DNA from: Paraescarpia echinospica
Taxonomy: Eukaryota > Annelida > Polychaeta > Sabellida > Siboglinidae
Assembly: GCA_020002185.1 (NCBI GenBank)
Contig: CM034541.1
Coordinates: forward strand, 29,723,345-29,787,344
DNA: 64,000 nucleotides
Reading direction: 5' to 3'
Shown here: positions 1 to 64,000 of the stretch, one piece after another
Layout: every line of letters starts with the position of its first letter
Numbering within the stretch: position 1 is the stretch's first letter
Translations under genes and position numbers: made by a program
Notes under the pieces: model-generated
Told to the model about the DNA's origin: nothing
Databases searched by the model: none
Seen by the model: the letters and a program-made list of their open reading frames with translations, nothing else

Positions 1-572
1 ACACTATTGCAAGAATAAGACGTTATCTAACACCTGCAGCGACAGAACAAGTCATGCATGCGTTCGTCACCAGCAGACTTGACGTTGGCAATGCATTACT
101 CCACTGACTGCCTGTGAAACAACTAGAACAGTTGCAGAGAGTACAGAACTGGGCGGCCCACCTTGTCGACAGCGCCAAGAAGTTCTGTCATGTCACACCT
201 CTATTGATGACGCTGCACTGGCTGCCGATAGCAGTTAGAGTAGAGTATAAGATTCTTCTACTACGCATCGAGCACTGACTGGCTGTGCACCACGGTATAT
301 AACCAAATGTGTGAAACGACGCCAGCCAACTCGATTGTTGCGCTCCAGTGAACCCAATCATTTATGCATACCGCGTGTAGCGCGTCGCTGGGGTGACTGA
401 TAATTTTGCGAGGCAGCCCCAACACTATGGAACTTGCTACCGCAAAAGCTGGCTGCAACAACAATGACAAACACTGATTTTAAATCACACCTTCAGACCT
501 ATCTGTTTTCCCGAACATTCAATACGGCGCCGTGAGCAACGGTTGTTGGAACGGGGCATTATAAACAACACG
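1..572 (+). mobile_element. L2/CR1-like LINE, 3' end of RT ORF and 3' UTR
   Basis: The forward strand encodes the C-terminal tail typical of L2/CR1 reverse transcriptases: TSRLD, LQRVQN, then LHWLPIAVRVEYKILLL, followed in shifted frames by the conserved basic end. Several stops and frame changes show it is dead, and its 5' side runs off the window. After the coding part comes a 3' UTR with GGCGCC...GGGGC-type arms and TATAAA. The same 3' end recurs at 48,229-48,372, which confirms that this is an element terminus. No target duplication could be defined. Confidence 0.8.
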
Positions 573-828
573 ATTTTATTTTTATAATAATTCTGCATAC
601 GAAACAAGTTTTTATATCATACGTACTGCATTAAGCGGGATAAAACGGAAAATATAAATTACTGGAGGAGAATAACAACTAAAACAGAGCAGCTACATGA
701 AGATTGATCGGCTAAACTCCTTTTCAAATGAAACGTTTAGGAAGAATGTGTGTACGCGCATGTGAGCGCATTTTTATGTTTTATCAAAGTGATTTCTAGT
801 GTTTGTTCTGCACCTGGTTACCAGCCTC

Positions 829-1655
829 GCCTCGCCGATTATATTTCTCACCTTTCCCCGCCTTCTCCCTGTGCGGGGTGGCGGGTTTTGAAGAGTCTCT
901 TCCACTTCTTCCTGTCCTGAGCCCATTCTTCCTTCATCTGCCATGCCTTCAAATCTTTCCTCACTGTGTCCTGCCATCTCAACTTGGGCCTCCCCTTCGC
1001 TCGTTTCCCCTCTATCTTCATCTCGATGGTGGCTCTTATGTCTTCCCTTTCTTTTCACGTGGCCAACCCACTCCAGCCTTCTTCTCATCATGATGAGCAC
1101 ACTGCTCTCCACATCGGCTTCTTTCAAGGCTCACACCCATTGCCCATATAATCATTCTCATCTCCGTTGTTGCCAGTCGTCTTTCGTCTCTTGTCGATAG
1201 TGGCCAAGTTTCATAGCCGTAGAGAAGTGTCGGTCTAATTACCGTTTTGTAGACCAGGACCTTCATCTTTTGTGGCACCTTCTTATTACATATCACTCCA
1301 GATAGTTCCCTCCACCTAGCCCACCCCTTTGACACTCGGCTCTCAGTTTCATTACTGACACCTCCCTGTTTGTCTACGACATTGCCAAGGTACTTAAAGG
1401 TCTGTACAGTTGGGAGGTTTACCTTTTCCTGAGACCCATATTTGTTCATCTTCACCGGCTTTGTATGCCCCGTTGGCGGAAGGTGTTCCGTCTTCGTTCT
1501 CCTGATCTTTAGTCTATATCTCTCCATTTTTTCTCTCCATTTGTCCAATCTCTCTTCTACCTACCTCCGTCTGAATCACACAACACCAGGTCATCTGCGA
1601 ACAACATAGCCAGGGTGTCTGCTTTTTGATCTCCTCTGTAATCGGCCTCGCCAAT

Positions 1656-1660
<5 letters not shown>
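829..1660 (-). mobile_element. RTE-like LINE, 3' half of RT, 5'-truncated
   Basis: On the minus strand a reverse transcriptase begins at the FADD catalytic box (1,590-1,601) and runs through a thumb/C-terminal region: FKYLG, GWARWRELSGV, KVLVYKTVIRPTLLYG. After a frame change near 1,050 it continues with GHVKRK, GRPKLRW and TRHPAQG, ending at a stop at 848-850. This order is that of RTE-type LINEs. The palm upstream of FADD is missing, as is usual for 5' truncation. Similar 16-bp sequences flank it at 829-844 and 1,645-1,660 (15 of 16 identical) and may be the target-site duplication. Confidence 0.8.

Positions 1661-1731
<71 letters not shown>
1661..1731 (+). repeat. (GT)n microsatellite
   Basis: About 35 uninterrupted GT units directly follow the truncated end of the RTE fragment. 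Confidence 0.97.
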
Positions 1732-1733
<2 letters not shown>

Positions 1734-1739
1734 CAAGAC

Positions 1740-2810
1740 TTCAGCGCAGTCTTATATGTCAAGCCATAACAAGGATACCGTACGGACACACAAACACTCT
1801 GTGTTTCTGAGCACGGTGAGCGATAGTGTGCACATATGCTGTAACGCAGACGGGCATTCGTTATTACAGTCAATATGCAGGTCCTTCGAATTAACCATAA
1901 TACGAACTATTATTAACACTGCATATGTCAGGCAGTGATCTTTATGATTACAGTATGATGCATCGATGATGCACCCAAGTCATAGGATCAGGTGGGCGAG
2001 GGCTGAGCCACCAAAACTATTTAGTGGGGCGCTGGAGATAGGATTAGGCCTCCAATATTTAGGGGATGCATTTTAGGGGATGCATGTTTTGCTGAGCCTT
2101 GAGGGACGGGAGGAAAGGGAGTATTTTGCAGAGTTTCTAGATGTTTAAACGCCTCAAGGTGGGAGTGCAATGGGAGGTTTTGGGAGTGCGTCAAAATGCT
2201 TTCATAACCTCAAAGGGAATGCAATTGAAGATTTTTTGGAGAGCCTCAGGAGGGGGTTAGTTGGAGGTCTTTGGTGAGCCTCAGTACCCCGAGTATTCAC
2301 CACGTTCCGACGCCACTGCGTACGGTGTTATGAAACTTCATATATGTGGTTTTCCTTAAATTCATATAAGGTTGTAGAAAGAAAGGACGTAAGGAAGGTT
2401 TAATAAAACATTGAGAACTGGTATACGAACGTGTTCATTTCTACAGAGGACGACACATGAAAGGAACAAAATAGCTACTGATCCTGTCAATGCTGATAGG
2501 GTACGCGTGCTTAAACACAAAACTGATCTCGTAGAGATGTGCTACACAACGATAACAAAGATTGGGCTCTCAACAAGCCAAAGTCTTTATTATCCACGTA
2601 TTCTATGAAGTATGTTGCTTTGAGATGCAATACTCAGAGTCTTACTGCAAGTAGGTGTAACTACAGAAGTAATGGTTATAAAAATAAAGACAATGAAATA
2701 CATAAGATTTTTTAATTTCCCAGCAAGGAAGCACATCTTGTTGGGCCAACATTGTTAAATGTGCGGCACAGTCACCGTCTCCATGTTCAGAGAGACAGGA
2801 AAGGATTAGC
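1740..2810. other. No gene recognised
   Basis: No family-level protein similarity is visible. At 1,985-2,300 there is purine-rich DNA with loosely repeated GAGCCTCAG and GGGGATGCAT motifs, perhaps an old degraded repeat. Confidence 0.5.
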
Positions 2811-2811
2811 A

Positions 2812-2837
2812 GGCAGGCGGGCAGACAGGCGGGCTGG

Positions 2838-2936
<99 letters not shown>

Positions 2937-2966
2937 CGAGTCAGCGAGTCAGCGAGTCAGCGAGTC
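2812..2966 (+). repeat. (GGCA)n array running into an 8-bp GCGAGTCA array
   Basis: About 25 GGCA tetramers (2,835-2,936) pass directly into four copies of GCGAGTCA (2,936-2,966). The reading frame through it is a repeat artefact. Confidence 0.95.
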
Positions 2967-4440
2967 CGTTCATACACTGCTATAGACCCTTGTAGGAAGT
3001 TAGCGACGACATTGCTATAGTATACACTGCCTGCTTGGCACCTCTCACGCGTCCGACCGGGCAAGCTCTAGCGGATTCTATTTGAGGACGGCAGATACGA
3101 AAATAAGGGGGTAGTTTTAGTGTTTTGGTTTCGTATGCAACACATTATTATATATTACATTAATTGCCAGACGACATGGTGTTCTTTTATTTGGAGATGA
3201 ACTGGGATTGTCATGAGATAAAAAAAACAAAGTGTCATATTTCCATAATGATTTGAACTAGTGTACACCTTTGGTCACGAAACCAAACTAAAATGTTAAT
3301 ATCTATTGGCATGTTTTGAGCTTTTCGTTCGAACATCATATGTCAAAACGTTCGCTTTGTATTGCAGCTTGCCCTCGGTGTCGTTGAATTTTACAACTAT
3401 TGGATGGAGGGGCATTTGTTCCTTAGAGAAATAAGCTGATGGTATTCCTTCTGGTTGGGATGTTGATATACGCCGTCTTGTGAGGATAAAGAGCCTTCCT
3501 TACGTAATGTAAAACCATCAATAATGGTGTGAGAACAGAAGACGTGAAGTCGAAATAAATTCACATGCACTTGTTTATCAAACTGATATCAAACATGTTC
3601 AGGATTTCCATACAGATATGTGTTGACACTTAATGACTGCATTTTTTAATGATGTTAGTTTGAAGGCATGTGAAAAGTAGGATACATGAACCCATTTTGT
3701 GATGTTTTACACCGTCTTATGGGGATAATAAGCCTAGCATACTTAATGTATAGTAACATCATTGATACTTTATAAATAAGAAAAATATGATACCAAGTCT
3801 CATGTACATGCACGTGTTAGTTAGATGCCAATGATGATTTTCCACACTGAAAAGGCCGGTGACAGTACAAGTCTTCTGGGTATCCGGTTTTCAATAACAA
3901 CGCGTAACGGAGATTACTGTTAACGCAAAATAAAACAATTCACTATCCGAAATTGCGCATTATTGCGTAGCAGCAGGAAATCACCTACTATGCCAAATGC
4001 TCGAGTGTCCTAGCATGAATAAAATATCCGACAGCTAAATAAAACAGATAGATTGTTCTTTGGTAAAATAGTCTGAAAGATAACTGTAATCTCTGCTACG
4101 TGTTTCTGTAACAGTTTTCAAAGCAACGGTTGTACAGATGATAATTTGTTGTGATTAAGCGAAAACTTTAGAAAATCTCAATTGCTCAGGTAAATTATTC
4201 TGGTTATTCACATAAAGTTGTTTTGTCATATGCGGTTCAAAAACGAAATAAAGAGATTCCACCAATCGTACCACTATTTGAATCAACACACAGTGTATAA
4301 AAACGTAACATACACCAAAGTCCATAATTATTTGTCAAGCAGTTGTCTAAATTAAAGAAACACTGCATAATCTCTCGTATTTGATTTGGGCAGTAGTTAC
4401 AAGGAAACATATGAATATGACAGGCCGTTTTTGCAATTTT
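2967..4440. other. Intergenic/intronic AT-rich DNA with a diverged duplication
   Basis: No coding similarity seen. Two related stretches, about 3,470-3,620 and 3,709-3,850, share the order CCGTCTTrTGxGGATAA, AGCCT, TACxTAATGTA and CATxAATG, so an old tandem duplication of about 240-bp period is likely. Confidence 0.5.
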
Positions 4441-4483
4441 TACTCATTTATATATATATATATATGCATAGCTGTACAATACT

Positions 4484-5524
4484 GACCTTCCGTCAAGAAC
4501 AGGGGATAGAAGACGTGTACATCGAACTCGTGAAAGACATCTACACCAACAGCTCGGTGACAGTGCACCTACACAAAAAGAGCAACAAGATCAACATCAA
4601 GAGAGGAGTACGACAGGGTAACACCATATCGTCCAAGCTGTTTACGGCAACACTCGAAAGTATATTCCGAAGACTGACCTAGGAAACCAGAGGCATGATG
4701 ATAGACGAAGAATAAAATCTCAGTCGTCTTTGCTTCGCCGACGACATACTCACATGCGCTACTATACCGCAAGACCTACAAAAAATGCTGCAGGAGCTAG
4801 CTGATGAAAGTGAAAAACATGGTCTGAAGATAAACATTTGGAAGATAAAAGTGATGCTAGAAAATGACACACCAATATATATATAAACACCATGCAGATA
4901 GAGAACGTTGAAAGCTACGTATATCTAGGACAGCGATACAGTATCAGAGACAAAAACCAAGACAAGGAGATTCAAAGAAGAATCACCGCCGGCTGGACAG
5001 CATTCGCCAAACACGCGACATCTTCAAGGGTAACTTTGGAACCTGCTTGAAGAGACAAGTTTACAACTTATAGCGATGACATATGGCGTAGAAACATGGG
5101 CGCTCACCATCCAGGCAAAGAACAAAACTATCAGCCGCATAAACAAAGATGGAAAGAATTAAGTTAAATATCACTTGTCGGGAGAGAAAAACAAACATCT
5201 GGGTAAGAGTGAAGACAAAGGTCATAGACGTGATAGAACAAATCAGAAGACAGAAGTGGACCTGGGCAGAGCACATCAGCAGACTACGAGATAACAGATG
5301 AAAATCAAGTATGACAACCTGGAGACCTTACGAAGGGAAACGATCTAGAGGAAGACCGGCGAGACGGTGGAGAAACTAACTAGATGAGTACTGGAAGGGC
5401 ACCATCTGGCAGAGGATAGCGCAAACAGGCAGATTTGGAAACGACATGCTGAGGCCTTTGCCCAACCACGGGACACTACGGCTGCCCAACCACGGGACAC
5501 TACGGCTGCACAATGATGATGATG

Positions 5525-5530
<6 letters not shown>
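4484..5530 (+). mobile_element. RTE-like LINE, RT domain to 3' end
   Basis: A 5'-truncated element starts inside the RT palm: KRGVRQGNTISSKLF (motif B), then after a stop FADDI (catalytic box at 4,734-4,745), then GLKIN, YVYLGQ and RRITAGWTAF. The C-terminal block WTWAEHISRLRD, TWRPYEGKRSRGRPARRW is characteristic of RTE-type ORFs. The CDS is broken by several stops and frame changes. It ends in a (TGA)n tail at 5,514-5,526, as expected for an RTE 3' end. Both ends lie against (TA)n tracts, so the element probably landed in AT-repeat DNA. A 24-bp segment near the 3' end is duplicated in tandem (5,460-5,507). Confidence 0.85.
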
Positions 5531-5555
<25 letters not shown>

Positions 5556-5637
5556 ACGTACTATATATATATATATAGTAAGTTATGTATATATATATAT
5601 ATAGTAAGTTATGTATATATATATATATAGTAAGTTA
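5526..5637 (+). repeat. (TA)n with three 26-bp repeat units
   Basis: AT dinucleotides interspersed with AGTAAGTTATGT at exactly 26-bp spacing (5,577, 5,603 and 5,629). Confidence 0.9.
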
Positions 5638-5639
5638 TA

Positions 5640-7260
5640 CATTGGGACGTCTTAGACTCACATGATATTAACTCGTATAGAGATCGCACGTAGGTTGAAC
5701 TGTCTAAACTGAATGATCCAACTGGTGTTAAATGCAATAATCCTAACTGTAACAACTGTAGTCACCATGACGACATCGATGAGTTTTATAAAATGAGTTT
5801 TATAATTCTATCGTATGCACTCTGAAGAGGTCTGGCAAAACACGTGTATCAACTCGTAAGTGTTCTTCTAAATATGATGTTGTGCCAGGATGGAATGAGC
5901 GTGTGAAAGAACTGCACAGTGCAGCTGGTGATGCTTACTGGTTGTCGAGCCAGGTTGAACAACCTAGACAAGGTGATGTTTTTAATTAATCAAATTTAGG
6001 CATGCCGTCAGAAAACGTAAAACGATAAAGAAACTATTAATGCTGATTCCATTGCAGAAAAGTTATGTCAAAATGATCATCGACAGTTCTGGAAGGAAAT
6101 TAAAAATCATACGAACAGTAAAGTTAAACTACCAACGAACATTGATGGTATTCATGGTGATGTCGATATTGGGTCAATGTGGAAGCACCAGTATGAAAAT
6201 ATATTTAACGATGTGAATGATAGCCGTTTGATTACGTTCACTTTGATACTACCGGTGACAATAATGGAATCTCTGTTGAGGTAGTTGGAATGATGAGTAT
6301 TATTAATGAATTATCACGCAATATGTCATCAGATCTGGATGGTATTGCTGCAGAACACATCAAGTTCGCCGATGCTCAAATTGTGGTTCTATTATCTACC
6401 CTTGTGGCCTATATTATATTAGGTGCATTATTATGTTTCGAAATCAATCTCCCTTATTAAAGATGCCTTTCTAACATATGTTCCATTATAATAGACACTG
6501 TGTTAATTCAACAGAATGGAAACGTACTTGCAAACTACGCCTCATCAGTTTGGATTTAAGCCAAAACATGGAACGGGGCTCTGTGTGTTTACATTTATAG
6601 AATTACTAATATTTTACACTAAACATGGTTCAACTATATATGACTTTAGGAGGAAAGTAGTTAAACTTCGCCACCTGTTGTAAATACCTTGGGCATGTCA
6701 TTTGTAACGACTTATTCGACGAGGCTGACATAGTGAGACTTCTTTATGCCAAAAATAACAAGTTACTGCAAATATTTCATTTTTGCTCCACTTCTATAAA
6801 GAATATGCTGTTTACTGCATATTTCAGTAATATTTGTTTGCGTGCGCTATGTGTTAATTGTAGAAAAGCTAATCTTCAACAATTTATTGTTGCCTACAAC
6901 AATTCATATAGGATATTGAACAGTCTGCCTATGAGATGTAGTGCTAGCCACATGTTTGCTACAGCTAATGTAAAATAGTGTAAATGTATTATTAGAACAG
7001 CTATCTTTAGCTTAATCTGGAGGATTTATAGGTCTGTTAATACAATTATTAAGAGTATTGTTACTAGCGACATATACAGTACGTCGCTGTTGCTGCATCA
7101 GTGGGTCAAGGCTTTGTATACTTTGTGCATATCCTGTTTTTATTTATATATATATATTTATTTATTATGAAAAATTGTTATATAGATGTTTTTATCATTG
7201 TACTTTTTCTATACGGACACACTGCTTGTCTGAAATAAAAACATTACTATTGTTATTACA
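5640..7260 (+). mobile_element. LINE copy A (same family as copy B), degraded
   Basis: Frame-broken plus-strand copy of the LINE that also lies inverted at 8,700-10,810. Shared landmarks in order: a Cys/His stretch around CNNPNCNNC (5,720-5,765), PGWNERVKELH (about 5,885), the pre-RT region with HQFGFKPKHGT (about 6,540), and the C-terminal block SNICLRALCVNCRKA...VAYNNSYRILNSLPMRCSASHMFATANV (6,830-6,970; segments shown). The RT core between about 6,630 and 6,680 is deleted. The 3' UTR carries AATAAA near 7,235 and ends in TTGTTATTA. I am not certain of the clade. Confidence 0.75.
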
Positions 7261-7369
7261 TATAGGATGTGCAGAGCGCCCATGTTGGCAGCAAGTATTC
7301 CGCTCCGTTTTAATCTCAATTGCTGATACGTATTAATGGCATGTGAGTAACCAAACTGATGCAGTTGTT

Positions 7370-7405
7370 CCATACATACATACATACATACATACATACA
7401 TACAT
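7370..7405 (+). repeat. (CATA)n microsatellite
   Basis: About nine tetramers, framed by the complementary arms GTTCCAT (7,367-7,373) and ATGGAAC (7,404-7,410). Confidence 0.95.
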
Positions 7406-7800
7406 GGAACATATTACGTGCACTACCAATAGTGATGATGTAGCAGTTTTAAGTGATTTATGAACATTTATTTATTTGGGCGTGTCAAGTCTGGAACAGA
7501 CTGCAGTGCTGTTCACTGAAGCGTATACGATTACGATTGCATATTGATATCAGGTTGTATCAGTTAGATCTGGAATATTGTCGCTGCTGACGTCATATGG
7601 TTTTGTTACCACACCGCATCCCGAATATCGTGACTGAATGTATTTAAAAACGTTGGATGTACCTGAAATTCTACCTGAATGTGTGCCACGGACTGAACTG
7701 CCACGGTCTGATGTGCACGGCTAGAAATATATTTGCCATTTTTCTTGGGATGACTGCGTACAGCAGGAATGCATTCATAAACATTGGCAACGGACTTTAC

Positions 7801-8690
7801 CTTGGACATGTCAATGGAGTGTATCCCTGATCTCGACAAGTCAAGCGTGCAAGCACTCGCCGTGGTTGTAGGGTTGGCAGGCTCAAACAAAGACCAATTC
7901 GTGTAGTTGTAAATCGTCGCTTCACGTCGGCTTCCGCCAACCGAAAAACAAGGACATCAATACGTAACCTCTTTTCCGTGAACATTGTCACCTCCGTTGT
8001 GATCGGGCGTCCGTGTATCGCTAAATTGAATGTGCATTGCATCAATGTACGTTCGGTTAAGAATAAAGCGATCTGTGTTTCTGACGTTGTGATTTCGCTG
8101 GACATTAACATTTTAGCTCTAACGGAGACGTGGCTCGGTAGCGTCATTGATGATCACGTAATAAGCGCATTAGTTCCATGTGGATACGAATTTAATTCCG
8201 TGTCACGACCTGGTGGAAAACAAGGGGAGGTGTGGCAGTGTTGTACAAGCCCGGCCTGACAATAAACGCGATTTCAACGCGCGGAAATTACATTCCCATT
8301 ACTATGTAACAAAATGTAGTGTCACCTTCAGGTTGTGTGTCGTGTATCGTCCGCCACAATCGAAGCGAAACGGATTTACCAGCACGGTTTTCTTTGACCA
8401 GTGGTCTGCGTATTTAGACGACATAATGCTGGATACGCTTGATGTTGTTATCACTGGCGATTTGAACTTTCACTTGGACATTTCAACAGAACCGGACGTA
8501 TGACGCTTTTCCGAGACACTCGAAGAAGCAACTGATGAAAGATGCGACCCACAGTAAGGGGCACATCTTGGATGTTGTCATATTTAGGAATAGTGTTTGC
8601 GTAGTACCTGCACTACCAAATGTCTATGACCCGTGTCTATGCGATTCGAAGTACATTACACGTCGCTAGTTTTAATGTTATAAATATTGG
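7801..8690 (+). mobile_element. L2/CR1-like LINE endonuclease-domain fragment
   Basis: Forward frames give the APE-type endonuclease that starts L2/CR1 ORF2: an Arg-rich lead (7,828-7,975), NVRSVKNKA, LALTETWLG (the E of the active site), PGGKxGxGVAVLYKPG after a frame change near 8,225, VYRPPQSK, then ITGDLNFHLD and HSKGHILDVVI. A TGA follows NRTYD near 8,500 and later frames are shifted. The RT part is absent: the fragment stops around 8,690, where LINE copy B begins on the other strand. It is a dead 5' piece. Confidence 0.8.
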
Positions 8691-8699
8691 GATTCCAAG

Positions 8700-10802
8700 A
8701 CATGTCAACCCTATTCATTAAGCTAAAATAGCCTTTCTGATTACACATTTACCCGAGCTGACATTAGCTGTAGCAAACATGTGGCTAGCGCTACATCTCA
8801 AGGGCAAATTGTTCAATATCCTGAAAGAGTTGTTATATGCAACAACGAATTGCTGAAAATTAACTTTTCTAAAGTTCACCCATAACGCACACATATAGAT
8901 ATTACCAAAATACGCTGTAAATAGCTTTTTTTTTTTATAGCAGTTGAACACAAATGGAATTTTTGACGTAACATATTATTCTTGGCATTCAAAAGTCTCA
9001 CTTTGGCTTGCATGTCAGACTCATCAGACAAGTTATTAGAAATGACATGTCCAAGATATTTACAAGAGGTGCAAAGTTTAACTTCTTTCCTCCTAATGTA
9101 ATTTCTTTAGAAAGATTTGACTTTCTAGATTCAAAGTACATGACCAGGGATTTACCCGCATTGTATTGCACGTCATGCTCACATCCATATGAGTAACACA
9201 TGTCTAGTAGTGTTTGTAGTCCTTTAGCAGAAGGTGCAAACAGAAGTAGATCATCGGCGTATATAAGGTGATTAACAACCAAGTTACCAAGACTACAATC
9301 GATTTGTTTGTGTGCAGTTGTATACTCAGATTATCCATATAAATGTTAAAAAGTAAAGGGGATAACTAACCACCTTGCTTAACACCATTGTCTACCGAGA
9401 AGAAGTCCGAGTAGGTATTTCCCCATCGTATGCATACACATTGATTATTGAATTCATTGCAGAGTACTCTTAAGATATATTTCGGTACATTTCGTTGTTC
9501 TAATTTCGTTAAAAGTTTATATCGGTTGACACGATCAAACGCCTTTGATTCAGCTAAAAACGCGACGTGCATAGCTGAACCATGTTCAGTGTAGAACCTT
9601 AATAATTCCTTAAATGCAAACACGCATAACTCCGTTCCATGTTTAGGCTTAAAGCCACATTGATTAGGAGTGGTTTCCAGGTACATTTCCATTCTGTTAA
9701 AAAGAACAGTGTCTATTATCTTCGAAAATATGTTCGATAGACATATTGGCCTATAATTCCCTTTGTCGTTTACTCGTTTATTCTTGTTTTTAATAATTGG
9801 TACAATAACAGACCGTGAAATTTCTTTTGGTAAATAACCGTGCACCAGAATCGAAGACACAAGGGTAGACAAAAGCACAGCGAGTTGAGAATTAGCGAAC
9901 TTAATATGTTCTGCATTGCTACCGTCCAGACCTGGTGACTTATTTTTTGAGAGTCCATTACAAATATCCATCAGTTCAACTGCACCAACAGTCATTCCCT
10001 TATTGCCAGTGGAACAATCATAACAAATTTTATCACATCGACTATCCTCCATATCATTAAATAAATGTTCATAATGATGCTTCCACATTGACCCGATGTT
10101 TACGTCACCGTGTATAATTATCAATGTTTGTCGGAAGGTTTACTTTACTGTTCGTACAGTGCTTAATTTCTTTCAAGAATTTGCGGTGGTCGTTTTGACA
10201 CAACTGTTCTACAATGTTATCAGCAATGGTAGTTTCTTTCTCCATTTTACATTTTCTGATCGCCTGCTTGAATTTAATTCTGGATAATACCATAACATTA
10301 AAAATGTCACCTTGTCTAGGTTTACAAGTCTCTTTCCATATACAGTAAGCATCACGGGCTGCACAATGAAGCTCTTTCACTCGCTCGTTCCAACCTGGTA
10401 CAGCATTATGCTTATAAGCACCTTTGCGATTTGACCGAAGTGTGTGACCACACCTCTTCAATGTAATCACGATAGAATTGTAAAAGTCACCGAGATCATC
10501 ATGATGATTACAGTTATGACAATTGGGATCAGTGCATCTAACACCCGGTAGAACATTCAGTTTGCTCAATTCAACGTTCGTGCATTCTCTACATGCGTCA
10601 ATATATTGTGGGTGTAATCTGTACCATTGTATGCCTTGCTTAATCTCATTAGTATTGACACTACCACTAACGCATTCTGGTACAATATCACTGTCTATGC
10701 TAACGATATCGGGTGATGATCAGAATAAATAATGTCATAAAGTATGGACATGTTAGATAGGCAATCCTTCGCATCAGCGGTACATATGATATGGTCAAGC
10801 CA

Positions 10803-10810
<8 letters not shown>
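8700..10810 (-). mobile_element. LINE copy B, EN tail to RT C-terminus
   Basis: Minus-strand element read from 10,810 down. The end of an APE endonuclease (SWLDH...SDHHPIS, 10,800-10,700) is followed by a linker with CTDPNCHNCNHH and PGWNERVKELHC (10,569-10,105). Then comes the RT: KNKSPGLDGSNAEHIKF, YRPICLSNIFSKIID, NQCGFKPKHGTELC and FDRVNRYKLL. The catalytic YADD is at 9,250-9,261, and the C-terminal block LWVNFRKVN...VAYNNSFRILNNLP ends near 8,720. Only a few frame breaks occur (near 10,110, 9,366 and 8,990), so it is younger than copy A. The 5' side stops at the (TA)n tract at 10,802 and the last codons and 3' UTR are missing. Confidence 0.85.
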
Positions 10811-10842
<32 letters not shown>

Positions 10843-10925
10843 GTATATATATTTATATATATATAAATACATGATGATCTCGGTGACTGATACATATATA
10901 CGTGTGTATATATATGTATATATAG
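10802..10925 (+). repeat. (TA)n-rich tract
   Basis: Two blocks of TATA dinucleotides around an ATACATGATGATCTCGGTGA spacer; abuts the 5' limit of LINE copy B. Confidence 0.9.
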
Positions 10926-13900
10926 CTCAAGGAAACGATATATTAAACATAGATTCACTTACCATTTTGACGAAATTCTGTTCCTTTTTGGAAAATTTCA
11001 ATTTGCCGACCCAATGCCCTTCTTTATTAAGTGGCTTGCTTGGTTAAAATTGGAAATCAAAATGGGGTCTCTCGAAGAAAACACGGTACATGCTTTGGAA
11101 TATGTGACTCTGTACTCTAAATGAGTCAGACTGCGCTGCGTTTTCCAGTTGTTGGGATCAACTGAACGAGGAGAAACAGTAGTTACCAGTGACACCAACT
11201 GTATCGTGCCATTTCAGATATGGTTGTCGATTCCCATGATATGTGAACACGTAGTGTTCGAGGGCTAATGTAAACTAAATGCTTGGAAGGTGGAATTGTG
11301 TTTTTACATGTAGAGCAAACTGATTGCTTTCAAGCCACAAAGTGTTTCATATATGTGATGTACAGTGGTCTGTACGATGCAATAAAGGGTCCATTTCGTA
11401 TTGATTTAATATCTTTGGTAACTGTTCTTCTGATCAAAGAATCTGTTATCCAGGCGTGCCGAAAAGTATCAAAATATTGATATATATATATATATTATGA
11501 ATACCAAATCGCCTGCAACCCCCGTGTCTAAATTATGAAGATACATTGAAACTTAAAAACAATATTAAGTAAGTGACTTTTATATCACCAAATACAATAA
11601 CACATAAATCAGCGGTAATTAATGAGCAAACACCCATTAGTACAAAAGTATTGGTAGAAATTGGAGATATATGTAGATATGAATCTAAGTACTTTGGATA
11701 TCGTAAGATATAATGTAAACTAATACTACTTAAACTTTGTATACTATAGAAGAGCAGTTCTTAAACATTTGTGACGGCGACCCAAATTCCGTTTGCCGGA
11801 CGTGCTTGGCGACACATGCCTTTAAACAGTTAACTTGTAATAAATTATAACGTGTATCGTTATGCAATAAATAGGCATGACATTAATATATGATACATGA
11901 TACAATTTATTAAACTTCCTTGCTTAACACAAAGAAATAATAAAATCTGCGCCGTTCTTAGGTTTATCAATGTAGAAATAGGACACTCCTTCACCCATTG
12001 TAAACAGAAAGCATAGATGGCGGACGAAATCGAAAATGTCGTATCATTTTTGAAGGACATTTCGCTAATTTACGTTATGCTGATGTAGGCGCTCTCTCAG
12101 CTACACAGTATGATGGACATGTTGAATAAGGCGACATTTCCACGTGAAATTGAACATTGCCTGCTTTGATATGGAGTGATTCGGAATTGTTGCACAGTGA
12201 ATAGAATAGAATTACAAAGAGCATTGACGTTGCATTCTGAGACTGTCCATTTTTTAAAACTCAAATGTCCAGTAAATCAGCATTCCCCATAAACTTAAAT
12301 CACATTCCTCAACTCCATATCAACTTTGCTTCACGTAATAAAATAACACTACGCAAAGGAAAAGAATGATTAAATCCTCGTGTCATACGTTTATTACCCA
12401 CAAATGAAAAAATTCGATGTGCTCACTTTAAGTTAGATTCGACTATGAACCCACTGATATAGAATTAGACTTAGTGCTTACATGAAATGTTAGTGGAAAT
12501 CATATCATAATTTCATAACTGTTAAAATACCCAAATTAATAACACCAACCGTCAGCTTCAAGTTCGTCCTGTTCCTCTCCATAGATGTTAGTGTAATAAT
12601 TATTATACTCATTTCGGGTTGGAGGATAACATATTCCAATACCTGTATTTAATACCTTCTTCAAAGTTCTCAATAATAGCAGTAGCATGAAATAAATATA
12701 TCAGGTCGCATTTTTCTTCCAAGCATCTGCAAATAAGTGCGCTCTATGACAGTGCGTAAACATCTTACCAATGGTATCATTTTCCAGACCAACTCGATAG
12801 TAACAGAACTTGGTATATTGTGCATCTTCTAAGGCGAGGAAAGTCTTAAATAGCATTTCAATGAGTATTTCAATTCAGAGTCTATCGAATATTAATACAA
12901 ACTAGGTTGTTGGTGGCAGACAATTTCTGCATACTCCAAACGTATTTATAACTTCGTAACCACGATATACTATTGTGAATCTTTATATGTTCATCAGCTG
13001 CAATATGTACTTTGCCGCTGGTATATTTTGGGACGTAATGTTACCAAGTAATCAAACTACTCTAGACAACTGGGTGGCAATTATGACTAATATTAGTAAT
13101 AACAATATGAACGATGAGAGTAACTTCTATGGTGTTTCGATTCCTTATTATGACACCAATGAACCAAGGTGCATGCGTTGATGCAATATCAAGGAATATT
13201 TACTTACCAAGAAGATGCACGTTTCATTAATGCCGATAGAGACTACGCAGCCGATCAACCCGACGACAAATAAGAGTGATTACAAGACGACCGTACCAAC
13301 CACACCCAACCTGATAATGCTTGTAAGATCAGTGAGGTCATGACCATCGGTCGTGCGAATAGTTTTCGTGTTGAATTGCCACCGTTCCAAGAAGCCGTCA
13401 AATTCGTTAGGCGGGGAAGCGAGTCCTGTATGTTTTTCTCGGCGTCGTTTGACCAGTAGCGCAATGTTTGAACTATGACTGATATTCTAATCACCTTCGA
13501 AAAAAACAAAATAACAACAATAACAACAACAGTAATAACAGTAATAACATCACCAGTGACGGCGACGAAGTGAAAGACAACGACTGAAGCAACGACAACA
13601 ATGATGTCGATAAAAGAACAATAATAACTGCCGCTATGAACACGATTCATTTTCATTGCTCTTTAGCTGCCAATACTATGGATATCACGTTGTAAATACA
13701 AGAATGCCAATATGTTTTAGAACAGTTTATTTCAACACAACAACAACAACAACATTTATGACACAAAAAATGCCAAACATACAATCATAAACCACAATAC
13801 TGATGTTGCAAACGCAATAAGTGTGTCCTTTATAAAACTTACCCAACTACACTAAATTTGGCTAGAACTAAATAGTTACAGTTTGCATCATAGTCCATTA
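10926..13900. other. No gene recognised; AT-rich DNA
   Basis: Several short open frames occur (for example 11,283-11,480 plus and 12,975-13,181 plus) but none has a recognisable domain, codon pattern or splice context that I can defend. Low-complexity AAC/AAT triplets occur at 13,500-13,560 and (ACA)n at 13,736-13,757. Confidence 0.5.
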
Positions 13901-14032
13901 CATGAGGCTCAAAAATGTTGATTCCGTTGCCCCTCCCGGTTGCGAATTTATTTTTCCCAAACAAGCAAGATAGGGAAATGTCTCCGCGGCGCCCATTAGC
14001 TGTTGGCCTGACCCTTGACACAGTGGTCCTCG

Positions 14033-14205
14033 TGCTACTACTACTACTACTACTACTACAGCTGCTGCAGCTGCTGCTACTACTGCTGCTGTTGCTACTA
14101 CTACTACTACAGCTGCTGCAGCTGCTACTGCTGCTGCTACTACTACTGCTGCTACTACTACTATTACTACAGCTGCTACAGCTGCTACTACTACTGCTGC
14201 TGCTG

Positions 14206-14244
<39 letters not shown>

Positions 14245-14257
14245 TTATTATTATTGT
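14033..14257 (+). repeat. (CTA)n/(CTG)n compound trinucleotide repeat
   Basis: About 75 triplets, mainly CTA with interspersed CTG and CAG, ending in ATT triplets. Two overlapping open frames (poly-Leu and poly-Tyr/Cys) arise only from the repeat. Confidence 0.97.
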
Positions 14258-14259
14258 CT

Positions 14260-14960
14260 ACCCATATTTGCAGTGTATTGTATTGTTATATTATTTTGCT
14301 GCACTATGTTACACATATACAAAATTTCGATAAACAGATATACTTCCTTGTTCACTTACCAAGGGAGTATTTTGCTCTGGATGGAAATATTGTTCAATCA
14401 AGTGTCACGTTTTATTAAACCTAATCAAAACAGTAGTGCATGACTTACCATAAATCCAATGTTGATCGATATGAGTATAATGGCGTATGGTTTATGCTCT
14501 GTTACTGTTATCGTTGCAACGTCGTTCCTGCAACGAACATGGTCGAGTGCGTATCACGTAGACGTAGAATACGTCTAACTGTAATCGAATGTGTGTGTAC
14601 ATCGCTCGTGTGCGTGCGTGCATGCGAGCGAGGGTATGTTAACGTTTCCCCTCTAAACGGTATCTCGGACGCACAACTTTCAGGGATTAATCTACGACCT
14701 TTCGGTTCGGTTAAGTAGCTTGTTAAGTTGTATTTCCGGTCTTAGAGAATTGTATTATAATGAAATTGAAACTGGTTTATTTTGCATAAATAATAAAAAA
14801 ACAAGGTACACGTGGTAACTATGAATGCCAGGACGCCTGTAAAAACTAAACTAGTTGAAGCAAATGGACGCCGAAAATGCCACATAATATTATTATACAT
14901 GGAGTTATACATGAAGTGCATAATAATATAAATATAAAAAATAACATTTTATTACTATAT
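14260..14960. other. No gene recognised
   Basis: AT-rich with no recognisable protein. A GC-richer patch at 14,520-14,710 includes ACGTAGACGTAGAATACGTC, a short palindromic cluster of unknown meaning. Confidence 0.4.
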
Positions 14961-14963
14961 ATA

Positions 14964-15204
14964 AATAATACATATCAATACAATAAAACATTTCATTACC
15001 ATGTAAGAATAATACATATCAATACAATAAAACATTTCATTACCATGTAAGAATAATACATATCAATACAATAAAACATTTCATTACCATGTAAGAATAA
15101 TACATATCAATACAATAAAACATTTCATTACCATGTAAGAATAATACATATCAATACAATAAAACATTTCATTACCATGTAAGAATAATACATATCAATA
15201 CAAT
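14964..15204 (+). repeat. 44-bp minisatellite, about 5.5 identical copies
   Basis: Units begin at 14,964, 15,008, 15,052, 15,096, 15,140 and 15,184 (last one partial). Each starts AATAATACATATCAATACAA and contains CATTTCATTACC; I see no base difference between full copies. Confidence 0.97.
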
Positions 15205-15387
15205 TTAGAGTGGAAAAATAAATTAAGAAATGTTACATTATGAATTATCATTGAAATTCAAACAGGAATAGCAATTTCGTATTAAGCACACCTCTGATTA
15301 CATATTTACAATACTTTTTAAGGTTGTGCCTTTTACTTAATGATAGGTGAAGTTCATCTGAGACATGCGACATTATAGTATGCAATT

Positions 15388-16185
15388 TTGGCCCAAAACT
15401 CTCTTTATTGTATATAAATGATATTTGTAATATTTTATCAATACTAACATTTATACTGTTTGTTGATGATTCTAATATGTTTTGTTCCAGAAAGGATCCT
15501 GTGCAGCTCAGCAATGATTTAACCACTGAGTTACAAAAACTACAAAAAATTACAATAAATGTATACTTAGAGTACATGTTAGTAAGTTTTTAGGAGTCTT
15601 TATCCATCAAAAGCTCAACAGGAAGGAGCACGTTAGTATGATAGAATCAAGTGTCAAAAACTATTGCCATTACGTACAGAGCAAGACACAGACTTGACAA
15701 AAACTCATTGTTCACTATTTTTTCCCCTATATATCATACTGCTGTGAACTCTGGGGCAGCACTTATAAAACTATTGTTCACAGTGTTTTTATTTTACAGA
15801 AAAAAGTAATCAGGCTAATTTGCAATGAGACTTTTTATGTCATACTAATACATTATTTTGTGATTAAGGTATACTTAAACAGTCTGAGTTTTTGAGAATT
15901 TCTATTGTAATGTTCAAGGCTAAAAAAAATGTTGTCGTATAACCTTCAATAATTCATTGCTACTAACCATGATTTAATGCAGCTGACACGTCAAAGTAAA
16001 AAAAGTAAAACAAAACACGTGTATGCTCGCACACCTTTGAAATCTATGTGTATATCGGTACATGTGATTAAATTATGGAACTCCTATGATGAACAAATAA
16101 CTAGTTCAGCTATAGTTAAAATACTCCAAACAAGACTTAACCACTTGTTTCTTAACGATTACCATGCACACACGTAAAACGGAAA
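15388..16185 (+). mobile_element. LINE, RT palm to C-terminus, degraded
   Basis: Begins at GPKLSLLYINDI, the block just before the catalytic box. The box reads FVDD (15,459-15,470) instead of the usual FADD. Later come RARHRLDKNSLFT (about 15,675), FLFYRKKVIRLIC-like text (about 15,790) and a C-terminal end with KHVYARTPLKS and VIKLWNSYDEQITSSA...LNDYHAHT (15,977-16,177), in several shifted frames. It probably belongs to the LINE type whose endonuclease part lies at 23,255-23,850. The adjoining stretch 15,251-15,375 has an open minus-strand frame I do not recognise. Confidence 0.75.
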
Positions 16186-16189
16186 TGTC

Positions 16190-18770
16190 AGTCATTATAA
16201 TAATAATGTTTTATTTTGTTAAGCGCCACATCCAATATTGTTCACAGCGCTTTACAACAATATACAAGTGTATGCTAAAAATAATGCATTTGAATAACAA
16301 AACAATAGTTGTTATATCATAGATAAAATGAACTAATAATAATGGGAATTAAAACAATAAATAAATAAACTAAAATTAATGTAAACATCAATAAATTATG
16401 CTAAAATGTATACGAAAAGTAAACAAATAGATAAATAAATAGTAAATAAATGTTAAACATCAATCAGCTATGGTAAAACAGTGTTGGAGTTACATATACG
16501 CTGCAGTGAACAGGTGAGTCTTCAACACAGATTTAAATGATTCCAGTGATGTTTTGCTAGTAACACTTGACGGCAGAGCGTTCCACACTGCTGCCGCTGC
16601 GTGAGCAAATGTACAGTCACCGGCTCTGCTGCGTGTTCTCGGAACAACTAGTGCGTTCGAGTCAGCAGACCGAAGACGTCTGGCTGGCATGTAGACACGC
16701 ACGAGTTTTTGCATGTAAACAGGCGAGAGGTCTTCGTGCAGCGACTTGTACGTAAGAACAGCGATCTTGAATGCAATGCGCTATTGAATAGGTAGCCAGT
16801 GCAGTTCGCGAAGAGTAGGGGGTCGCACTTTCACAACGAGCCTGTCGAGTAATAAGGCGAGCGGCAGCATTCTGGAGTCGCTGCAATCGATCGATGTTAT
16901 TGGTTGAGGTACCGAACAGTAAAGAGGTGCTGTAGTCCAAACGGGATGTAATCATGGCATTGACTACCAGGTTCCGCTGTCGGTTGAGTTAGGTAACGGT
17001 GAATCAACCCGATGTTGCACATGTGCAGCGAGCAAGTGCTGATAGTACGTGACAATTGCATAGTCATATCCAGGTGTCTATCAAGGTGGACGCCGAGATT
17101 TCTAACATGATCAGTTGCACAGATTTCATCTGTCCCGACGCGCACTCGGAGCCCACTTACGATGGCAGATGCTGATTTGGGGACAACCGGTAGAATTTCT
17201 GTTTTCGTGTCATTCATGAGCAGATAATTCCAAGTCATCCACTCCTTCACGTCATCAATACATCGCTCGATCCGGAGAAGATGCATCCAGGTCGAAGTGA
17301 CAGAACAGTTGTAAATCATCGGCGTAGTGGTGATATTTTAAGTCGTGTTTGTGAATGATATCACCGATCGGCTGCACGTATAGTGAAAATAATAGTGGTC
17401 CCAACACTGACCCTTGCGGCACCCCCGTTAACAGAATCGTCTCGCTGGATAACACGCGGTCGATGATGACACTCTGCTTGCGATTACTTAGGTAAGATTC
17501 CAGCCAATGGAGAACCACTCCGGTAATGCCATAGCGCCGTTGTTGACGATCCAGTAGTATTGCGTGATCTACCGTGTCAAATGCAGCGCTTAGCTCGATG
17601 AGTACGACGATTATACCTTGTCTACAGTCTAGCGCGGTCCTGATCTCGTTGACTACCCACTGTAGGGCTGTCTCGATCGAGTGGTTTCGCTTGTATGCGG
17701 ACTGAAATGTGTCCATAAGTGATTCATTGGCTAGGTGACTGTTCAATCTGTTGCCCACAATCTTTTTAATCACTTTCGAAAGTTGGGACAGATTGCTGAC
17801 TGGGCGGTAGTTACTTAAAGTATTCTTACACAGCGACGGCTTCTTCAGAAGAGGATGCACAAGTGCTCGCTTTAGTTCACCCGGCATTGTTCCTTCTACC
17901 AAACACGCATTTGTTATATCGGCAACAATGATCGCAAGTGCGTCAGTGTTCTGTTTTATATGATCGGATGGTAACGGATCAAGTGTGCAAGACGTACACA
18001 TTCTAGCGATGGTAGCCGTTATTTCACGTGTTCTTGTAGGTGTATATGTGTCAATTGGGGTGACAAAGCGACGTGTTTCACCCGGCGGTGTCATGCGATG
18101 TCTGGCAGCATGTAAGCCGAGTTGAATTTCAGCTACCTTGTTGTTGAAATAGTCCGAAAATTAATCGCAACAGGCAACGACGGAGTCATATTCGGGATAC
18201 GAACGTGATGGCTTCCCACTCAGTGATTTCACGATGTTGAACATGCTTTTGTTGTCAGCGTTCAGAAGTTTATCTTGATAGTAGTTGGTTTTCGAGAGGG
18301 CAATGAGCTTGTTGCACTCATCGCGAGCATCAACGTACATTTGTCGATGAATCTCAAGCTTTGTGCGTCTCCACAATGACTCGTTCTTTTGCCGTCGTCT
18401 CCTCGCGTCATCGATGTTGCTGTTGTACCACGGGTTTGGTATATTACCCCGCGTGGCAGTCAGTTGCTCTGGTGCATGTTTGTCGATACATGTTCTTAGT
18501 GAAGAATTGTAGCCAGTGACCAGTTCCGCTGCGCTGGATGTTGACACCATGGCTGATAGTAACTCACAAGTTGATCGAATGTCATTGTTGAAAGAATCGG
18601 CATCAAACGAGCGGTAATTGCGTTTTACTATATGTGTCGATGTCTTAGCTGGCCTTTGGGTGTTCATGACGTAGCGCACCACGTGGTGATCTGATATAGA
18701 CATCGGAATAACATCAACAGAAGTAGCGAGATTGACATTTTTGGGGGTTATCACAATTCATCCGGCAATA
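16190..18770 (-). mobile_element. L2-type LINE (subfamily 1), EN end to 3' UTR
   Basis: Minus-strand ORF2 remnant. The order is the endonuclease end with SISDHHVVRY (about 18,700); a linker (NPWYNSNIDDARRRRQKN, KLLNADNKSMFNIVKSL); and RT blocks LDPLPSDHIKQN, LVHPLLKKPSL, NYRPVSNLSQLSKVI, TFQSAYKRNHSIETAL, AFDTVDHAIL, TGVPQGSVLGPLLFSLY and YADD (about 17,325). The C-terminal blocks are SRLDYSTSLLFG, LQRLQNAAARL, PARRLRSAD, and VWNALPSSV...FKSVLKTHLF. Four or more frame breaks and one stop near 18,160 inactivate it. The 3' UTR (16,195-16,490) has GCGC arms and an ATTATT tail. Upstream, at about 18,770, it joins a different LINE endonuclease fragment. Confidence 0.88.
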
Positions 18771-18834
18771 TAAGTAGTTTGAGAGTTATACATGCGGAAG
18801 ATATGGTCAATGAGTGTGGCCGAGTTTATAATTA
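18771..18834 (-). mobile_element. Remainder of the interrupted LINE endonuclease
   Basis: Encodes INSATLIDHIFRMYNSQ on the minus strand, in phase with the fragment beyond the pogo element. It then meets the subfamily-1 L2 endonuclease end near TYIAG/IVITP, so two different LINEs join here. Confidence 0.7.
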
Positions 18835-18858
18835 GGGGAAAGTCCCTAACGCGCACAC
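18835..18858 (+). repeat. pogo element left terminal inverted repeat
   Basis: Pairs with 23,229-23,252; the first 15 bases are identical and the next seven differ once. Confidence 0.93.
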
Positions 18859-19519
18859 CCTCCCCAAAGCGCACCATCCTTACCCTAGCGGATTGAACCA
18901 GCACAATGCAGGCGTTGCTTGTCACATTCGATAGATGTCGCTATTTGACGCATGCGCAGAAAAAAATAGCACATTCGCGATCGCCTTGACACGACACGAC
19001 GTACGGTGAGTTTTATGACACTTTTTATCTTATTTTGTGCATTTAGTGGAAGGCTTGTCAATGCGCCAAATAATAATGGTTACTGCTTACGATGACATTG
19101 TCAGTAGTTCAATTGTATGACCGAACCATACGTGAATACTATGAATTTATAAATACAATTTTGCAAATGGCCGATTTAGTGTCACTAACAGTTTTCCATA
19201 AAGCGCACCTCCCCCATGTCCCCAAAGCGCACCGCAGCAAAACTCATACAGCTGGAGATGCGGTTTGGGGACATTAAACTTTTTCGTGTATATCATAAAT
19301 TAATTCATTTAGTATGAAAATATAATGTATTTCTCGCGTTCTAGAAACAAATTGCACTAATACGCCCGCAAATGTGACACAATTTAGGATAGACTATTTT
19401 TATTAATTTTCGTATGTTAAACCAGTTTACTTACAAATTTCTTGCGGATTCAGATAGCATATTGCGATGATTGATTGTAATTTCCCGAAATTGAAACTAC
19501 GCAATCACTGTTTATTTCA

Positions 19520-19673
19520 GATGGGACGTGATCAGATCAACAGCGGACATATGGAGAGGCAGATTTACTGGAGGCCCTCTTTGCTCTTCAACATGGCGAA
19601 TCACATAGAAGCGTTGAACGGCAATACGGAATCCCCAGGCGAACTCTTCAACGACACCATAAACCCCAGGTAA
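19520..19673 (+). pseudogene. pogo transposase exon 1 (pipsqueak-type HTH)
   Basis: In the frame reading TYGEADLLEALFALQHGE, then SVERQYGIPRRTLQRH, the sequence matches the pipsqueak-like helix-turn-helix at the N-terminus of pogo/Tigger transposases, which binds the element ends. The ATG at 19,521 (MGRDQ) is out of phase with this frame by an early indel. The exon ends CCCCAG followed by GTAATT, a good 5' splice site. The next exon starts after CTACAG at 19,947, giving an intron of about 270 bp. Identification is by pattern only. Confidence 0.8.
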
Positions 19674-19946
19674 TTTTTATGTAATTTATCAACAAATTGT
19701 CTGAAAATTAGATTTTCATAATTCAGTAGTCATAATTACAATAATTATTACCATTCCAATAAAATGGGTTGCAACTCGGTCAATGTTTTATGTGTTCGAA
19801 TAATATTACAAGTAATTTATAAAAAAAACACCACACAGCTTAATTTCAATTCCCATGGTGTGGTACTACCGTATTACTGTGTTGTTTCAAACTTTATAAA
19901 AAGGCTTATGTGAAGTTATCCATACAAATTCAGTTCTGTCCTACAG

Positions 19947-21094
19947 GTTCGAGCGTCAGGTCGACTACTTCTAGGGAGATTTCGCCAGATCCTAGACACC
20001 GACATTGAAGATATTATCGCCAACAATGCAATGGACATGCAGCAAAGGTTCTACGGGTTAACAACTACCGAACTCCGACAAATGGCCTTCCAAGTGGCTG
20101 AGTACAAAGGCGTCGCACACCCCTTAGGTCAAACCAAAAAGATGGCTGGTCGACACTGGCTAGCAGGATTTCTTGCCAGAAACGGAACACTCTCTATTAG
20201 GGAACCGGAAACGAAGAGTATAAATCGGGCAGTCGGATTCAATAAGGCACAAGTCGATAATTTTTTCGATATATGGAGGTCGCTTCTTGAGAGCATTGGG
20301 CCAATAGATGGTGACAGAATCTGGAACATGGACGAGAGCGGCTTAACGGTTGTGCACAAACCTGGGAGAATCGTCGCGAAAAAGGGTCAGAAACAGGTTG
20401 GAAAAGTGACGAGTGGCGAAAGGGAAAATGGTCACTATCATATGCAGCATGAGTGCAAGTGGGCGTTATCTCGCACCATTTAAGATCTACCCGAGGAAGA
20501 AAATGAACGAGCACTTGCTCGTTGGCTGTCCACCTGGTACAGTGGGAGTGGTGACAGACAGTGGCTGGACAGACAGCAAAGTCTTCGTGCAGTGGTTGAA
20601 TCACTTTGTCGATGCGGTCAAATCGACGCCTGCCAAAGAACGCGTGATGCTGCCTGACGCAGTTGCCTCCACATCGACTGGCCGCACTACACCAATGACG
20701 CCTATAAACACGTTCATTTACGGCATATTACCACTCCCCAAGGCTGGGTAAACGACGCTTCCAGTCTGCAGAACATCTCACGTCATCGCCATACAAGGAT
20801 AATCTGCGAGAAAAACATCAGCAACTGAACGAGAAGCTTGAGAGGCAAGCCAATAAGCAGACATGCAAGAAATCCACCAAGCGCGAACTGCACAAGGGCA
20901 AAGAACGAACCACTGTCAAGCACGTGCGTAAAGCTGGTGCGACCCCTACGAATGAAGAATACAGGTGCATCTATTGCAGTGAGCTCTATACCACGCCACC
21001 AACAGAAGATTGGCTGCAATGTCCATTGTACCGCCAATGGTACCATAAAAAGTGTGGAAACGAGAAATCCGCATGCGACCTTTGCATGCAGTAG
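19947..21094 (+). pseudogene. pogo transposase exon 2 (CENP-B HTH, partial DDE, PHD-like finger)
   Basis: The exon reads GRLLLGRFRQILDTD, then FYGLTTTELRQMAFQVAEYKG and HWLAGFLARNGTLS (CENP-B-type HTH). It continues with the start of the DDE nuclease: RIWNMDESGL supplies the first catalytic Asp and KPGRIVAKKG follows. A one-base shift near 20,430 leads to VTIICSMSASGRYLAPF and GWTDSKVFVQWLNHFV. After VML (about 20,650) the expected DGHxSH segment with the second Asp is missing and the text resumes near LPPH. The tail has a Lys-rich linker and a C-terminal finger (CIYC...WLQC...WYHKKC...CDLC), stop at 21,092. The protein cannot be active. Confidence 0.85.
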
Positions 21095-21127
21095 TCGCAG
21101 AATGGTTGACTGTAGACTATCAGTGTA

Positions 21128-22841
21128 GGTTAATAATAATAATAATAATAAATAACTTCTTAAGCGCCAATATCCTCAGACAATCCGAGCTCAGTGGCGC
21201 ACCAACACCAAAGGATTAAGCATTCTCGTACTCGTGTGCTAGGCGAAATTCGTCAACAAATGGATGGATAAGCTAGGGAGGATAGGCGATATTGAAAAGA
21301 TAGGTTTTGAGGTGACGACGAAATGTAACAATATTTTCTGCTAATTTAACATTAACGGGAAGCGAATTCCATATAGTTGGCGCGGCAACTGAAAAAGCTC
21401 GAGTTCCAGCCTTTGTCTTAACTCTAGGAACAGATAGCAACTTCGAACTAGACGACCGAAGTTGTCTGGCTTGTCTGGCTGGTGTGAGCATTGAGTGTAA
21501 ATAACTAGGTTGTTTGGATGAAAGGGCATGGTAGGTGATTGTGCAGATCTTAAACATAATGCGATATCGCATGGGGAGCCAATGCAGTGATTTTACAAGT
21601 GGCACTGAGCGGGAGAATCGAGGAGATTGTGTGACTACCCTTGCTAAACAATTTTGGACGCGTTGTAGTTTTGCAATATCCTTGATAGCAATATTATGAA
21701 GGAGGGAATTGCAATAATCTAATCTGCTGCTAACAAGAGCTGTTGCGATAGTCTTAGCGACAGAAAGCGACATATGTCGGCGAATGCGGCGAAGATCACG
21801 GATATGATAAAAACAGCAACGGCACGTTTGGGATATGTGTTGTCTGAAATTGAAGTCGCAATCAAAGGTCACTCCTAGATTCCGTACTGATGCTGCTGGT
21901 GTGATAGTTTGACTCAGGATGCATGTTGGAAAAAAGTCATTTAGTTTACCTCGCTGCATTGGAGTACCAATGATGAGGAATTCAGTTTTGTCTGCATTTA
22001 ACTTTAATTTACTATCGGTCATCCATGAAAAACATCTTGGAGACAATCGTTGAGTCGGTTTAGAGAATGACTTGTATCGGGCGTGGCCAAGGAAATGTAG
22101 ATCTGTGTGTCATCTGCATAAAGGTGATGATCCAAGTTATGACTTTGGATTACAGAGCTGAGTGGCGTAGTGTAGAGAGTGAAAAGCAAAGGCCCAAGAA
22201 CGGAACCCTGGGGAATGCCACATGAAGTGGGGAGTGAGGTTGAAAAGTAATTATCTATCTTTATACATTGATGTCTATTGGTTAGATATGAAGAAAACCA
22301 GGTCAGAGCTGTGCCAGATATGCCATACCACAATGATAAACGTTTGACAAGAGTGTTGTGATCAATGGTATCAAAGGCGGCAGACAGATCAAGCAAGGTA
22401 AGTGCAGTTACTTTGCCTTTATCAATGTTTAATATAACATCATTGTGTACTTTTAGGAGAGCAGTCTCAGTAGAACGAAATTGTTTGTATGCTGATTGGA
22501 GCACACTGGATAAACAAGTTGAGCTAATATGACGCCTTAGACGGCTTGCTACGACTTTCTCAAGTATCTTAGAAATAAAGCTAAGATTAGAAATTGGCCT
22601 ATAATTTTTGAAATCATCTTTTGGCAGAGAAGTCTTCTTGAGAACAGGATTTACATGTGCGTGTTTAAAATCATCTGGGAATTTACCCAAACTTAGTGAT
22701 AAATTTATGATATTCGTTATTGTATCAAGTAAAGAGTCAAGACATGCTTTTAGTAGTATGGTTGGTAATGGATCGAGATCGCAAGACTTATTTGGGGAGG
22801 ACATTATTATTTTCCTCACTTCATCAACTGTGGCTGGTTAA
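21128..22841 (-). mobile_element. L2-type LINE (subfamily 2) nested in the pogo element
   Basis: Nearly intact minus-strand RT. Blocks in order: SPNKSCDLDPLPTILLKAC, VNPVLKKTSL, NYRPISNLSFISKILEKVV, SVLQSAYKQFRSTETALL, LLDLSAAFDTIDH, SCGIPQGSVLGPLLFTLY and YADDTQIY (about 22,115). After a single frame change near 22,030 come KLNADKTEFLIIG, VRNLGVTFD, SRLDYCNSLLHN, LHWLPMRYRI, and IWNSLPVNV...FRRHLKTYLF (end about 21,273). The 3' UTR has TTAAGCGCC...GGCGC arms and a (TTA)n tail at 21,130-21,150. The endonuclease is missing (5' truncation). GGTTAA occurs at both edges (21,128-21,133 and 22,836-22,841), a possible target duplication. Confidence 0.9.
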
Positions 22842-23035
22842 CAATCAACAATGAGTCAATGGTGGCTAGACTATAGGCCTATTAGTAATTACCACTCCGT
22901 AATGTCATATGTAATTGTTTTCATCAGCATGCAACAATAAACGTTTAGTCTAGTCTACATTTTAGTTGGATTGCCTATGCGATTGGCAGCATTCGGTGAC
23001 CATGACACAGGAGGTGCGCTTTGGGGAGTGGCGGT

Positions 23036-23071
23036 GGGGCGCTTTGGGGGCACGCGTCCCCAAAGCGCCCC
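23036..23071 (+). repeat. Perfect 14-bp hairpin GGGGCGCTTTGGGG / CCCCAAAGCGCCCC
   Basis: Arms 23,036-23,049 and 23,058-23,071 with an 8-base loop, just inside the right end of the pogo element. Related direct boxes occur at 23,013-23,026 and, in the opposite orientation, at 18,862-18,875 and 19,220-19,233. Confidence 0.95.
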
Positions 23072-23228
23072 ATTTTTAAAATTTTTACTTTATGCAATAG
23101 TTTTCTTTTATAAAAGTTATAGCATTTACGGTATATATAATGAAGAATTAATGTACCCGCGTCGAATAGTGCAAATAAATCGATTTTGTGACAAATACAT
23201 TTCAAAATAATAGCAGATAATGCTTAGG

Positions 23229-23252
23229 CGGTGCGCTTTAGGGACTTTCCCC
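23229..23252 (-). repeat. pogo element right terminal inverted repeat
   Basis: Reverse complement reads GGGGAAAGTCCCTAAAGCGC; it is followed by TA. Confidence 0.93.
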
Positions 23253-23254
23253 TA

Positions 23255-23850
23255 CTCTGGTAGGCTTAGCAGTTGTGAAAATAAAGCCATTTGCTATGAA
23301 CGTGTCAAGATAGTCAGCACTGTGATTGTTATTTTCAACATTTAGTAGGTTCACATTTGCATCACCACAGATAATGATGTGTTTGTTTTCATTTTGCAAT
23401 CGTTTCTTTATTATATCAGTTTAAGATCCCGAGTAAATACGTTCCGTGTACTTAAGTTTGGTGATCTGTATATTGTTCCTATTATTGAGTTCTTGTGTAT
23501 GGTATCATGGGTGTTGTTTAAAATATCAATAAACAGACAATCATAGTAGTTTACATTATTGTTTAAGAAGGCAATATCATTCCTTCCGTTATAGTCTATG
23601 CCATATTTTCTGTATAGACACAAGCCACCACGTTCTTTAATTGTGGGTTTCTGTTTATTTACACATCAACTCATATCCTTTTAAATTTGCAAGTTGACTC
23701 ACATTTTAATTTAACCTGGACTCCTGTACGGTTATGGCATCAATTGCTACATTATTTTAGTGTTTTGGTCACGAAGTAACGCTTCTTGTTCTGACTTGTT
23801 TTTTAATATGCTTCATAATGTTACGCATAATTAATATGATTACTAATGTT
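23255..23850 (-). mobile_element. LINE endonuclease fragment interrupted by the pogo element
   Basis: Minus-strand text typical of an APE endonuclease: ITVQESRLN, GRNDIAFLNNNVNYYDCLF, IIGTIYRSPN, ENKHIIICGDANVNLL, then NGFIFTTAKPTRV at the pogo boundary. It continues across the insertion at 18,770-18,834 with INSATLIDHIFRM. There are a few stops and frame changes. The RT portion of this family is not adjacent; the RT fragment at 15,388-16,185 may be of the same type but is on the other strand. Confidence 0.8.
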
Positions 23851-23859
23851 ACACGGATT

Positions 23860-24070
23860 TACTGTGATTGAACCGAGGATGGCTGATCTGTTGGGGAGGT
23901 TTTAGATAGACCTTGGTCGCGTTCAGAGTTCGCAGTCGCGCCGCACCGCACTGCGACGTCGCTTTTTTGCCCCGGACGTTGATTTTGCCATTCAAAATTA
24001 CGTCGTGCTGACGCCGCGACGCGCGCCCTGCCACTGCGTTTCCAATGATGACCACCGATATTAGTTTCGA
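23860..24070. other. GC-rich block, possible small non-autonomous element
   Basis: About 200 bp of CG-dinucleotide-rich sequence (GTCGCGCCGCACCGC, GACGCCGCGACGCGCG) lies between two LINE fragments in otherwise AT-rich DNA. The outer edges share only a weak TGGTC...CGCAGT match in inverted orientation, so a MITE is only a guess. Confidence 0.3.
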
Positions 24071-24079
24071 ATTCAATGA

Positions 24080-24998
24080 TTTAAAATCATCAGGAAAACA
24101 GCCAGAGCAAAGAGATGCATTTATAATATTTGTTACAGTTTAAATTAGTGTATCGAAACATGCTTTTAGCAGTATTGTTGGAAGTGGATCAAGTGCACAA
24201 GATTTATTTGGGGAGGACATAATTATTTTCCTAACTTCATCGACTGTTGCACGTTCAAATGATACAAATAAAGAGTTTACTTGTGGAAAGTCCACACTGA
24301 CATTACTTAAATTATGACGTGGGAAAGCAGAACGAATAATACTGATTGTATTCTTACAATGACTAGAGAACGAATCACATAGATACTCAATTGATACATG
24401 ATAAGGTAGCGATGGAGTAGGCCATCTGTGTAGAATGTTATTGGTGCAGTTCCATAACTGACGCGGGTTATAAGACTTATTTATGACCATATTTGTATAA
24501 TGATCTGATTTAGCTTTGGCCATTTGTCTGTTACAGAGGTGACATTGCTTAGAATAGAGCGACCTGTCAAATGGCGAGCGTGATTTGCGCCATACACGTG
24601 CTAAATAACGACGACGCCTTTTAGATAGTATAATTTCGGAAGTCATCCATAGAGCCGGTGGCCTTTCTAACACACATTTGGGTTTTATAGGTGCATGTTT
24701 GTTACGTAATGCATTGAGTACTTAAAAGTACTGTTTACATAAGTCAGATATATGTTTTTTTATTTGTGATCAGGTCGGATATAAGGATATCAGCCATTAA
24801 AGTTGTAATACCAATCCTATGAATGGCTATGTAAGACACTTTGTGTTTCGACTCTAATAAGGTTTTGGAAACATTAACATTAGCAATGACAGCAATGACA
24901 GGTCTGATAACCCATCTGAAACAGTAGGTGCTTTGACACTGTTACAAGTTGAACGGATTATCAAGAGGTCAAGCCATAGGCCATGTATATGAGTAGTA
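24080..24998 (-). mobile_element. L2-type LINE (subfamily 2), EN end to RT start
   Basis: Second copy of the family nested at 21,128-22,841, but covering its upstream part: THIHGLWLDLLI (endonuclease end, about 24,990), a frame-broken stretch, NKHAPIKPKCVLERPPALWM, RRRRYLARVWRK, YNPRQLWNCTNNILHRWP and SSPNKSCALDPLPTILLKAC, ending near FPDDFK (24,085). The two copies overlap only in the last 40-odd residues and together span most of the ORF. It is truncated on both sides. Confidence 0.85.
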
Positions 24999-25009
24999 TA
25001 GTAGATGGT

Positions 25010-25460
25010 CTACGAGTTACGCTGGATTCGGAGTGGTGGAAGTGGAAAAAGTAGTTCCGGTTCCCATGATAAAAGATAGGGAAATACCCGGATGTTGCCA
25101 GATTTTCCACTTCGACCACTCCACTCCAATCCGATTTGGACCCATTTCGTATAGGTCTAAAAGGGGTAAATTGGACTTTGAAAATAGGGCTAAACGTCAA
25201 ATCGATATATCGTAAAGGTACACGACGACTTTTTGAGATCGAGGTTCCAATTTACCCCTAGATTTGTAGTTCTTCAAACCCCATGTTAAAACATAGCGAA
25301 ATTTACCTATATTTTTATTTTTCGAGTTTTCGATTTGCCCCAAATGTCTTAAAAAAACTGTCCTACCAATTTCCGCCTACTACTCTATGACAGCCGGTGT
25401 AGAGTTCGTAGACGGTTAGCCGGATCCGAAGCTTTTAGACACCAAAACGAGGACGCTTCT
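25010..25460. other. No gene; contains a long imperfect palindrome
   Basis: No protein is recognised. A strong inverted repeat lies at 25,030-25,049 versus 25,103-25,122, with 19 of 20 positions complementary. Confidence 0.6.
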
Positions 25461-25873
25461 AGTACTCGACGACCTGATGGAGGAGACCGATCGTCGTAAT
25501 ATCCATGATATACCAATGGAAATGATGCTAGAAGACGGCTCCACATCCACTGATTAAGGCGTGATATTACGGAAATGGAGAACTGACTTTCACACTTTGC
25601 TGAACCCGGTCAATTACAAACAAACAACTGACTCTCAATGGTGACCTTGATGGGCCTATCTCTAAGGAGGGCATTCGCCTGGCCTTAAACAAGGCCATGA
25701 AACACAAAGCGTTAGGTGATGATAACATCGCAATCGAAACGCTGGTCAATGAAAATGCCATAGACTTTCTTTACGAACTACGCTTAGTTCGCATGTGTAT
25801 AAAATATACTGCTCTATTTTAAATGATCGTCTTATATCGTGGGTAGAGGGCAACAACCTTTTGTGTGATGAGT

Positions 25874-25990
25874 AAAATGGGTTTAGACCAGGTCGCAGTT
25901 GTCTCGACCACCAAAATGGGTTTAGACCAGGTCGCAGTTGTCTCGACCACCAAAATGGGTTTAGACCAGGTCGCAGTTGTCTCGACCGAC
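25874..25990 (+). repeat. 39-bp tandem triplication inside the LINE RT
   Basis: Three copies start at 25,874, 25,913 and 25,952, each encoding NGFRPGRSCLDHQ (last copy diverges at its end). The unit is 13 codons, so the frame is kept. Confidence 0.97.
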
Positions 25991-26091
25991 CAATGTACCA
26001 TTACAAACATAATCAATACTAGAAAGAAGTGCCGTCAGCAAACGTTTGCATGTTTCGTAGATTTTAGTAAAGCTTATGACCGTATCATTAG

Positions 26092-26185
26092 TAGTAGTAG
26101 TAGTAGTAAATGTTTATTTTTCCAACAAAAGATACATACAGTGTATATGGTATATCAGAATGAGTATGTCAGTATGTTAGAAATT
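26092..26185 (-). mobile_element. Short LINE 3'-tail insertion
   Basis: A (TAG)n run followed by TAAATGTTTATTTTTCC interrupts the LINE between DRI and RNFLWKK. Read on the minus strand it is a 3' UTR end with an (ACT)n tail, as in the tail of the surrounding LINE at 33,449. GTATCATTAG and GTATGTTAG at the two edges resemble a target duplication. Confidence 0.55.
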
Positions 26186-26749
26186 TTCTCTGGAAAAAAA
26201 TTAGTAACTTTAACATACAAGGAAAAATGCTTGAGGCTTTGAAATCATTATGTGTTGATTACAAATATTGTGTTAGGGTCAACAACTTAAAGTCTAACTG
26301 GTTCAATGTTGAATGCGAGCTTAAGCAGGGATGTGTTCTATCCCCTATCATGTTCAATATGTTTATAAGCGATTTATCAGCTGAATTGAAAGGCACGGGT
26401 AAAGGTGTTAAGATCGGAGACGAAATTGTTACAATGTTATCATACGCAGATGACATTGTGTTGCTGGCCGAATCAGCAGAAGAACTGCAGACATTGATAA
26501 ATGTTATTTGGAAATTGTGCAATGACTGGGGCATGTCTTTTATCAAAGACAAAACTCAAATTGTACATTTTCGTAATCCATCAATATCTGAGACTTCTTA
26601 CGATTTTCTGCTAGGTGATCAAAGCATATGCATCGTAAATAAGTATACATATTTAGGTTTGATTTTAACTGAATACCTTGATTATAAGGTGATGGTTAAA
26701 ACAGTAGCTACTACGGCGAACAGAGCTCTGGGTTTGTTAATGGCTATAT

Positions 26750-26993
26750 TGTGCGCGGCACTTACTTGGGCAGGCACAATGGTGTAGCCCGCAGCGTAGG
26801 CCGAAGGCCGACGGGAGCGTCTCCTCGATGAGGGGCTGTGCTTCTCGGCGGCGGCGGCAATACGGACTTCTGGCTATTGTGTAGCACGGGTATTTATAGG
26901 GTGTGTGTGTGTGGGTGTATTGTTAGGGTGTAATGCGGATGTGCGTACTTATTTTGTGTGTGCGAACTATTTACAGTGTAGCTCCGCACTACA
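26750..26993 (-). repeat. 3' LTR (244 bp, TG...CA)
   Basis: On the minus strand it starts TGTAGTGCGGAGC and ends GCCGCGCACA. It has four CGG triplets, against eight in the other LTR; otherwise I see no difference. ATAT on the left and T on the right are also shared with the other LTR. Confidence 0.95.
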
Positions 26994-27001
26994 TTCCCCC
27001 C
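26994..27001 (-). promoter_or_regulatory. Polypurine tract
   Basis: GGGGGGAA on the minus strand directly before the 3' LTR; the expected plus-strand primer site. Confidence 0.8.
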
Positions 27002-27649
27002 AATCATAAAAACAACGGGATATATTACGACAAATATGTATGCGGTATTGTATGCAGATAGTCGTGAATTATGTATGGATAATTACAACATAAAATATAT
27101 ACACTAAATGTGACCGGTTAACCAAAACCTGAACGCCGACTAGCATCTCAGGCAAAGGCTTCACTCAAGTCTCAATATTTGATATTTAGGTTATTTCCTT
27201 TTTACATTTAATTAAACCATTTACGTAAACCCGAACACCGACGTAATATTGAACTATTTAGGGTAGTTCATTATAAATACATTTAATTAAAAAAAAACCA
27301 ACCACCATTATTTTAACACTTGTATAATAAAGCAAAACGAACTTATTGAAAATTAAACTTCGCTCCCAATCATTATAAGAATCTATACATAACTTATATG
27401 TAGACCCCTGACACCGACAGGTGTCTCAGGCATCATGTACTACGTGAGTACGTCCCATATACTACGAGTACGTCCCGAGTACCGACGAGTGCCTCAGGCA
27501 TCATACACTACGTGAGTACGATATACTACGTGAGTATATATACACGAAAATATGTATGTTCTAGAACCCGGACACCGACAAGCGTCCTAGGCTGTGTTTG
27601 TGCGTGTGTGTATGCGTGTTAGAATATCCTACGGCTAGATGAACAGGAA
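27002..27649 (-). other. LTR element spacer downstream of ORF2
   Basis: No open frame. It contains a repeated motif around TCAGGCATCATxxACTACGTGAGTACG (27,430-27,530; shown in consensus form), two to three imperfect copies, just upstream of the polypurine tract region. Confidence 0.6.
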
Positions 27650-29608
27650 TTACTCAGTCATCATATTCCACGAATGTCTGCATGGGCAGCCTTCGGTGGA
27701 ACAAGACTGACGGATCATCCTGACCCTTGAACTGTGTACATTCTCCATTTTGTCGTAACCAACAAAGCAGACAGCAACGCTATTGCTACTTGCAACAGTC
27801 GTGGTCACCGTCGCTGCCGTGCACCATTTCTCGTCATAAGGGAACTGTGTTTCGCAAGGCATGCTAATCAGCGCTCCGCAATTGTCATCGTTAGCGATTT
27901 TGTCCGTCTGTAGGGGAAGTTCCATCATTGAAAGTCTTGTTTGTAGGCACCGGAAGTTGTGTGGCGATACGGGTGAGGACACATGGACTTCGTGCGTCTC
28001 ACTTGGCTTTAATGGTGTACCCTTGTACCTGACAACATCCGACTCTTTGTCATAGAGACTACAATCGACGGTCGTTCTCTCACACCTGTTGATGGCACCT
28101 CTCAACCGAGTAGTACCCATTTTTTGCTGAGGCACTGACCCGCCAATGACGTCAGTCATCTTTGCGGCATTTGAGTCATATCTGGTGACGTCAGTCATCT
28201 CCGCGTCAACTCCGTCGAATCGACATGCCAACGCTTCGATTGGCAATGTGACGGACTCCGTGTGTAGCCACTGCATAGAGAAGTCGCCGTTGTCGATGTA
28301 TTCCATGGACACATTACCCGTGCCTGTGTCAACCCTGGTGATACAAGTGATATGGTCACAACAACGTCTCCTCTCCCTTCTAGATTTGTCATCCTGACCA
28401 CTACACCAACTCTCCTCCCTGACAAACGTTTGAGATGCATAGTAATCGTGCATTTCAACAGGCAAATGGGTCAACCTGTCGTCCCGCAGAAACTCATCCG
28501 CGTTAGCAACTTGCGCATTGTCAGTGTTGTTGTCACCGCTGTCATTGTTTTCAGTTTCTTCCGAGAATTCTGGTTTGTTTCTCAGCTCCCAGTTGTTACC
28601 TGTCTCACCGAGAGGCGCGTCATTGAGCTGCTCCGACAATCGTGTCAATGCAGTCTCGTCACCCTCCAGTTGACACCAGAATTGGGCTGATGATACACAC
28701 GCCTCCATCGTGCGACCAACTGAGTCCGCCCGAGACATACTCAAGTTGTCATTGTGCGGTCCGGTATCGGCTGTCTTACTGTCCCCGTCGTCCGGCGACA
28801 CCTCCGCAGTTGGCGTTATTCGTTCCGGGAAGTGGGACGCGATATCAGCTGTATCATCCACAGGCGGTGCTCCAGTGTGTCCCATGTTGTCTCGTCCTGG
28901 GTCAATGTGTGTGACTAGGTTGGAGTCAGGGTTGGCATGTGTTCTAGCGAGTGACGTCATCGTATCTGTCAAGTCGCCTGGAGCGATGACTGCAGTTACA
29001 GACCGCATGTGTCCGTCACACACCAATACGACTCCCGGGTATTTACCATCAACATGTTTACAGGATTCGTGCAAGACTACGCCTGTTCTGATCTTAGCAT
29101 TCACCTTGACTTTCGTATCCAACGGTACGGTGATTTCTGGGTACCGCATGATAACAGGTAAAAATGTTGGCTTGAGTACATTGACGTCAGATGATATCAT
29201 ATACTCCAGCTTTGGTTCGACCACGATCTTTTCTGTGTGTGTTTTGGGCATGTATCTGTTTTCCTGACGTAACGAGAGACAATCTAGGTAGCTATCTTTT
29301 TGTGAGAATAGTTCACGTTTCATGCCGACTGGAGTGTATGTGTGAACTAGTTCAGGATCATGTAGCTCATAAGTCTTGTGTTTAATAGTGCCGGAACCGA
29401 CTGGTTCCTGACACTTGTCAATCTCTGACGGACTTGTTGTTTCATGGCGACCGACAGCATGAGGTGAAACATATGTGGCGCGTAACATTTCGTCTTCAGA
29501 CGCTACATGTCCCGCTGACATTGACAGCCTTCTACCTAGAACAGCATTTTGACTACTGATGCTAGTGCTAGATGGGCGATTTCCTAGCGAACAGGAGGGC
29601 CCATACAT
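27650..29608 (-). CDS. Tudor-like ORF2 of the LTR element (652 aa)
   Basis: This intact ORF starts with ATG 50 bp after the gag stop, but the same frame is open upstream into gag, so a Gag fusion by -1 frameshifting is likely. No RT, RNase H, integrase or clear protease is present. A DTG at 426-428 lacks the hydrophobic lead and AxxS-like follow-up of retropepsins. Residues 301-470 look like an extended Tudor domain: VSSAQFWCQLEGDETAL...LSEQLN, later VSMEYIDNGDF and LPIEALACRFDGV. Residues 538-633 look like a second: HEVHVSSPVSPHNFRCL, then the barrel FPYDEKWCTAATVTTT, NSVAVCFVGYDKMENV and RVRMI. The canonical Tyr-Gly-Asn turn is altered to YDK. Tudor folds bind methylated arginine ligands, often in piRNA granules; that role here is inferred. 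The N-terminal 290 residues are unrecognised. Confidence 0.75.
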   Translation of the reverse strand: MYGPSCSLGNRPSSTSISSQNAVLGRRLSMSAGHVASEDEMLRATYVSPHAVGRHETTSPSEIDKCQEPVGSGTIKHKTYELHDPELVHTYTPVGMKRELFSQKDSYLDCLSLRQENRYMPKTHTEKIVVEPKLEYMISSDVNVLKPTFLPVIMRYPEITVPLDTKVKVNAKIRTGVVLHESCKHVDGKYPGVVLVCDGHMRSVTAVIAPGDLTDTMTSLARTHANPDSNLVTHIDPGRDNMGHTGAPPVDDTADIASHFPERITPTAEVSPDDGDSKTADTGPHNDNLSMSRADSVGRTMEACVSSAQFWCQLEGDETALTRLSEQLNDAPLGETGNNWELRNKPEFSEETENNDSGDNNTDNAQVANADEFLRDDRLTHLPVEMHDYYASQTFVREESWCSGQDDKSRRERRRCCDHITCITRVDTGTGNVSMEYIDNGDFSMQWLHTESVTLPIEALACRFDGVDAEMTDVTRYDSNAAKMTDVIGGSVPQQKMGTTRLRGAINRCERTTVDCSLYDKESDVVRYKGTPLKPSETHEVHVSSPVSPHNFRCLQTRLSMMELPLQTDKIANDDNCGALISMPCETQFPYDEKWCTAATVTTTVASSNSVAVCFVGYDKMENVHSSRVRMIRQSCSTEGCPCRHSWNMMTE

Positions 29609-29658
29609 TCCACTTGTGGAATGGTCATCGCAGGATGATTTCTCGTCATAAGTGTAGA

Positions 29659-31044
29659 CTAGAGATTGATCGTTGTAGGTATAATCATACGATGTGTATG
29701 GACGTCTTCCATTGTCAAATTTGTCATCTTCATCACACGATCCGATTCCTCCTTTTTCGTACGGCGTCTGAGAAGCTTTCGATTAATCTTGTTCATATCT
29801 TTTAGAGCTTTCCTAATCGACTTTGGATGTTTGTCACAAGCTGCTAAAGCTATTTCGTTCTCCCTAACACCCTTGAGGAACAGCTTTGCGGCATATTTAG
29901 TTACGTCTTTGTTTCCTGTCCCTCTATATCTCCTTTTGACGGCATGATGAACACGATCAGCGAAGTCTTCCAAAGATTCGCCGACTTCCTGCTTCATATC
30001 TTGGAGATTGCGACGCACAAGGCTTGGATCTTCTTTTGTTTCAAATTTGCTCTTCAAGCGTTTCATGAGCCTTCGATAATCGCTGCAAGTCTTGCGGGAA
30101 CGGGTCCGGATGTAATCAAGTGCTTCGTCGGGCAAGCATTCCTTTAGCCTCTGTAGTTTTTGGTAACTACTCCAGTGATAATATTTTGCAGCACGCTTAA
30201 ACAGGTGTAGAAATGTGTCCCATTCTGTGGATGTTCCTGAGAATGTAGGTAAATTGGGTCCATTGGTTTTGTCATGTGTGTGATGCCCATCGGTTGTGTC
30301 GTGTGTGTGATGCCCATCGGTTGCGTCGTGTGTGTGATGCCCATCGGTTGTGTCGTGTGTGTGATGCCCATCGGTTTTTGGTGTGGTGTCGATTCCTCCC
30401 ATTGGTTCGCGTTTCACACCGACTGGAAGATTTGTGTTGCTAGTAGGTTGAAGTGGGGTATCCTTCCTGCGTGCTTCTTGTCCCAACAACCGCGAGGGAC
30501 CGTAGCTGTATATGCCATCCTTTGGATGCGCATCAAGGAGAGGTTTATCATAAAAAGGATGACCCATTGATTTGGAAGGGCTCTTATACTCCATGTTCTT
30601 ACTCTCATACATTTCCCATCTCATTTCACCTCCTATTTCCTGTGACCGGCGTCTATTCATTGTGTGATCCCATTCTTCCATCTCCCTTCTCATGGTTTCT
30701 TCCAGTTCTCTTCTCTTTACTTCCCTCACCCTCATGAATTCATACTCGTCAATACCAAACCTGACCCTGTTTGATCTCTCTCTTTCATATTCTTTGATTT
30801 TGCAATCCCTCTCATCAAGTTGCGCATGATATTGTGCTTCCATCCTTTCCAGTTTATCTTTTAACATCTCTACCTCAGAATCACATTCTAGCGAAACAGT
30901 CGCTTCCATTGGATGCTCCTCTAGACTAATCCGTCCTGTTTCCAGTAAGTTTTTCCAAAAGGTGGTAGTAGCATCCGAGACTGTCACTAAATCAGAAATT
31001 TCTATTTTGTCCTTCTTCTTGAGATTCAGAGAGCATGTTGACAT
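29659..31044 (-). CDS. Gag protein of the LTR element (461 aa)
   Basis: This intact ORF starts at the first ATG after the leader. Residues 53-145 are charged and heptad-like (KLERMEAQYHAQLDERD...RRELEETMRREMEEW), probably a coiled coil for multimerisation. Residues 223-259 are four 9-residue TDGHHTHDx repeats. Residues 265-420 resemble the retrotransposon Gag/capsid fold of Metaviridae-like elements: PTFSGTSTEWDTFLHLF, LQRLKECLPDEALDYI, LKSKFETKEDPSLVRRNL, ESLEDFADRVHHAV. No CCHC zinc knuckle is present; the C-terminus is merely basic (KLLRRRTKKEE). It should form the cytoplasmic RNA-packaging particle. The frame overlaps ORF2 through a possible -1 slip site at 29,716-29,722. Assignment to the Gypsy-like group is by pattern. 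Confidence 0.85.
   Translation of the reverse strand: MSTCSLNLKKKDKIEISDLVTVSDATTTFWKNLLETGRISLEEHPMEATVSLECDSEVEMLKDKLERMEAQYHAQLDERDCKIKEYERERSNRVRFGIDEYEFMRVREVKRRELEETMRREMEEWDHTMNRRRSQEIGGEMRWEMYESKNMEYKSPSKSMGHPFYDKPLLDAHPKDGIYSYGPSRLLGQEARRKDTPLQPTSNTNLPVGVKREPMGGIDTTPKTDGHHTHDTTDGHHTHDATDGHHTHDTTDGHHTHDKTNGPNLPTFSGTSTEWDTFLHLFKRAAKYYHWSSYQKLQRLKECLPDEALDYIRTRSRKTCSDYRRLMKRLKSKFETKEDPSLVRRNLQDMKQEVGESLEDFADRVHHAVKRRYRGTGNKDVTKYAAKLFLKGVRENEIALAACDKHPKSIRKALKDMNKINRKLLRRRTKKEESDRVMKMTNLTMEDVHTHRMIIPTTINL
29716..29722 (-). promoter_or_regulatory. Candidate -1 frameshift heptamer A AAT TTG
   Basis: In gag phase the codons read ACA AAT TTG (residues 441-443). X XXY YYZ pairing allows a -1 slip into the ORF2 frame, which is open from well upstream of here to the ORF2 ATG and beyond. 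The gag stop follows 18 codons later. Confidence 0.55.
30269..30380 (-). repeat. 27-bp tandem repeat within gag, four copies
   Basis: Encodes TDGHHTHD plus one variable residue per unit; copies differ by single bases only. Confidence 0.9.
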
Positions 31045-31838
31045 CTATATGCGTGTAAATGTAAGTGTAAATGCCAAACTGTGTATACAAAGTAATGCCT
31101 ACTATTTAACGACGTTAGTGGCACTGTTGATTCAAAAATTAGGTAATTCAAATAAAACTGAACAGTGCAGCTCAGATATTTTAGAAAATCAATATAATTG
31201 CACAATTACCAACACGTTTTAGTGAGAACAGTAAACAGTATCACGCGATAGATGCAATACAATTACGTCCGCGATAATACCCAATTAGTAGATTCGGAAA
31301 GTAAACTACGTAGTATAACTTCACATAATCCCACCAAAAATATAGCTTGATTTATGATGAACAAGAGTGTCATAAACACGATAAATTCTTAAAAAAACTT
31401 AAGAAAGAATTCAATTATAAAGCTACCCGTGGGTCATGTAAACACCACGGCGTGATCAAAGGGTTAAACCCAGTTCGAATCAGCTAGCAGTCGCGTAGCA
31501 ACCGACGGCGACGCGCGACGCTGGTTGTATGCTGCCAGCGACCACGCCCGTATACTGGTTGTCCCGACGTCAAATTGTAATTGTAGAACTTTCAAATAAT
31601 GTTCAAATAAGCGGTTGAATATTGCTATATGATAATTAGCAGAACTTATATCACGTATAATTACTTCATATTATGCGTAGACAGAACCGGCAGATTCCTA
31701 TCATACGCACAGGAAAATTGGCGCGTAAATGTTTAAACAATTAACGCTTGAAAACCGACAGGTTTCTCCTGGTTAATTGCGCGTAGAATATAAATTGTTT
31801 AACATGGAACGATAACGCAGATTCGCTAGCAGAAATAT
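31045..31838 (-). other. LTR element 5' leader
   Basis: About 790 bp between the primer-binding site and the gag ATG, with no long open frame. It includes a CG-rich patch at 31,480-31,560. Confidence 0.6.
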
Positions 31839-31856
31839 ACCCTGCTCGCAGCGCCA
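31839..31856 (-). promoter_or_regulatory. Primer-binding site, tRNA-Ser-like
   Basis: Minus strand TGGCGCTGCGAGCAGGGT starts four bases (ATAT) after the CA end of the 5' LTR. Its complement, CCTGCTCGCAGCG plus CCA, resembles the 3' end of metazoan serine tRNAs. Confidence 0.7.
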
Positions 31857-31860
31857 ATAT

Positions 31861-32116
31861 TGTGCGCGGCACTTACTTGGGCAGGCACAATGGTGTAGCC
31901 CGCAGCGTAGGCCGAAGGCCGACGGGAGCGTCTCCTCGATGAGGGGCTGTGCTTCTCGGCGGCGGCGGCGGCGGCGGCGGCAATACGGACTTCTGGCTAT
32001 TGTGTAGCACGGGTATTTATAGGGTGTGTGTGTGTGGGTGTATTGTTAGGGTGTAATGCGGATGTGCGTACTTATTTTGTGTGTGCGAACTATTTACAGT
32101 GTAGCTCCGCACTACA
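31861..32116 (-). repeat. 5' LTR (256 bp, TG...CA)
   Basis: Direct repeat of 26,750-26,993, longer by exactly 12 bp in the CGG tract (31,958-31,981 region). It precedes the primer-binding site in the direction of transcription. Confidence 0.95.
32014..32021 (-). promoter_or_regulatory. TATA box in 5' LTR
   Basis: TATAAATA on the minus strand, flanked by CCC on both sides; the same box is at 26,891-26,898 in the 3' LTR. Likely U3 core promoter of the element. Confidence 0.65.
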
Positions 32117-32117
32117 T

Positions 32118-33300
32118 AAGACAAAGTGTAATGGAGGAATGCCTTTTAACTGTTTTACAAAACTATACGATGGTATGGTGCTCTTTTAGTGTTCGAGTGT
32201 TTATAAATAAACTGTTTGCAAAACACTAAAAGTCGTTTGTTGTGATCAATGTAATATCAATAGAAGAGAACACAACACATGTAGTAATTCACATATATAA
32301 TGTAGCGTAACATGCTACCGTAATAAACATAATTATCGATAATATAGAATCACTTGACGAGAACACGTCGTTACGGATGATAACGATAAATGCTCCTCTA
32401 TTGTCATTTCCGGTACATCTGTCCTTGTAGACGTCGGCGCCACACTCTCTATTATTAACTATAGTTCTGCTGTGTGGGGTACAAAGGAATATTCGATCAT
32501 AAATAGCATACATAATAGGGCATGTCGATTTTTCCTAGGTGTGGGTAAATATACCCCATCTACAGCAGTACAGGGTGAAATGGGGTGGAAAACCCCGACT
32601 CACTAACAATGGCTATCTGTTACTATGCTCTGGTGTCGTTTGATCAATATGGATGTATCTAGAGTAACAAAACGTGTATTCTATGGATGATGGAAATTGC
32701 CGTAAGTGGGAAACGAAATTGGGGCTACGAAGTATACCATTGTTATAATGACTTAAATATGCATAATCTTACTAATATAAGAGACCATGTTAATGTAAAG
32801 GCTATTACAGGAACAGCAATGGCTTCATATTATAAATAGAGAAGAGGGTAGAAATGGTAGTAGAAATAAACTAAAAACTTATAAACAATTCAAAACAAAA
32901 ATGTTAACTGAGCATTATGTTAAGAAAACTATGCCTAGAAGTAATCGATCAGCACTTGCAAAATTTCGATGTGGCTTGGCACCAATCAGAATTGAAACTG
33001 GACGTTTTGAACGAAATTACCCCCCACCTGAAGCTAGGACGTGTTATAATTGCACGAATGAGATAGAAAATGAGTTTCACGTTTTAATGAAATGCCCTTT
33101 ATATTTTAACGAACGACAAGAACTAATAGGCTATGCAACAATTAATGACCCAGCTTTTTCCAGTATGAATGATCAAGATAAATGTGTATATTTATTGAGT
33201 AATGACAATATAATAAGTAAAACTGCCAGCAACCTCCAAAAAATACTGCACACAAGATTACACAATACAACAAAATAATAGCACATGTTTATTAAATTAT
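32118..33300 (+). mobile_element. LINE (family C), C-terminal segment
   Basis: The LINE cut at 26,745 resumes exactly in phase: AAG ACA AAG TGT AAT GGA gives KTKCNGG, then MPFNCFTKLYDGM. After a 270-bp insertion come INYSSAVWGTKEYS, RACRFFLGVGKYTPSTAVQGEMGWKTP, GRNGSRNKLKTYKQFKT and a long intact end (32,901-33,278). That end has RSALAKFRCGLAPIRIETGRF and a CYNCTNEIENEFHVLMKCPLY zinc-knuckle-like block (CxxC...HxxxxC). The order is typical of this LINE type. Several frame changes occur between 32,450 and 32,890. A 3' UTR and a (TAC)n tail follow. Confidence 0.88.
32174..32445. other. Insertion of about 270 bp within the LINE
   Basis: It separates YDGMVL from INYSS, which are adjacent in this LINE type. 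It begins with an 11-base inverted repeat, CTTTTAGTGTT (about 32,172-32,182) and AACACTAAAAG (about 32,222-32,233). Nature unknown. Confidence 0.55.
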
Positions 33301-33448
33301 TACTGTTTTTATTTGTACATTTTTGTTTTTACAAGTCTCTCATAACTCTTTTTGAGTGGTCTTTGTATACAATGCTAACTTTGAATCTAATGTATTTATT
33401 TGTCTTGTATTTTAATGCTTGTATACGTGGAGTGAGACTAATAACAAA

Positions 33449-33511
<63 letters not shown>
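33449..33511 (+). repeat. (TAC)n tract, probable LINE 3' tail
   Basis: About 21 triplets directly after the LINE 3' UTR; LINEs of several clades end in such short repeats. Confidence 0.9.
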
Positions 33512-33599
33512 ATACAACACACGTACAACACACACACAAAACATACAAAACACACAGAACACACACACAATACACATACACACAGACCACACACACACA

Positions 33600-33639
<40 letters not shown>

Positions 33640-34005
33640 CGTACACACATACAAAACACATACAATACGCATACAACACCCACAAAAGACACACAACACA
33701 CACACACAATCAACACACAAACAACACACATATAACACGCACACAAGAAACGCACACGTAACACACTCAACACATTCACGCAGCACACACACATGCACGC
33801 GCACACTCACACACACACATGCTCGCACACCCCATACACACACGCGCACAACCCCGCACGCACTTGTACCACACCACACACGCATATATACACGCACACA
33901 CACACACACGAAAAAACACGTGCGCACGTTTGGACACACTTACACTCGCATACACACGTACCACACTCAAGCACGTACACTCGCACACACATACTCTTTC
34001 TAGAA
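33512..34005 (+). repeat. CA-rich cryptically simple region
   Basis: Almost only A and C on this strand, with ACACAC, ACAAAACAC and a (CGCA)n block at 33,598-33,641. The long open frames on both strands are repeat artefacts. Confidence 0.95.
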
Positions 34006-34039
34006 AAAACATACCCTAACTATGTGATATGATTTGTGA

Positions 34040-34300
34040 GGAGTTCACCTTACAGGTTAGTGGGTGGTACACCTTGTACGTTAGTGATCAGTTCACCTTG
34101 CAGGTTAGTGGGTAGTATAGCTTGCAGAATAGTGGGCAGTACACCTTACATGTTAGTGGGAAGAACACCTTGCACGATAGTGGGCAGTATAACTTGCAGG
34201 TTAGTGGACAGTATACATTGCAGGTTAGTGGGCAGTATAGCTTGCAGGTTAGTGGGCAGAATAGCTTGCAGTTTAGTGGGCAGTACTCCTGTTGGGTTTG
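34040..34300 (+). repeat. 24-bp minisatellite, about 10 copies
   Basis: Units like CTTGCAGGTTAGTGGGCAGT plus four bases, diverged at 1-4 positions. The period is a multiple of three, so both strands stay open (LVGSxxCR and ILPTNLQx repeats), which does not show coding. Confidence 0.93.
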
Positions 34301-34365
34301 TTGAACTGAAAAAAATAATTTGTTTGACAGTTGACAAAACAAAATATTTTATATGTAAGAACATC

Positions 34366-34475
34366 AAATAATAAACCGTCGTTCGCTACTGTCAACAACA
34401 GCTGGTTTTTATTAGGTCACCAAGTACACACTGTGTTTTTGGTGTATAAGCCAAATGTAAGCACATATGTTTAAC
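34366..34475 (+). repeat. Dispersed repeat R, copy 1
   Basis: Shares ATAAACCGTCGTTCGCTACT and GGTCACCAAGTACACACTGT with copies near 41,935-42,036 and 43,015-43,120. Confidence 0.9.
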
Positions 34476-34539
34476 ATAACTCCTACAATATTGTGTTTGC
34501 ACAAGATTTATTGCATGCATCCATCCGCTATCACGACTC

Positions 34540-34806
34540 ACTGGATTATCCGGCCCCGGACCACTTGATGTCACATGCACCCATACAACATTATACCTCG
34601 GCCGATTATTCGACCCGGAACACTCAACAGGATATGCAACCATACGCTATATAGATTCGACCGATTATTCGGCCCTAATCACTCGACGGCACATGTATCC
34701 ATACGTGATATAGATTCGGCCGATTATTCGGCACGAAGCACACGATGAAACATACAACATACAGTATATCGACTCGGTCGATTATTCGGCCCGGGACACT
34801 CAACAA
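34540..34806 (+). repeat. 59-bp tandem repeat with GATTATTCGGCC core, five copies
   Basis: Core positions at 34,544, 34,604, 34,663, 34,722 and 34,780 (spacing 58-60). Copies also share CACTCGAC and CATGxATCCATACG elements. Confidence 0.9.
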
Positions 34807-34819
34807 CCTCGTCCTATGC

Positions 34820-35670
34820 ATAGTTACCCTTAATTACCCCTTAATTACCTATAACAGTGTCGCTCAATATCACACACTATACAATTCTTAAAAATCAAAC
34901 AGGTATTGTTTTGAACAACAACACCATTAGTATTGTATAATAAACTGCCGTATTAGTCACTAACTAAGAACAACCTAGTCATAACTACAACATACCATTC
35001 CACTATACTACAACAACTATAATACGTGTCCATCTATAACTACAAAGCAAAAGGTAGCATTAACTCTGAAACCCTTAACCCTTAATTACCCATTAATAAA
35101 CCCTAATTACACCTTACTTGCCCCTAATTACCCACAATTACCCCTTAATTACCCCTTAGTTACCCCGAAATACCCTTAAATAACCTTAAATACCTTTAAT
35201 TACCCCAAATTACCCTTTAGATACCCCTAAATGCCCTTAGTTACCCATAAAAAAGAGGTAGTCATCAACCGTCCACCACTCCTCCTCCCTTACACGCACA
35301 CGCACGGACACACTAAAACAACGTCCACGCATAATGATAGATGACCCTTACACTAGCATACATATAATAACACACAAAAATACTCCATTATTTCAGATAG
35401 AAAATTATAGAAAAAGAGCGGGACCAGATTTGACAGTTCTAACTACTCGTCGCTGATTGATCGACTTCATGCCATTAAAAAAATCTTAGTTACCCCTAAT
35501 TACCCTTCATTACCCACAATTAACCCTTAGTTACCCTTAATTACCCCTAATTACCTCTTAATTACCCTTAATATTACCCACAACTACCCCTTAATTAACC
35601 CCAGTTACCCTTTATTTGCATCTAATTACCCACTAATTACCTCTTGATTATCCTTAAATATCCGAAAACC
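34820..35670 (+). repeat. Degenerate CCTTAATTAC decamer-like array in two blocks
   Basis: At 35,075-35,250 and 35,480-35,670 nearly every 8-11 bases repeat a variant of CCCTTAATTACC or CCCTAATTACCC. A third patch lies at 41,447-41,530. The stretch between is ordinary AT-rich DNA. Confidence 0.8.
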
Positions 35671-36334
35671 AAACTTGGGGAACTTCCGGTGGTGAATTGG
35701 TTTGAATTTGGTGCAGCAAACTTGCGAAAATATAAGGATATTTGATCAAGATAAGTGATATTATTGAGTGTATAGCATACATAACGTAATTATAGATATA
35801 TGCAATATTTTTTGTTAAAAGTTAGCTAGAGGGAGTAATCTAGGGTAGATTAAAAGTAGGCGATTTGCGAGCGATAATTGGGGACGTTAAAGTAATCGGA
35901 ACGTTGTTTACAAAGTAGGTCACTGGCGAAGTTAACGTAACGTGAATGACAATATAATAGCGTTATTTGAGATAATCGATGTAGTTAGATGAGTAATTAA
36001 AACCTGAAATAACAACCTTTTAAAGTGTATATTAGTACACAGGAAACAGTCTTTGTAAAGACTACCTTATATCTAAGCCTAACTTGAATACATTGACATT
36101 GTCATCGACATCTTAACTAGGTAAGGCACGGTGTGTCACTGTATTTTAACAAATATAACTAACTATAACCTAAACAATCTGGTGTAAATTGTAAACAGAA
36201 AAGTCTTTTCAAAGACTATATAAAAACTATTTTGAACATAAATAAATTCTGATATGGTACCTTGCAAGCGGCGACTCAGGGCAAAACGACACTTAGTTTG
36301 CAACGACTGCCAGAGCTGGGTGGATTTTGCGTTG
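35671..36334. other. No gene recognised
   Basis: AT-rich noncoding DNA with no long frame. Confidence 0.5.
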
Positions 36335-37495
36335 TCTGGCTGTCTAAAATCAAATCAAATTTATTTATACACCACATATCTCTACAAAGCAGATTCAGGG
36401 GTGTTTACAAACTAAAATATGATGTAAGAATACACGTTGTCTTTATAATATTTTAATACATGGGTTACATATCCTAACACAACTACACATTTCGATTATT
36501 ATGTAGGCCATATACAACATTAAGATGTATATGTATGTATTTAAAAATATAATAAATTACGAAAAAGCCCGATTAAAGAGAACTGTTTTCAGGTCTCTCC
36601 TAAAACGTCCAGAGTCACGTTGGCTTCTTAGCTCTAGTGGAAGAGAGTTCCAGAAAGTGGGACCTGCACATGAAAATGCGCGTCGGCCGTACCGTTCCAG
36701 GTAAACTCTAGGAACAACCATGAGGAACTGGTCGGCCAAGCGAAGACTACGACAGGGAACATATGCACATATACGGTCGGCAAGGTACTGTGGAGTGTTT
36801 GCAGACACAGCGCCGTGCATCAAGGTCAGCAGTTTAAACTGAATTCGCTGCGCCACAAGTAGCCAATGCAGCTCTCGTAGTTCCGCCGTCATGCTGTGTT
36901 GGTCACGCCGACGTAAGCCGAGGACGACACGCGCAGCTGATCGCTGGACCATCTCTAGTCGGTGCAACAAGGTTCCCGTAATGCCATACAGGGCCGTGTT
37001 TCCGAAGTCGAGTCGCGACGTGACTAGCGTGTGTACAAGCGACTTGCACGCTGAAAGCGGGAGAGATTGTCGTATTCGCGCTATGCCACGTAGTTGGGCG
37101 TAGGCAGCCCGACAGGTACGACTAATGTGTGCGGCCATCGACATCGTGGAGTCGAGCTGTACTCCAAGGTCACGTATGTTGGCGGAAGTGCTGACGTTGC
37201 AACCGCAGATGTCGATGGGAAGAGGCGGTGGCTGTGGAACTCGGTTGTTTGGTGCTGCAAACAGTATCGCCTCTGTCTTCGCCTCGTTCAAAAGCAGGTA
37301 GCGCGACGCTAGCTATGCTTTTACGTCAGTCACGCAACGGGATATCCGGTCGGCGGCAGACGCAGAATCGTTTCGCGGAAAATCGACGTAGAGTTGGGTG
37401 TCATCAGCGTAGACATGGTAGCGAACACCGTGCTTCTCGAATACGTCGGAAAGACCAGCACAGTATATAGAAAATAACAGGGGGCCCAAATCATG
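36335..37495 (-). mobile_element. L2/CR1-like LINE, RT motif C to 3' end
   Basis: Minus strand: LGPLLFSIYCAGLSDVFEKHG, YADDTQLYVDFP (about 37,400), then after a stop LLNEAKTEAILFAAP, IRDLGVQLDSTMSM, TSRLDFGNTALYG, LEMVQRSAARVVLGLRRRD, LRELHWLLVAQRIQFKLLTL, and FWNSLPLELRSQRD...FRRDLKTVLFNRAF. Only one stop interrupts this stretch. The 3' UTR ends in AAATTTGATTTGATTT-type repeats (36,340-36,360). The element is 5'-truncated exactly where the plus-strand CR1 begins (about 37,495). Confidence 0.87.
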
Positions 37496-37514
37496 GGCAG
37501 AGACCAAAGATGAC

Positions 37515-38504
37515 GGATTCACCTTTCGGTGTATGGGGTGTTTGAGGGTGGAATGTCTGATGAAGGAGGTGTGTAAGTTGACGGATATAGTGAAGGAGAT
37601 GGAGGTGAGACTCAACAGAGAGAGAGTTGAGAATTCTACAACGCAGAAGGAGCAGAGTTGTGACACGGAGAAAGGAGACTGAGAGGAGGGAAGGTGACCG
37701 GTGTGAAGGAACAAGAAATTGAGAAGACAGAGGGAATGGAAAATGGTAGGAGGAAATGGAAGGTGGCTGGGACAAAGGACAGTGGAGTGGATGGCCATGG
37801 AGGGGCAGCTGGTGACCGCGGACAGAAGACTGATGGAAGAAGATACAGCAACTAGCAAAACAGAAAAACATGATAAGGGTGAAGGTGGACAGGGAGAAAG
37901 GACTGCAGGAAGGGAGGTAGCCGGGGAATGGAGAGAAAGGATGGAGGGGAAAGGATGGATGGAATGGGGGGATAGAAAATGGATGGAAAGAAGGAATGGA
38001 ATGGAGGAAGGAATGGAGGCAGTGATTGAGTGGGCAAGGAGAAAAGAGAGAGTGTTTATGGGCGTTTCAGTTCTGAGAAAAACAGACAAGACTACATGCG
38101 AGGGGAAGGACGTTGTTGTATGTCTACCGGGGGCTAGGATAGAGCATGTGACCGAAAGGGTAGAGAAGGTATTGGGGCATGGCAAGGGAGGGTCTATACT
38201 AGTACACGTAGGGACAAATAAGAAGACAAGAGTGGAACAGGTTGTTCTCTCAGGAATTCTGCCAGTAATGGGAGGAAGGGGGGCATCACACAGAAACTGT
38301 AAGAGGATGGCGACCAACGCACTAGTTCAGCAGATGTGTGAAGAAGAGGGCGTGGGATTCATAGATTTATGGGGGTACATTGTTGGGAGAGAAGATATGT
38401 ACATGAGAGATGGCCTCCATCTAAGTGGAAAGGGGGCAGCAGTATTCTCAGAGAATCTGCTGAGATCTGTTGACAGTGGGACAGATTGCATCTATTTAAA
38501 CTAA
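37515..38504 (+). pseudogene. CR1 ORF1 (zinc-finger-like start plus GDSL-type esterase)
   Basis: The N-terminal part (CMGC, then KEVCKLTDIVKEMEVRLNRE) resembles the finger and coiled coil of CR1 ORF1; it is separated by stops near 37,680 from the rest. The downstream frame, open from 37,719 to the TAA at 38,502, has a Gly/Glu/Arg-rich linker. It then carries the esterase-like domain of CR1 ORF1 proteins: VVVCLPGARIEHVTERVEKVL, GGSILVHVGTNKK and, at the end, DGLHLSGKGAAVFSENLL with the DxxHL catalytic pair. CR1 ORF1 binds RNA and may act on membranes; function is by family analogy. The leading stop means no full-length protein. Confidence 0.82.
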
Positions 38505-41335
38505 ATTCGCAGGGGGCACTCGCAGAGAAGCCTGAAACTGGAGGCATATATAAAGACAGCAAAAATAATTCAGCAAAGAACAGTCTGGAAAACTGTTCTG
38601 AAGCTGGATATAAATGTGTTTGTTTAAATGCAAGGAGTATAGTAAACAAAAGAAATGAACTAAACATTATGGTAAAAGATATTGACCCTCACATAATAGG
38701 TATAACCGAATCATGGGCAACCACCGGTGTATCAGATGCCGAATTGGGACTGACAGGATAAGTAATGTTTAGGATAGATAGAATAGGAAGAAGGGGAGGT
38801 GGAGTTATTTTATATATTAAAGAATCTATCCAGGCTTATGAAATAAAATTAGACAGAGAAGCAGATTGCGAAGAAGCTGTTTGGTGTAACATAGTTACAG
38901 GAAATTCAACGTTAACGGTTGAATTAGTTTATCGAAGTCCAAACATAAGCATAGAAGAGAATGAAAAAATACAAAACGCCATAAGGGAAGTGAGCACACG
39001 GGACTGAGTTATTATTGGGGATTTTAACCATGGGCATATAAAATGGAAATCTCTGCAGAGTATGGGGAGTGAGGACCACAAGTTTTTAGTTTTAGTACAA
39101 GATAGTTTCCTTTCTCAACATGTGCTAGAACCAACCAGGGGAGAGAATGTATTAGACATAGTTTTGTCCTCGCAGAATGAATTAGTTGACAATATCAGGA
39201 TATGTGAGCCACTGGGGAATAGTGATCACACCCAGATACATTTTACCATCAAAGTAAAATCAGAAAGGAATAGTAAAAAGCAGTACAGGAGAAATTTCCA
39301 CAAAGGAAAATATAAGGACATAAGGAAATATTTAGCAAATATAGACTGGAATAACACACTGAAGAATAAGACAGCAACAGAATGCTGGAATATCTTACAG
39401 AGTGAAATTGAATGCATCACCGTCAAATTTGTTCCCTTAAAAAACACGGGAAACGGTCCAAAAAGAAACACTTATCGAAAGAAGCCATTAGAAAAATTAA
39501 GTATAAACAAATGATGTGGAAGTCATATAGACGTACTGGAAATGACGAAGACTACAACATTTATAAAGAAGCACTAAACCAAGCTACAGCTGAAATTAGA
39601 AATTCAAAGAGAAACTATGAATATAAATTAGCTTGTAATATAAAACATGACAGCAAGAGTTTTTATGCGTATGTTCGAAGCAAACAGAAAGTTCAGGATA
39701 AGGTCGGTCCTCTAGAAGATAGAGCTAGAAATATAATATCAGAAGGATTCTTAATGGCAGAAGACCTAAATGAGTATTTTAGTTCAGTGTTTACCAGAGA
39801 AGACACTAGTTCACTGCCAGTACCAGAGGCTAAGTTCAAGGGGGCAGAATCAGACTATTTAAGACAGTTAATTGTAACCCCAGAAATGGTAGCTAAGAAA
39901 ATTAGGGCTATGAAGGATAATAAATCACCTGGAGTGGATGGTATTCCACCCAAACTACTATAGGAAATTGTAGAACAAATTAGCATACCGCTTGCAACAG
40001 TTTTCAACTTGTCATTAGAAGAGGGAGTGGTTCCTTTAGAATAGAAAGAAGCAAACATTATACCGTTATTCAAAATAGGTTCGAGAAACAAGTCAAATAA
40101 TTATAGACCAGTGAGTTTAACATCGGTGATTTGTAAATTATTAGAAAGACTAATTAAAGATCACATGGTGGATTTTCTTGTTAAACATAACTTGATAAAC
40201 CCATCTCAACATGGGTTTCTAAAAGCGAGGTCATGCTTAACAAATATGTTATGTTTTTTGGAAGATATCACTAAGTGGGTAGATGATGGATCACCAGTAG
40301 ATATCATCTACTTAGATTTTCAAAAAGCTTTCGACAAAGTGCCACATCAGAGATTACTGTTTAAACTAAAGGCCCATGGCATAGGAAATGGTATAATTAA
40401 CTGGATAGAAAAATGGCTGATTGACAGAAGACAGCGGGTAGTTGTTGATGGGGAGGCTTCAAACTGGAAATCAGTTTTGAGTGGGGTTCCACAGGGATCA
40501 GTACTGGGACCTATATTATTCTTAATGTATATAAACGATTTGGACGATGATATAGCTAGCAAGGTGTTGAAATTTGCAGATGATACAAAAGTGTTTAGAA
40601 GGATTAAAAGTGATGGAGATAGACAGCATTTACAAGTTGATCAAATGGTCTGAAAAGTGGCAAATGTTGTTCAAATGTAAATGTCTTCACACAGGACATG
40701 GGAACGAATATGTAGAATATACAATGGGGGGAACTGTACTAAATACTACTGTAAAAGAAAAAGACTTAGGGCTGACAATTAGTGCTGACATGAAGGTTTC
40801 AGAGCAGTGTGGAATTGCAGCTTCAAAAGGAAATCAAATCCTTGGATTGATTAGGCGAAATATAGCATATAAAGAAAAAGAACTAATAATACCGCTATAC
40901 AAAACAATAGTTAGGCCTCATTTAGAATATTGTATACATGCGTGGAGGCCATACCGCAAGAAGGACATAGATATGCTAGAAAGAGTACAGAGGAGAGCGA
41001 CTAAAATGATACAAAAACTTAGGGATCTTAGTTATGAAAAACGCCTAAATGAATTAGGTTTAACAACACTAGAGACCAGGAGATTGAGAGGAGATCAGAT
41101 AGAAGTGTTTAAAATATTGAATGGTTATGAAAATATTGATAGAAATATGTTTTTTTCAATTAAGAAAGATAGAAAGACTAGAGGACATGAAGTTACATTA
41201 GTAAAGGAGCAGTGTAGATTAGACGTAAGAAAGTTCTCATTTTCACAAAGGACTGTGAAAATGAATGGAACAGATTATTTGAGGATTGTGTGGGTTGTTG
41301 TAGTGTGAATATGTTAAAAAATAAAATCGACACAT
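38505..41335 (+). pseudogene. CR1 ORF2 (endonuclease-reverse transcriptase)
   Basis: APE endonuclease blocks: CLNARSIVNKRNEL, IIGITESWA, GRRGGGVILYIK, VYRSPN, IIGDFNHG, VLDIVLSS and GNSDHTQIHF. Linker: YRRNFHKGKYKDIR, WKSYRRTGND, SKSFYAYVRSK. RT: KSPGVDGIPPKLL, NNYRPVSLTSVICKLLERL, QHGFLKARSCLTNML, YLDFQKAFDKVPHQRL, GVPQGSVLGPILFLMYINDL and FADDTKVF (40,573-40,590). Thumb and tail: WQMLFKCKCLHTGH, RPHLEYCIHAWRPY and LERVQRRATKMI. In-frame stops occur near 38,760, 39,005, 39,961 and 40,042, and frame changes near 39,450, 40,640 and 41,265. Catalytic residues are retained. Confidence 0.9.
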
Positions 41336-41766
41336 ACGTCAGAAGGGCTAGATATATGTAGATAAAGGGTTGGACTCTCGATAAGCCAAAGGGCTTCCTT
41401 GTCCGTCTGCCATCTAGAGTTAATTCTCTGGATGGCAATCTTGTTAAAAACCTTAAATACCCTTAATTACCCCTTCATTACCCGAACTTACCTGTTAGTT
41501 ACCCCGACTTTCTCCTAATTACCCACAAGTCCTATGCATACTTACCTATACGCACACGCACGCACACACTAAGATGAACTTTGGACCTGTTATTGCGCAT
41601 GAAAGAGTCGAGTTTACGAAATATTAAATTGTGTAACGTTTACTAGTGTCAACAACAAAGGTGTATAATCATTGGTGATGTGCTGAGCTAAAAAAAGAAA
41701 ATATCGTTTGACAATCGGCAAGAACAAACTATTTCATATCAGAATTTTGTTGCTGTACATCTGGTT

Positions 41767-42070
41767 ATGATAACAGTGGTTAGTTGCACAAGAACTTCAA
41801 AGAAGTATTCAATCTTTGAAGTGTGTTAAAGCTTATCGACATCAAGCTTTGATCTTAGTGGCACTACCACCGCGTTAATTGACATCTGTTACTGATAATA
41901 TACCGTTGTTCACTACTGTCAACAACATTTATTGATAATAAACCGTCGTTCGCTACTGTCAAAAACATCTGGTTATGATTAGGTCACCAAGTACACACTG
42001 TGTTTTGGTGTATAAGCCAAACGTAAGCATATAATTTTAGACGAATGGGTTGGCGAGCATAGATTGCAAT
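41767..42070 (+). repeat. Duplicated block, first copy (includes repeat R copy 2)
   Basis: Aligns with 42,842-43,150. Shared features are TTGCACAAGAAC, AATCTTTGAAGTGTG, GGCACTACC.CCGCGTTAATT, CTGATAATATACC, then GTCGTTCGCTACTGTCAA and the R repeat. Confidence 0.9.
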
Positions 42071-42198
42071 GACATTTTGTAATGGATGAACTGATGTAAA
42101 CCTTCAACGGTCTGCCTCCACCATCATTGTCTCCTGTGCAATTATGGATATTGACAGGCGAATAAGGTGAAGGAAATGAATCCGAATAAAAACATACA

Positions 42199-42490
42199 AC
42201 GCTAACAAGATGCCATTTTTAAAACCCCTCTATTTTTAATTTTTAAAGATACGCATGTCAACAGAATTTTAGAAAAGTATTTTAAAGATATCGCTCAAAA
42301 TGTGTGTTGCCTGACTGTATGTTTTAAAGTCTGCATAGAGGAAAGACTCATTCAAAAAAATGTGCGCCTGCACACAGACGGATATGAAACTTTTTTTTAC
42401 TATGAGTTGGGTAAAGAAGAAGAGATGATGAAATAGAAGAAGAAGAAGGAGATGAAACAGAAGAAGGAGGAAATGGAGACAATCGGAAGT
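42199..42490 (+). repeat. Duplicated block, segment with exon-like Glu-rich end
   Basis: 42,199-42,375 matches 42,667-42,836 (ACGCTAACAAGATGCCATTT and AAGTATTTTAAAGAT shared). After it a GA-rich stretch encodes DDEIEEEEGDETEE and ends at GGAA|GTAAGT, a consensus-like donor site. A similar arrangement is at 43,370-43,440. Confidence 0.6.
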
Positions 42491-42649
42491 AAGTTAATTT
42501 CTATCGTTTGATTGACTTTCATGAAAGACCAATAATTATTCATTGATTCAACTTGTTGGTGACCTATATTGTCGCGACTGCATAGCAAGCTGGTCGGTTT
42601 CAAAGTCCACATTCAAAAATAACACGTGTGCCTGTGTGGTTTTGATTGA

Positions 42650-43150
42650 ATCCAGGTGTTATTGTTGACAACGCTAACAAGATGCCATTTTTAAAAACCC
42701 TCCATGTCAACATTTTTAAAGGTACGCATGTCAACAGAATGTTAGAAAAGTATTTTAAAGATTTTGCTCAAAATACGTGTTGCCTGACTATATGTTTTAA
42801 AGTCTGCATAGAAGAAAGACTCATTCAAAATTTGTAGTTTTATGGTAGGAATAGTGGCTATTTGCACAAGAACATCAAAGAACTGTTAAATCTTTGAAGT
42901 GTGGTAACGTTTATCAACATCAAGTGCTTTGATCTTAAAGGCACTACCGCCGCGTTAATTCACATACGTTGCTGATAATATACCATCGTTCACTACTGTC
43001 AACACCATTTACTGATAATAAATCGTCGTTCGCTACTGTCAACAACATCTGGTTTTGATTAGGTCACCGAGTACACACTGTGTTTTGGGTGTATAAGCCA
43101 AACGTAGGCACATGATTTTAACATGACTGTCAGTATATTGTGTTTTCACA
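42650..43150 (+). repeat. Duplicated block, second copy (includes repeat R copy 3)
   Basis: See the entries at 41,767 and 42,199; about 1,075 bp downstream of the first copy. An open frame at 42,646-42,837 (ending CFKVCIEERLIQNL) is conserved in part between copies, but I cannot show that it is translated. Confidence 0.8.
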
Positions 43151-43369
43151 GGAATTATTCAAATTCTTTGCGTTTCTCCATGGTATACATATATCATATA
43201 CCCGGGAAGCTCCCTTACATACACATGCATGCACACACACGATGCTATACCCCATAAACTGTAGTCATCACACGCCCACCACTCCCTTCTTCCCTTACAT
43301 GTACATGCACGCATGCGCTAATGATAGTTTTATGATAGGGTATTTCATTTTGGAATACCTTTCCAGTGC

Positions 43370-43440
43370 GTGTAAAGAAGATGAAGAAATAGAAGAAAAA
43401 GAAGTAAATTATGAGAGAGAAGATACTGAAAAGTGAGTTA
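43370..43440 (+). other. Glu-rich exon-like segment with donor site, copy 2
   Basis: Encodes CKEDEEIEEKEVNYEREDTEK-like text (shown to 20 residues: KEDEEIEEKEVNYEREDTEK) and ends GAAAA|GTGAGT. Its counterpart at 42,410-42,490 has a similar end, as if an exon had been duplicated. No upstream exon or protein family is recognised. Confidence 0.4.
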
Positions 43441-43523
43441 TATTTCTATAATTAATAAAGTTTATTAACGTTCAATGATTTATTCATTAATAATAATAAT
43501 AAAATAAAAGTCATATTCTTTAC

Positions 43524-43622
43524 AGGAAAACAAAAGGCAACATTTTGGTGTTAAGCATCTAAAAGTGTTAATACAAACTAACAATGTTCAAGTACAATCA
43601 AATTTTTAACGTCAGCGGTTTA
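43524..43622 (+). repeat. Kolobok-like left terminal inverted repeat
   Basis: Begins AGGAAAACAAAAGGCAACA. It matches the reverse complement of 49,077-49,173 through TGGTGTTAAGCA, CTAAAA, CAAACTAAC and TACAATCAAA, at about 80-85% identity. Confidence 0.88.
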
Positions 43623-43924
43623 CCAGGAAAAAAAATTTGAACACACAACTACCGAATTTCTATGGACTACGCCATTGTTAGAAGAAAGTGACGTCACACT
43701 GTCGTAAATTTTCTGCGTACTATTTGTTCCCAACTCCGTTAGGTGGCGCTATGGTAAGTTTACCAATTAAACTATGCGCGCATGCGCTGTGACTGTGTAA
43801 ATAAGATGGCTTTCCGTTCTTAGGTCTTAGGTGATTTACTCCAAACAGCCCAAACTTGAGCTAACGCAGGAGTTGTATGGTGCTTGTTTGTGCGCATGCG
43901 TTGTGGGTAGTTTGATTGTTTATT

Positions 43925-44190
43925 TTATAGGCACTTTAGATGATTGGGTGTGGTGAAAGGGAGGTTCATGATCGCTGTTTGAAACGCTATGGGGCTTTCT
44001 AGTTCAGTAATCGGTGGTGGAATCATATTCCAGATTCGAACTGCTCGGGGGTAGAGAGAGAACACTGCTGCATTGATGCGGCACCTAGGGGCTACGTAGT
44101 GGCCACGGTTTGTTGACTGTGTTAGTAGACCTGGTGGGGGTGTGATGTTGATTATGTTATTTAATATTTTGTAAAATGTCATGCCGTTCT
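43925..44190 (-). mobile_element. LINE C-terminal fragment
   Basis: Minus strand: LQKNGMTFYKILNNIINITPP, then RINAAVFSLYPRAVRIWNMI and a terminal AFQTAIMNLPF; this is the standard end of a jockey/CR1-type ORF2. Its 5' limit overlaps or abuts the ballast exon, so one of the two was probably inserted next to the other. Confidence 0.65.
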
Positions 44191-44194
44191 TCTG

Positions 44195-44477
44195 AAGACA
44201 ACGAAAACCAAATCGATTTCGAAGCAGCTGGTTACCGGTTTGAACCACAAAAACAAGGGCCTGTGTTGGAAGATAGGGCAGAGGCGCGTGCCGGTGCATG
44301 GACACGAACAGGAAGGCCAACGGGCAGTGGAAATGTCGAGGCGCATAGCATGCCGAGATGAAATTGACTGGTGTCGGTGTGGAAAATGCCGCAGCGATCT
44401 CCTTGTTCAAGAACAAGAACTGAATATGTCTGCTGCCAGGAGGCGGTTGCGACTCGACAGCAACGCTGTTGGTGAAG
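44195..44477 (+). pseudogene. P2X7-type ballast domain, exon 1
   Basis: Forward frames give AGYRFEP, then after a frame change DEIDWCRCGKC (44,366-44,389), then back in the first frame EYVCCQEA. The DWCxCGxC ... CCxE cysteine pattern is the zinc-binding signature of the P2X7 C-terminal cytoplasmic (ballast) domain, which in many invertebrates occurs without the channel. The exon ends at GAAG|GTAATT. At least two frame changes show decay, unless unseen splicing corrects them. No P2X channel part (two transmembrane helices) is present nearby. Confidence 0.7.
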
Positions 44478-44812
44478 GTAATTATTAATATGTTTAGTTT
44501 ATTGTTTAAATAACCGATGACCCTAAGTTCCGGGCAGCGTATGAACAGCGAGAGATGATCGCTCGGGCCGAGACACGTCACTTGTCTTACACTTGGGATT
44601 GGTTGACCACCGTTTTGTGCAAATATTGACACATTTCAAAACGGCCTTCCTTAATCTGCATGATATTTCTATGGACCCAGGTATAATACTGGGATGAATA
44701 CAGTTAGAGGATCGTGATGCATTCTTTGTGAAATTTGTTCAAAATAATAATCCATGTTTACTTAACATTCGTGTAAAACTATTATTTAAATGCTTAAATT
44801 CTTTGTTACAGG

Positions 44813-44909
44813 TGGATTGCTGTGCATTACAAACAGCAGGGGATTTAGAATTCTTTGTTTGGAGCAGGTGATGCTGCAGAATGGGAATTGGACCGTCCAA
44901 CAAACAAGT
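44813..44909 (+). pseudogene. P2X7-type ballast domain, exon 2
   Basis: Preceded by TGTTACAG and followed by GTACGT. It encodes GLLCITNSRGFRILCLEQVM, matching the ballast segment in which CIT is followed by a helix ending in a Leu-rich stretch after the CCxE motif. Confidence 0.72.
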
Positions 44910-45049
44910 ACGTATATATGTACATGCATTGTTACAAGACCAGTGAAATGTGTTGTTAAATATTTATTGAAATGTATTAATAATGAACACAATACAACAT
45001 CATAGTAGCACTAGCAATACAAATATATATAGATAATTGTGTTAACAAT

Positions 45050-45471
45050 GTCATGCCTGATGCCCAAATTATTAGCAATCTTCCAGGGAAATTACTTAGT
45101 GGACTTACCATGCGTCATCTACCATCCACATGCTAAGCAAATTCACATCATTGAACTGACTACCATTTGAAACTAACATCAAGAAAGATCATGTATTCAA
45201 AACTAACAAGTATGTCACACTAATCCATGATGTAAACAATAACGGAATAAAATCAGAATTAACATGCATTGAAATAGGTTGCAGAGGCTATGTATCTGAA
45301 CCCAACAAATATAAGACTGACAACCTCCTTAAAATCTCTTTGAATAAAACCACCAACAAAACAACTAATTCAATCGTATGCTTGTCTAAACTAGCCCTGC
45401 TAACGCCATTCACCCTTTCTAAATGTAAATACGAACCACAATGGTTTGACCCAAGACTAATTGAAATATAA
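45050..45471 (+). mobile_element. R2/R4-type LINE fragment, restriction-like endonuclease domain
   Basis: Forward text in shifted frames: HIIELTTPF-like (IHIIELTT, about 45,145), then NIKKDHVFKTNKYVTLIHDV, IKSELTCIEIGCRGYV and LLKISLNKTTN, to YEPQWFDPRLIEI and TAA (45,469). The ELT, then KxxKY...L, then IEIGxRGxV order is the C-terminal endonuclease of LINEs with an early-branching architecture. One frame change separates the first block. The RT is absent. Confidence 0.7.
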
Positions 45472-45942
45472 TGACAATCACCCTAATATGACAATAATTA
45501 CAAAATAAAATTCCCATCAACAGCAAGTAATCCTATACATAAATGTGTTCATTTTTAATATGACTTACTTTAACCGTTAGTCATTATTTATCTTAGCCTG
45601 CTACAATATACTACTATACATATCTATTTACTGTATTCACACATGTACTTGGGTTATCGTTTCACATTTTATTGTATTGTACTGTATGAATAAAGTGATA
45701 CTCTCCCACTACAGAACAAATTATAATGGTTCCACTTAAGTTATCATAACTTATAGATACAATGTTTGTTGAATCATCAACATTTGTTCTGTAGTGCAAA
45801 ATTATCAATATTTGCCTTATTCCAGATGAAGACACGTTTAATGGTAAACAATTTATATAAAGGAACAGTGTCATTATAGAACCAATTTTATATGTCATTT
45901 ATTTACAATGTCAGATGTTTATTTGAGCCTAATTTATTTTAG

Positions 45943-46125
45943 GTCTCTCAGGTGGGCTGCATACAGACAGTTTACCTGGTGGATCCATGGCAAGCTGGGA
46001 CGAAGGGTACGAGAATTCCACCAGCATGCGCCAGCCATGAAATAAAATCAAGGTTCCCTGTCCCCGATGGGGAACAACACGAGACTAAACTAGACATTGT
46101 ACATGTGACCTATGAAGCTGTAGGT
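45943..46125 (+). pseudogene. P2X7-type ballast domain, exon 3
   Basis: After TTTTAG the frame reads RSLRWAAYRQFTWWIHGKLG, RRVREF. A one-base shift then gives RIPPACASHEIKSRFPVPDG. The AYRxFxxW ... IPxCxxxxIRxxFPxxxG order is the conserved end of the ballast domain. The shift would disrupt the protein. The exon ends within about 20 bp of the convergent transposase stop. Confidence 0.78.
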
Positions 46126-46137
46126 GGGTGGTGGCAG

Positions 46138-46444
46138 TATTTACTGTTTCTTTACAAATTGACTGACTCTTGCTGCCAGCAAATCCTCCTTCTCTGGTTT
46201 TGAGACATCTGCTCCAGTGACTGTGATCGGATGCACTGTGATATTTCTTATAAACACCTCTGTCACTCGATCTGTGAGCATTGGTAGGTGGGTACGTGGA
46301 TTCACCTGCTGTGGTCTGTTACGCAGCACCCATTGCTTGCATCTTTTGGACCACATGACACCAGTCTCAACAGGTTTGTCTGGGCTGGGACATGGTCGGT
46401 AGTTCCACGCCAGAGCAGACAGCATCAATCTAGCTTTCATTCCT
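46138..46444 (-). pseudogene. Kolobok transposase, last exon
   Basis: The minus strand starts after TTCACTGTAG and encodes MKARLMLSALAWNYR, KPVETGVMWSKRCKQWVLRN and HLPMLTDRVTEVF, ending KKQ and TAA at 46,138-46,140. A MKARxxLxxLxxN block followed by a Trp/Lys-rich strand is the normal C-terminus of THAP-type Kolobok transposases. Taken alone the exon is intact. Confidence 0.65.
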
Positions 46445-47369
46445 ACAGTGAAGAATAGTGCATGCAGTATTCTAATAAAATGTCTGCAAACAAGTGGTGT
46501 AACACACCAGTCTACATGTTGTTAGTAAGCTGCTGTTATTTACCTGTGTAAAGTGTTGGTTGTTTTTAGTAACAATACAACGGACAATCATGGTAACCAT
46601 ACTGATACATTAATAAAATGATACTGATCCTTACAAATAAGGCATTCCATCATAACATTCCTTCACATAATTTATTATAACTTGTTTTTCTTCTTAATTT
46701 CTGTATCTACTGTATATACAGTCACTGTATTTTTATATCATGTTTTGATTATATATTTCTTTAATAAAATTGGTGATAATGACACAAGTGCTCTTATTTA
46801 TTTCATTATAGACAATTGAATTCTGGAATATAATTATTACACGGAGATGTAATTTATTACACTCAAGTAACTGTACTCATAAATGTACACAGCAACTGAT
46901 TACAAGGAATAGGTAGGGTAAGTGAGTAACTGAACTACTGAAAAGTTGGTCATCATGAACTTTGACTACGTAACATTTTTGGTCCCATACATAAGACGGT
47001 GGTCCACATATTAACACATAACATGTAAACAGCATTTACATTATAAGTTTTGGAAGTCTGAATAAACATATTTACTGATAAGGTAGTAGTCATGCTGGCT
47101 GGTACTTTTGAGTAGCCATCCTGGAAAAAACGAGTTGGATGCCTATGAAATGCAGTAATTTCGAAAACTTATTATAATGTTAGTTATGCATAGGAGCTGA
47201 TTTAGTGTATTTGGGATTCAAGTCGGTGACTGGAATTCACCTTACAACATTAATCACTACTTGGGTCGTGGTCCCTACTCATCATCTACTGAGTGCAAAT
47301 CTAAGGGTTACTTGTTGCTTTGGACATGCCTCAGGTATAAAATGAATACATATCAAGTTTGGTACTTAC

Positions 47370-47534
47370 TCCAGCAACTGTGCGTCACCGTTGCATATTG
47401 CACAACACCACCACAGATGGTTTGATACATTCTGTATCCAATGAAGGAGGTCCTCACATCCCTTGCCACGGGCCTTCGCAGTAAACTTGCGGTTGATGCC
47501 TTTCCCCATGTGCCATATCATGTTGGTGATCGAG
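47370..47534 (-). pseudogene. Kolobok transposase, internal exon
   Basis: A 165-nt exon, preceded by TTCATTTTAG and followed by GTAAGT. It encodes ITNMIWHMGKGINRKFTAKA, then KGCEDLLHWIQNVSNHLWWC and CNGDAQLL. The WHMxKxIxKK ... NHLWWC signature is diagnostic of this transposase family. The exons expected upstream (catalytic DD region) and downstream (HTG, PKR) were not found between 46,445 and 48,674, so this copy is probably incomplete. Confidence 0.72.
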
Positions 47535-48228
47535 CTAAAATGAAAATTACAATTATTTAATTTTTTTATCCAAATTCAAGATATCTTCACAACAGCTGTT
47601 ACCTGTTTTTGCTGTTAGTGTGCCAAACAAGTTAGTGAAGAGGTGTGCACATGGTATGTTATTAAACAATAATAATACAATAATAAACAATAATACAATA
47701 TATTAACAATATATGATTATTTAGTGATGCCAGTATTTTTATAATACAAACATGGTGTATATGGTGAGCTCATTGATAACTATATTTGGATCACATAATT
47801 ACTCCCAGAGATATCCTTCCAAACGCAGAATTTAAATGTTTTTTTAGAAAATGGTCATCAAATGTGGCATAATGGATAAAAATTACTTGATATTGACACC
47901 CTTATTCCATGGATAAGAGTGGTTTAAAGGTATGTAGTTGTTGTAAAATGATATATATTCACAGTAAACATAATAAGCTATCATAATCTGGCATAAAAAG
48001 CATTTTAGTATTTAAAAAAAAACACTTTCACCTGGGTTGTATCCCCTTAACTAAAATTGAGTAACATTATGTAATTTTACTAAATACAAATGAACCCATT
48101 TTAAACGTTTTACAATAGAGTATATAGTGATGATATTCTTCGTTACATAAACAGTAGTCACACATAATTATATAACATCATGACATAAATAATAGGCCAA
48201 ACATTTCGATATAAGACAATGAAAAAGC

Positions 48229-48372
48229 TGACTGCAACAAGAATGACAAACACTGATTTTAAATCAAACCTTAAAACTTATCTGTTTTCCCGAACATTCT
48301 GTACGGCGCCGTGAGCAACGATTGTTGGAACGGCGCAATATAAATGTCATGATTTGATTTGATTTGAATGTC
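48229..48372 (+). mobile_element. L2-like LINE 3' end
   Basis: Nearly identical to 444-572: the last codons (TYLFSRTF-like) then GGCGCCGTGAGCAACG, GGAACGGCGC, TATAAATG and a (GATTT)n tail. Confidence 0.88.
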
Positions 48373-48674
48373 TAATGCAATGTCTAATGGATGCAGAACG
48401 TATTTACAAGTTTTTGTTCATTTAACACAAAATACAGTAAGTTTTGCAATGTTATTATAAACGACAATTATTCCAGCCCATGTTAATCATTTACTGTAAT
48501 ATCGCTCACGCGACTTGATTGCCGTTAACTTTTGCTATTCGGCTATCTTCTAAAGACTAAAGTCTAAACTCTTTGTGGTGCAATATAGTACATTCTGGTA
48601 CTGTTGTAGCTTGCCTCCAGCATATCTCAAATGTAAACAGATTATAATTGGATACCAAGTAACTCGGTACTAAC

Positions 48675-48995
48675 CTTCTTGCGATCTGATTTCTCCGTGC
48701 GTTTGACCGAAAATATGCGTCGCTTCGACGGCTGAGGTCCGTGACTAAATATCGTAGGCACTGCACCTGGCTTCAAACATCGACGTCAGCGACGTTTTGT
48801 CGGATCTTGTGTCATTAACTGACGATATAGATTTCCTTCGAAGCACGTTTCTTCAAAATGATCTGAACATACTACATAGTGCATTGTATTTCGAAGGCTT
48901 CCAACCAGCCCGTCCACAGCTGAACCAACTACCCGAACTACACAAGACTGTGTGACGTACACGACAAAAATAATGCTGCTCGTTTATTGGTTGTT
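48675..48995 (-). pseudogene. THAP-domain first exon of the Kolobok transposase
   Basis: Minus strand: VVCSDHFEETCFEGNLYRQLM, TKRR, stop, RRCLKPGAVPTIFSHG, then a Lys/Arg-rich end at AAGAAG|GTTAGT. CSDHF plus a LKPGAVPTIF-type terminus define the second half of a THAP zinc-coordinating DNA-binding domain, which targets the transposon ends. The first half (C-x-V-x-x-C) is not readable, and there is one in-frame stop and a probable shift near 48,870. Confidence 0.72.
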
Positions 48996-49076
48996 TTCGG
49001 TCAAATGAACGCGTCATCACTACATGTTATCGCAGATTTCGTTAGAATCTTCCACTTTAAGACAACATTCCGAGTA

Positions 49077-49173
49077 AACCACTGAACTGAAAATTTTGAT
49101 TGTAGATGCAAATGGTTAGTTTGTGTTAACTTTTTTAGGTGCTTAACACCACAACGTTGCCTTTTATTTTCCT
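49077..49173 (-). repeat. Kolobok-like right terminal inverted repeat
   Basis: Reverse complement begins AGGAAAATAAAAGGCAACG; followed on the plus strand by TTAA. Confidence 0.88.
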
Positions 49174-49185
49174 TTAAGATATGTG

Positions 49186-49190
<5 letters not shown>

Positions 49191-49222
<32 letters not shown>
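49191..49222 (+). repeat. (TA)n
   Basis: About 16 dinucleotides just outside the Kolobok-like right end. The next 100 bp resemble part of the duplicated block at 42,300-42,390 (TTTTCAAAGTCTG, GACACATT, TGCGCGCTTGCACAC). Confidence 0.9.
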
Positions 49223-49225
<3 letters not shown>

Positions 49226-49534
49226 TTATAGAAAACTGATTGGTTGGCTGTACGTTTTCAAAGTCTGTATAAAACAAAGACACATTAAAAAAACAAATGC
49301 GCGCTTGCACACGCACGGTAATGAAAACCAGATGTGATGACCAACGCTTCGAATAACTCTTTGTTTTCTAAAAGGGCATTTGATACATGGTATTTAGTCT
49401 TACACGCACAGACACGCACTAACGTTCCCAACAGTCGCTAGGGGGTGGGCGATAATGAAGGGATATGACGTCATCAAATTAAGTACGCTAATAGCACCTA
49501 GATAGCGCTCCTAACCGGAAATGAATCAGCATCT

Positions 49535-50600
49535 TCAATGCCACAATTTCACGGATCCACATCTGCCCCTCGAGATTGACTTACATACTACTAATAAGGT
49601 GTCGTATACATTGATAAGTTCATCTGCGTCTCTGGCAGAGAGCATTGCAACCAGTGTCGACGCTGCAAAGTCGTCGCGAAACGCCGGCTTGTTGATGCTC
49701 GTATATTTCCGATACATTATTTGATTCCTAGGGACAGTTGGCTTTAAGATGTCAAAACGCATTCGATCCAAAGTTTTCGTGGAAACAATTCCGCGGTTCT
49801 CCGCCCGTGTGAGGATGAAGTCGATAGTGTGGCCATCGATGTGTGTAGGCTCACGAACGTGTTGGATTATGTTAACGGCGTAAATTATATCGATGACATG
49901 CTTCACAGTGCAGTCGGACGGTCTGTCCCAGTGTATATTGAAGTCTCCGATCATCGCGAAACGGCACGAAATCAATGCATAACCTTCAACGAAGGATGCA
50001 AACTCGGCAAGAAAGTCGGCATGAGAGAGTTTGTTTTTGCTTGACCAAGGTGGGCGATATATAATGATCAGCTTGATGAAGCTATTACATGACGTCAATG
50101 TCCATAAATTCGAATGATTGCATCGTATGTTTGTTATTGTTGACGGTAACTTTAAAGATCGATCTGTATAAGAAGCCAATGACACCCCTCGCCGGTTCTT
50201 TCTGGGTGCATGCACGAAATCGTAGCCGATCGATTTTAAATCTTTCACTGATTTCGTGTCCTTATCGCCCGGGCTAAGCTACATATCGGTAACTGCCACA
50301 AGATCAAAGTTGACGTCAATTATGTGGTCAATAAAAACGTATGTTTTATTGCGAATGGAACAGGCGTTAACGAGGCCCAACACAACGGGTGATCTGGCAT
50401 TTCGCAGAGCCCCATTGACTGATGGAGTACTGTGTGGAGTGGGCGAATCCCATTGTTCTATGCGTATGTGTCTTAAATTGTTGTCACAATGGTATGTGCA
50501 TGGCCGGCCGCAGTATGGTCGATGTCCAACCACAAGTTCAATCGCTCGTTGTTTCCAAACCGCCTCGACTGCCCACCCTCGCAAGCCAGGGCTGTTTGCT
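49535..50600 (-). mobile_element. L2-type LINE endonuclease domain
   Basis: Minus strand: LGLVNACSIRNKTYVFIDHI, DLVAVTDM (where ET is expected), LSPGDKDT, IGYDFVHAPRKNRRG, IIIYRPPWSSKN, FAMIGDFNIHWDRP, IIQHVREPTHIDGHTIDFIL. After a diverged patch it continues with the linker start (YRKYTSINKPAF). Two frame breaks. The RT part is missing: the fragment ends at 49,535. The upstream sequence (50,600-51,130 minus) may be its ORF1 or 5' UTR but has no clear motif. Confidence 0.82.
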
Positions 50601-51415
50601 ATGCAGAACTAGCCCTGGCAGATCTCCTACACTAAGTGCGAAAATTAGCTGAGTCAAACTAGTAAATGACTTCGCCAGTCGCGACTGCATCATCCGTGAG
50701 AACAGCGCAAATACCCTCCCCAATTTGAAGACGGATAAACGACTTCTGTGAATCCCAATATATATAATGACCCGTTCGCCCATTAGCACTAGCAGCTGAG
50801 CGGTATTGTGTATTCGAATAATTGCTTCTAATTCCTAAACACTGCGTGTAACACGAGCCACGGTTGGTTGAAATTAGTTTCATTATGACCATCTGATCTG
50901 CCGCCAACCACTGATCTAGTGAGCTATTTCATAGGCTGAGCTTAAATTCAGAGTTTAGCAAAGCGATCAGCCAGGGGTACTGCTGGCTGGCACTGACGTA
51001 ATCAGCAGCAGCGACCCCTGGCGGGCGAGGATGCGGCAGCCGCGTCTCATAGGCATAGGCTCGGCAGAGCTGTGATTGACTAGTGTCCTCCGAGTTTTGG
51101 CGTTCACGCGTGAAGCACACGAACAATTGGCTGGCAGTGTACCTGTGTCATGTGGTCATGCTTGGTCGGCACATTGTTCTGGTTGCAGCAGTCACGGCTG
51201 ACCGAATCAGTATGGCAGTATCACAGGAAATATAGTCAAAACGTATAAAAAGGTCATAAACACTTGCCGAAACCAGCAGTTAAGTAGAGACTTTGCACAT
51301 TACCAAAACTGTCCGTGAAGTTACAGTACTGTAAAACGTCTAAAACTATTAAAAATCAACATTGAAACGCAGAGCCTTAATAGGTGCAGCTACTAGGCGC
51401 AACCCAGGTCACGTG

Positions 51416-51455
51416 AGAGTCATATGATCCAGGAGCAGCCGCTTCGCTCGTAACC
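51416..51455 (+). repeat. 40-bp repeat flanking the 27-bp minisatellite, copy 1
   Basis: GAGTCATATGATCCAGGAGC and AGCCGCTTCGCTC; matches 52,128-52,165 with about three differences. Confidence 0.9.
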
Positions 51456-51699
51456 GTTTAACAAGAACATTCAAATAATGTAAAATATTCACACACCTCG
51501 AGACCATCAAAACAGTGGATACATGATGAGGAGTGGCGCGCGATCAGCCGACCAGTGTGACACTATAATATTATTGTCTCATTATACCCCCCTCTTCAAC
51601 AAACAATTAAACTAGCTCGTTCCTGACAGTGTTGAGGACTGCACTTACTGACTGTATTACGATTTTGTTTAAAGACGCCGATGAGCGAGTCACACTGAA

Positions 51700-51800
51700 T
51701 ACACACATATGTATACACTCGCGCGCCGCACGCACACATACAAATACCCACAAATCCCCCATACACGCGCGCGCGCTCGCACACATATACGCGCACATTT
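51700..51800 (+). repeat. CA/CG-rich simple sequence
   Basis: ACACAC with CGCGCGCG runs; leads into the minisatellite. Confidence 0.9.
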
Positions 51801-52080
51801 GAGAGTTCCCCTTGCACATCGAGGTTTCCTGTAAACATCAATTTTTGAGAGTTTATCTTAAATATTGACGTTTGAGAGTTTCCCTTACATGTTGACATTT
51901 GAGAGTTTCCCTTACACATCAACATTTGAAAGTTTCCCATCACATCGACGTTTGACAGCTTTTTTTACACATCGACATTTGAGAGTTTCCCTTATACATC
52001 AGCGTTTGAAAGTTTCCCTTACACATCGACGTTTGACAGCTTCTTTTACACATCGACATTTGAGAGTTTCCCTTACACAA
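51796..52080 (+). repeat. 27-bp minisatellite, about 10 copies
   Basis: Units such as ATTTGAGAGTTTCCCTTACA plus seven bases, with variant CATCGACG and TTGACAGCTT forms. Open frames on both strands follow from the 9-codon period. Confidence 0.93.
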
Positions 52081-52127
52081 AACGAAACTAAGGCTGTATT
52101 TTACCACAATGACTCAAACACTTTCCT

Positions 52128-52165
52128 GAGTCATATGGTCCAGGAGCAGCCGCTTTGCTCATGTC
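52128..52165 (+). repeat. 40-bp repeat flanking the minisatellite, copy 2
   Basis: See 51,416-51,455. Confidence 0.9.
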
Positions 52166-52679
52166 AGCAGTAAACACATGCATGTTTTATGTGTTTACAT
52201 AATCATGCTATGTAATATTATATATGACAAATGAGATATTTGCATGACCTTCATAAGAACGTTGGAATTGCATTAAGCACATTTTATTGGCGTTTTATTA
52301 AAAGTAGGCGTTTAATTATTTAAGGTTCGGGACCAATCTTAACACAGATCTGTTGATGGTCCGGGAGTATTTATGACCCGGAGTTGCTTACGGTACTGCA
52401 GGGCCGGTTTCGTGAAGCGGCTAAGAACGTTCTTAACGGTAAGATGGTTGTATTAGTAAATGACGTAATTTTGTTAATATAAGTGAGCATAGGAGTTTAC
52501 GCAAACACGTGACATAAATAGCTTATGCATGGACAACCAGATACCAGCAACAGCACAGGCAAACAGAAACATACCAAGGTATTCTACGTACCTAGTATAC
52601 TCTCCTGAAGGCCCTGTGCGGTTATAATGTATTTGTTCCCATGGGTGGCAACACTGTACGTTACCTATAAATACCGCTA

Positions 52680-52739
52680 TGACACTTGGTCGCGCCTTTG
52701 TGATTCACTTATAAAAACTAACAGGCGCTTTTAAGCCAC
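52680..52739 (+). repeat. Inverted repeat, left arm
   Basis: GATTCACTTATAAAAACTAA and CAGGCGCTTTTAAGCCAC; pairs with 53,684-53,743 at about 85% identity. Confidence 0.9.
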
Positions 52740-52943
52740 ACACAGCGCGCTCGGTATTGATTACTAGGGCAAGGAGCGTCTGACGCATGTTTCATGGTCA
52801 TTTCATTTTCTCGTGTATCGAACTATAGTATTTTTAAAAACGTGTAGTTCATTTGTTATTAATAACTATACAATAGAATACAATACAGCTTTATTCATCC
52901 CTGTAAGGGTAATTACATTGTCGTTTGGAGAGGCACAGTGTAT

Positions 52944-52974
<31 letters not shown>

Positions 52975-53683
52975 ACATAGGTAACAGCGTATTACTGGCT
53001 CACTTCATCATGGTCACTAAAAGAATAATTTATCACATGAACACCTGGAGTGCATTTCTTCACACTGTAACCATTAAATATGTAGAACACACACACACAT
53101 ACACACTGCATTCATTTCACATCGTTAAAAAGACTGATTGCAACAGGACTAAAATATAATTTCTTACGGCTTGTTTTGTACGAGAGGCACCTAAAATGGC
53201 GGCCCGACGACTAAGTCTCAAACATGGGATATAGAGCATGACTATCATTGGCTGAAATAGAACGTGCCTTCCTAAGCACCTATTGTTCACAAAACTGAGT
53301 GATTTATCTCTGAGTCTCTCCAATTATACTGAAATCTGAACTTTAGTTAAATACTCCGTGGACACATTCGTTGTACTAATTAACATTTATAAAGTTTTTA
53401 TGATGGACCTGCAATGTAAGTTAAGGGAGGCTTAAGTGATTTATTGTGAATTAACTGATGGAGCACCAGAGAATGTGTGCTTTAGCTATCTTATACACAA
53501 AATAATTATTAACTAAGATACATCAGGTTGTAATGCTTTCTCTGTCTGTTCTAGTTGACGAGTATGCATTATACTATTGTACCGGTAGTAAGAGTCTTTA
53601 AAAAAGGTGTAGCCTGTAGGCTGCAGTGTAGCGCATATAAGAAATGATTGATTAATAGACGGACCAATGATCAGCAAAGGGGC
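52740..53683. other. Noncoding interior of the inverted-repeat pair
   Basis: Contains a LINE-like 3' end on the minus strand (52,875-52,930, ACAGCTTTATTCATCCCTGT) and a (TA)n run at 52,940-52,975; no gene recognised. Confidence 0.5.
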
Positions 53684-53743
53684 GTGGCTTAAAAGCGCCT
53701 GTTAGTTTTTTTTATAAGTGAATCGCAAAGACGCACACGTGAC
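53684..53743 (-). repeat. Inverted repeat, right arm
   Basis: Reverse complement of the left arm, with three extra bases in the A tract. Confidence 0.9.
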
Positions 53744-54720
53744 GGAGCCAGACAATCCCTTTACACTCTTGACAAGTGATGCAGCAACCTGCGCCCCTGT
53801 GTGTGTACGCTGCACCCCTGTGCGCCACGCCGGACTGGTAAGACCACTTACTATATTTGACATACTAGTCGTACAACAACCTACTAGGCAACGGCACCAA
53901 ATCACCTGGTCCATGTTATTCTTAATCAGTTAATGACATTAGAACTGGAGACAAAAAGCATTACATTCAGACGGACTGCCTTTGAACTTATTTTTTTTAT
54001 TTGAAAATCTATTATTTGATAGGGTCAACGTAAGTCGTGTTGAGCTACGCTCAGTTACAGCGAAATCTAATAATAACGTTCTGTTGTCGGCTACTTTTTA
54101 ACCTTCACCAGCTGAAACCGTGCAGGATTGACGGTGTTCGATTATCTTGTTTGGATATCATGTATCCACCCAAACGAGTAGCTAGTTACAGTAACTATGG
54201 GTCTGTAGGCGCGCGCGCTTCACGTAAAAGCCTTAATTAAATTAAAGCGGGACGTTGTGACTCGTGATATTATTAGAACCAGTTATTATGTGCGTCACCG
54301 AAGCGTCCCGACCACTCATTCATTCTGTTGTGGTAAGCCGGGGCACAACCACATACCGATGAACGACCGCACACCGCCCCTCAAATCGTTGTGATGGGTC
54401 CGCACTCAATAACGTGACAACCGCCCCAGTGACAGCTATTGATTTGCTGTGTTCAACATTGAATTTTACTTATTTGTATTTTTTTTTTCTACGCGGTTGT
54501 AACGCCGCAGTGTGGCTGCTCCCGGATTCTGCGTGTAAAGTAGTCAAATGTTTCATGGTTTTGAATTTTATAAAGTGTTCGTGTTTCCATACACTGAATT
54601 GTGAATATCCAAGGAATAAATGCGAGACATTTGCAAATCGTTCGTGCCGTGGATTTTCAGTTTTATCGACTTTTATATTGACTTTTACTCTTGAGGCGTT
54701 GCAGCTGTGATTAACCAAGC
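53744..54720. other. No gene recognised; 5' flank of an L2 element
   Basis: The last 300 bp probably represent the 5' UTR of the L2 that follows, but nothing diagnostic is visible. Confidence 0.4.
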
Positions 54721-57700
54721 TTGACCGGAACCTGTTACCAACCTACATTACCTGGACGTCTACGTTCAGCCTGCCAGCGACCGGTGAAGCATGTCGTTGT
54801 CCAGGACGTTTCTTCTCGGCCTACGACACTGCCGTCAACCGCCTAGCCAAATGAGGACAACAACAATACGGACGTTGAACTTGTGCCGACCACCGACCAG
54901 GCGCGGGATATTAGTCGGAACGAGGCGTATTAGGCCAATAATAACCATGCTTGGGCCGTTGAATGTGAGACCTGATATTTGTAAACAGCGCGGTGTCAAC
55001 AAAGCAAATCTCACCCAAGTAACACTTGAAAACTGCAGTACAAAATCCATCGCCAGTCATTATACTCCAAATGTGGCTCTGATTAACGCTAGATCCCTAC
55101 GCAATAAAGCGACGACTATAAGCGAATCTATTCTTGAGCATAAATGGGATGTGCTGGCAATCACAGAGACGTGGCTTAAGAAGAACGGAGACGATGCGAT
55201 AATAGCCGAAGTAGCCCCGCCCGGATATACACTCCCACCTGTCGCTCGTGCTTCTGGTCGTGGCGGTGGAATGGCAATTGTGCATCGCGCTACATACACA
55301 ACAAAACTGCAACCGAAGTTATCTTTAACAACCATTGAACTACTCCGTTTGCAGTTCGGTATAAAGTAAGACATCCGGGTTAACATCAGACTTTTATATC
55401 GAACTCGAACACTTATTCAGCGAAGCGTCTATATCTGTCGTACCCACTATCATTGTTGGGGATTTCAATATCCACTTTGATAGTGAAACTAAATCTTAAC
55501 CTCTACTAGATCTTCTTGTGTCGTTTAACCTAACTCAACATGTACTTTCTTCTACGCACACTAGTGGACACATCCTGGATTTTGTCGTCAGTAATAGTAA
55601 CAACAACCTCATCTCTGCTGTCACAGTTCTTCCAGACTCAATTTCTGATCATCATTGTATTGAAATTGCAGTAAACGCACTGGAGCCACCTTCTATCGTA
55701 TCGGCGACTGCAAAACGTAACTTTCGGTACACTGATAGCTGTGCACCGAGAGACGAAATAAAATCTGTTTGTGCTGATATGACATCATGCTGTAAAGATG
55801 TACAAGTGGGTGAATTAGTCGCTACGTACAACACCAACTTAACGAAGTGTCTGGATAAACACGCTCCGTGGCGCACTGTCCGCATATGAAACAACTCGTC
55901 CCACCCATGGTACGACGCATACGTTGACGATGCCTGTGGGAAGAAACGGAAATTGGAAAATCTTTGGAGGAAAAGCAAACTTGAAATTCATCGCCAGTTA
56001 TACGTCACGTCACGTCACGTGATGAATGCAATGCCTTGATCCTGGTGAGAAAACCATTATATTTTCAAGATCGCTATGTTTCGTCTGGTGAGATCTCTTG
56101 GTGGTCACAATTCTCAGCTACATCTGGAATTCAGTTCGGGAGTGGTAGGATGCGTACCATTTTCGCATTCCTTTAGTGACAAAATCGATAAATTGTTGTC
56201 AAGCTTACAACTTTGCACATCAACTGAACTGGCTACATGTGATGAAAAGCAATGTTTCACAGATCCTATACATGTCTTCCATCCTACAACAGCCGAAGAA
56301 ATCACAACAATTTGTTCTACCACGAACAAAACTTGTGTGCTTAGATCCTCTACCTGCCAACCAGCTGAACGACAATGCCTCCAGTCGTGTGTCCATTGTA
56401 ACATTGATCACAAATGCATCTCTTGAAGACTCGTAGTAGCGCTTAGAGTATCCACACACGTCTCTAATCAGGGAAAGAATGACAGCTACCAATCGGCGTA
56501 TCGAAAACACCATTCGATGAAAACGGCTTTACTATACGTTACCAATGCCATGCAATCAGCCATGGACAACAAACAAAGCACATCACTGGTTCTCATCGAT
56601 TTTAGTGCAGCTTTTGAGACAGTTAACCATGCCATCTTAATTCGACGATTACGATTACGACAAAGCATTAGACTGTGTGATCTCGTTCCTGCAGGGATGG
56701 ACTCTGCGCGTCGTAATTGGTGACACATTTTCGGGTACAACTCCTCTGACGTCAGCTGTCCCGCAAGGCTCCGTCCTAGGCCCTCTGCTCTTCTCGTTGT
56801 ATGTGCAACCAATTGGCAATATCATCAGAAAACATGGCCTTTGCTACCACCACTACGCTGATGACTTACAACTCTACTCAACTTTGATATCAGTACAACC
56901 GCTTACGCTGCTGTTTTACGTCGAATGGAAGCCTGCCTTTATGACATTTGGGACGTAAAAGAACCACTGAGGACGACAAGCAACCTGGCAGTGACCACCC
57001 TCAGTGCCAGCATAGAAAGGTTGGCTTGGCGATAATGTTCTGAAAAAGGCTGGCTAGTTGAATGAGACCTCGTAAGATCATAACATTGTAACCACAATAT
57101 ATACAGACGAGTGCTGGAAACAACTAGGAACTAGAACATAAAACATTGGATAACGCGGAATTGCATGTGCATGAATGACAGCAAGACCGAATACATTCCA
57201 GTGGTGCCTAAGTAGGCCGCTGTACTTGTGGATGGCAGCGTAATACGTGTTGGTGACTGTACGATTGCAGCTTCACGATGTGTCCGGAATCTAGACGTTT
57301 ACGTGGACAGGCACCTGAACATGAACAAACCGGTGTCACAAACCGTTAGTGTGTGCGCATTCCACCTACGCCACATTAATCAAATCAGCCGATTTTTGTC
57401 TAAAACTACGAAGGAACGCATAGTCAACGCTATAATAACATCGCGGCTGGACTATTGCAACTCCGTCATATACGGAACATCTGCAAACAACATCGCTCGA
57501 CTGCAACGAATTCACAACTCGGCCGCTCGTCTTGTATTGCGTCGCCCGCTGTTGCATGATCTGCACTGGCTACCCGTTGCTCGCAGAATCGAGTTCAAAA
57601 TATTGGTGTTTACCTACAAGGCAATGCATGAAAATGCGCCCGTCTACTTGCGTGATCTCGTGTGTCCTTACAGACCCGCTAGATCACTGCGGTCTGCTGA

Positions 57701-57790
57701 CAACATGTTGTCCGTAACGCGTACTCGTGTCAAAGCTGGTGACAGTTCGTTTGCGGTGGCCGCTGCAACTCTCTGGAACACTGCCATTCA
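54720..57790 (+). mobile_element. L2-type LINE (subfamily 1), nearly complete ORF2
   Basis: ORF2 appears to begin at the ATG at 54,791 with a basic leader. EN: NVALINARSLRNKATTISES, LAITETWLKKN, ASGRGGGMAIVHR, GDFNIHFD-like, THTSGHILDFVV and DSISDHHCIEI. Linker: AKRNFRYTDSC, KHAPWR. RT: LLYVTNAMQSAMDNKQST, DFSAAFETVNHAILIRRLRL, AVPQGSVLGPLLFSLYVQ, YADDLQLY (56,852-56,875). After a 165-bp insertion come CTIAASRCVRNLDVYVDRHL, SRLDYCNSVIYG, LQRIHNSAARLVLRR, LHDLHWLPVARRIEFKILVF and FAVAAATLWNTA. About eight frame changes or stops. It ends abruptly at WNTA, where another L2 copy starts. Confidence 0.9.
56962..57145. other. Insertion of about 165-185 bp in the L2 RT thumb
   Basis: Separates CLYDIWDVKE from the continuation CMCMNDSKTEYIPVVPK. 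It begins with CCACTGAGG...CCTCAGTG, an 8-base inverted repeat; not recognised. Confidence 0.55.
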
Positions 57791-59945
57791 GAACCCTCGA
57801 ACTTCTCCGTCTGCAATTCACCAACCCGTTCTTGCTGAAATACAATACCTGGGTCGCTTATCACCCGCCTGCGTCAAATTAGACATCTGGAACATCGAAT
57901 TTTTACGCTGAACTTGACCAACTATTCATCGAGGCATCCATCTCCGTTGTTCCTACCGTCTTCATTGGTGATTCAATGCTAATTTGGACGATACCCCCAA
58001 ATTAGAACCACTTCGCACTCTACTTGAATCGTTCAATCTAACTCAACATATACATTCGCCAACGCACCAAACTAGACATATATTGGAACTTGTGATTAGT
58101 CAAACTGATGACGACTTCATTACTTCCGTTACTGTGCATCCTGACTCTCTGTCTGATCACCATCGCATTGAACTCACACTAGGAGCACTGATGCCTGCAG
58201 TAAAAACTAAGACAATTGCAAAGCGGAATTTCAGGAACATTGAAACAGATGCACTCCGAAACGATATCGAGTCTGCATGTGCTGACATGACATTGCGTAC
58301 ATGCGCGAATGATTGACAAGCGGAGGATTTGGTGGAGATGTACAACACCTGTCTCACTGAATGCCTTCACAAACATCCCACGTTACGCAATGTGAAAGTA
58401 AAAGACAGCACACCACATCGTTGATATCAGCACGCAGAACGGATTATTTTCAAAACCGCCTGGAGAACAACAAAACCGTGTTTCGATTACTGAGATCGCT
58501 TGATGGCCACCGCATACAGGAACACCATGAATTCCACTTGACTATTTTCACGTTTCTTTAGTGAAAAGATTGACAAGCTCCTGTCAGGTCTGCAACGTTT
58601 CAACATCATCGATAGGCCAACAGATGGAAGATGTTGTTTCACTGACTGTATCCATGTGTTTGATCCAACAACGAACACAGAGATCACAGCGATTTGTGGA
58701 ACTACTAACAAAACGTGCGGATTGGATCCTCTGCCTGCAATTCAGCTAAGGGACGATATCACAAGTATTGTGTCTGTCATCGCACGGATTACAAATGCTT
58801 CGCTGGACGAGGCAGTCATGCCAAAGTCGCTGAAGCATGCAATTTCCCGTCCGCTTTTAAAGAAACCATCACTTGACAAAGACATTCTGAGCAGTTATCG
58901 ACATGTGTGTAACCTTACACAATTATCCAAAGTAATTGAGAAAGTGGTCACGCTAAGGATACTGACGCATGTTTCTGACCAGCAAATGGTTGAGTGCTTT
59001 CAGTCGGCGCATCGAAAAAAACATTCGACCGAAACCGCGCTACTGTACGTTACAAGTGCCGTCAAAACAGCCATGGACAATAAACAAGGAACTCGTTGAT
59101 GTTAGTGTCGCCTTCGATACTATCAACTATGACATCTTGATTAGGCGTCTACGTTTGCGCTATGGCTTTATTGGAAAAGCACTGGACTGGATGATATCGT
59201 ACCTGCAAGACCGGACGCAGCGAATAGTAATCGGTGACCAATCGTCGAGTACTACTACTCTAACGACAGGTGTCCCGCAAGGCTCTTTCCTTCGACCACT
59301 GCTATTTTCATTGTATGTCCAACTTGTCGGTGACACTATTCGAGCCCATGGACTATTCTTCCACCACTATGCTGACCACTTACAGATCTACTCACATTTT
59401 GACCTGAATCTTTCCGCGTTAACGGCTGCAGTTCAGCAAATGAAGGATTGTTTGGATGAAATAAATAACTGGATGGCATGGAATTCTTTGTGCACGAACG
59501 ACGGCAAAACACAGTATTTTCCGATTGTACCCAAGTCTGCGGATGCAATCGTTGATGGCATTGTGATTCGCGTTGGTGGTTCTACAATTACAGCTTCACG
59601 ATGTGTTCAAAGTCTCGGTGTCTTCATTGACAGGCACCTTAATATGAAAAAGCAAGTGTCGCAAACTGTCAGCGCAAACTGTCATTCTACCTCTCCCACA
59701 TAAATCAGATTAGCCGTTTTCTACCCAAACCGACAAAGGATCGCGTAGTCAATGCCATCATCACATCGCGGATTGACTACTGCAACGCACTCTTGTACGG
59801 CACGTCTGAAGTTAACATCGCGCGTCTGCAACGAATACACAACTCGGCTGCCAGACTGATCCTGCATCGTCCACCTGGTGACAGCGCCCCGCCCCTGTTA
59901 CGCGAACTTCATTGTCTGCCTGTTGCGCGCAATTACAATATGGCT
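57790..59945 (+). mobile_element. L2-type LINE (subfamily 1), second tandem copy
   Basis: Begins inside the endonuclease (TLELLRLQFTNPFLL-like), then FIEASISVVPTVFIGD, NLTQHIHSPTHQTRHI, LSDHHRIEL, TIAKRNFRNIE; RT: KTCGLDPLPAIQLRDD, ISRPLLKKPSLDKDIL, NLTQLSKVIEKVV, ECFQSAHRKKHSTETALLYV, and GVPQGSFLRPLLFSLYVQ. The catalytic box reads YADH (59,368-59,379) instead of YADD. Later come FPIVPKSADAIVDG, CVQSLGVFIDRHL, RLQRIHNSAARLIL and LLRELHCLPVAR, ending about 59,935. Many frame changes. It lies head-to-tail with the first copy. Confidence 0.88.
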
Positions 59946-60009
59946 GGGTCCATGAGATATGTTAACTAACATCAAGTAAAACTGGAACATAAGCGTCTTT
60001 AGTTTCCAT

Positions 60010-60115
60010 GCTACTATCGCGAGAATATCACAATATTCAGGAGACTATCGCGATAGTATCGCAATAGAAAATACAGCTATATAAATGCTATCGCGATAGT
60101 AAAACTATCCTCGAT
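60010..60115 (+). repeat. Cluster of CTATCGCGATAG palindromes
   Basis: Perfect 12-bp palindromes at 60,045-60,056 and 60,088-60,099, with partial forms ACTATCGCGAGA, AGTATCGCAATAG and ACTATCCTCGATAGT around them. Confidence 0.9.
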
Positions 60116-60330
60116 AGTCACCCCTAGTAATTACTTCAAGAGAATGCATGCCTGGCTAAAAAGGAGTCAATGCGTTGACCATATTTCTCTCCTTTTATTT
60201 TTGTTCCAAAATGGCGAGGACGGTGTCTTTTCGCTAGATGGAAGAACGATCGCATTATCTGGGAAAGAGCCACTCTTCGGGGAGCGGAGCGCTGTTGGCG
60301 TTCGTAAATTTGGATCCTCTGGTTTTTAGG

Positions 60331-60815
60331 AGCTTACTTACTTAGACTTACTTATACATAGCGGCTCCCGAGTCTAGAGACGCACGAGGCAGTCAAAGCA
60401 CGCCATCCAGATATATATGTCGCTTGTTAGTATTCTGACGTCACTCCAACGTTTGTTGACCAGCTGTAGGTCGCGGTCAGTTGTTTGGCGTCAGTTCATT
60501 CTTGGTCGTTCTCTCTTTTTCTGGCCAGTTGGTATCCACCATAGCGCTTGTTGGGCAGGTCTAGTAGGTGGGAGCCTTGTGACATGGCCGAGCCAGCTCA
60601 TTCGTCATCTGCAAATAGTAGATGATGTCAGAGGTTGTCCTGATCGTATCCGAACATCTATGTTCATCACCTGGTCGCTCCAGTGTATGCCCAATACTTT
60701 TCGCAGGCATTTAGTATCGGATGCATCAATTTTGTTTTCTTGACTCGTTTTTAGTTGTCATGTTTCACATCCATATAGGAGGGTTGGTATAACGTTTGAA
60801 TTATAAAAGCGGAGA
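60331..60815 (-). mobile_element. RTE-like LINE 3' end
   Basis: Minus strand: YNSNVIPTLLYGCET, DASDTKCLRKVLGIHWSDQV, VRIRSGQPLTS, RMSWLGHVTRLPPTRPAQQA, PTGQKKRERPRMN, with stops. It ends in a (TAAG)n tail (60,333-60,357). These blocks are the standard C-terminus of RTE-type ORFs; the catalytic part is missing. Confidence 0.85.
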
Positions 60816-60869
60816 TAGTTTAGATTTCAAGGTAAATGTCTTGTTGTTTTAAATTTTAGGAGCAGGTAC

Positions 60870-61985
60870 ATAAAAATGAAGTTAGTCCGAATTCCCATCC
60901 CATTACTTGTAGGGTTTGTTTTAGATTTCACTATACAGCTTAAGATAATCAATGATAGCCATGTAGCTGGTTCAGTTGAAAAAGCGGGTGTGCATGAGGG
61001 TTTCGAACGGGTTCGCTTTCGGAGCGGGTAGTCCGAACCCTCCCAAAAGTTACCATTTATACAGGTTTTAATTATGAGATTCTAAGCCCATTTCACTGAA
61101 CAGCTAGTAATTATTGATTGTTATGCATGCTGCAGCTAGTTTAGCGGCAAATAGAGGTCCCAAGAAAGGTACGAGCGAGGGTTCGTTTTCGCAGCGGGTA
61201 CGTGAAAATAAGATTAGTCCGAATCCTCCCCAAAATGTGATGGTATCTGCAGGTTTTAATTCATTCTGTGCAAATGTCATTGAAGAGCTAAAAGTAATTA
61301 CTGATTGCTATTATTATTTATTATTATACCGAACTTATAAAGCGCTTTTCTCATACATAAAAGCCTGCTCAAAAGCGCTGTACACAATCAATAGAATAAT
61401 CATAGAGAGTAAAAACAAAGCATAAAAACGATAGCATTATAAAAAAAAATGCAGCAGGTTTAACGGGAAAACGGAGGTGGGTATGAGGGTTCCGACCGGA
61501 GGGGTTCGTTTTCGGAGGACTGGAGGTGGTTCGTAAAAGTGGGATTAATCCGAACCCCCCAAAAACATGTATCATATTTGCAAGTTTTAATTCTGTGCGA
61601 ATTTCACTGAACAGCTATAAGTAATTATTGATTGCTATGCAGCTAGTTTAGCGGGAGAACGGATGTGGTTATGAGGGGTTCGAAATGGAGGTTTGTTCGT
61701 TTTACATGGGATTAGTCCAAACCTCTCAAACAAAAGTTATCATATTTGGTTTTTAATTTGATTCTGAACTTATTTCACTGAACAGCTAAAGTCATAATAA
61801 TAATAACAATAATAAGGTAACTTCTTTTGCTCCTATATCATCGGAAACCAAATTGGTTTAGCGGGAAAACAAGGGTGGGGTGAAGGTATAGGCGAGGGTT
61901 CGAGAGGGTCCGTTTTTGAAGGTGGATTCGTAAAAAAGGGGTTCGGACGAATCCCCCGAATCCTTCGTATTCAATTTAAACACCA
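60870..61985 (+). repeat. 170-185-bp tandem repeat, about five diverged copies
   Basis: The marker CACTGAACAGCT recurs at about 60,929, 61,094, 61,278, 61,604 and 61,775. Each unit also has AGTCCGAAC, GTTTAGCGGGA and GAGGGTTCG blocks. Copy 3 is lengthened by a LINE tail. Confidence 0.85.
61303..61435 (-). mobile_element. L2-like LINE 3' UTR inserted in the tandem repeat
   Basis: Minus strand: AGCGCTTTTGAGCAGGC, AAAAGCGCTTTATAAG, then a (TAATAA) tail. It has the same GCGC-arm arrangement as the other L2 3' ends here. Confidence 0.65.
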
Positions 61986-63185
61986 TATATGCAAAGTGTG
62001 ATAGAAATGACGTGTGTGACAGACATTTGTCTTTTGCTAATTTGCAGGTCTGGGAGCGGTGTCACAAGGAGTCCGACACCAAAATCGGATTCAGTACCAT
62101 CAAATTATATTCAAACGGTTGTCTGCCCACTTTTCCAAATACAATACTTCTAGTACTCTACAGAAGCTTACTTCTGAGACTTCCGACCAGATTATTACGT
62201 GGGATACAATATGTAGTGTAGTTTCATATTTTTATGGATGATTTGAACGTTATGACGAAACGAATTTTATGCTTTTATTGTATTCTGATACTATCGTCGT
62301 ACTTAGCTATAATGAACGGTATACCACAACTACTGAATATGTAGTATGCTTTTTGGTAAATGGTGTAGTTTATTCTGTGTTTTCACAAATACGAAAACAA
62401 AAATCGCATTTGCTGAAGAGGCATGGAGACAAATTTAGATCTTTCTTTCAGCTTTGATTGGTGGCTCAATCAACCAGGAACATAATATTATCTGTACCTC
62501 TGATACAACATTACGTCTGTGTAATTTGGATATGTATTGTGTTGCTGTAATTAAATCTTTATTGTGAAATGGGAAACAAAATGACTTGAAACAATGATAA
62601 CAACTTAATTATAACAATTTAAGTATGGCACTGAATTAGGTCAACTATACAAAAATGCCTTGGAGCGACGGGATGCATTGGTAGATGACAGTCATGATAG
62701 TAATGTTTACCACATGTTAGAAAACACACAACATCGTTAGGTAAACACCGTAACGCGCTCGCATATACTCGGTGTTTGGTTATAATGACGAAGGTCGGAG
62801 AGAATGTGATGTTCACGTCCATCGATAGGCCCTAAGCGTAGTAGTGTAGAATTGTGAATTAATATTCGTATTGCTATGCTATTGGCATATGTGTAGAAAC
62901 AAGCGTCGTAATGTCAGCGTCTACTTCATGTTGCCAAGTTTATGACGTAGGGGCCGTTTCCCCGGAAAATTTGCCGCGCGCGCAATCTTCCTGCAATTGT
63001 TAGGTTACGTTTTATGTCTTATGCGCACTATACGATTTACGTATTATGCGCACTTTACGTTTCACGGCCAGAAAAACTATGAAGATAAAGATCAGAATAT
63101 GCACCTATATAGGTTATTTTGAAAGGATATAGGTTTTATGTCCTATTCTAGGCGTCGTAGCTTAATCAATGAAAAGTTGTCGCAC
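61986..63185. other. No gene recognised
   Basis: A possible acceptor (TTTGCAG at about 62,047) precedes a short open frame to 62,241, but no domain is visible. A CG-rich patch lies at 62,950-63,000, followed by two TTATGCGCAC repeats (63,017 and 63,044). Confidence 0.4.
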
Positions 63186-63189
63186 GAGG

Positions 63190-63343
63190 TTCATGCCACG
63201 CTGAAATTAATGCGTGAAAACTATTCGTGAACTGGAGCAATGTAGAGTGAACGAAATTGCCCAAGGTTCGACACGGTATCATAGGATTCGAACCCGGGTT
63301 CTCACGAATGAGAGTCCGATGCTATTGCCCTGCGCCTCAGCAC
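63190..63343 (-). mobile_element. tRNA-derived SINE, copy 1
   Basis: Minus strand: A-box-like GCTGAGGCGCAGGGC, then GACTCTCATTCG, B box GGGTTCGAATCC (63,284-63,295), and downstream CCTTGGGCAA and TTCACTCTACATTGC, the common body start of animal tRNA SINEs. Confidence 0.7.
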
Positions 63344-63409
63344 TCCACAATATGCTTAATACTTGTTATATGCTGCTTTAAACAGTCCAGTTGGCAACAG
63401 ATCACCAAT

Positions 63410-63833
63410 TTATTTTTTAAATCTGTTCTTTGAGTTTCTTCCTGCATCTAAGAAATTTTCACAGACCACTATGTCGTTTGAAACGAAGGAGACAACAGTC
63501 ACTGGCTCTCTAACTGGCGAGATATGTGTGTTATTGATGGCTAGAATGGCACTGCACTTCACTGCTGCCCGGACCACAGGACAGGGGTCCATCCAGCAGA
63601 CATTTTCAATCAAACACCATCTCTTGTAGCATTCAGCTACGCTCACATTACTGCAGTTACTGAAGAATATTCGTGCACAAAATGTGTCCTCTGTGTCCAG
63701 ATACTCTTTCAAACAGCTGGGAGAACTGAAACGTGGATGAACGAAGTAGTCTAAGGTTTGAAACGGCAGCAGTGTGATTGAAACCACCCGGAATCTCTCC
63801 ACTGAGAGTCCGATGTTTTACTAACTACGACGC
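63410..63833 (-). mobile_element. tRNA-derived SINE, copy 2 (body end uncertain)
   Basis: Minus strand: GGCGTCGTAGTTAGTAAAAC, ATCGGACTCTCAG, a decayed B box, then CGTTTCAGTT, CCCAGCTG and GAGTATCTGG, all typical of marine tRNA SINE bodies. The open frame to 63,410 probably reads the SINE tail and is not treated as a gene. Confidence 0.55.
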
Positions 63834-64000
63834 CCCCGCACCCCATCGTAGTATGAAGGATGTCACTGTTATAATCATTTCTTTTTTCGCCGCCGCGTCG
63901 ACGGACTTCAACTTATCGTAACTAATCTGAACGGGTACACATTTCAAAGGAATTTAGTGGGGCACTGTCATGTGGGCCCATTCAAAACGCCAAATTCCAA

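What the first reader, a model, noticed from the sequence alone, without database searches (positions are those of the whole stretch)
27650..29608. LTR retroelement carrying a two-Tudor-like ORF in place of pol
The sequence shows an intact 652-codon ORF between Gag and the 3' LTR with no RT, integrase or RNase H. Residues 538-633 follow the extended Tudor order: VSPHNFRC lead, YDEKWCTA, VAVCFVGYDKMENV, RVRMI. Residues 301-470 follow it more loosely (SSAQFWCQL, MEYIDNGDF, LPIEALACRF). Established knowledge: Tudor domains read methylated arginine on Piwi-pathway proteins. Inference: the element captured a TDRD-like gene and may use it to enter, or blunt, germline silencing granules, or to load its particles. 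I know of no LTR element family defined by such an ORF.
Basis: partly seen in the sequence, partly recalled or inferred. Interest (0 to 1): 0.92.

Follow-up and report, generated by a model that had tools for sequence, protein, structure and literature searches.

The report
Jumping gene with stolen Tudor domains
A family of jumping genes in an animal genome (probably a deep-sea tubeworm) carries, in place of its own copying enzymes, a piece of a host gene of a kind that normally helps organise germline defence, and selection appears to have kept that piece intact as the family spread.

Summary
The 652-codon ORF lies on the minus strand of a 5.4-kb LTR retrotransposon (LTRs identical over 249 aligned bases) without pol. 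Residues ~296-480 and ~526-640 are homologous to extended Tudor domains: profile matches to the genome's own multi-Tudor genes give E 9.5e-6 and 2.9e-10; the best of 60 column shuffles of each gives 0.023 and 0.0012. The family is multicopy (94 matches, 46 clusters). Gag and this ORF share a frame in 11 of 16 scorable regions, open over 1,212 codons in one insertion, so the native product is a Gag-Tudor fusion, interrupted in the window copy. The ORF's first ~75 residues are Gag linker; relatives continue there into zinc knuckle and pol. A pol-bearing relative with the same LTR family and leader is present. The Tudor part shows pN/pS 0.52, interval 0.38-0.73. Most likely a helper-dependent, gag-onc-like element carrying a captured host Tudor scaffold. 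Germ-granule targeting is inference; degraded aromatic cages argue against ordinary methyl-arginine reading. Ten literature searches listed no LTR element with a Tudor ORF.

The parts
31858..32116 (-). 5' LTR, 259 bp, TGTAG...ACAATA
   Evidence: direct repeat, sequence, 0 mismatches to the 3' LTR in 249 aligned bases
31840..31856 (-). primer binding site-like stretch one base after the LTR (begins TGG, complement of a tRNA CCA end)
   Evidence: sequence; same or nearly the same stretch follows the 5' LTR in the 8 other regions where one search printed one; tRNA not identified
31045..31857 (-). 5' leader, shared with the pol-bearing relative
   Evidence: 95.6% and 98.1% identity to L033 over 728 and 207 bases; 51 matches in the genome, 40 of 112 candidates scored
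29659..31044 (-). Gag frame, 461 codons in this copy, with HHTHDTTDG-type tandem repeat and capsid region
   Evidence: Pfam Retrotrans_gag, DUF1759, PNMA; relatives P0002-P0007
29785..30258 (-). Gag capsid-like region, about residues 263-420
   Evidence: Pfam matches within residues 268-394; 72% nucleotide identity to L033
27650..29608 (-). 652-codon ORF: Gag C-terminal linker plus captured Tudor region; in one frame with Gag in most other copies
29384..29578 (-). ORF residues 11-75: Gag C-terminal linker; relatives continue from here into the zinc knuckle
   Evidence: 58% identity to P0002, 67% to P0003
28739..29290 (-). ORF residues 107-290, origin not established; residues 129-200 absent from some copies
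   Evidence: no profile match above controls; weak blastp to a host Tudor repeat, E=0.009; gap in L015, L016, L017, L024
28169..28723 (-). extended Tudor domain 1, about residues 296-480, with an acidic insert
   Evidence: hhalign E=9.5e-6, probability 82.7% against host Tudor repeats; controls; no Pfam TUDOR match of its own
27689..28033 (-). extended Tudor domain 2, about residues 526-640
   Evidence: Pfam TUDOR below cut-off, hhalign E=2.9e-10, probability 96.8%, Smith-Waterman z=11.0 to a host repeat
26994..27002 (-). polypurine tract-like stretch before the 3' LTR
   Evidence: sequence; a similar purine stretch stands before each of the 8 3' LTRs printed
26747..26993 (-). 3' LTR, 247 bp
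26164..26746 (+). left part of a LINE-like reverse transcriptase frame into which the element is inserted; its reading resumes beyond 32116
   Evidence: ORFs; reading resumes as KTKCNGGMPFNCFTKLY at about 32118; LINE identity by eye

Best explanation
This is one copy of a helper-dependent Ty3/gypsy-type LTR retrotransposon family whose ancestor transduced part of a host multi-Tudor gene. The Tudor part stands where relatives have the Gag zinc knuckle, protease, reverse transcriptase, RNase H and integrase, so the family encodes one Gag-Tudor fusion protein, laid out like the gag-onc genes of acute transforming retroviruses. Enzymes are supplied in trans by pol-bearing relatives that share the LTR family, primer site, leader and Gag. 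Shown: Tudor homology, common frame with Gag in most other copies, absence of pol, a pol-bearing relative in the same genome, repeated transposition (4-bp target duplications), purifying selection on the Tudor part. Inferred: mixed particles form through the shared Gag, and the Tudor scaffold tethers Gag or its RNA to Tudor/Piwi germ granules, giving the element better access to germline RNA or packaging sites or a partial shield from piRNA silencing. Because both aromatic cages are degraded, I expect binding through Tudor scaffold surfaces or unmethylated partners rather than canonical sDMA reading.
For: Tudor. Fusion: end of capsid and start of the ORF in one frame in 11 of 16 scorable regions, 10 of 15 if L009 and L010 (same insertion, flanks 99.7% over 300 bases) count once; different frames in the window, L013, L015, L019, L021; 3 of 19 not scorable. 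Open frame of 1212 codons at C797/C7, 1050 at C11 before its frame breaks in domain 1, 1145 listed at C5 with one stop. Multicopy: 94 matches at E<=0.001 in 46 clusters, 68 of 219 candidates scored, a lower bound. Mobility: 4-bp duplications read by eye in 5 of 6 copies with two fully aligned LTRs; the window copy shows 2 bp; LTR-LTR mismatch 0 to 4.8%. Helper candidate: L033/L034, LTR 89-90%, leader 96-98%, Gag N part 88%, capsid 72% nucleotide identity, then zinc knuckle, PR, RT, RH, IN by Pfam. Selection: pN/pS of both Tudors 0.52 (codon bootstrap 0.38-0.73; 1 of 2000 at or above 1) in 36 pairs of the 9 distinct fetched copies with at most one ORF stop; capsid 0.64 (0.46-0.92), middle region 0.77 (0.61-0.97).
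Against: No expression, particle, small-RNA or binding data. The relative's own mobility is not shown and its pol is spread over several reading frames in the copy seen. Cage residues are degraded, which weakens the usual route to Piwi proteins. Pairwise pN/pS treats related copies as independent; with the 5 stop-free copies each Tudor alone no longer excludes 1 (0.30-1.08 and 0.21-1.09), though both together do (0.32-0.80), and in the 9 more damaged copies the value is 0.70. Bootstrap intervals of Tudor, capsid and middle region overlap. Pfam TUDOR stays below its curated cut-off wherever it hit. The structure model was too poor to use.
Confidence: 0.6

Rival explanations
1. The Tudor part supplies a structural job lost with the zinc knuckle: it helps particles assemble or hold RNA, with no link to the piRNA pathway.
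For: It sits where the nucleocapsid would be; cages for methyl-arginine are degraded while the rest of the core motif is kept; purifying selection.
Against: Known extended Tudor domains are protein-binding scaffolds (recalled); the Pfam scan of the ORF shows no RNA-binding family. A trans-supplied Gag with a zinc knuckle could already do this.
Confidence: 0.22
2. The Tudor segment is a passenger: a piece of host mRNA picked up by template switching and carried along as spacer in a Gag-only non-autonomous element.
For: LTR retrotransposons carry host gene fragments in plants (PMC3726574, listing and start of abstract seen); some copies have lost residues 129-200; many copies carry stops or frame breaks.
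Against: Both Tudors together have pN/pS 0.52 (0.38-0.73), point value below capsid at 0.64, over a mean synonymous divergence of about 0.25 among all pairs.
Confidence: 0.12
3. The element has become a host tool: Gag-Tudor copies act as dominant interferers that poison particles of the pol-bearing relative or steer its RNA into piRNA granules.
For: Same LTR, leader and Gag family as the pol-bearing relative; a Gag fused to a bulky domain is a plausible poison (inference).
Against: The family has inserted repeatedly at different times (LTR-LTR mismatch 0 to 4.8% in 6 copies), which is selfish behaviour; a single conserved host locus was not sought.
Confidence: 0.05
4. The ORF is a diverged pol.
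For: Position between Gag and the 3' LTR.
Against: In the pol-bearing relative only Gag and ORF residues 15-74 match; pieces of that pol are absent from 19 of 19 element regions; Tudor profiles match in the right order.
Confidence: 0.01

Closest known systems
Acute transforming retroviruses with gag-onc fusions (v-abl, v-fes type; recalled)
   Same: Host coding sequence fused to Gag, pol lost, helper needed, LTR-flanked.
   Different: Here the captured gene is a Tudor scaffold of germline type, the element is a retrotransposon, and the family has propagated long enough for a mean synonymous divergence of about 0.25 between copies.
TR-GAG and other Gag-only non-autonomous LTR elements of plants (recalled)
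   Same: LTRs, primer site and Gag without pol.
   Different: A selected host-derived domain is fused to Gag; animal host.
Orchid Ty3/gypsy elements with a captured AlkB m6A demethylase (PMC9289625; abstract and section list read)
   Same: LTR element that took up a host domain bearing on host control of transposons.
   Different: There it is an additional ORF of a 25-kb element; here the domain stands in place of pol and is part of Gag.
Bdelloid rotifer LTR retrotransposons with GDSL and DEDDy ORF3 (PMC5408684; passages read)
   Same: Additional ORFs taken up by invertebrate LTR elements.
   Different: Those are ORF3s beside pol; the word Tudor does not occur in that text.
Extended Tudor domains of TDRD1, TDRKH and Drosophila Tudor (PDB entries)
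   Same: Order of N-terminal strands, helix, Tudor core and LP.EA..C.F return strand.
   Different: Long acidic insert in domain 1; cage Tyr and Asn replaced in both domains (cage positions recalled).

Membership tests
Ty3/gypsy LTR retrotransposon | LTR pair, primer site, polypurine tract, short target duplication | tested here: met
   4-bp duplication in 5 of 6 copies by eye, window copy only 2 bp
Ty3/gypsy LTR retrotransposon | Retrotransposon Gag | tested here: met
   Pfam at or over cut-off for two Gag-related families
Ty3/gypsy LTR retrotransposon | Own pol with order PR-RT-RH-IN | tested here: not met
   absent from the element; present in that order in the relative L033. So it is filed as a non-autonomous derivative by LTR, leader and Gag, not as an autonomous member
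Extended Tudor domain | Sequence-profile homology over the core and flanking halves | tested here: met
   hhalign E=9.5e-6 and 2.9e-10 with controls; but Pfam TUDOR is below its gathering cut-off in 4 of 4 ORF copies scanned (window, L009, L010, L016) and domain 1 alone gets no Pfam match
Extended Tudor domain | Five-strand barrel fold | tested here: inconclusive
   single-sequence AlphaFold2 model, mean pLDDT 43; no fold search run
sDMA-reading Tudor domain | Aromatic cage plus Asn (eTud11 residues recalled) | tested here: not met
   domain 2 keeps 3 of 5 positions, domain 1 keeps 2 of 5 in the window copy
Gag-onc-type transducing retroelement | Host-derived coding sequence fused in frame to Gag with pol lost | tested here: met
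   not in the window copy itself, whose frames differ
Gag-onc-type transducing retroelement | Mobilised by a helper | not testable with these tools
   candidate relative found, no mobilisation data

The most novel reading that the evidence does not exclude
A retrotransposon family that stole a scaffold protein of the piRNA machinery and welded it to its capsid protein, so that its particles or RNA enter germ granules as insiders and evade or blunt piRNA silencing: a transposon-encoded counter-defence built from the host's own defence organelle.
Probability: 0.35. Interest if true: 0.94.

Novelty: new variant of a known kind. Interest (0 to 1): 0.82.

Why it matters
Whether animal transposons encode active countermeasures against the piRNA pathway is, to my knowledge, an open question. 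A family that keeps a captured Tudor scaffold fused to Gag under purifying selection, beside a pol-bearing relative with the same control sequences, makes the question testable by localisation, binding and small-RNA experiments. It also extends the gag-onc layout from disease retroviruses to a retrotransposon family of an invertebrate.

Tried and rejected
Diverged pol: rejected. I first suspected that ORF residues 140-215 were the protease-RT linker of pol; no similarity to the relative's pol at E<=1 and no profile match, so I call that stretch unassigned; blastp gave it a weak match to a host Tudor repeat (E=0.009), which hhalign did not support (0.85%; its reversed and shuffled controls did as well or better). 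An intron between Gag and the ORF: rejected, other copies read straight through. A programmed frameshift in the window copy: not needed, since most other copies are in one frame. Viral-contig scans with the ORF, a Gag alignment and a relative's Gag found no relatives. Protein database: ORF 1 hit of 7,993 scored, a Gag; residues 285-652 none of 2,511; Gag pair 6 of 7,993. Solved structures: the ORF as a single sequence gave only two unrelated chance hits, E=0.21 and 1.8. NCBIfam gave nothing for the ORF. Donor gene: repeats of the C2 multi-Tudor gene (L029) score best for eTudor2 (z 11.0, 10.6, 10.4), but only 18 repeats from three fetched regions were compared, of 43 Tudor matches, so the donor is not settled. 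My first selection table (0.45, 0.30-0.70) had put L015 and L017, which also have at most one ORF stop, with the damaged copies; one search corrects the set and gives 0.52, 0.38-0.73, the figure used here. I also first described some copies as 45-70% identical; part of that is frame breaks (L018 is 84-88% identical in nucleotides over the same pieces), so I now cite synonymous divergence.

Full report
What is there. The ORF at 27650-29608 is real, 652 codons, and lies on the minus strand. It belongs to an LTR element of about 5.4 kb spanning 26747-32116. The two LTRs are identical over 249 aligned bases and differ only in the length of a GCC repeat, so the insertion is young. A primer-site-like stretch follows the 5' LTR and a purine tract precedes the 3' LTR. 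The element interrupts a LINE-like reverse-transcriptase frame that resumes on the far side. Five of six copies with two fully aligned LTRs show 4-bp target duplications, read by eye; the window copy shows only 2 bp.

Gag. The 461-codon frame upstream is a retrotransposon Gag (Pfam Retrotrans_gag, DUF1759, PNMA). Relatives in the protein database are Gags or Gag pieces, several with a zinc knuckle, one of them named from the tubeworm Ridgeia piscesae. They show that the ORF's first ~75 residues are Gag's own C-terminal linker: 58% identity to P0002 and 67% to P0003. The match stops at the motif CQEPVGSG, after which P0002 and P0003 run into the zinc knuckle and the element runs into something else.

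Other copies. The window lies in a 1.08-Gb genome held by the search tool. The ORF matches 94 places, 46 clusters within 8 kb, from 68 scored of 219 candidates. I fetched 18 regions, less than half of the clusters; L009 and L010 are the same insertion by flank identity. Of the 18, ten show LTR sequence on both sides of the coding part, six on one side, and two (L020, L021) none within the stretch fetched; matched protein pieces range from about 36 to 99% identity, the low values partly from frame breaks. The end of capsid and the start of the ORF are in one frame in 11 of 16 scorable regions, 10 of 15 if L009 and L010 count once; in the window, L013, L015, L019 and L021 they are not; L018, L022 and L023 could not be scored. 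One insertion has a single open frame of 1,212 codons, another 1,050 before it breaks. The native product is therefore a Gag-Tudor fusion, and the window copy has lost the common frame near the end of its Gag. No piece of pol from the relative L033 is found in any of these 18 regions or in the window element.

Tudor homology. Pfam TUDOR matches the window ORF at E=0.0017, L009 and L010 (one insertion) at about 5e-4 and L016 at 5e-3, in each case below Pfam's curated cut-off; on isolated pieces eTudor2 gets E=0.02 and eTudor1 nothing. A profile made from four solved extended Tudor sequences finds three stretches, 308-331, 430-464 and 585-635, in the order expected of two extended Tudor domains, 24.8 bits in all. 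None of 20,000 full or 20,000 block shuffles reaches that, the highest being 14.9 and 12.5 (9,077 and 9,321 received a score); single best stretches are individually weak, one block shuffle exceeding 8.7 bits. Of 85 window ORFs the frame of this ORF scores 24.4 and the next 3.9. Against 18 Tudor repeats of the genome's own multi-Tudor genes, hhalign gives E=9.5e-6 (82.7%) for residues 291-495 and 2.9e-10 (96.8%) for 496-652; 60 column shuffles of each give at best 0.023 and 0.0012, reversed profiles 0.22 and 0.46, and two Gag controls 0.24 and 0.86. Residues 107-290 show nothing above their controls. eTudor2 aligns to single host repeats of the C2 gene with z up to 11.0. The single-sequence structure model was not usable.

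Selection. Among the 9 distinct fetched copies with at most one stop in the ORF (36 pairs; L010 dropped as a duplicate of L009) pN/pS is 0.52 for the two Tudors together (codon bootstrap 0.38-0.73, 1 of 2000 at or above 1), 0.62 for the Gag N half, 0.64 for capsid (0.46-0.92), 0.64 for the Gag linker (0.36-1.40) and 0.77 for the middle (0.61-0.97). In the 5 stop-free copies the Tudors together give 0.49 (0.32-0.80), each alone reaching past 1 at the upper end. The 9 remaining copies give 0.70 for the Tudors and 0.90 for capsid. Over all 19 copies the median pairwise value for the Tudors is 0.57 at a mean synonymous divergence of 0.25 (which counts L009 and L010 separately). Pairs are not independent, dead copies and frame breaks pull towards 1, and the intervals of Tudor and capsid overlap; the fair statement is that the Tudor part is held about as firmly as Gag.

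The pol-bearing relative. Searching the genome with the Gag of P0003 gave 115 matches from 70 scored of 1,721 candidates. One, on C14, is followed by protease, reverse transcriptase, RNase H and integrase by Pfam, and then a TatD-type DNase ORF before the 3' LTR. Its LTRs are 89-90%, leader 96-98%, Gag N part 88%, capsid 72% and Gag linker 76% identical to the window element in nucleotides; the leader of the window copy is as close to it (95.6%) as to seven other Tudor copies (91.5-96.8%). The window ORF finds no match in it beyond the Gag linker. Only this one relative was examined. This is what one expects of a helper and a helper-dependent derivative, although mobilisation itself is not shown.

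What it does. Shown: Gag in frame with two host-type extended Tudor domains in most copies, kept by selection, in an element that lacks the enzymes but keeps the cis sequences of a pol-bearing relative. Inferred: mixed particles through shared Gag, and a role of the Tudor scaffold in placing Gag or its RNA. Extended Tudor domains are best known from Piwi-pathway proteins of germ granules (established knowledge, recalled), which makes germ granules the leading target. Against the simplest version, both domains have Cys where the eTud11 cage has Tyr (13 of 14 rows with a called residue in domain 1, 13 of 15 in domain 2), and the cage Asn is Asp in 10 of 11 and Lys in 12 of 13 rows (L009 and L010 both counted; cage positions recalled). 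Reading of methyl-arginine is therefore unlikely; scaffold-surface or unmethylated-peptide binding is more likely.

Host. The genome size of 1.08 Gb, contigs C1 to C14 with coordinates in the tens of megabases against small further contigs, and the Ridgeia relative point to a vestimentiferan tubeworm; the Paraescarpia echinospica assembly is reported as 1.09 Gb with 14 pseudochromosomes (PMC8476170, passages read). This is unproven.

Literature. Ten full-text searches: seven with Tudor among the terms, one on captured genes, one on TatD, one on the host. The listings gave no LTR retrotransposon with a Tudor ORF, but several were capped (20 of 105, 15 of 98, 10 of 150, 20 of 45 papers shown). 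Seen beyond the listing: PMC5408684, PMC6338049, PMC8220671, PMC8476170 (passages), PMC9289625 and PMC12440569 (abstract and section list). The library lacks most subscription journals and no transposon database could be searched, so absence is weak evidence.

Verdict. Real, well supported as a Gag-Tudor transducing LTR element; the kind (host gene capture by an LTR element) is known, this variant I did not find in print. The piRNA-related function is a strong but untested idea.

Noticed in passing
L033:266-1321 (minus) and L034:4238-4600 (minus): The pol-bearing relative carries a TatD-type DNase ORF between integrase and 3' LTR (Pfam TatD_DNase E=1.5e-14); one search for TatD with LTR retrotransposon gave two papers, neither by its title about this.
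   Followed up: partly
window 30259-30378 and copies: Gag carries a variable-number tandem repeat reading HHTHDTTDG, longer in the copies printed than in the window.
   Followed up: no
P0002 residues 7-45: The Gag family begins with a helix-hairpin-helix-like motif (Pfam HHH_3 E=4e-4, below cut-off), also precomputed for P0004.
   Followed up: no
L015, L016, L017, L024: A subgroup of copies lacks ORF residues 129-200 cleanly, with matched pieces on both sides in one frame.
   Followed up: partly
window 33400-35700: Long microsatellite-like frames, a 24-base tandem array and CCCTTAATTA-type repeats right of the element.
   Followed up: no
window 20031-20483: ORF that looks by eye like a pogo/jerky-type transposase fragment.
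   Followed up: no
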